Below are positions 1-22,649 of a stretch of DNA of 22,649 nt, one piece after another. The stretch is from a virus: IMG/VR virus record IMGVR_UViG_3300023180_005099, positions 1-22,649 of that record, one strand, 5' to 3'. Positions within the stretch are counted from its first letter, which is position 1; every line of letters begins with the position of its first letter. The notes under the pieces are model-generated. The model did no database searches. It was not told where the DNA came from and saw only the letters and a program-made list of their open reading frames with translations. Made by a program: the position numbers and the translations under genes.

Positions 1-1512
1 TTACCCATCGGTGATAACCTTAATTTAACAGGGTCGGGTATTGTTGGTGCTGGTAATATTGCCGCAACAAGTTTAACGATTGCCGGAGTTCCATATAATC
101 CATTTAGTGGTGCATATGCTGACTTAACTGGTAAGCCAACTATTCCATCGGATACAGATGATATTGTTGAAGGTACTAAAAAATATTTTACAGACGAGCG
201 TGTTGATGATCGTGTATCAAATTTACTAGTTGCAGGCCTTGGCATTAATTTAACTTATAACGACACTGCTAATACTATTACTATTGAAGCAACAGGTATT
301 GGATCTGGATCTGGCGGCGGTTCTACTACACTTGCTGGTCTAACAGATGTTACTTTAACTGCTCCTACAACAAATCAAATTTTAAAATACAACGGTACTG
401 AGTTTGTTAATACATCAATAGCATATTCAGAAATTACTGGCAAACCTACACTAGCAACTGTCGCAACATCAGGCAGTTACAACGATTTAAGTAACAAGCC
501 AATTATTCCAAACGATATTAACGACTTACTTGATGTTGACACTTCAACAACTCCGCCTACAAACGGACAAGTTCTTAAGTGGTTAAACAACAAGTGGGTA
601 CCAGCAGATGATATTACATCAGGTGGCGGCGGTCTTAATGCTGACACACTTGACGGCTTTGATAGCACATACTTCCTAGACTGGAACAACATTACTAACA
701 AGCCTGTTTACACAGTTAGTGATTTAGATGACACTAGTATTACAAACTTGCAAGGTAATGAAATTTTATCTTGGGACGGATTAAGTTGGGTTAATGTTAC
801 TAATGCTCCAGACTTTGATGATGTTACTAATAAACCAACTACACTTGCAGGTTACGGCATTACTGACTCACCATCAGTTCTTACAGATTTAAACATTGTA
901 GATGGAACTGCTAATCAAATTTTAAAAACAGACGGCGCAGGCGGATTTAGTTTTACATCAACATTAAGTGGTACTTCAATTGCTAACGCAGGATCAATTG
1001 GATTTAGTGCCGGAGTTACTATTAATGAATTTAGTGCTGATGGCACACTAGCAGGTGATAGTAATACAGCAGTACCTACAGAATCAGCAGTTAAAGCATA
1101 TGTTGATAATGCTGTAGGCGGACAAGCAGTAGGACTTGATTCAAGAAGTACTTCGGCAACAGTAACAAATAGTATTGCAAACAATGTTTCAGAGAACGTT
1201 ACATTTACAGGATATAAAGCATACGGACTAATGCAAATACAAACATCTGCTCCGGCTTGGGTAAGATTATATATTAGTTCAGCGGCAAGAACAGCAGATG
1301 CTAGTAGAGCAGAAGGTGTAGATCCTGATCCAGATGCAGGCGTAGTTGCTGAAGTTCTAACATCACCTACCAGTCTTACAATTCCTTTTGGTCCAATGGT
1401 AATGGGTTGGAACAGTGCAAACGACACAGCAATTTATGCGGCAGTAAAAAACAAAAGCGGATCTACTTCAGCAATTACTACAACATTGACGATACTCAAA
1501 CTGGAGGCTTAA
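1..1512 (+). CDS. Tail fibre protein, C-terminal part (5' end outside window)
   Basis: The frame is open from the first base to the TAA at 1510-1512, giving 503 visible residues. A TTG at 748 is only an internal Leu codon. The protein is built of short repeats. LTGKPT/ITNKPV-type units recur at about residues 43, 145, 166 and 228, and NQILK/GQVLKW-type units at about 125, 187, 251 and 305. A YFTDERVDDRV segment lies near residue 63. Such repeats are typical of beta-rich trimeric phage fibres. The last ~130 residues, after a SAVKAYVDNAVGG linker, form a separate domain that contains VRLYISSAARTADASRAEG and ends in TLTILKLEA. I associate this ending with marine T4-like phage fibres and infer a distal or receptor-facing tip. 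The next gene starts 3 nt downstream. The fibre assignment is strong; its exact place on the virion is not known. Confidence 0.8.
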   Translation, partial: LPIGDNLNLTGSGIVGAGNIAATSLTIAGVPYNPFSGAYADLTGKPTIPSDTDDIVEGTKKYFTDERVDDRVSNLLVAGLGINLTYNDTANTITIEATGIGSGSGGGSTTLAGLTDVTLTAPTTNQILKYNGTEFVNTSIAYSEITGKPTLATVATSGSYNDLSNKPIIPNDINDLLDVDTSTTPPTNGQVLKWLNNKWVPADDITSGGGGLNADTLDGFDSTYFLDWNNITNKPVYTVSDLDDTSITNLQGNEILSWDGLSWVNVTNAPDFDDVTNKPTTLAGYGITDSPSVLTDLNIVDGTANQILKTDGAGGFSFTSTLSGTSIANAGSIGFSAGVTINEFSADGTLAGDSNTAVPTESAVKAYVDNAVGGQAVGLDSRSTSATVTNSIANNVSENVTFTGYKAYGLMQIQTSAPAWVRLYISSAARTADASRAEGVDPDPDAGVVAEVLTSPTSLTIPFGPMVMGWNSANDTAIYAAVKNKSGSTSAITTTLTILKLEA

Positions 1513-1515
1513 CAT

Positions 1516-4203
1516 ATGTCTTTGGCTAAGAAAGTCTTAAAACAAGTGTACATGGTTACACTAAAAAGCAAAGACGATCTAAATGATTTTTATGACGATA
1601 TGCAGACCGAGGGCGGTTCTCTTTATATTCCCGATAGAGCAATAGTTCCAAACAATCAACGTCCTAATTCACGTACAACAGAATATTGGTTAAGCGGTGC
1701 AGAAGCAGAACTAGTAAGAAATGATCCTCGTGTAAAAGCAGTTGAACTTAACCCTAAAGATAGTGGCATTAAGGTTGATGAATTTTCTGTTTCACAAACA
1801 GGTAATTTTGATCGTGATTCTGGAACAACTAATACAGATTTAAATTGGGGTCTATTACGACTTCTTGATGGTGAAAATAGAACTAATTGGGGTAGTTCAT
1901 TTACATCAGTAAACACAACAATTGAATTTAATGCTACAGGTAGGAATGTTGATCTAGTTATTTGTGACGGAGATGGATTAAACACTGGTCATCCAGAGTA
2001 TACTCAACTTTCAGGACAAGACACAGATGACGGCTCCGCATCAAGAATTGTACAATATAACTGGTATCAGCATAATCCAACAGTAACAGGCGGAAGTGCA
2101 GGAACATACTCATATAGTAATCCTGGAAGTTATCATGCTAATCACGTTATGGGTACAGCAGGCGGTAACAGACACGGTTGGGCAAGAAACGCAAACTTGT
2201 ATAACCTATACTACTATGCAGGCGCTGTTGGCAACAACAACTTTCCTTACGTGTATGACTACATTCGAGCATTTCATGAAAACAAAAGTGTTAATCCAGC
2301 AACTGGAATTAAAAATCCTACAGTAGTTAATAGTAGTTGGGGTATGAGTATTTTCCCTCAGGAATGGAGTTTTAGTTCAATTGATGCTGTTACATATAGA
2401 GGAACTAGATTTGTTCCAAGCGGTAGTATTGTTTATGAAGGTGCTAACGGAGTTTATAGTTCTACGGCATCACTAGCAACATTTACAGCAGATCCAGATA
2501 ACGGACTTGGACAACGTATTACTACAAGTGGTAGCGAAGGTGCAATCAATGGTGACTTTAATAGCACACCAACTGGTTGGACAAGGATTGGTGGACAAAT
2601 TAGTTTAGTTACAAGTACTGTTCCTAATGCTAGTTATACTGCTCTAATTCAAGGACCAACTACAATTACCTACAAACACAATGTTGCTACCCAAGGTTTA
2701 ACAGGTATTTCAAGTGTAGACCTAACTGTAACTATTCAAGACTCAGGATCTAATATTATTCATACTAACAGTAACAGTGACACATCAATCGAAGGTGGTC
2801 TTGCTGAAGTTGATTTGATCAGTGGTAACATTAACTTGCCTAATAACGAACAATATAGTATCACCTACGAAAGTACAGTAACAGAAGCATCTAGTCCTAC
2901 AACTTCAACTGAAATAAATTGTACTATTGTAAACTATCAAGCGGCGAATCCAGCGGCATCTATTACATCTTTAGGTACACAAACTATTTCAAGCACTGCT
3001 ACTATGACTGCTAGTGTTACTCCGACATCAGGAAATAATGACGACGGTTACTGGCAAATTAGTTTACCATTTAACATGACTTACCTAAGCCAAAGTTATA
3101 ACACAGTTTATCTAGGTACTAACAGTTACCTAACATTTGGTGCTGGTTCTAACCAATATTCAGGCATTGATGAAAATACTCCAGCCCTTCCAAAGATTAT
3201 GGTTGCAGGTGGAGACAGAAGTGCCCAAAGGATTTATTACGGAGCAAGTGGCAGTGTAGGTAGTAGAATCTTTAGTGTTATTTATGAAGGGCATACTACA
3301 TATACTGGTGGTGTGCTAGGTTCGCCTACAATTAAATATGAATATAAATTTTACGAAGCAACCCCAACACAAATAGATTTAATTATTGAATCAAATAATG
3401 CTAAGAGTTCTACAGGAACTTTTACAACAGCACAACTTAATGGTTGGGGTTTTATAAGTGGAGCGAGAATTCCTTTAAGAGTTGCGGCACTTGATGCAGA
3501 CATTGAAGATGCAATTGATGCTGGAGTTATTACAATAGGAGCCGCAGGTAATGGTAGTTGGAAACACGATGTTCCGGGTGGTCCTGACTGGGATAACACT
3601 TTTGAAATGAATGGTAATACATATTATTATATGCGAGGTACATCTCCCACAGCAAACGATGATCTTGTAAATGGTGATTATGATCTTCCTAATATTTGCG
3701 TAGGAGCCACTGATACTGCACTAACAAACGGTTTAGATAGAAAAGTTTATTTTAGCGACTGCGGTCCTGGTGTTGACATATACGCACCTGGACATTATAT
3801 TATGAGTCCTTTGAATACTTCATTTCCGTCCACAACTTATTTAGATCCTAGAGATTCGAATTATAGGGTTGGAAAAATTTCAGGTACATCAATGGCTAGT
3901 CCTCAAGTTGCTGGCCTAGTTGCTTGTTTGATGGAGACATATCCTCACTTCAAACAAGAAGATGTAAAAGCGTATCTACAAAGTAATTGGGCAGTAGAAG
4001 GTCAATTATACGATGCTACTGCTACTGATATTCCAACAGACTCAGATGACTTACAAGGATCGCCAAACCTACACGCTAGATATTATTTTGAACGGCAACT
4101 AACCGGTGCGTTATATCCTCCACAGAAAAGACAAAGCAGACCGTCTGTAGGAGCGTTATATCCTCGTCCAAAACGTTCAATAAGAAAGCAACCACCAGAA
4201 TAG
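1516..4203 (+). CDS. Subtilisin-like (S8) virion-associated protease with large insert
   Basis: 895 residues; the ATG follows GGAGG (1503-1507). Residues ~9-85 resemble an inhibitor-I9-like propeptide, ending in NDPRVKAVELNP. The S8 catalytic triad can be placed as Asp at 151 or 153 (VICDGDG followed by HPEY), His207 in YHANHVMGT (canonical HGTHVAGT), and Ser792 in SGTSMASPQVAG. Asn679 in GAAGNGS fits the oxyanion position, and VVNSSWG at ~270 is a typical core strand. Between that strand and Asn679 lie ~400 extra residues. They include a beta-rich module at ~505-655 (YWQISLPFNMTYL, VYLGTNSYLTFG) that I recognise from other marine phage virion proteins. The C-terminal tail is basic, with a repeated GALYPxxKR motif. 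Its place among fibre genes suggests a tail-associated protease for virion maturation or surface degradation. Activity is inferred. Confidence 0.85.
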   Translation: MSLAKKVLKQVYMVTLKSKDDLNDFYDDMQTEGGSLYIPDRAIVPNNQRPNSRTTEYWLSGAEAELVRNDPRVKAVELNPKDSGIKVDEFSVSQTGNFDRDSGTTNTDLNWGLLRLLDGENRTNWGSSFTSVNTTIEFNATGRNVDLVICDGDGLNTGHPEYTQLSGQDTDDGSASRIVQYNWYQHNPTVTGGSAGTYSYSNPGSYHANHVMGTAGGNRHGWARNANLYNLYYYAGAVGNNNFPYVYDYIRAFHENKSVNPATGIKNPTVVNSSWGMSIFPQEWSFSSIDAVTYRGTRFVPSGSIVYEGANGVYSSTASLATFTADPDNGLGQRITTSGSEGAINGDFNSTPTGWTRIGGQISLVTSTVPNASYTALIQGPTTITYKHNVATQGLTGISSVDLTVTIQDSGSNIIHTNSNSDTSIEGGLAEVDLISGNINLPNNEQYSITYESTVTEASSPTTSTEINCTIVNYQAANPAASITSLGTQTISSTATMTASVTPTSGNNDDGYWQISLPFNMTYLSQSYNTVYLGTNSYLTFGAGSNQYSGIDENTPALPKIMVAGGDRSAQRIYYGASGSVGSRIFSVIYEGHTTYTGGVLGSPTIKYEYKFYEATPTQIDLIIESNNAKSSTGTFTTAQLNGWGFISGARIPLRVAALDADIEDAIDAGVITIGAAGNGSWKHDVPGGPDWDNTFEMNGNTYYYMRGTSPTANDDLVNGDYDLPNICVGATDTALTNGLDRKVYFSDCGPGVDIYAPGHYIMSPLNTSFPSTTYLDPRDSNYRVGKISGTSMASPQVAGLVACLMETYPHFKQEDVKAYLQSNWAVEGQLYDATATDIPTDSDDLQGSPNLHARYYFERQLTGALYPPQKRQSRPSVGALYPRPKRSIRKQPPE

Positions 4204-4211
4204 GATAAATA
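4204..4211 (+). promoter_or_regulatory. T4-type late promoter motif GATAAATA (abuts ATG)
   Basis: GATAAATA directly follows the TAG stop of the protease gene. It matches the T4 late promoter TATAAATA in 7 of 8 positions. Only 5 nt separate it from the ATG at 4217. With the T4 spacing (motif at about -13 to -6) the transcript would begin at the A of ATG. The other GATAAATA/AATAAATA copies in this window lie 21-24 nt before their start codons, so this one is exceptional. Confidence 0.6.
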
Positions 4212-4216
4212 TTAGT

Positions 4217-4882
4217 ATGGCAATTAATTTAGTAAACATCGGCGGCGTAGCAAATGACGGAACAGGTGACGATCTACGCGAAGCGTTTGTAAAGGTTAAC
4301 AATAACTTTACAGAACTAGATAACCGTAATCCTGAGCAAACTACTGCATCTAACCTAGGTACAGTAGGTGAAGGCGTCTTTGCACAAAAAAGCGGATTTG
4401 ATTTACAGTTTAAGAAAATTGTTGCTGGCGGAAATGTTACTGTAACATCTGACGCAAATGGTGTTATTATTTCAAGTGTTGGAGGACTACAAGCACTAGT
4501 AGTTAGTACAGATGCAGGAAATATTACACTTGCAGAAGGTGATACATTTACTATTGCTGGCGGTACAAATGTAAACACTGCTACACAAGGGCCTGATGGT
4601 ATTGTAATTAATTCTCTTACAGAACTATCCAGTGATGCTACACCTCAACTAGGAGGCACATTAGATGGTCAAGGCAACAAAATTCTCAATGTAAGAAATA
4701 TTGAAAGTTTAGTATATGATGTTGATGTTCGTGATGTATACGGATTCAACTTTGGTACTATTACAAAATCTGCGTCAAGTATTATTGAGTTTTTAGGTAC
4801 AACAATAGATGTTGATTTAGGCACTGTTGTTACACCTACAGACGTTGATATTGATGTAGGAACTATTACAAACCCACTTTAA
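4217..4882 (+). CDS. Virion structural protein (fibre or baseplate-associated)
   Basis: 221 residues. The N-terminus (NIGGVANDGTGDDLREAF followed by VNNNFTELD) is a segment I know from the N-termini of marine T4-like virion proteins. The middle is repetitive and low in complexity: GNVTVTSDANGVII, GNITLAEGDTFTIAGG and LGGTLDGQGNKILNV, the last being a classic fibre motif. The tail is rich in Asp, Val and Thr (VDVDLGTVVTPTDVDIDVGTI). There are no catalytic motifs, signal peptide or TM segment. The only SD-like AGGA (4202-4205) is 11 nt from the ATG, so translation may depend on a transcript starting at the adjacent late promoter. It lies between a fibre-linked protease and an Ig-like structural protein. 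I infer a fibre, adaptor or whisker component and cannot name a T4 counterpart. Confidence 0.65.
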   Translation: MAINLVNIGGVANDGTGDDLREAFVKVNNNFTELDNRNPEQTTASNLGTVGEGVFAQKSGFDLQFKKIVAGGNVTVTSDANGVIISSVGGLQALVVSTDAGNITLAEGDTFTIAGGTNVNTATQGPDGIVINSLTELSSDATPQLGGTLDGQGNKILNVRNIESLVYDVDVRDVYGFNFGTITKSASSIIEFLGTTIDVDLGTVVTPTDVDIDVGTITNPL

Positions 4883-4899
4883 TCCAAGTAGCAATATCC

Positions 4900-4907
4900 G
4901 ATAAATA
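4900..4907 (+). promoter_or_regulatory. T4-type late promoter motif GATAAATA
   Basis: GATAAATA lies 21 nt before the ATG at 4929, in the 46-nt gap between structural genes. The predicted +1 is near 4913, giving a 16-nt leader with an AAGGA ribosome site at 4917-4921. It is flanked by short inverted arms TATCC/GGATA (4895-4899 and 4913-4917). Confidence 0.65.
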
Positions 4908-4928
4908 CTATTGGATAAGGAATAATAA

Positions 4929-7475
4929 ATGGCTACAATCTGGACACAACAAACTAACACTACACTAGGTATTTTTGCTGAAAATGCCGCTGTTAGAATT
5001 GCACTCCCACTTAATACTATATCAAACACTATTGATACTGTAGAAGTAATTAGTGGTAAACTTCCTGGCGGTTTACGTCTTGAAGGGTTGTTCATTGTAG
5101 GTGCTCCTTTTGAAGTTGAACGTCTTACAGAATTTAGATTTGTTCTTAGAGCAACTGATGCTAATAATACTATTGAAGATAGAACATTCAATATTCAAAT
5201 AAACGGTGCTGACGAACCTATTTGGGTTACTCCAGAAGGATTAATACCAGTTGACCCAGGAGAAAAATATTTTGTATTAGACAATACACTATTAGACTTC
5301 CAACTTAAAGCAATTGACGCAGATTTACCTGCAGGTGATAGTTTAGAATATTTTATTGCAGACGATGACGGAGAACTTCCTCCAGGCACACGTTTAACAA
5401 GTGATGGTAGAATTGTAGGTGTAGTTGAACCTGTATTAGCATTAGATACTAGAGCAGGCAATGGTGCATACGATACAAACATTTATGGAACATTCCCGTT
5501 TGACTTTGGTGAAAGAAGTGCAAACGGTTATGACAGTTTCTTTTATGATACAAGAATTTATGACGATAGAATTCCAACTAAACAGCCTAGAAAACTAAAT
5601 CGTTTTTATGAATTTATTGTTAGTGTTACAGACGGTGACACTATTACAAAACGTAAATTCCAAATCTATCTAGTTGGTGATGATTTCTTAAGAGCAGACA
5701 ATACTAAGATGCAACTTGCTAATGGATTGTTTACTGCTGATAATACATACTTAAGAACACCGTTGTGGCTTACTCCTTCCAACCTAGGATACAGAAGAGC
5801 CAATAACTACCTAACATTCTTTTTAGATGTTTTAGATACTGAAACTATTTCAGGTAGACTAGTTTATCAACTTGAAGATTTAAATGACGATGGCAGTGCA
5901 AGTACACTCCCTCCAGGAATGGAACTCGATACAATCAACGGAGAAATTTTAGGTAGGGTTCCTTATCAACCAGCAGTAACTAGAGAATATAAATTTACTG
6001 TTAAGGCTACTAGACTAGGAGGTGTGCCTGAAACTATTCTAGCAAGTAAAACAAAAACATTTACTGTAAAAATACTGGGCGAAGTAGACTCTACTATTAA
6101 ATTCCTAACACCTTCAAACTTAGGTAGTATTAGTGCAAACTTTATTTCAACCCTATTTATAAAAGCAGAAACATCTGTTCCGGATTCAAGATTATTGTAT
6201 AGCATTGTAAGTGGTAGATTACCTTCTGGATTAGAACTAGATATAAGCGGTGAAATAATCGGCAAAGTAAATCAGTTTGGTAGTGCTGGCAAACCAGGAC
6301 TTACAACATTTGATAGTGGTGCTATGACATTTGACGGTGCTAAAACTATCATTGATAGAGAATTTAAATTTACAGTTAAAGCAGAAGATCGTTTCGGGTT
6401 TAGTGCAGTTGAACAAGAATTTTCAATTAATGTATTAGATCCAGACGATAACTTATACAGTAACCTATACATGAGACCTTTCTTAAAACAAACAGTAAGA
6501 GATGCATATTCGGCGTTTGTCTCAGATCCGAATATTTTTCCACCTGACTTAATTTATAGAAGTGGTGATACAGAATTTGGTGTACAAAAAGATATTAAGA
6601 TGTTAGCATATGCTGGTATTTTAACACAAGACATTAGGACCTATGTAGCGGCTTCGGCGAAAAATCATAAACGTAGAAAATATCGCCTAGGCGATATTAA
6701 AAAAGCAGTTGCAAAAAATGCCGGTTCGAACGAGGTCATTTACGAAGTAATTTACATTGAAGTAATTGATCCGTATATGCCAACTAAAGGTAATCTTGCA
6801 AAAACATTGAAAACATCAACAACAGAAAAGAAAATAACTGTTGATAGTGTACAGTTCGAATCGTTAGATGATAATACTGCACTTGGAAGTGGAACTAGTA
6901 GTTTCGATTTAGAAACACGTGGGGTTGCCAACCCAATAATTAGTGTAACTAGTATTGGTAATGATTTAGAAATTATTACAAGAAATGGTAGAGTTGTTTA
7001 TCCAACAGTTGGTAACATTATTGTAACCCTAAGAGCAGGCGGAACAGTCACATCAGTACAACAATTTGAAATTAAAAAAGCAGAACCATACAGATTTAGA
7101 CCTATTTCAAATACAATCAAAATTGATAGTGATGCTGTTAAGGTCAGCCAAAATAACTCTAACATTAAGTATATTTCTAATATTAAAAATATGCGTGATC
7201 GTATAGCAGAAACTGGTGTTACAGAACGTGACTTTTTACCACTTTGGATGCGTACTGCACAGGAGGACAGCGTCCAAGAATTAGGGTACGTTACAGCAGT
7301 TCCTATTGCTTACTGTAAAACTGGAGCGGCAGACGAAATTTTACTCAATATCAAAAACCAGGATTTCGACTTTAAAACAATAGATTTTGATATTGATAGA
7401 TACATTATAGATAGTACAACAGGAAAAAGTGAAGATCAGTATATACTGTTCGCAAACTACGATTACAATATATAA
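4929..7475 (+). CDS. Large virion protein with Ig-like/He_PIG-type repeats
   Basis: 848 residues, no catalytic motif. It has at least four copies of a putative-Ig (He_PIG, cadherin-like) signature, LPxGLxLx followed by GxIxGxV. They are at ~45-60 (GKLPGGLRLEGLFIVGAP), ~149-166 (ELPPGTRLTSDGRIVG), ~325-342 (LPPGMELDTINGEILG) and ~428-447 (GRLPSGLELDISGEIIG). Each is followed by a strand such as EFRFVLRATD or REFKFTVKAED, as expected for tandem beta-sandwich domains. The repeats are separated by WVTPEGLIP, LWLTPSNLGY and FLTPSNLGS linkers. The last ~350 residues are different: mixed alpha/beta, with basic stretches, probably assembly or attachment contacts. The start has AAGGA (4917-4921) and a late promoter. 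I infer a long tail-fibre or baseplate-fringe protein; a carbohydrate-binding role is only a family association. Confidence 0.7.
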   Translation: MATIWTQQTNTTLGIFAENAAVRIALPLNTISNTIDTVEVISGKLPGGLRLEGLFIVGAPFEVERLTEFRFVLRATDANNTIEDRTFNIQINGADEPIWVTPEGLIPVDPGEKYFVLDNTLLDFQLKAIDADLPAGDSLEYFIADDDGELPPGTRLTSDGRIVGVVEPVLALDTRAGNGAYDTNIYGTFPFDFGERSANGYDSFFYDTRIYDDRIPTKQPRKLNRFYEFIVSVTDGDTITKRKFQIYLVGDDFLRADNTKMQLANGLFTADNTYLRTPLWLTPSNLGYRRANNYLTFFLDVLDTETISGRLVYQLEDLNDDGSASTLPPGMELDTINGEILGRVPYQPAVTREYKFTVKATRLGGVPETILASKTKTFTVKILGEVDSTIKFLTPSNLGSISANFISTLFIKAETSVPDSRLLYSIVSGRLPSGLELDISGEIIGKVNQFGSAGKPGLTTFDSGAMTFDGAKTIIDREFKFTVKAEDRFGFSAVEQEFSINVLDPDDNLYSNLYMRPFLKQTVRDAYSAFVSDPNIFPPDLIYRSGDTEFGVQKDIKMLAYAGILTQDIRTYVAASAKNHKRRKYRLGDIKKAVAKNAGSNEVIYEVIYIEVIDPYMPTKGNLAKTLKTSTTEKKITVDSVQFESLDDNTALGSGTSSFDLETRGVANPIISVTSIGNDLEIITRNGRVVYPTVGNIIVTLRAGGTVTSVQQFEIKKAEPYRFRPISNTIKIDSDAVKVSQNNSNIKYISNIKNMRDRIAETGVTERDFLPLWMRTAQEDSVQELGYVTAVPIAYCKTGAADEILLNIKNQDFDFKTIDFDIDRYIIDSTTGKSEDQYILFANYDYNI

Positions 7476-7479
7476 TGCA

Positions 7480-7487
7480 GATAAATA
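7480..7487 (+). promoter_or_regulatory. T4-type late promoter motif GATAAATA
   Basis: GATAAATA is 21 nt before the ATG at 7509, the same spacing as at 4929. The predicted +1 is ~7493, giving a 16-nt leader with an AGAGAGGA ribosome site just before the start. Confidence 0.65.
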
Positions 7488-7508
7488 ATAACATAGAGAG
7501 GACATAAA

Positions 7509-8093
7509 ATGGCAAGTAACATTGATGACGTAAGTATTAACTCGCAATATCCTGTTGCAGGACAGGACAACGATTCACAAGGATTTAGAGATAACTTTGG
7601 AGTTATCAAAAACAACTTTGTGGCGGCAAAAGCAGAAATTGAATTACTGCAAGATAATACTGCAAAGAAAAACGAAGCAAACAACTTTTTAGGAAATAAT
7701 ATCCTAAATGCTAACCTAGTAAATATTTCAGAAGAACTAAACGCTGGCGGAACAGTTACATCCTCTCAAAACGTTGATTTTGCTAACGGTCCACTTCAAA
7801 CATTTACTATGGGTGGTGATGTTACTTTAACTACTACTAACTGGCCAGAATCAGGTAAAGTAGGTAAACTAAGATTAATGATTGTAAACGATGGTACATC
7901 AAGAACATTAACATTAGGAACTGAAGCAGGTAGTACCCTTAAATTTCACAATGATTGGCCAACAGTAGACGGAAATCAGAACTTTGTAAACACACTTACA
8001 ATTGACAGCGACGAAAATCCAAAAGTTATTGATATGTGGACTTACAATGCTGGTTCATCAATTTTCGTACAATATGTTGGACAATTTGCGTAA
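7509..8093 (+). CDS. Virion structural protein, small fibre/baseplate type
   Basis: 194 residues. The N-terminal segment (NIDDVSINSQYPVAGQDNDS, then GFRDNF and IKNNFVAAKAEIELLQ) is like the N-termini of other marine phage virion proteins and includes a short amphipathic coiled-coil stretch. The C-terminal ~100 residues form a beta-rich domain with LTTTNWPESGKVGKLRLMIV and then MWTYNAGSSIFVQYVGQFA. I recognise this last part as a module shared by many cyanophage structural proteins. There is no enzyme motif, signal peptide or TM segment. It is led by a late promoter and a good ribosome site, and its stop overlaps the next start (TAATG), so the two are probably co-translated. The exact virion position is unknown. 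Confidence 0.65.
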   Translation: MASNIDDVSINSQYPVAGQDNDSQGFRDNFGVIKNNFVAAKAEIELLQDNTAKKNEANNFLGNNILNANLVNISEELNAGGTVTSSQNVDFANGPLQTFTMGGDVTLTTTNWPESGKVGKLRLMIVNDGTSRTLTLGTEAGSTLKFHNDWPTVDGNQNFVNTLTIDSDENPKVIDMWTYNAGSSIFVQYVGQFA

Positions 8094-8317
8094 TGTTTCA
8101 CCCAATTGAAGAAAACTTAAACAATTATACAACTCCGCAACTAGAAAATAGAATGCAGGATTTATCCAAAAAGTTCTTCATGACTAGAAACCCTGAAGTT
8201 AAAAATCAAATGGCAACACTAATTGAAATGTATAGATTAGAGTTACGTAGCCGTTACGCACAGGAAATGGCAAAAAATCAAGATAAAGATCTTGACAATT
8301 TAATAAATGTATCGTAA
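8093..8317 (+). CDS. Small conserved phage protein, function unknown
   Basis: 74 residues, starting at the ATG within TAATG, which overlaps the stop of the structural gene before it. A longer reading of this frame from 8036 would add a Cys/Trp-rich stretch inside that gene and is unlikely. The protein is predicted to be almost all helix (NYTTPQLENRMQDLSKKFF, then NPEVKNQMATLIEMYRLELR) and ends in DLDNLINVS. It has no Cys, TM segment or catalytic motif. I associate this kind of short helical protein with the tail/baseplate cluster of marine T4-like phages but know of no function. Overlap with a virion gene suggests a late-expressed assembly factor or minor virion component. The downstream sigma70-like promoter begins inside its last codons. 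Confidence 0.6.
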   Translation: MFHPIEENLNNYTTPQLENRMQDLSKKFFMTRNPEVKNQMATLIEMYRLELRSRYAQEMAKNQDKDLDNLINVS

Positions 8318-8320
8318 AAT
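8292..8320 (+). promoter_or_regulatory. Sigma70-like promoter, predicted leaderless start
   Basis: TTGACA (8292-8297), a 17-nt spacer, then TAAAAT (8315-8320). This is a perfect -35 box and a 5/6 -10 box at ideal spacing. The next 6 nt lead straight to the ATG at 8327, whose A would be +1. The -35 lies inside the end of the previous gene. There is no Shine-Dalgarno sequence before this ATG. Confidence 0.6.
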
Positions 8321-8327
8321 ACATTTA
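8304..8327 (+). promoter_or_regulatory. Perfect 8-bp inverted repeat over promoter -10 and ATG
   Basis: TAAATGTA (8304-8311) and TACATTTA (8320-8327) are exact inverse complements with an 8-nt loop. The right arm ends on the A of the start codon at 8327. In RNA read through from upstream this would form a hairpin at the start; RNA begun at the local +1 would lack the left arm. As DNA it could also be an operator, since it surrounds the -10 box. Confidence 0.55.
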
Positions 8328-8857
8328 TGCTTTTAAAAACAGATACCAACGGAATTCCAATCTTTTCTAATCGTAACTTAATTGATATGATTTATTCTGG
8401 TCATATTGATAAGTGTCATGTGGTACTGTGTAACCCAAACGATGATATTGACAAGTTTAATCAATATGCAAAAGAAAACGGTTACAAACAAGTTCAAAAC
8501 TATATTCCAATTGATACAGATCAAAAAACTTTTGACGGTGTATGTCAAAGTGAATGGTTTATGCCTGATGAATACAAAGACATTAATGTATATGACTATG
8601 TCCTAGGCAAAGCAAAAACACCTTGTCCGCAACACGTACAAGATCGCATATGGGAAGAATTAGATGCTTTCAAAGAACGTGATATGCACAACTTATTACG
8701 TTACATGATTTATCTTGTAGACTTTATGCGTGAAAATGGTATTGTTTGGGGTGTCGGAAGAGGCAGTTCTGTGGCTAGTTATGTGCTATATATTATAGGA
8801 GTACACAGGATTGACTCAATCCAATATGGCCTGGATTGGCGTGAGTTCTTAAGATAA
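8327..8857 (+). CDS. DNA polymerase III alpha palm-fragment-like protein
   Basis: 176 residues. The C-terminal ~70 residues match the start of the bacterial replicase (DnaE/PolC) palm. A helix RYMIYLVDFMRENGI is followed by WGVGRGSSVASYVLYIIGV (compare DnaE VGPGRGSGAGSLVAY) and then RIDSIQYGLDWREFLR (compare DPLxxxLLFERFLNPER). The protein stops exactly there, just before where DnaE has the PDFDxDF motif with two catalytic aspartates. It cannot be a polymerase alone. The N-terminal ~100 residues (YSGHIDKCHVVLCNP, then FDGVCQSEWFMPDEYKD) resemble nothing I can name. It has its own sigma70-like promoter among late genes, suggesting early expression. It might bind nucleotides or primer ends, or act on the host replicase; both are speculation. 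The fragment resemblance is well supported by the motif. Confidence 0.7.
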   Translation: MLLKTDTNGIPIFSNRNLIDMIYSGHIDKCHVVLCNPNDDIDKFNQYAKENGYKQVQNYIPIDTDQKTFDGVCQSEWFMPDEYKDINVYDYVLGKAKTPCPQHVQDRIWEELDAFKERDMHNLLRYMIYLVDFMRENGIVWGVGRGSSVASYVLYIIGVHRIDSIQYGLDWREFLR

Positions 8858-8860
8858 ATA
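8853..8860 (+). promoter_or_regulatory. T4-type late promoter motif GATAAATA
   Basis: GATAAATA overlaps the TAA stop (8855-8857) of the upstream gene and lies 22 nt before the ATG at 8883. The predicted +1 is ~8866, with AGGAG at 8871-8875 as ribosome site. Confidence 0.65.
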
Positions 8861-8882
8861 CGTACATAATAGGAGAAAAATT

Positions 8883-9287
8883 ATGGCAGTAAGACAAACA
8901 GGAAGAAAGATTTATAAGTCTATGCAAGGTACGCAAATTGACATGGATCTTCTTCGTCAAAAAAACGAACTTACTCCAGCAGTTGGTAACGCTCGTGTAA
9001 ATGCACGTGGCGACGAACTAGGACCTGGTGGTAAGATTATTCGCAAACGTGAAGATGTCTTAGCAGACTTCTACAGAGATAATCCTGCAAAAGTGCAAGA
9101 TGAAATTGCTGTATCAGCAAAAAAACAATCTGTAGATGCACCTGTCGCTGAAGAAGCACCTGTTACTAAGAAAGCATCAACTAAAAAAGTTGAAAAAGAT
9201 TTAGCCGATGATTGGGTTGAACCAACTGCTTCAAGTGACGAGTGGACAGAAGATTCAGACGGCAATTTTGTTAAGAAAGGCGAATAA
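8883..9287 (+). CDS. Conserved T4-like phage protein, function unknown
   Basis: 134 residues; AGGAG lies 7 nt before the ATG. The first ~65 residues are compact and look conserved (TGRKIYKSMQGTQIDMDLLR, NELTPAVGNARVNARGDELG, PGGKIIRKREDVLADFY). I believe this N-terminal pattern recurs in marine T4-like phages, with no function known to me. The remainder is low in complexity: Lys/Ala/Glu-rich (VAEEAPVTKKASTKKVEKD) and then acidic (DEWTEDSDGNF), so probably disordered. There are no Cys residues, TM segment or nuclease motif. It is the first gene of a late-type unit that continues into the GroES-like and MazG-like genes. A basic-then-acidic tail would fit a scaffold, nucleic-acid or chaperone-client contact, but I cannot choose among them. 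Confidence 0.6.
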   Translation: MAVRQTGRKIYKSMQGTQIDMDLLRQKNELTPAVGNARVNARGDELGPGGKIIRKREDVLADFYRDNPAKVQDEIAVSAKKQSVDAPVAEEAPVTKKASTKKVEKDLADDWVEPTASSDEWTEDSDGNFVKKGE

Positions 9288-9290
9288 TAA

Positions 9291-9731
9291 ATGGACTACG
9301 ATGCACTAGTTAATTCTAAGCCTGGCCTAAGACATAAAGTAAATGCTAGGTCGATTAGGCCTATCCATAATCGTGTTATTGTAGAAGGAATGGAATTCGG
9401 AGAACGAATTACAACAGGCGGTATTATTATTAGTTCTGATGACGGTAAAGATCGCGGTATTAAACCTCGTTGGGGTAAAGTAGTTTCAAAAGGACCAGAA
9501 AACAACGATCCATATGAAGTAGGCGATTGGATTCTTATTGAGCATGGTCGTTGGACACGAGGATTTGATGTTGACCGAGAAGGTAACGGCGAATACACTA
9601 CAATGAGAACTGTAGAAGCAGAAAGCGTTCTTATGTGGTCAGACGAACAACCAAGTGATGTGTTGTTTGGTGACAAAGATGGTGTTGGTACAATAGACGG
9701 ACCTAAACCAGAAGACTTCGGAGCAAGGTAA
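9291..9731 (+). CDS. groES: GroES-like co-chaperonin (T4 gp31 analogue)
   Basis: 146 residues, longer than GroES (~97) and T4 gp31 (111). A Cpn10 barrel is visible: RPIHNRVIVEGMEF (residues 23-36, the first strand of Cpn10), a mobile-loop candidate GERITTGGIIIS (37-48) with the GGIII/GGIVL-type tripeptide that docks on GroEL, then WGKVVSKGPE and VGDWILIEHGRWTRGF. The extra length is an N-terminal extension of ~20 residues and an acidic, Gly-rich C-terminal tail of ~30. The family caps host GroEL; in T4, gp31 replaces GroES so that the capsid protein can fold. I infer the same job here. It starts 3 nt after the preceding stop and ends in a TAATG overlap with the next gene. Confidence 0.8.
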   Translation: MDYDALVNSKPGLRHKVNARSIRPIHNRVIVEGMEFGERITTGGIIISSDDGKDRGIKPRWGKVVSKGPENNDPYEVGDWILIEHGRWTRGFDVDREGNGEYTTMRTVEAESVLMWSDEQPSDVLFGDKDGVGTIDGPKPEDFGAR

Positions 9732-10087
9732 TGACAAATCCATTTAAAGATATCGACAAGTTTCATACGGCTTGTGATCAGGTAATGAGTAAAGAAAACT
9801 ACGATATGTACCTAGGACTCATCAAAGAAGAATTTGAAGAACTACAAGAAGCAGTAGAAGCAAATGATCGTGTAGAACAACTAGATGCTCTTATTGACAT
9901 TCTTGTTGTTACGCTAGGTGCTGTTAGAGCAGGTGGCTTTGACGGCGAAAGTGCTTGGGAAGAAGTAATGAAAACAAACTTTGCTAAAATTGATCCAACT
10001 ACAGGCAAAGTACGAAAACGTGAAGATGGTAAGGTGTTAAAACCGGAAGGTTGGAAGGCACCTGAATTGGAACAATTTATTAACTAA
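9731..10087 (+). CDS. MazG-like nucleotide pyrophosphohydrolase
   Basis: 118 residues, translationally coupled to the co-chaperonin gene by TAATG. An all-alpha NTP-pyrophosphohydrolase signature is present. EEFEEL (residues 33-38) gives the EExxE metal site, and EQLDALID (49-56) gives ExxD with a further Asp at 56. These are followed by a helix ILVVTLGAVRAGG. The C-terminal segment (TNFAKIDPTTGKV, REDGKVLKPEGWKAPELE) is like that of phage MazG-type and HisE-related proteins, where it helps form the active site. Such enzymes hydrolyse non-canonical or surplus (d)NTPs, or alarmone-like nucleotides, to monophosphates. In a phage this could feed dNMP salvage or blunt stress signalling; the substrate cannot be told from sequence. 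It is the last gene before an intrinsic terminator. Confidence 0.78.
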   Translation: MTNPFKDIDKFHTACDQVMSKENYDMYLGLIKEEFEELQEAVEANDRVEQLDALIDILVVTLGAVRAGGFDGESAWEEVMKTNFAKIDPTTGKVRKREDGKVLKPEGWKAPELEQFIN

Positions 10088-10095
10088 TATCTATA

Positions 10096-10122
10096 TAGGG
10101 TCTTGACAGACCCTATTTTTTT
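10096..10122 (+). terminator. Intrinsic terminator; loop carries a -35 box
   Basis: A 7-bp stem TAGGGTC/GACCCTA (10096-10102 and 10109-10115) with a 6-nt loop TTGACA, followed by seven T (10116-10122). It lies 9 nt after the MazG-like stop and should end the 8883-10087 unit. The loop is also the -35 hexamer of the next promoter. Confidence 0.85.
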
Positions 10123-10131
10123 CTGTATAAT
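10103..10131 (+). promoter_or_regulatory. Consensus sigma70 promoter, predicted leaderless start
   Basis: TTGACA (10103-10108), a 17-nt spacer, then TATAAT (10126-10131): all twelve consensus bases at ideal spacing. Six nt later comes the ATG at 10138, so +1 would be the A of ATG. The -35 sits in the terminator loop and the spacer holds the terminator's T-tract. There is no Shine-Dalgarno sequence. Confidence 0.8.
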
Positions 10132-10137
10132 ACATAT

Positions 10138-10545
10138 ATGAAAGTTGGAATTACCTTTTCTTCATTTGATCTGTTCCATAGCGGACACGTTGCTATGCTC
10201 AAAGAAGCACGATCAAAATGCGATTATTTAATGGTTGGATTACAAACTGATCCCACACTAGATCGTCCAGAAAAGAACAAACCAATTCAAAGTGTATTTG
10301 AACGTTATGTTCAACTAGAAGGCTGTAAGTATATTGATGAAATTATTCCTTATGCTACAGAACAAGATTTAATTGATATTTTGCTTACATATAAAATTGA
10401 TACTAGATTTATTGGTGAAGAATATAAAACAAAAGACTTTACTGGTAAGCAATTATGTGTTGACAAAGGCATTGAATTATACTATAATAAAAGACAACAT
10501 TCGTTCAGTACGAGCGGGTTACGTAAAAGGATAGAACAGGCATGA
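10138..10545 (+). CDS. tagD: TagD-like cytidylyltransferase (HxGH nucleotidyltransferase)
   Basis: 135 residues, the usual size for glycerol-3-phosphate cytidylyltransferase. The order of motifs fits: FSSFDLFHSGHVAML with HxGH at 14-17, DYLMVGLQTD, the KPIQSVFERYVQL helix, KYIDEIIPY, and a C-terminal STSGLRKRI that corresponds to the ISTTxI(R) motif. Members transfer CMP from CTP to a phosphorylated small molecule such as glycerol 3-phosphate; relatives use ethanolamine phosphate or other substrates. In a phage, the CDP-linked product could be used for envelope or glycan modification; this is inference. It is the first gene of the 10138-16327 operon, and translation probably starts at the 5' end of a leaderless mRNA. 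Its 3' end overlaps the clamp-loader gene (ATGA) and contains a second consensus promoter. Confidence 0.8.
   Translation: MKVGITFSSFDLFHSGHVAMLKEARSKCDYLMVGLQTDPTLDRPEKNKPIQSVFERYVQLEGCKYIDEIIPYATEQDLIDILLTYKIDTRFIGEEYKTKDFTGKQLCVDKGIELYYNKRQHSFSTSGLRKRIEQA
10460..10488 (+). promoter_or_regulatory. Possible internal sigma70 promoter for clamp loader
   Basis: TTGACA (10460-10465), a 17-nt spacer, then TATAAT (10483-10488): again 12 of 12 consensus bases, here inside the TagD-like coding sequence. The predicted +1 is ~10495, 47 nt before the clamp-loader ATG at 10542. The bases also encode normal residues (VDK and YYN), so chance is possible. Confidence 0.45.
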
Positions 10546-11450
10546 GAGAACTTTGGGTAGAAAAATATCGTCCTAAAACAGTAGACGGTTATGTGTTCCG
10601 AGACGAACATCAAAAGAAACAGGTACAGCAATGGATAAAAGAAGGAACAATTCCGCACTTGCTTTTTTCAGGCAATGCTGGAATCGGAAAAACAACGCTG
10701 GCAAAATTGTTATTCAACGAGTTAGAAATCAACGATCTAGATGTATTAGAGATTAACGCATCACGTACAAACTCAGTAGAGGATGTTCGTGATAAGATTG
10801 TTAACTTTGTACAAATGATTCCATTTGGTGACTTTAAGGTTGTACTACTAGACGAGGCAGATTATCTATCACCAAACGCACAAGCGGCACTTCGTGGTGT
10901 CATGGAAGAGTATCATACTACTTCTCGCTTTATTCTTACTTGTAACTATCCTAACAGAATTATTCCAGCACTACACAGTAGATGCCAAGGATTCCATATT
11001 GAACGTATTGATCAAACAGAATTCACTGCCCGTGTAGCACAGATCCTTATTAGTGAGGGAGTAACTCCAGATCTTGATGTACTAGACACATATGTAAAAG
11101 CAACCTACCCAGATTTACGTAAATGTATTAATACGGTGCAAATGAACTGTCAAGATGGTGTACTAATAAAACCCAACGAAAGTGATACTGGTGAACAAGA
11201 TTATAAAATTGAAATGGTTCAACTATTCAAGGCAGGAAAAATTAACGAAGCACGTAAACTAGTGTGTAGTCAAGTACGACCTGACGAGGTAGAAGATATC
11301 TTTAAATGGTTGTATGATAACATTGAATTGTTTGGCGATAAAGAAGACGATGCTATTCTAATTATTAAACAAGGTCTTGTTGATCATACATTAGTTGCTG
11401 ATCCAGAGATTAACCTAGCGGCAACTATGATTAGATTAGCGAGGCTTTAA
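10542..11450 (+). CDS. 44: Sliding-clamp loader large subunit (gp44-like, AAA+)
   Basis: 302 residues, close to T4 gp44 (319) and RFC small subunits. LWVEKYRPKTVDGYV is the standard N-terminus of the family. Walker A is GNAGIGKT (44-51), Walker B is VVLLDEAD (100-107), and the HSRCQ sensor/arginine-finger motif is at 145-149. NPNAQAALR-type and CNYPNRIIPAL segments complete the AAA+ module, with an alpha-helical collar after ~residue 215. It hydrolyses ATP to open the sliding clamp and load it on primer-template DNA for the phage replicase. In T4, gene 44 is followed by gene 62; here the next gene is a sulfotransferase, and no gp62 or gp45 lies in the window. It overlaps the previous gene by ATGA and the next by TAATG. 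Confidence 0.9.
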   Translation: MRELWVEKYRPKTVDGYVFRDEHQKKQVQQWIKEGTIPHLLFSGNAGIGKTTLAKLLFNELEINDLDVLEINASRTNSVEDVRDKIVNFVQMIPFGDFKVVLLDEADYLSPNAQAALRGVMEEYHTTSRFILTCNYPNRIIPALHSRCQGFHIERIDQTEFTARVAQILISEGVTPDLDVLDTYVKATYPDLRKCINTVQMNCQDGVLIKPNESDTGEQDYKIEMVQLFKAGKINEARKLVCSQVRPDEVEDIFKWLYDNIELFGDKEDDAILIIKQGLVDHTLVADPEINLAATMIRLARL

Positions 11451-12367
11451 TGACAACAAAACCTATTTACATTTATTTCCATATTCCTAAAACTGGTGGT
11501 ACTAGTTTTAACTGGAAAGTAGGCTATCATTTACATAGAGAAAACGATCGTTGGCTCAAACATTTTAGTTGGGTTGACGGATATGGTGGTTCTTTTGTAG
11601 AACATAATATTCCCTTATTGCAAAATAGAACAAAAGAACAACATACACATTTAAAAATTATTTCAGGACATAGCACATACAGCCATACACACTTTTGGAT
11701 GAAGGAGCCTCGTGTTCCGCATTATATGGCTCATGTTCGAGAACCTATTTCAAGATTGTTAAGTAGTTTTAACTATCGATATGGTATTGCAGAACTAAAT
11801 CAAGATCCGCATATGTTTTGCAGTTCAAGTCCTGTAAGTGATACCTATGCACGTTACTACAACAGACAAGCAAGTGATTATGATACATTACTAAGTTGGA
11901 GAATTGATAATAGTGCAGAACGTAATTTACAATGTAAATGGTTAATTAAATGCTTCTATCACTTTGATGAAACAAGAGCAATGTTTAAACAGTACAGCAA
12001 GTTTGAAGGTGGTGACACATTTGCTACACACCAAGGACAATTTATTCCGCAGACTTGGCCAGATTGGATGTACAATATTCAAATGGACGACAATCTATTT
12101 GATATGCTTATCGAAGTCTTAAAAGTTAATATGTGGTGGTTAGGTACAACAGATACACTTAACGAAGATGTAAAAGACTTGTGTACACATATTGATCACG
12201 AATATGTTGAAAATATTGAGGACAGAAATAAAGCAGGTGTAAGTTATCCACAGTATTGGAATATGCAAGATGTACTTAAACAACCTGATTATGAAGAACT
12301 TGTAAAAGAAGAACGCTATGATCAAATGCTTTATGACTTTGCCAAAAACTGGCAAAGACCATTCTAG
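11450..12367 (+). CDS. PAPS-dependent sulfotransferase family protein
   Basis: 305 residues. The N-terminus YFHIPKTGGTSF has the 5'-phosphosulfate-binding loop KTGGTS (14-19), as in Sulfotransfer_2/heparan-type carbohydrate sulfotransferases. The 3'-phosphate-binding motif is AHVREPISRLLSSFNY, with Arg97 and Ser101. ISGHSTYSHTHF at ~71-82 supplies histidines where the family often has its catalytic base region. No signal peptide or TM anchor is seen, unlike Golgi enzymes, so it should act in the cytoplasm. The substrate (a sugar, lipid or virion glycan) is unknown. An APS kinase at 14301 in the same operon could make its donor, PAPS. The start overlaps the clamp-loader stop (TAATG). Confidence 0.8.
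   Translation: MTTKPIYIYFHIPKTGGTSFNWKVGYHLHRENDRWLKHFSWVDGYGGSFVEHNIPLLQNRTKEQHTHLKIISGHSTYSHTHFWMKEPRVPHYMAHVREPISRLLSSFNYRYGIAELNQDPHMFCSSSPVSDTYARYYNRQASDYDTLLSWRIDNSAERNLQCKWLIKCFYHFDETRAMFKQYSKFEGGDTFATHQGQFIPQTWPDWMYNIQMDDNLFDMLIEVLKVNMWWLGTTDTLNEDVKDLCTHIDHEYVENIEDRNKAGVSYPQYWNMQDVLKQPDYEELVKEERYDQMLYDFAKNWQRPF
12337..12357 (+). other. Small inverted repeat at 3' end of sulfotransferase gene
   Basis: CTTTGCC (12337-12343) and GGCAAAG (12351-12357) are perfect 7-bp arms with a 7-nt A-rich loop, ending 10 nt before the gene's last base. No T-tract follows, so it is not a classical terminator. It precedes the only non-overlapping junction (18 nt) in the 10138-16327 operon and may affect mRNA stability or coupling. 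Confidence 0.35.
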
Positions 12368-12385
12368 AGAGGAATAACTAATAGT

Positions 12386-12739
12386 ATGACGTACTTAGTT
12401 AACGATAATTGTATTAAATGCAAATACACAGATTGTGTAGAAGTATGTCCGGTGGATTGTTTTTACGAAGGCGAAAATATGCTTGTAATCAATCCAAACG
12501 AATGTATCGACTGCGGAGTTTGTGAACCTGAATGTCCAGCAGATGCTATTATTACCGACAATGTTGAAGGCGCTGAAAAGTGGTTATACATTAACGAAGA
12601 GTACTCTGCTAAATGGCCTAATATTACACAGAAAAAAGATCCGCTTCCCGATGCAGAAAAAATGGAACTAGAACCAAATAAATTTGAAAGGTTTTTTTCA
12701 GAAAAACCCGGGAGTGTAGATGAAGATTCAGAGACTTAG
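12386..12739 (+). CDS. fdxA: FdxA-type 7Fe (3Fe-4S/4Fe-4S) ferredoxin
   Basis: 117 residues. All nine cysteines of the Azotobacter FdI/FdxA pattern are present: C9, C12, C17, C21, C25, C40, C43, C46 and C50, in [14 protein letters not shown] and [12 protein letters not shown]. By analogy C9, C17 and C50 hold a 3Fe-4S cluster and C21, C40, C43 and C46 a 4Fe-4S cluster. The C-terminal part ([20 protein letters not shown]) keeps the family's WPNIT motif. This is a full-length, bacterial-looking ferredoxin, like those of alphaproteobacteria, and hints at the host lineage. It would carry electrons in the cytoplasm; the partner is unknown. Candidates are host reductases or an iron enzyme such as the neighbouring oxygenase-like protein. 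GAGAGGAA lies 11-12 nt before the ATG. The end overlaps the parvulin gene by 20 nt. Confidence 0.92.
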
Positions 12740-13055
12740 GGCAAGTCATATATTAATTAGTCACCAGGGTGCTACAGCACAAACAAGCAATCGCCCCGAA
12801 CCGGCGGCAGAACAAGAAGCAGGATTTATTATTCAAGATATAATTGAAGGTTTAATTACCTTTGAACAAGCCGCAAAAGAGCATAGTGCTTGTAGACGAA
12901 GTGCAAAGAACGGTGGTGATCTAGGTTGGTTTGATTTTCCAGGAGATATGGAACCTGAAATTGCAGGACCAGTTAGTAGAATTAATAAAGACGAAATGCT
13001 CACAATACCAATTAAAACAGAATATGGATATCATATTCTACTAAGGACAGGTTAA
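12720..13055 (+). CDS. Parvulin-type peptidyl-prolyl isomerase
   Basis: 111 residues, essentially a lone rotamase domain. RASHILI at the start, the helix [35 protein letters not shown], and [12 protein letters not shown] at the end are the standard PpiC/Pin1-like order. The two histidines of the active site are at HIL (residue 10) and YHI (residue 106), and a Cys at ~58 fits the usual Cys/Asp position. There is no signal peptide, so it is cytoplasmic, unlike PpiD or SurA. It isomerises X-Pro bonds during folding. Which phage or host protein needs it is unknown, but it fits the other folding genes in the window. GGAG (12711-12714) inside the ferredoxin gene is 5 nt from the ATG, and its stop overlaps the next start (TAATG). 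Confidence 0.85.
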
Positions 13056-13627
13056 TGGATTACTTCAAGGTACATCAAACAGAAGCAACTGAACCTTGTG
13101 ATATCACTATGGTCAAGTATACTAATAGTGAAACATTAAACCCAATCCTTGAAGAAACAATTAGAAGTTATGGCGATGTTGTTGGGCATAGAAGTAATGT
13201 AAAAGCAGACATGACTGACTTTACAATGTACAACGATCCCGATTTTAAACGTATTTGCGATTTTGCTATTTTACAATGCATTAACTCTATTGAAGGGTTA
13301 GATCAACGTGGAGCACAAATGCTTCGTTTTGATATTATAGACTGTTGGGGAATGGTTTATAAAAACGAAAGCAATCACTACACTAGAGAACACGCCCACT
13401 GGCCTTCTACATATAGTTTTGTCTATTATGTAAATGCTTGTGAAAACTGTGCTCCGTTAGAATTTACAACAGCAAATTACAGTGTTAAACCTTTTAGTGG
13501 CTTAATGGTAATATTTCCAGGCAACACAAGCCACAGTGTACCAGTGCAAAATTGCACACACGATAGAGTTGCTATATCAGGAAATATTAGTGTAATAGTA
13601 AGGAAACCAGGAGAAAACAACGAATGA
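13055..13627 (+). CDS. Putative 2-oxoglutarate/Fe(II) oxygenase-like protein
   Basis: 190 residues. The C-terminal half resembles a double-stranded beta-helix oxygenase of the phage TIGR02466-like type. HAHWPSTYSFVYYV gives the proximal metal histidines (H113, H115), FSGLMVIFPGNTSHSVPV gives the distal His160, and DRVAISGNI supplies Arg171, expected to bind 2-oxoglutarate. The metal triad would be HxH...H rather than the commoner HxD...H, so chemistry should be claimed cautiously. Such enzymes hydroxylate proteins, nucleic acids or small molecules. Six cysteines (for example NACENCAP) are notable for a phage enzyme. It is coupled to the parvulin gene upstream (TAATG) and to thyX downstream (ATGA). 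A proline hydroxylase partnering the prolyl isomerase is conceivable but unsupported. Confidence 0.65.
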   Translation: MDYFKVHQTEATEPCDITMVKYTNSETLNPILEETIRSYGDVVGHRSNVKADMTDFTMYNDPDFKRICDFAILQCINSIEGLDQRGAQMLRFDIIDCWGMVYKNESNHYTREHAHWPSTYSFVYYVNACENCAPLEFTTANYSVKPFSGLMVIFPGNTSHSVPVQNCTHDRVAISGNISVIVRKPGENNE

Positions 13628-14304
13628 GTGTAAAATTAGTATCGTACTCACAGCCGGTAGAAGGACTTACGGCTGAATATTTAAAAGACACACAAGACTT
13701 AATTGCCTTTTGTGCAAGAGTTTCGAATCCTTCAAATCAAATTAATAGAGAAACATCAGAAAAACTGATCAAGTATCTAATCAAACACGCACACTGGTCT
13801 CCACTAGAAATGGTTAGTGCTTGTTTGGAAATTAATACTACACGTGATATAGCACATCAAATTGTACGACATAGAAGTTTTAGTTTTCAAGAATTCAGTC
13901 AGCGTTATGCAAACCCAGAAGAGATGGGTGATATGTTTGTTTACCGTGAAGCAAGACTACAGGATACTACTAACAGACAAAACTCGATTGCTTTAGGTAC
14001 TACCCAACAAGAGATGAATCTTATTAACGATTGGGAATCGCAACAACATAAAGTTATTGAAGCGGCTAAAGAAGCCTATAACTGGGCAATTGAAAATGGC
14101 ATTGCTAAAGAACAGGCTCGTGCTGTACTGCCAGAAGGTTGTACAAAAACTAGATTGTATATGAATGGTACACTACGTTCATGGGTACACTATATTGAAC
14201 TACGTGGTTCTAATGGCACACAACAAGAACATATGGATATTGCTCATGCTTGTGCTAAAGTAATTGCAACAATTTTTCCATTAGCAAAGGAACTTGTTGA
14301 ATGA
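13624..14304 (+). CDS. thyX: Flavin-dependent thymidylate synthase ThyX
   Basis: 226 residues, normal for the family. The ThyX signature RHRxxSxxxxSxRY is present as RHRSFSFQEFSQRY (82-95). HAHWSPLEMVSACLEI before it and RAVLPEGCTKTRLYMNGTLR after it are also family hallmarks; the last holds the substrate-binding arginines and the Tyr/Asn/Ser region near the uracil. The enzyme converts dUMP to dTMP with methylenetetrahydrofolate and NADPH through FAD. With the dCMP deaminase at 15132 it completes dCMP to dUMP to dTMP, useful for an AT-rich phage genome. Marine alphaproteobacteria often rely on ThyX too. The gene overlaps both neighbours by ATGA. Confidence 0.95.
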   Translation: MSVKLVSYSQPVEGLTAEYLKDTQDLIAFCARVSNPSNQINRETSEKLIKYLIKHAHWSPLEMVSACLEINTTRDIAHQIVRHRSFSFQEFSQRYANPEEMGDMFVYREARLQDTTNRQNSIALGTTQQEMNLINDWESQQHKVIEAAKEAYNWAIENGIAKEQARAVLPEGCTKTRLYMNGTLRSWVHYIELRGSNGTQQEHMDIAHACAKVIATIFPLAKELVE

Positions 14305-14732
14305 AAATATTAATCTGTGGTTTACCAGGAAGTGGTAAGTCTACATTAGCAGAACCTTTTGCAGAACTAATTGGCGGTGTATGGTTAAATGCAGATAAAG
14401 TTAGAGAATCATACAATGATTGGGACTTTAGTCTTGAAGGCAGAATTAGGCAAGCACAACGTATGCGTTATCTAGCAGACGGTGTTGTTAAAGCAGGTAA
14501 GATTGCAGTAGCAGATTTTATTTGTCCTACTAAAAAAGCCAGAGATGAATTTGGTGCTGATTATATAGTATGGATGGATACTATTAAAGAAGGACGGTTT
14601 GAAGATACTAATAAAATGTTTGAACCTCTTTCAAAAGAAGAATACAACTATCATGTATCTGAGTGGTTTCACGATACACACGATCAACTTGTGAAAGTTG
14701 TAAAAAACTATATGGAAAAGAAAAATGTTTGA
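14301..14732 (+). CDS. cysC: Adenylylsulfate (APS) kinase-like P-loop kinase
   Basis: 143 residues, shorter than CysC (~180-200). The P-loop is GLPGSGKST (7-15). LNADKVRESYNDWDFSLEGR matches the CysC pattern DGDxxR...DxxFsxxxR, and RYLADGVVKAGKIAVADFICP matches its G(x)IVIVAxISP strand. FGADYIVWMDTIKEGRFEDT fits the lid region, where CysC has a Cys/Asp-rich loop. APS kinase makes PAPS from APS and ATP; PAPS is the donor for the sulfotransferase at 11450. The active-site strand ends CPTKKARDEF rather than SPYxxxR, so a related small-molecule kinase is possible. Overlaps: ATGA with thyX and 8 nt with the next gene. Confidence 0.75.
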   Translation: MKILICGLPGSGKSTLAEPFAELIGGVWLNADKVRESYNDWDFSLEGRIRQAQRMRYLADGVVKAGKIAVADFICPTKKARDEFGADYIVWMDTIKEGRFEDTNKMFEPLSKEEYNYHVSEWFHDTHDQLVKVVKNYMEKKNV

Positions 14733-15135
14733 TTGGCAAAAACCTACTGTTCAAATGTTAGGAAGATGGCAACCTTGGCATGACGGGCATACAGCATTAT
14801 TTAAAAAAGCACTTGCTATAACAGGTCAAGTATGTATTATGATACGAGATGTTGGAGGCATTATAGGCAACGATGCTGGTGCTGGAAGAACATTTAAGCA
14901 AGATGATAATCCCTTTGATTATTCTCAAGCATTAGTTGGTATTAGAAAAGCACTTTGGGATCATGGTTACAAAGAAGATGAACACTACATTGTAATGAAA
15001 GTTCCTAATATTGTAGACATTAGTTATGGTCGTGGCGTAGGATATACATTTACAGAACACGATCTAGGAGAAGAAATACATAATATTAGTGCTACAAAGA
15101 TTCGTGCTAAAATGAGAGAAGAAGGCAAATTATGA
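14725..15135 (+). CDS. HIGH-superfamily nucleotidyltransferase
   Basis: 136 residues. MLGRWQPWHDGHTALFKKAL carries the HxGH nucleotide-binding motif (H19, H22), and the C-terminal NISATKIRAKMREEGKL carries the second motif (I-S-x-T-x-I-R, residues 121-127). Both are shared by NMN adenylyltransferases, cytidylyltransferases and ATP sulfurylase (ISGTxxR). The middle (TGQVCIMIRDVGGIIG, and VPNIVDISYGRGVGYTF) does not settle the substrate. Its coupling to the APS kinase (8-nt overlap) makes an ATP-sulfurylase-like role, ATP plus sulfate to APS, attractive but unproven. NAD or CDP-type chemistry remains possible. It is cytoplasmic and overlaps the dCMP deaminase gene by ATGA. It is clearly distinct from the TagD-like protein at 10138. 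Confidence 0.72.
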   Translation: MFDWQKPTVQMLGRWQPWHDGHTALFKKALAITGQVCIMIRDVGGIIGNDAGAGRTFKQDDNPFDYSQALVGIRKALWDHGYKEDEHYIVMKVPNIVDISYGRGVGYTFTEHDLGEEIHNISATKIRAKMREEGKL

Positions 15136-15560
15136 AGCAAAAGTTTATTGATGCATACATGGATGTTGCCGAACGGTTTTCGCAGTTAAGTCACGCTAAA
15201 AGACTACAAGTTGGTGCTATCGTTGTAAAGGATGATCGCATAATCTCTATTGGTTACAACGGTATGCCTAGTGGCTGGGATAATGAATGCGAAGAGATTA
15301 TTGAAGTTAACGAACTAGAAGTTGAGACTAGATCAAAACCAGAAGTATTACACGCAGAATCAAATGCTATTGCTAAACTAGCAAGTTCACATGAAAGTGG
15401 TAAAAATGCCACGTTACTGTGTACTCACTCACCTTGTATTGACTGTGCTAAACTAATATATCAAAGTGGAATAGACACTGTGTACTATAAGCATAACTAT
15501 CGTAGTACAGACGGAATTGAATTTTTAAATAAGTCTGGAGTAAAGACTAAACAAGTATGA
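15132..15560 (+). CDS. dCMP deaminase
   Basis: 142 residues. Zinc and catalytic motifs are complete: HAESNAIAK (His74, Glu76) and SPCIDCAKLI (Cys102, Cys105). The N-terminal AKRLQVGAIVVKDDRIISIGYNG is the normal substrate-side segment of the cytidine/deoxycytidylate deaminase family. The residues between (WDNECEEI...EVETRSKPEVL) fit the T4-type insertion, though the second zinc site of T4 gpcd is not obvious here. It deaminates dCMP to dUMP for ThyX and is often controlled by dCTP and dTTP in the family. It overlaps both neighbours by ATGA. Confidence 0.92.
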   Translation: MKQKFIDAYMDVAERFSQLSHAKRLQVGAIVVKDDRIISIGYNGMPSGWDNECEEIIEVNELEVETRSKPEVLHAESNAIAKLASSHESGKNATLLCTHSPCIDCAKLIYQSGIDTVYYKHNYRSTDGIEFLNKSGVKTKQV

Positions 15561-16327
15561 TAAACAGTATTAAGAATTTTTTTAGGAAAGACAAACCGGT
15601 AATTAATTTTGCTACACAAAATTGGGGTGTGCGTAAGTATGCTCCTATACAACCTGCTGGTAAGTTTATCCCAAAACAATTTCAAGATATTAGTCCCCAT
15701 TTTGAAAAAGCCGAACACAATATAGACAGCAAAAAAACTATTAGAGCCTGTCCAGGAATTACTGATTATCTAAGTATGGGATTTGTTATTCCGGCTTGGT
15801 GCGATATTGAAATAACACCAACACCAGATGGTCAGCACGTTGAAACACGCTATTCAGATCCTATGTACAACGATGCATATCATCCACCGGAACAACTAAG
15901 TGGATTTATGAGCGGTAAGTTTAAAGTTCGTGGTGCTGTTAAATTAGACAATCCTTGGTTTACTTGGAACAAGCAAGGTTGGAGTACATTGTATTTGCCT
16001 ATGTATTATCATAGCGAAGGACGTAACTGGGAAGCAGTACCTGGTGTTATTGATCACGACAAAGGTGCTCCACAAAGTCCTATTAATATAATGCTAAAAG
16101 AGATTAAACCCACTACTATTAAGATGGGCGAACCATTAATACAAGTAATACCTTTTAAACGACAAAGAATTACCGCAAGAACTATGGAACTTGACCAAAC
16201 AATTATGAAACGTCAATGGGCAATATCCAGCCTACACAATATGACTTATGCAGGCTGGATGAAATGGGTCAAAGAAAAGAAACTCTATGTAGTTGATGCC
16301 CGTGACACCGAGTTACCCGGCGACTAA
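15557..16327 (+). CDS. Protein of unknown function, end of metabolic operon
   Basis: 256 residues. I cannot name its family. The N-terminus is basic (MINSIKNFFRKDKP). The core has ACPGITDYLSMGFVIPAWCD, WFTWNKQGWSTLYLPMYYH and GEPLIQVIPFKRQRIT, with many Trp, Tyr and Pro residues. MGFVIPAWCDIEI followed by a beta-rich stretch suggests a compact alpha/beta or cupin-like fold, but I see no metal or nucleotide motif. The C-terminal helix (QWAISSLHNMTYAGWMKWVK) precedes a short acidic end. It overlaps the deaminase gene by ATGA, so it shares its transcript. Its TAA overlaps by 2 nt the TAG of phoH on the other strand. A small-molecule enzyme is possible; nothing more can be said. Confidence 0.6.
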   Translation: MINSIKNFFRKDKPVINFATQNWGVRKYAPIQPAGKFIPKQFQDISPHFEKAEHNIDSKKTIRACPGITDYLSMGFVIPAWCDIEITPTPDGQHVETRYSDPMYNDAYHPPEQLSGFMSGKFKVRGAVKLDNPWFTWNKQGWSTLYLPMYYHSEGRNWEAVPGVIDHDKGAPQSPINIMLKEIKPTTIKMGEPLIQVIPFKRQRITARTMELDQTIMKRQWAISSLHNMTYAGWMKWVKEKKLYVVDARDTELPGD

Positions 16328-17052
16328 ACTACATCTCCATAAATTTCTAAAACTTCCCTAACTGCTTCGTGTCGTTCAATGTCTCCCTTATCAAATTCTA
16401 CGACACTTAATCTATGGGCATGACCATGCTCGTCTAAGTGCCTACAAAAATCAATCAATCCGTTATCACGTAATCTATCGGCTTGTGCTAGGTCTCCTGT
16501 TACAACCATTTTACTGTTTTCACCTATACGTGTTAATAACATCTTCATTTGATTTTGTGTAGCATTTTGCATCTCATCAGCAATAATAAAAGACTTTTTA
16601 AATGTTCGTCCACGCATATATGCTAGTGGAGATATTTCTATTACTCCTTCGTTTATCATTCCTTCAATGTCTTTTGCTGAAAAGTATTCTCGCAGTACGT
16701 CGAAAATAGGTCTTGTCCAAGGAGCCATTTTTTGCTCTAGCGTTCCCGGTAAGAATCCTAAATCTTCGTCAGCACTTACGGCTGGTCTTGTTACGATAAT
16801 TTTGTCAACTGCGCCTTCTTTAAAAAGTTTTACACCAGTCTGTACAGCCAACAGAGTTTTACCTGTTCCTGCTGGCCCAATGCCAAAGACTATGTCTTTC
16901 TTCGGGTCTAACAGTTTAAGCAAATACGTTTCTTGGTTAATATTTCGTGGAAGGATTTTGACTTCTTTTTTCTTCTGAGGAAGAAAATTGTTGATTTCTA
17001 CAATGTTTCCATTATAGTTATGTCTCTCGCGAGACCTTCTTTTTGCACCCAT
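16324..17052 (-). CDS. phoH: PhoH-like P-loop ATPase
   Basis: 242 residues if started at complement 17050-17052, which has a strong AGGAGGA ribosome site (17057-17063). An upstream ATG (17094) would add 14 residues and lacks a good site. Walker A is GPAGTGKT (59-66), Walker B FIIADE (155-160), with TRPAVSADEDLGFLPG and VVTGDLAQADR as PhoH/RNA-helicase-like landmarks. The N-terminal ~35 residues are basic (MGAKRRSRERHNYNG). PhoH is common in marine phages; it is an ATPase thought to act on RNA, and phosphate control does not hold in every host. It is the only minus-strand gene and its stop overlaps that of the gene it meets. In the 158-nt gap upstream I see no convincing sigma70 promoter; GCTAAATA (complement 17128-17135) is a weak late-like match. 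Confidence 0.92.
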   Translation of the reverse strand: MGAKRRSRERHNYNGNIVEINNFLPQKKKEVKILPRNINQETYLLKLLDPKKDIVFGIGPAGTGKTLLAVQTGVKLFKEGAVDKIIVTRPAVSADEDLGFLPGTLEQKMAPWTRPIFDVLREYFSAKDIEGMINEGVIEISPLAYMRGRTFKKSFIIADEMQNATQNQMKMLLTRIGENSKMVVTGDLAQADRLRDNGLIDFCRHLDEHGHAHRLSVVEFDKGDIERHEAVREVLEIYGDVV

Positions 17053-17178
17053 GCAGTCCTCCTTTATGGATATATAACTGTAAACTGCACACATAACACT
17101 GAACGCTATGAGTGCGTCCTACAAAAATATTTAGCCTATTGAGCAAAAACAAAACTGCATAGTTATAGATTAGATCCG

Positions 17179-17186
17179 GATAAATA
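17179..17186 (+). promoter_or_regulatory. T4-type late promoter motif GATAAATA
   Basis: GATAAATA lies 24 nt before the ATG at 17211, in the divergent gap with phoH. The predicted +1 is ~17192, with AGGA at 17200-17204 as ribosome site. It should drive the 17211-20677 late unit. Confidence 0.65.
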
Positions 17187-17210
17187 AGTATAAGCAGATT
17201 AGGATAACAC

Positions 17211-17747
17211 ATGAAAGACGTATTAGAAGTAATCAAAAATGTCCAAGGAATTTACGAAAGCGATACTGCTTTCCAAGTTCTTAAAGACTACGAACGAGTG
17301 CTAGATGAACTAGATTTATATGTCTATAAAAACTGGGAGGACGGTGAACTAGCCGCTGGCCCTAAAATTAAAAGACATTGGGTTATTTGTTCATTTATGT
17401 GGCCACGAGATAAAATGCCAGACCCTATGGGTGGTAAACGTTTGTTAGATTACGACTGTAAAGTTACATATAAGAAAGATCATATCCTAATTCCACGTAA
17501 AATCAAAACACCGGACGATATACGTCCTGGTACTAAAAAGGGTAAACTAGATCGTAGACCTATTTGGGTTGTTGAAATTATGATGCCTAAAAAGTTAATT
17601 ATGGACATCTACAGTGGTTACAACGAGATGGTAGACTTAACTACTGAAGCAGGCGTTGATCCTAATGCAACACCAGAAGCACAACCTGCGGATATGTCAG
17701 CAATGGCAGGCGGAGCAGAAGCGGCGGCACCAGAAGGAGCAATGTAA
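17211..17747 (+). CDS. Conserved marine T4-like phage protein, probably virion-related
   Basis: 178 residues. The first ~145 look strongly conserved and well folded: YERVLDELDLYVYKNWEDGE, RHWVICSFMWPRDKMPDPMG, KRLLDYDCKVTYKKDHILIP and DRRPIWVVEIMMPKKLIMDI. I recognise this family as recurring in marine T4-like phages next to late genes, but know no assigned function. The last ~35 residues are a low-complexity, Ala/Met/Pro-rich tail (PADMSAMAGGAEAAAPEG), likely disordered. It has a late promoter and an AGGA ribosome site. Its TAA overlaps the next ATG. Late control and the lysis genes that follow fit a structural or assembly protein; an enzyme is not excluded. Confidence 0.6.
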   Translation: MKDVLEVIKNVQGIYESDTAFQVLKDYERVLDELDLYVYKNWEDGELAAGPKIKRHWVICSFMWPRDKMPDPMGGKRLLDYDCKVTYKKDHILIPRKIKTPDDIRPGTKKGKLDRRPIWVVEIMMPKKLIMDIYSGYNEMVDLTTEAGVDPNATPEAQPADMSAMAGGAEAAAPEGAM

Positions 17748-18457
17748 TGGGTTTAAGAACAGAAGACCTAAAAGATCTAGTTGACAAAATTTTTGAAATT
17801 GATTCTTACAAATCTAAAATGGGTGACGATAAAGATATTGTTGTTTTAAGTTTTAGTACTATGAATGAAGGAAGTGCTAAAGACTTAGAAAACTTTTTAG
17901 AAAAAGGTTATCCGTTTGTTTTAGATGCAGATGCAACGTCCGGTGAACAAAGCGACGGTATGTATAAAGTTTTCGTTGAAATCGAAAGAGGAAAAGATTC
18001 CCCAATGCAAATAGCAGAAATGCTTGATGGCATTATGAAACTTTCTGGATTAGATGCAATGAAATTTAGATATTATAAAAGTTTTAAAAGTCACGATGCT
18101 ACAGCAAGTAACCTAGCAGAAATGGTTCCAACAGATCATGATGCATATGATATTAGGGTTACTGAAAGTAATATGGAAAACTACAAGAACTTTTTTAATA
18201 AGAGTTATGCTGAAGAAATTGATATGATAAACGAGGATACTCTACGTATTAAAAACACCTATAAGGATCCGCTGTTTTTCAAAGTAGTCGACTTTGGTCG
18301 TACTGACAGCATAAATATCAATGAAGCATTAGATATTAATGGTTTTGCAGAAGTAATATATCTGACAAAGTATTTAGGGGATTATAACGTTACTAAATAT
18401 GGTAAGAAACTAGTGCTTGAAAATAACGATTATTCATTAGTAGTGAAACGAGGTTAA
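17747..18457 (+). CDS. Conserved phage protein of unknown function
   Basis: 236 residues, coupled by TAATG to the gene before it, so probably its functional partner. It is acidic and alpha/beta. The N-terminus MGLRTEDLKDLVDKIFEID is helical. ENFLEKGYPFVLDADATSGE followed by YKVFVEIERGKDSPMQIAEM resembles a small ferredoxin-like sandwich. A middle linker is rich in His and Asp (SFKSHDATASNLAEMVPTDH), and the C-terminal ~90 residues (NTYKDPLFFKVVDFGRTDS) form a second unit ending in YSLVVKRG. I see no catalytic triad, nucleotide motif, TM or signal. I associate it with marine T4-like phages but cannot name a T4 homologue. Late expression suggests a tail/neck or assembly role. Confidence 0.55.
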   Translation: MGLRTEDLKDLVDKIFEIDSYKSKMGDDKDIVVLSFSTMNEGSAKDLENFLEKGYPFVLDADATSGEQSDGMYKVFVEIERGKDSPMQIAEMLDGIMKLSGLDAMKFRYYKSFKSHDATASNLAEMVPTDHDAYDIRVTESNMENYKNFFNKSYAEEIDMINEDTLRIKNTYKDPLFFKVVDFGRTDSININEALDINGFAEVIYLTKYLGDYNVTKYGKKLVLENNDYSLVVKRG

Positions 18458-18462
18458 CAAAA

Positions 18463-18990
18463 ATGGCAAAAGACAATTTTAAGCAGTGCTTATCAATTAT
18501 ACTTGAACACGAGGGCGGTTATGTAGATCACCCTAAAGATCCTGGTGGTGCAACCAACATGGGTATTACTAGACAAACTTATGAGGATTTTGTCGGTAAA
18601 GTAGTAACAAAAGAAAGAATTCAAAATCTTACAGAAACAGATGTAACACCTATCTATAAAAAGAATTACTGGAATGCAGTTCTAGCAGAAGACCTACCAA
18701 AAGGTTTAGATCTTGCTGTATTTGATATGTGTGTTAATGCTGGTAGACACAGAGCAACCAAGTTCTTACAAATGATGGTTGGTTCTAAAGTTGACGGCTG
18801 GATTGGTCCTAATACTGTTGCTAAAGCACAAGGCTATGTTGAAGCACACGGTATTAAACAAGCAATCACAGAATATTCAAAAATGCGTCAAGAGTACTAT
18901 GAGTCACTAGCAACTTTTAAAACATTCGGAAACGGATGGACTAATAGAGTAAATGCTACTAAAGATAAAGCCATCGAAATGGCTGGCTAA
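18463..18990 (+). CDS. Endolysin, glycoside hydrolase family 108
   Basis: 175 residues, usual for GH108 muramidases. The catalytic motif is EGGY at 17-20 (Glu17) in ILEHEGGYVDHPKDPGGATN, followed by the family's MGIT. The C-terminal half has the PG_binding_3-type segment with VDGWIGPNTVAKA and YYESLATFKTFGNGWTNRV. It cleaves the glycan chain of peptidoglycan. There is no signal peptide or SAR domain, so it needs a holin to reach the cell wall; candidates are at 19962 and 20321. A GAGG site lies ~10 nt before the ATG. The spanin-like genes follow after 16 nt. Confidence 0.9.
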   Translation: MAKDNFKQCLSIILEHEGGYVDHPKDPGGATNMGITRQTYEDFVGKVVTKERIQNLTETDVTPIYKKNYWNAVLAEDLPKGLDLAVFDMCVNAGRHRATKFLQMMVGSKVDGWIGPNTVAKAQGYVEAHGIKQAITEYSKMRQEYYESLATFKTFGNGWTNRVNATKDKAIEMAG

Positions 18991-19006
18991 CTAAAAAGAG
19001 AAGTCA

Positions 19007-19492
19007 ATGTTCAGTTCAATTAAGATTGCATTAGTCCTAATAATGTTAGCAGGAGCCGGAGGTGGTTTCATGTATGTGAAAACACTCAAAAGCGACCTAG
19101 CAATATCAGAGGCTAATAATGCAAAACTACAAGAAAGTGTTGCAGATCAGAAAGCAGTAATTGAGCAACAAGCAAAAGATTTTAAGGCAATTTTAGCCGC
19201 TAATAAAGAACTTGAAGAAAAGAATAAAGTTCTACAAGCGGAGTTTAGAGCCTTAGACGAACGTTTCAACAAAATTAATGGCAAGGGTGAAGTTAGAGAT
19301 ATTGGAAAACTTGCTATTGAAAAAGACAAAGCGGTTGAACGTGTTATTAACAACGCAACCAACAAAGCAATGAGATGTGTTGAGATTGCAATGGGTTCGC
19401 CACTAACAGAGAAAGAGAAGAATGCTACTAAGAAATCTGAAATCAATGCAGAATGTCCTAGTCTTGCTAATCCTAACTACGTTCCTTACTAG
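19007..19492 (+). CDS. Rz-like i-spanin
   Basis: 161 residues. A single N-terminal TM segment (IALVLIMLAGAGGGFMYV, ~7-24) is followed by a long coiled coil (~28-90; AVIEQQAKDFKAILAANKEL and KNKVLQAEFRALDERF), then a periplasmic C-terminal region with Cys124 and Cys150. This is the classic layout of an inner-membrane spanin, which joins an outer-membrane lipoprotein to fuse the membranes after the wall is cut. It directly follows the endolysin and has an AGAGAAG ribosome site. The lipoprotein gene at 19422 starts inside its 3' end in another frame, as in Rz/Rz1 pairs. Confidence 0.8.
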   Translation: MFSSIKIALVLIMLAGAGGGFMYVKTLKSDLAISEANNAKLQESVADQKAVIEQQAKDFKAILAANKELEEKNKVLQAEFRALDERFNKINGKGEVRDIGKLAIEKDKAVERVINNATNKAMRCVEIAMGSPLTEKEKNATKKSEINAECPSLANPNYVPY

Positions 19493-19817
19493 TTGTAGTA
19501 CGGTACAGAAGTTAGATATTTTCAAGACCGAGGTTAAGCGTGAACATCTCAATCTCCCTAATCCAGAAACTCCTAAATTGGAGCAAATCAAATGGGTTAT
19601 CATTACTTCAGATAACGCAGAAGAAGTATTTGCTAAACTAAAAGAACAAGGTAAAGATCAAGTTCTATTTGGTTTGAGCGATGATGACTATCAATTATTA
19701 TCTAAAAACTTTGCACAAATCCGTGCGTACATGATTAAACAGAATGCTACGTTAGATCAGTATAGAAAGTATTATGAGAGCGACGATAGTACTACTAATA
19801 GCACTGATAGTAAGTAG
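19422..19817 (+). CDS. Small lipoprotein, o-spanin (Rz1-like) candidate
   Basis: 131 residues from the ATG at 19422, which gives a positively charged n-region (MLLRNLK). An inner ATG at 19446 would lose it. Hydrophobic VLVLLILTTF leads to lipobox LTSC with Cys25 as the lipidated residue. The mature part has a Pro-rich start (NLPNPETPKLEQ), then an alpha/beta stretch and an acidic Ser/Thr tail (YESDDSTTNSTDSK). It overlaps the i-spanin by 71 nt and the next small lipoprotein by 44 nt, each in a different frame. It is larger than lambda Rz1 (60), so it may be the partner of the i-spanin, or that partner may be the next gene. Confidence 0.72.
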   Translation: MLLRNLKSMQNVLVLLILTTFLTSCSTVQKLDIFKTEVKREHLNLPNPETPKLEQIKWVIITSDNAEEVFAKLKEQGKDQVLFGLSDDDYQLLSKNFAQIRAYMIKQNATLDQYRKYYESDDSTTNSTDSK

Positions 19818-19932
19818 TTGTTCTGCTAGATCTAATTGCACCGCACACCCTGGTGCTGATGTTGACATTAATAAGGGTGAAACAATCCAAGAAAAAGTAA
19901 CTCCAAAGGGCGAAATTCGCTGTACTTTCTAA
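19774..19932 (+). CDS. Second small lipoprotein (52 aa), alternative o-spanin
   Basis: 52 residues, short enough to be overlooked. MRATIVLLIALIVSSCSARS has a charged start, a hydrophobic stretch and the lipobox VSSC, with Cys16 as the lipid anchor. The mature peptide of 37 residues contains Cys22 and Cys50, able to form a loop or dimer. Its ATG lies inside the acidic tail of the lipoprotein gene before it (44-nt overlap), in the one remaining frame. Its size is close to lambda Rz1 (60, lipidated), but it lacks the Pro-rich mature part typical of Rz1. Its stop TAA overlaps the late-type motif at 19931. The ribosome site is weak. Real expression is likely, since a signal peptide and lipobox at this place are improbable by chance, but function is inferred. 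Confidence 0.65.
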   Translation: MRATIVLLIALIVSSCSARSNCTAHPGADVDINKGETIQEKVTPKGEIRCTF

Positions 19933-19938
19933 TAAATA
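19931..19938 (+). promoter_or_regulatory. T4-type late promoter motif AATAAATA
   Basis: AATAAATA lies 23 nt before the ATG at 19962 and overlaps the stop of the second lipoprotein. The spacing matches the other late motifs here. AGGGGG (19951-19956) follows as a strong ribosome site. It would give the membrane-protein pair its own late transcript. Confidence 0.55.
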
Positions 19939-19961
19939 CATATATAAATTAGGGGGTGCAT

Positions 19962-20324
19962 ATGTGGGAAATGATACAAAATATGGCTAGTGACAGACTG
20001 TGGATCTACACAGGTATTGCTGGTTCATTGTTTGGTGCCGCATTTTTGTTCTGGTTTAAAGACACAAGAATGGCTATATGGGCAGTGAGCAAATTTGATC
20101 GTGCTTTAGAATATCTAGCAATACGTTGGGGTTGGACATGGTTACAAAATGATCCTAACGCATGGCGTACAAAGTATCCACGTATAACTTCTAAAATCGA
20201 CGAGATTGAGGCAAGACTCGTTAAACTCGAAAAGAATAGTCATCCATGCAAAGAACTTCATGAGTTTGATGTATGGCCTGAACTAGATGCTCGAATTAAA
20301 AAACTAGAGGGTAAAAAGAAATGA
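19962..20324 (+). CDS. One-TM, coiled-coil membrane protein in lysis cassette
   Basis: 120 residues from the ATG at 19962, 5 nt after AGGGGG. A GTG at 19956 lies within that site and is unlikely to be the start. A single TM segment (IYTGIAGSLFGAAFLFWF, ~15-32) is followed by an amphipathic, Trp-rich stretch (AIRWGWTWLQNDPNAW) and charged helices (KIDEIEARLVKLEKN, and ELDARIKKLEGKKK) suited to coiled-coil contacts. No catalytic motif is present. It overlaps the EF-hand protein (ATGA) and sits after the endolysin and spanins, so a holin or holin-regulator role is reasonable. One TM segment plus a large cytoplasmic domain would be unusual for a classical holin. Confidence 0.6.
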   Translation: MWEMIQNMASDRLWIYTGIAGSLFGAAFLFWFKDTRMAIWAVSKFDRALEYLAIRWGWTWLQNDPNAWRTKYPRITSKIDEIEARLVKLEKNSHPCKELHEFDVWPELDARIKKLEGKKK

Positions 20325-20677
20325 GTGAAGAAGTCAAAAAAACTATTAGCGACGAAGCATATACTGAATTATCAGATGCTGACCTTAACGGTGATGGACA
20401 TATTAGTGCAGAAGAACTACGCATTAATCTAGAAGATAAACGCAGACGTATGGAAGATGCAGACGCTCGTAGAGATGCTATGCGTCAAATGACTTGGTTT
20501 GCATTGTTTGGTATGTTATTATATCCAGGCATGATCTTGTTTACATCAATCTTAGGGTTTGAAAGTACAGCAAAAATTATTGGTGATATTGCTCCTACAT
20601 ATTTTGTTGCAATTTCTGCTTTGGTTGCGGCATATTTTGGTGCTAACGCTTACGCTGACAAACAAAACAAAAAATAA
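20321..20677 (+). CDS. EF-hand plus two-TM holin-like membrane protein
   Basis: 118 residues. Residues 21-32 (DLNGDGHISAEE) are a textbook EF-hand loop: D, N, D, H, S and E at positions 1, 3, 5, 7, 9 and 12, and the usual Gly at 6 and Ile at 8. A charged helix follows (KRRRMEDADARRDAMRQ), then two TM segments, ~58-77 (MTWFALFGMLLYPGMILFT) and ~91-110 (APTYFVAISALVAAYFG), and a short basic tail. Two TM segments with both ends inside fit a class II/III holin. A regulatory calcium-binding head is rare for a holin, though I have seen similar proteins near endolysins in marine phages. Calcium-dependent triggering of lysis is an inference. It overlaps the gene before it by ATGA. Confidence 0.7.
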   Translation: MSEEVKKTISDEAYTELSDADLNGDGHISAEELRINLEDKRRRMEDADARRDAMRQMTWFALFGMLLYPGMILFTSILGFESTAKIIGDIAPTYFVAISALVAAYFGANAYADKQNKK

Positions 20678-20692
20678 TCTTAATTGTTAAAA

Positions 20693-20733
20693 CGTAATAG
20701 TCCGTACGATAAGTAATTGTATGGACTATTATG
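20693..20733 (+). promoter_or_regulatory. 15-bp hairpin covering the dnaJ start codon
   Basis: The left arm 20693-20707 pairs along its whole length with the right arm 20719-20733: 15 bp, two of them G-U, with an 11-nt loop (20708-20718). The right arm holds the ATG (20721-20723) and the first codons. In read-through RNA the start would be buried, with no Shine-Dalgarno sequence exposed. RNA started at the late-type motif inside the loop would lack the left arm. Confidence 0.75.
20708..20715 (+). promoter_or_regulatory. Late-like promoter motif GATAAGTA in hairpin loop
   Basis: GATAAGTA differs at one base from the GATAAATA motif found elsewhere in the window. It ends 5 nt before the ATG, exactly the spacing seen at 4217, so the predicted +1 is the A of ATG. 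It occupies the hairpin loop. Confidence 0.5.
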
Positions 20734-21560
20734 ATCGCTTAGGTGTTTCTAGAAATGCCTCTGAAAAAGAAATCAAGACTGCATTCCGCAAGTTAGCGGC
20801 AAAGCACCATCCTGACAAAGGTGGTGATCATAAAAAGTTTACAGAACTTAATGAAGCATACCAAACATTAACTGACCCGCAGAAAAAACAAATGTATGAT
20901 CAGTTCGGTACTGCTGATCCACAACAAGCAGGCTTTAATCCCAACGGACAAGAATTTCATTTTAACAGTGGAAATATGGAAGATATTTTTGGTGCATTTT
21001 TTGGCGGAGGCAATCCGTTTGGTGGTGGATTTAGAAGACAGCCTCAGCGTAATAGAGATGTAACTATTGCTTGTGATATTACACTAGGTGAAGTATACAC
21101 AGGCAAGGGTGTTATTGCTACGTTTAGAACTAATAGTGGACGTGAACAAACAGTTAACATTGATATTCCAAAAGGAATACGTCACGGAGAAACTATACGA
21201 TATCAAGGATTAGGTGATGATAGTATTCCAAATCTTCAACGTGGTAATTTAAATGTTAAAGTAAGAATACTAAAGCACCCATTATATAATGTAGACGGTA
21301 GCGATTTGCATACATCTAAAACAATCAATGTGTTCGATTTAATGCTAGGAACTGCCACAATGCTAGAGTTACCTACAGGTAGAAAAATAAGTATTACTAT
21401 ACCACAAGGCACACAACCAGGCACAGTAATGAGCATTTCCGGACAGGGACTCCCCGACTACAACTCCGGGTATTCAGGCAATATCTACTTACAAATAAAA
21501 GGTGAGATTCCAAAGAATCTTACAGAAGAACAATTGGATTTAATAAGGAAAATTAAATGA
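20721..21560 (+). CDS. dnaJ: DnaJ-like co-chaperone (class B, no zinc finger)
   Basis: 279 residues, against ~376 for DnaJ and ~306 for CbpA. The J domain (1-65) has DYYDRLGVSRNASEKEIKTA and the HPD motif (30-32), which triggers ATP hydrolysis by DnaK. A short Gly/Phe linker follows (FGAFFGGGNPFGGGF). The C-terminal client-binding domains are clear (DVTIACDITLGEVYTGKG, VNIDIPKGIRHGETIRYQGL and LELPTGRKISITIPQG). The CxxCxGxG zinc repeats of class A are absent, so it resembles CbpA/DnaJB. It should act with host DnaK. No ribosome site precedes the ATG, which lies in a hairpin with a late-like promoter in its loop. It overlaps the deformylase gene by ATGA. Confidence 0.92.
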   Translation: MDYYDRLGVSRNASEKEIKTAFRKLAAKHHPDKGGDHKKFTELNEAYQTLTDPQKKQMYDQFGTADPQQAGFNPNGQEFHFNSGNMEDIFGAFFGGGNPFGGGFRRQPQRNRDVTIACDITLGEVYTGKGVIATFRTNSGREQTVNIDIPKGIRHGETIRYQGLGDDSIPNLQRGNLNVKVRILKHPLYNVDGSDLHTSKTINVFDLMLGTATMLELPTGRKISITIPQGTQPGTVMSISGQGLPDYNSGYSGNIYLQIKGEIPKNLTEEQLDLIRKIK

Positions 21561-22078
21561 AATTAGTGTATCATCCAAATGAATGGTTAGACAAACAAGT
21601 CGCACCATTTGATTTTGAAAAACTAGATGCTAAACAGATTGAAAAAGACATGATTAAAATCATGGAAGATAATCAGGGTGTAGGACTTAGTGCTAATCAA
21701 GTAGGATTAGATGCACAAATTTTTGTAATGAAACCTGAAGGCAAAGATGCATTCGCTGTTATTAATCCTAAAGTAGAAGCAGTGTCAGAACAAATAATTG
21801 AAGGCGAAGAAGGCTGTTTAAGTTTTCCTGGATTATACGTTAAGGTAAAACGTGCGGCGGCTTTGGTAGCATCATATGTTGACAGTAGCAACAAAGAGTG
21901 TAAAATAGAATTTAAGGGTTGGGAAGCAAGGATCTTTCAACATGAATTTGATCATCTCAACGGTATTAATTACATTGATCGTGTTAGTAAATTAAGACTT
22001 GATATGGCTAAAAAGAAGCAACAAAAGTTAATGAAACTAATATCTCAAAAAGTTAAGGATAGTAAATTATATGGTTGA
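21557..22078 (+). CDS. def: Peptide deformylase
   Basis: 173 residues, normal for a bacterial or cyanophage enzyme. All three motifs are intact: GVGLSANQ (41-48; family GxGLAAxQ), EGCLSFPG with metal-binding Cys87, and HEFDH with His129, Glu130 and His133. It removes the formyl group from new proteins, a step that limits maturation of many photosystem or membrane proteins; phages carry it to speed processing of host or phage products. It lacks an obvious C-terminal extension, apart from a basic helix (KLRLDMAKKKQQKLMKLI). It overlaps dnaJ by ATGA and the ClpA-like gene by 8 nt. Confidence 0.95.
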   Translation: MKLVYHPNEWLDKQVAPFDFEKLDAKQIEKDMIKIMEDNQGVGLSANQVGLDAQIFVMKPEGKDAFAVINPKVEAVSEQIIEGEEGCLSFPGLYVKVKRAAALVASYVDSSNKECKIEFKGWEARIFQHEFDHLNGINYIDRVSKLRLDMAKKKQQKLMKLISQKVKDSKLYG

Positions 22079-22649
22079 ACCAAGTGACGAACTACAAGCA
22101 GTATTTGATAAATCAGTAAATGACGCTAAAAAATTAAATCATGAGTATGTAACTCTTGAGCATTTACTTTATTCAATGCTGTGTGTAGAAAACTTTTGTA
22201 ATGTAATCTCTGGAGCAGGAGCAGACCCTGAGTATATCAAGAAAAATCTTGAACATTACCTAAAGAATCAATTAGAAGATATTACGTTACCTATTGGTGA
22301 TGAAAATAAAAAATATAAACCAAAGAAAACTGCTACAGTAGAACGTGTTCTAAATAGAGCATTTACACAGGTATTGTTTAGCGGACGTCATCATATTGAA
22401 ATAACAGATGTATTTCTAAGTATTCTTAATGAAAAGAAATCTTGGTCTTATTATCATATTCAAAAGTCTGGACTTACTAAAGAAGCATTTGCTGATTACC
22501 TTAACAGCGAAATAGAGTCTGTGTATGAAGATGAAGAAATGCGTAATCTATCACAGAAAGCGATACGCGAATACACAACTAACCTAAATGCTGAAGCAGA
22601 AAAAAATAAAATTGATCCTGTTATTGGTCGTTACGAAGAATTAGAAACT
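22071..22649 (+). CDS. clpA: ClpA-like Clp protease ATPase, N-terminal part (runs off window)
   Basis: 193 residues visible; the 3' end is outside the window. Residues ~1-145 form a Clp-N double repeat (LNHEYVTLEHLLYSMLC, and GRHHIEITDVFLSILNEKKS), as in ClpA: the segment KTATVERVLNRAFTQVLFSG matches the ClpA linker to repeat 2. Then NLNAEAEKNKIDPVIGRYEE marks the start of the first AAA+ domain (ClpA/B/C: LNxxAxxxKIDPxIGRxxE). Clp-N binds substrates or adaptors such as ClpS, and the ring feeds ClpP. A phage ClpA might redirect host proteolysis. Whether the Walker motifs and the ClpP-binding loop follow cannot be seen. The ATG overlaps the deformylase stop by 8 nt. Confidence 0.85.
   Translation, partial: MVEPSDELQAVFDKSVNDAKKLNHEYVTLEHLLYSMLCVENFCNVISGAGADPEYIKKNLEHYLKNQLEDITLPIGDENKKYKPKKTATVERVLNRAFTQVLFSGRHHIEITDVFLSILNEKKSWSYYHIQKSGLTKEAFADYLNSEIESVYEDEEMRNLSQKAIREYTTNLNAEAEKNKIDPVIGRYEELET

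Follow-up and report, generated by a model that had tools for sequence, protein, structure and literature searches.

A hairpin over the start codon of a predicted leaderless dnaJ gene in uncultured marine T4-like phages

The dnaJ gene, its neighbourhood and the hairpin over its start

The window, that is, the whole stretch of 22,649 nucleotides that was analysed, comes from uncultured marine T4-like phages. Its dnaJ gene (20721..21560, plus strand) encodes a protein of 279 aa that possesses the Pfam domains DnaJ (J domain) and DnaJ_C, which identify it as a DnaJ. No close relative of this DnaJ was found among isolated phages in the phage collection, where the best full-length matches showed about 35% identity. 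The match to Methylophilales phage Melnitz was limited to a short stretch inside the gene neighbouring dnaJ.

The gene upstream of dnaJ (20321..20677, plus strand) encodes a membrane protein with an EF-hand-like stretch and runs in the same direction. Its stop codon is located 43 nt before the dnaJ ATG. Lysis genes precede dnaJ, also in the same direction, and no terminator-like site was found in the 43-nt gap. This gene order and the terminator-free gap would allow upstream transcripts to run through dnaJ. A late motif, ATAAATA, is present at 19932..19938 (plus strand), 17 nt before the GTG of ORF 19956, and is a possible source of such read-through RNA. Thus, with a late motif serving the gene immediately before dnaJ, the read-through into dnaJ may itself be late.

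When the region was folded with a folding program, the dnaJ ATG (20721) was covered by an RNA stem of 18 bp. The 5′ arm (20693..20710, plus strand) lies upstream of the predicted start of the dnaJ transcript, and the 3′ arm (20716..20733, plus strand) runs from the last five bases ahead of the gene through its ATG and codons 2-5; both arms were assigned from the fold and from paired changes in relatives. The loop, AAGTA (20711..20715, plus strand), was assigned from the fold. A stem of 15 bp with two G-U pairs had been proposed here and is present (20693-20707 with 20719-20733), and the program added three inner pairs (G-U, A-U and U-A). An 11-nt loop containing the whole late-like promoter element, GATAAGTA, had also been proposed. 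In the 18-bp minimum-energy fold, however, only AAGTA is looped and the GAT of GATAAGTA is paired.

The fold energy was -23.4 kcal/mol for a 50-mer and -28.5 kcal/mol for positions 20680-20760, the stretch that had been suggested for folding, and the stem was confirmed there. Compared with shuffled sequences, the z-score was -6.9 to -7.6, and none of 200 shuffles folded as well. In a scan of 45-nt folds, the dnaJ hairpin was the strongest on the plus strand of the window (-23.4); the next unrelated plus-strand site reached -19.0 and the best of eight shuffled windows -20.8. On the minus strand, a hairpin stronger than the dnaJ stem (-24.8 kcal/mol) was observed at 16225-16260 (the site near 16220). 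It lies within the 3′ end of ORF 15557-16327, just beyond the stop of the convergent phoH, and is perhaps a transcript end.

In bacteria, dnaJ is a heat-shock gene. An RNA thermometer, in which heating opens the stem and releases dnaJ, had therefore been named as an alternative use of the hairpin, and a stem over the start of a heat-shock-type gene is what dnaJ shares with the ROSE and fourU thermometers. However, in a calculated temperature series the unpaired probability of the ATG was 0.01 or less up to 75 °C, so that, unlike ROSE and fourU, the stem is too stable to melt. Furthermore, an Rfam scan of the hairpin gave no match at the gathering score, and the promoter is inside the stem, so the gene's own RNA would not carry the 5′ arm. 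We rejected the thermometer on the temperature series and consider its probability close to negligible.

Promoter elements and the predicted transcript start

The element GATAAGTA is located at 20708..20715 (plus strand), at positions -13 to -6 when the A of the ATG is +1, and exactly 5 nt (ATTGT) separate it from the ATG. As had been noticed, its ATAAGTA differs by one base from ATAAATA, the commoner form of the late motif in the window. No Shine-Dalgarno sequence was found before the window's dnaJ. Judging from the promoter spacing, the transcript is predicted to start at the A of the ATG (20721..20721, plus strand).

We collected 115 distinct dnaJ start regions from IMG/VR. NTAARTA was present exactly 5 nt before the ATG in 62 of these loci. 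A sigma70-like -10 box (TATAAT-like) was present 5-8 nt before the ATG in 39, many of which possess TTGACA 17 nt further upstream. In 7 of the 115 loci, a Shine-Dalgarno-like sequence was present instead. Both promoter types are thus predicted to place +1 at or beside the A of the ATG, and the exact 5-nt spacing in the relatives supports the leaderless start originally proposed.

The spacing was also surveyed in 1.008 Mb of related contigs from ten records. ATAAATA occurred 222 times, and 180 occurrences (81%) were just upstream of an ORF ATG, as compared with 18-37% for control words without a promoter role. Most distances to the ATG fell into two classes, 16-34 nt (normal leaders, n = 120) and exactly 5 nt (n = 31); two occurrences were at four nt and none at six. 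This sharp 5-nt class suggests that leaderless late genes, including tail-fibre-like ones, are common in these phages. In the window, the ATAAATA-N5-ATG of a tail-fibre-like gene (4205..4219, plus strand) is leaderless by spacing and has no strong hairpin. An ATG follows 19 of 100 TTGAC-N-TATAAT sites at a distance of 5-8 nt. Searches of the open-licence literature turned up no description of leaderless late genes for T4-like phages.

According to a review (PMC2988020), the TATA box of T4 late promoters spans 8 bp and lies roughly one turn of the helix ahead of the transcript start, its first base being at -13. NATAAATA late promoters occur in T4-like cyanophages such as S-PM2 (PMC2984593). 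The dnaJ element follows the same octamer and spacing logic of a gp55-type late promoter. Unlike the S-PM2 promoters, the start falls on the ATG, and ATAAGTA is used in 58 of the 62 late-type dnaJ loci; other leaderless late genes have ATAAATA. In the 1.008-Mb survey, ATAAGTA showed no general enrichment near starts, so we take its activity as a late promoter as an assumption. With a gp55 query taken from Methylophilales phage Melnitz, a gp55-type late sigma factor was found to be encoded in four larger relatives, and none was found in the window, a 22.6-kb fragment.

In the surveyed contigs, a helix of the strength of the dnaJ helix was present at 5 of 6 dnaJ starts with ATAARTA. It was present at none of 32 other leaderless late starts and at 1 of 137 leadered late starts. 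An IMG/VR scan for the core of class A, the window's type of hairpin, returned almost only dnaJ; the exceptions were a near-identical set of superoxide dismutase genes and a 15-codon frame. These superoxide dismutase genes (L380, 3680-3735; L329, L345, L370 and L383) have ATAAATA-N5-ATG with an 11-bp stem over the ATG, in a layout like that of dnaJ. Thus, within the sequences covered, a hairpin of this strength hardly occurs outside dnaJ. A hairpin promoter of the N4 type was rejected, because the hairpin occurs in 0 of the 32 other leaderless late promoters and so is not general to this promoter class.

Conservation of the stem and its arm designs among relatives

Class A: Across an alignment of 28 loci, standard pairs made up 90.5% of the pair cells, as against 28-55% when the partner was slid by 1-3 bases. 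Seven pairs were changed on both sides. Since class A rows share ancestry and cell counts overstate independent events, the 18 double-change cells in the 28 loci (6 in shuffles) and the 37 in 59 distinct regions (9.8 in shuffles) were given less weight than changes in separate groups and unrelated arm designs. The changes are matched between the arms: C at +9 is accompanied by G at -24 in 5 of 5 sequences, C at +7 by G at -22 in 3 of 3, and A at +4 by T at -19 in 2 of 2. The compensatory changes that had been proposed as a check were therefore seen in the 59 regions. As a separate observation, class A loci (for example, L176 and L181) possess a conserved TAATCACTACTA block at -46 to -35, which begins at the upstream stop codon. 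In almost every class A locus this stop precedes the ATG by exactly 43 nt, and the block is poorly kept in the window itself.

Class B: The arms AAACGCCTAA and TTAGGCGTTT (codons 7-10) flank a sigma70-type promoter and the ATG, and the ATG itself is only partly paired. Here, 88% of cells were paired, as against 34-44% when slid, and 11 double-change cells were counted as against 4.2. In one clade both arms carry AU in place of GC, and the same change appeared again in L042 and L180.

Other loci: In L188, CTAAGTA and the ATG are enclosed by two 13-bp arms unrelated to those of classes A and B. Late-type loci without the A or B arms may have a short spacer-codon stem, GTAATAGT-ATGG-ACTATTAC, for which the permutation p was 0.009 with the spacer alone and 0.11 with the full upstream stretch; this stem is weakly supported. 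No clear enclosing stem was found in 39 of the 115 loci, about a third. Besides these designs, L029, L034, L035, L036, L043, L084 and L136 carry an AAGGAGG Shine-Dalgarno sequence inside a hairpin upstream of dnaJ. Its arms covary (GGAT/ATCC and GCAT/ATGC), and the hairpin is behind a TTAAATA-like box.

When the coding arms were swapped among loci, pairing was lowered in class A, in class B and overall (p 0.001). G-U cells numbered 60 and A-C cells 16, an excess that modestly supports pairing in dnaJ-sense RNA. By the measure of these alignments, the dnaJ stem is under selection. A quick tree of DnaJ requires several changes for either design, of which at least six for A and at least eight for B are forced by well supported branches. 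The window and L012 (class A, late-like promoter) are nested in a class B clade with sigma70-type promoters, and the nearest relatives of the window in this tree possess TTGACA-N17-TATAAT inside the enclosing hairpin.

A terminator is found in place of the AUG hairpin in L150, L152, L154 and L161. In these four loci, a terminator-like hairpin and T-run upstream of dnaJ are followed by TATAAT and then the ATG, and the loop of the hairpin includes TTGA from the -35 box. In the window, a cytidylyltransferase-like gene is arranged likewise (10095-10137, or 10095..10140 with its ATG, plus strand). TTGACA (10103-10108) there lies in the loop and right arm of a terminator hairpin, and TATAAT (10126-10131) is followed 6 nt later by the ATG (10138), so this gene is predicted to be leaderless. 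With this design, read-through would be stopped at RNA polymerase and not at the ribosome.

The same comparisons bear on three explanations that do not involve hiding of the start. A palindrome acting in the DNA, as a repressor target or a cruciform at the promoter, would account for the fact that, in class A, the promoter is enclosed by a perfect dyad. However, the sequence, length and position of the arms vary between clades whereas the enclosing layout is constant, no such dyad is present at 32 other leaderless late promoters, and the ratio of G-U to A-C cells gives modest support to RNA pairing instead. We regard a DNA palindrome as highly unlikely. Its operator form, a CIRCE-like palindrome, was rejected, because there is no one conserved arm sequence and pairing is kept across clades.

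Template switching in replication can change both arms of a repeat at once. Inverted repeats perfected in this way could be neutral and functionless. This would leave unexplained why strong stems cluster at dnaJ and not at 169 other late starts, and why the layout recurs with different arms; we consider it very improbable. A long stem between two genes might also be a site at which RNase III or a similar enzyme cuts the read-through RNA, making or destroying the dnaJ message. The stems of other clades are short or quite different, however, one clade has a terminator, and processing is unnecessary when a promoter precedes the ATG by precisely 5 nt. Such cleavage is in our estimate highly improbable.

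A predicted insulator of the dnaJ message and its relation to T4 systems

We consider it probable that the hairpin is a translational insulator of leaderless dnaJ, by which the start is hidden in read-through RNA and open in RNA from the gene's own promoter. GATAAGTA would most likely be recognised by an RNA polymerase carrying a late sigma factor of the gp55 type, with +1 at the A of the ATG. RNA entering from the side of the lysis genes would carry both arms, so that the ATG and codons 2-5 are paired and ribosomes are blocked. RNA from the gene's own promoter would not carry the 5′ arm, and its AUG would stay open. In class A, the ATG was computed to be unpaired with a probability of about 0 when the RNA is read-through and of 0.4-0.7 when it is leaderless. 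How much DnaJ is made, and when, would then be set by its own promoter alone, independently of upstream transcription. Given that there is no Shine-Dalgarno sequence, an internal start at dnaJ might be weak even without the stem.

In T4, experiments on e, soc, 49 and I-TevI showed a start-site helix in the longer upstream RNA, with a 100-fold effect for e, and such helices hide the Shine-Dalgarno sequence and/or the AUG, hiding of the AUG alone being allowed (PMC3014915). Other homing-endonuclease genes, mobE and segB, share this logic (PMC2988022). As in these T4 genes, dnaJ has (in silico) a helix over the start site in RNA running in from upstream, and its own promoter is placed within the 5′ arm or immediately behind it. 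RNA with the predicted start would not carry that arm. Unlike the T4 genes, dnaJ has no Shine-Dalgarno sequence and, judging from the promoter spacing, no leader, and the AUG and first codons are themselves paired. Furthermore, the gene is dnaJ, there are several unrelated arm designs, and a sigma70-type promoter occupies the same place in relatives. Since hiding of the AUG alone is allowed, the missing Shine-Dalgarno sequence marks dnaJ as a variant, and the hairpin can be read as a leaderless variant of the e/soc/I-TevI logic. The paired changes in relatives support the part of the original prediction that placed a hairpin in read-through RNA with a promoter inside it, after the manner of gene e.

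The original prediction had gone further and made dnaJ late only. This amounts to a strict early/late switch like that of T4 gene e, in which early read-through is off and the late promoter alone is on. The T4 precedent and the late-like motif and spacing at dnaJ agree with it. However, the motif is ATAAGTA and not ATAAATA, and the promoters in the enclosing hairpins of the window's nearest relatives imply that these are probably expressed early. The late motif at 19932 belonging to the upstream gene and the four loci that use a terminator also argue against it. A strict switch is therefore possible but doubtful. Because relatives nest a sigma70-type promoter in the same position, the shared function of the hairpins would be insulation and not strictly late timing.

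A wider reading is that the insulator at dnaJ arose several times with different arms, and that the leaderless logic, in which the start equals the promoter and transcription is fired by late or sigma70-type promoters, is general, selected genes such as dnaJ, superoxide dismutase and the cytidylyltransferase-like gene being insulated by an AUG hairpin or by a terminator over the -35 box. To us, the chances for and against this wider reading appear about even. If this logic is true, the position of the transcription start alone would decide whether a message is translated.

If the insulator is real, the classic hidden-start control of T4 would extend, with support from paired changes, to messages that lack a leader and to many uncultured phages of the sea. 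Transcript starts in phages not yet grown could be read from sequence alone, and dnaJ would provide a clean test case for the choice of ribosomes between leaderless and internal starts. Phage dnaJ would then be a gene whose dose must not depend on its neighbours.
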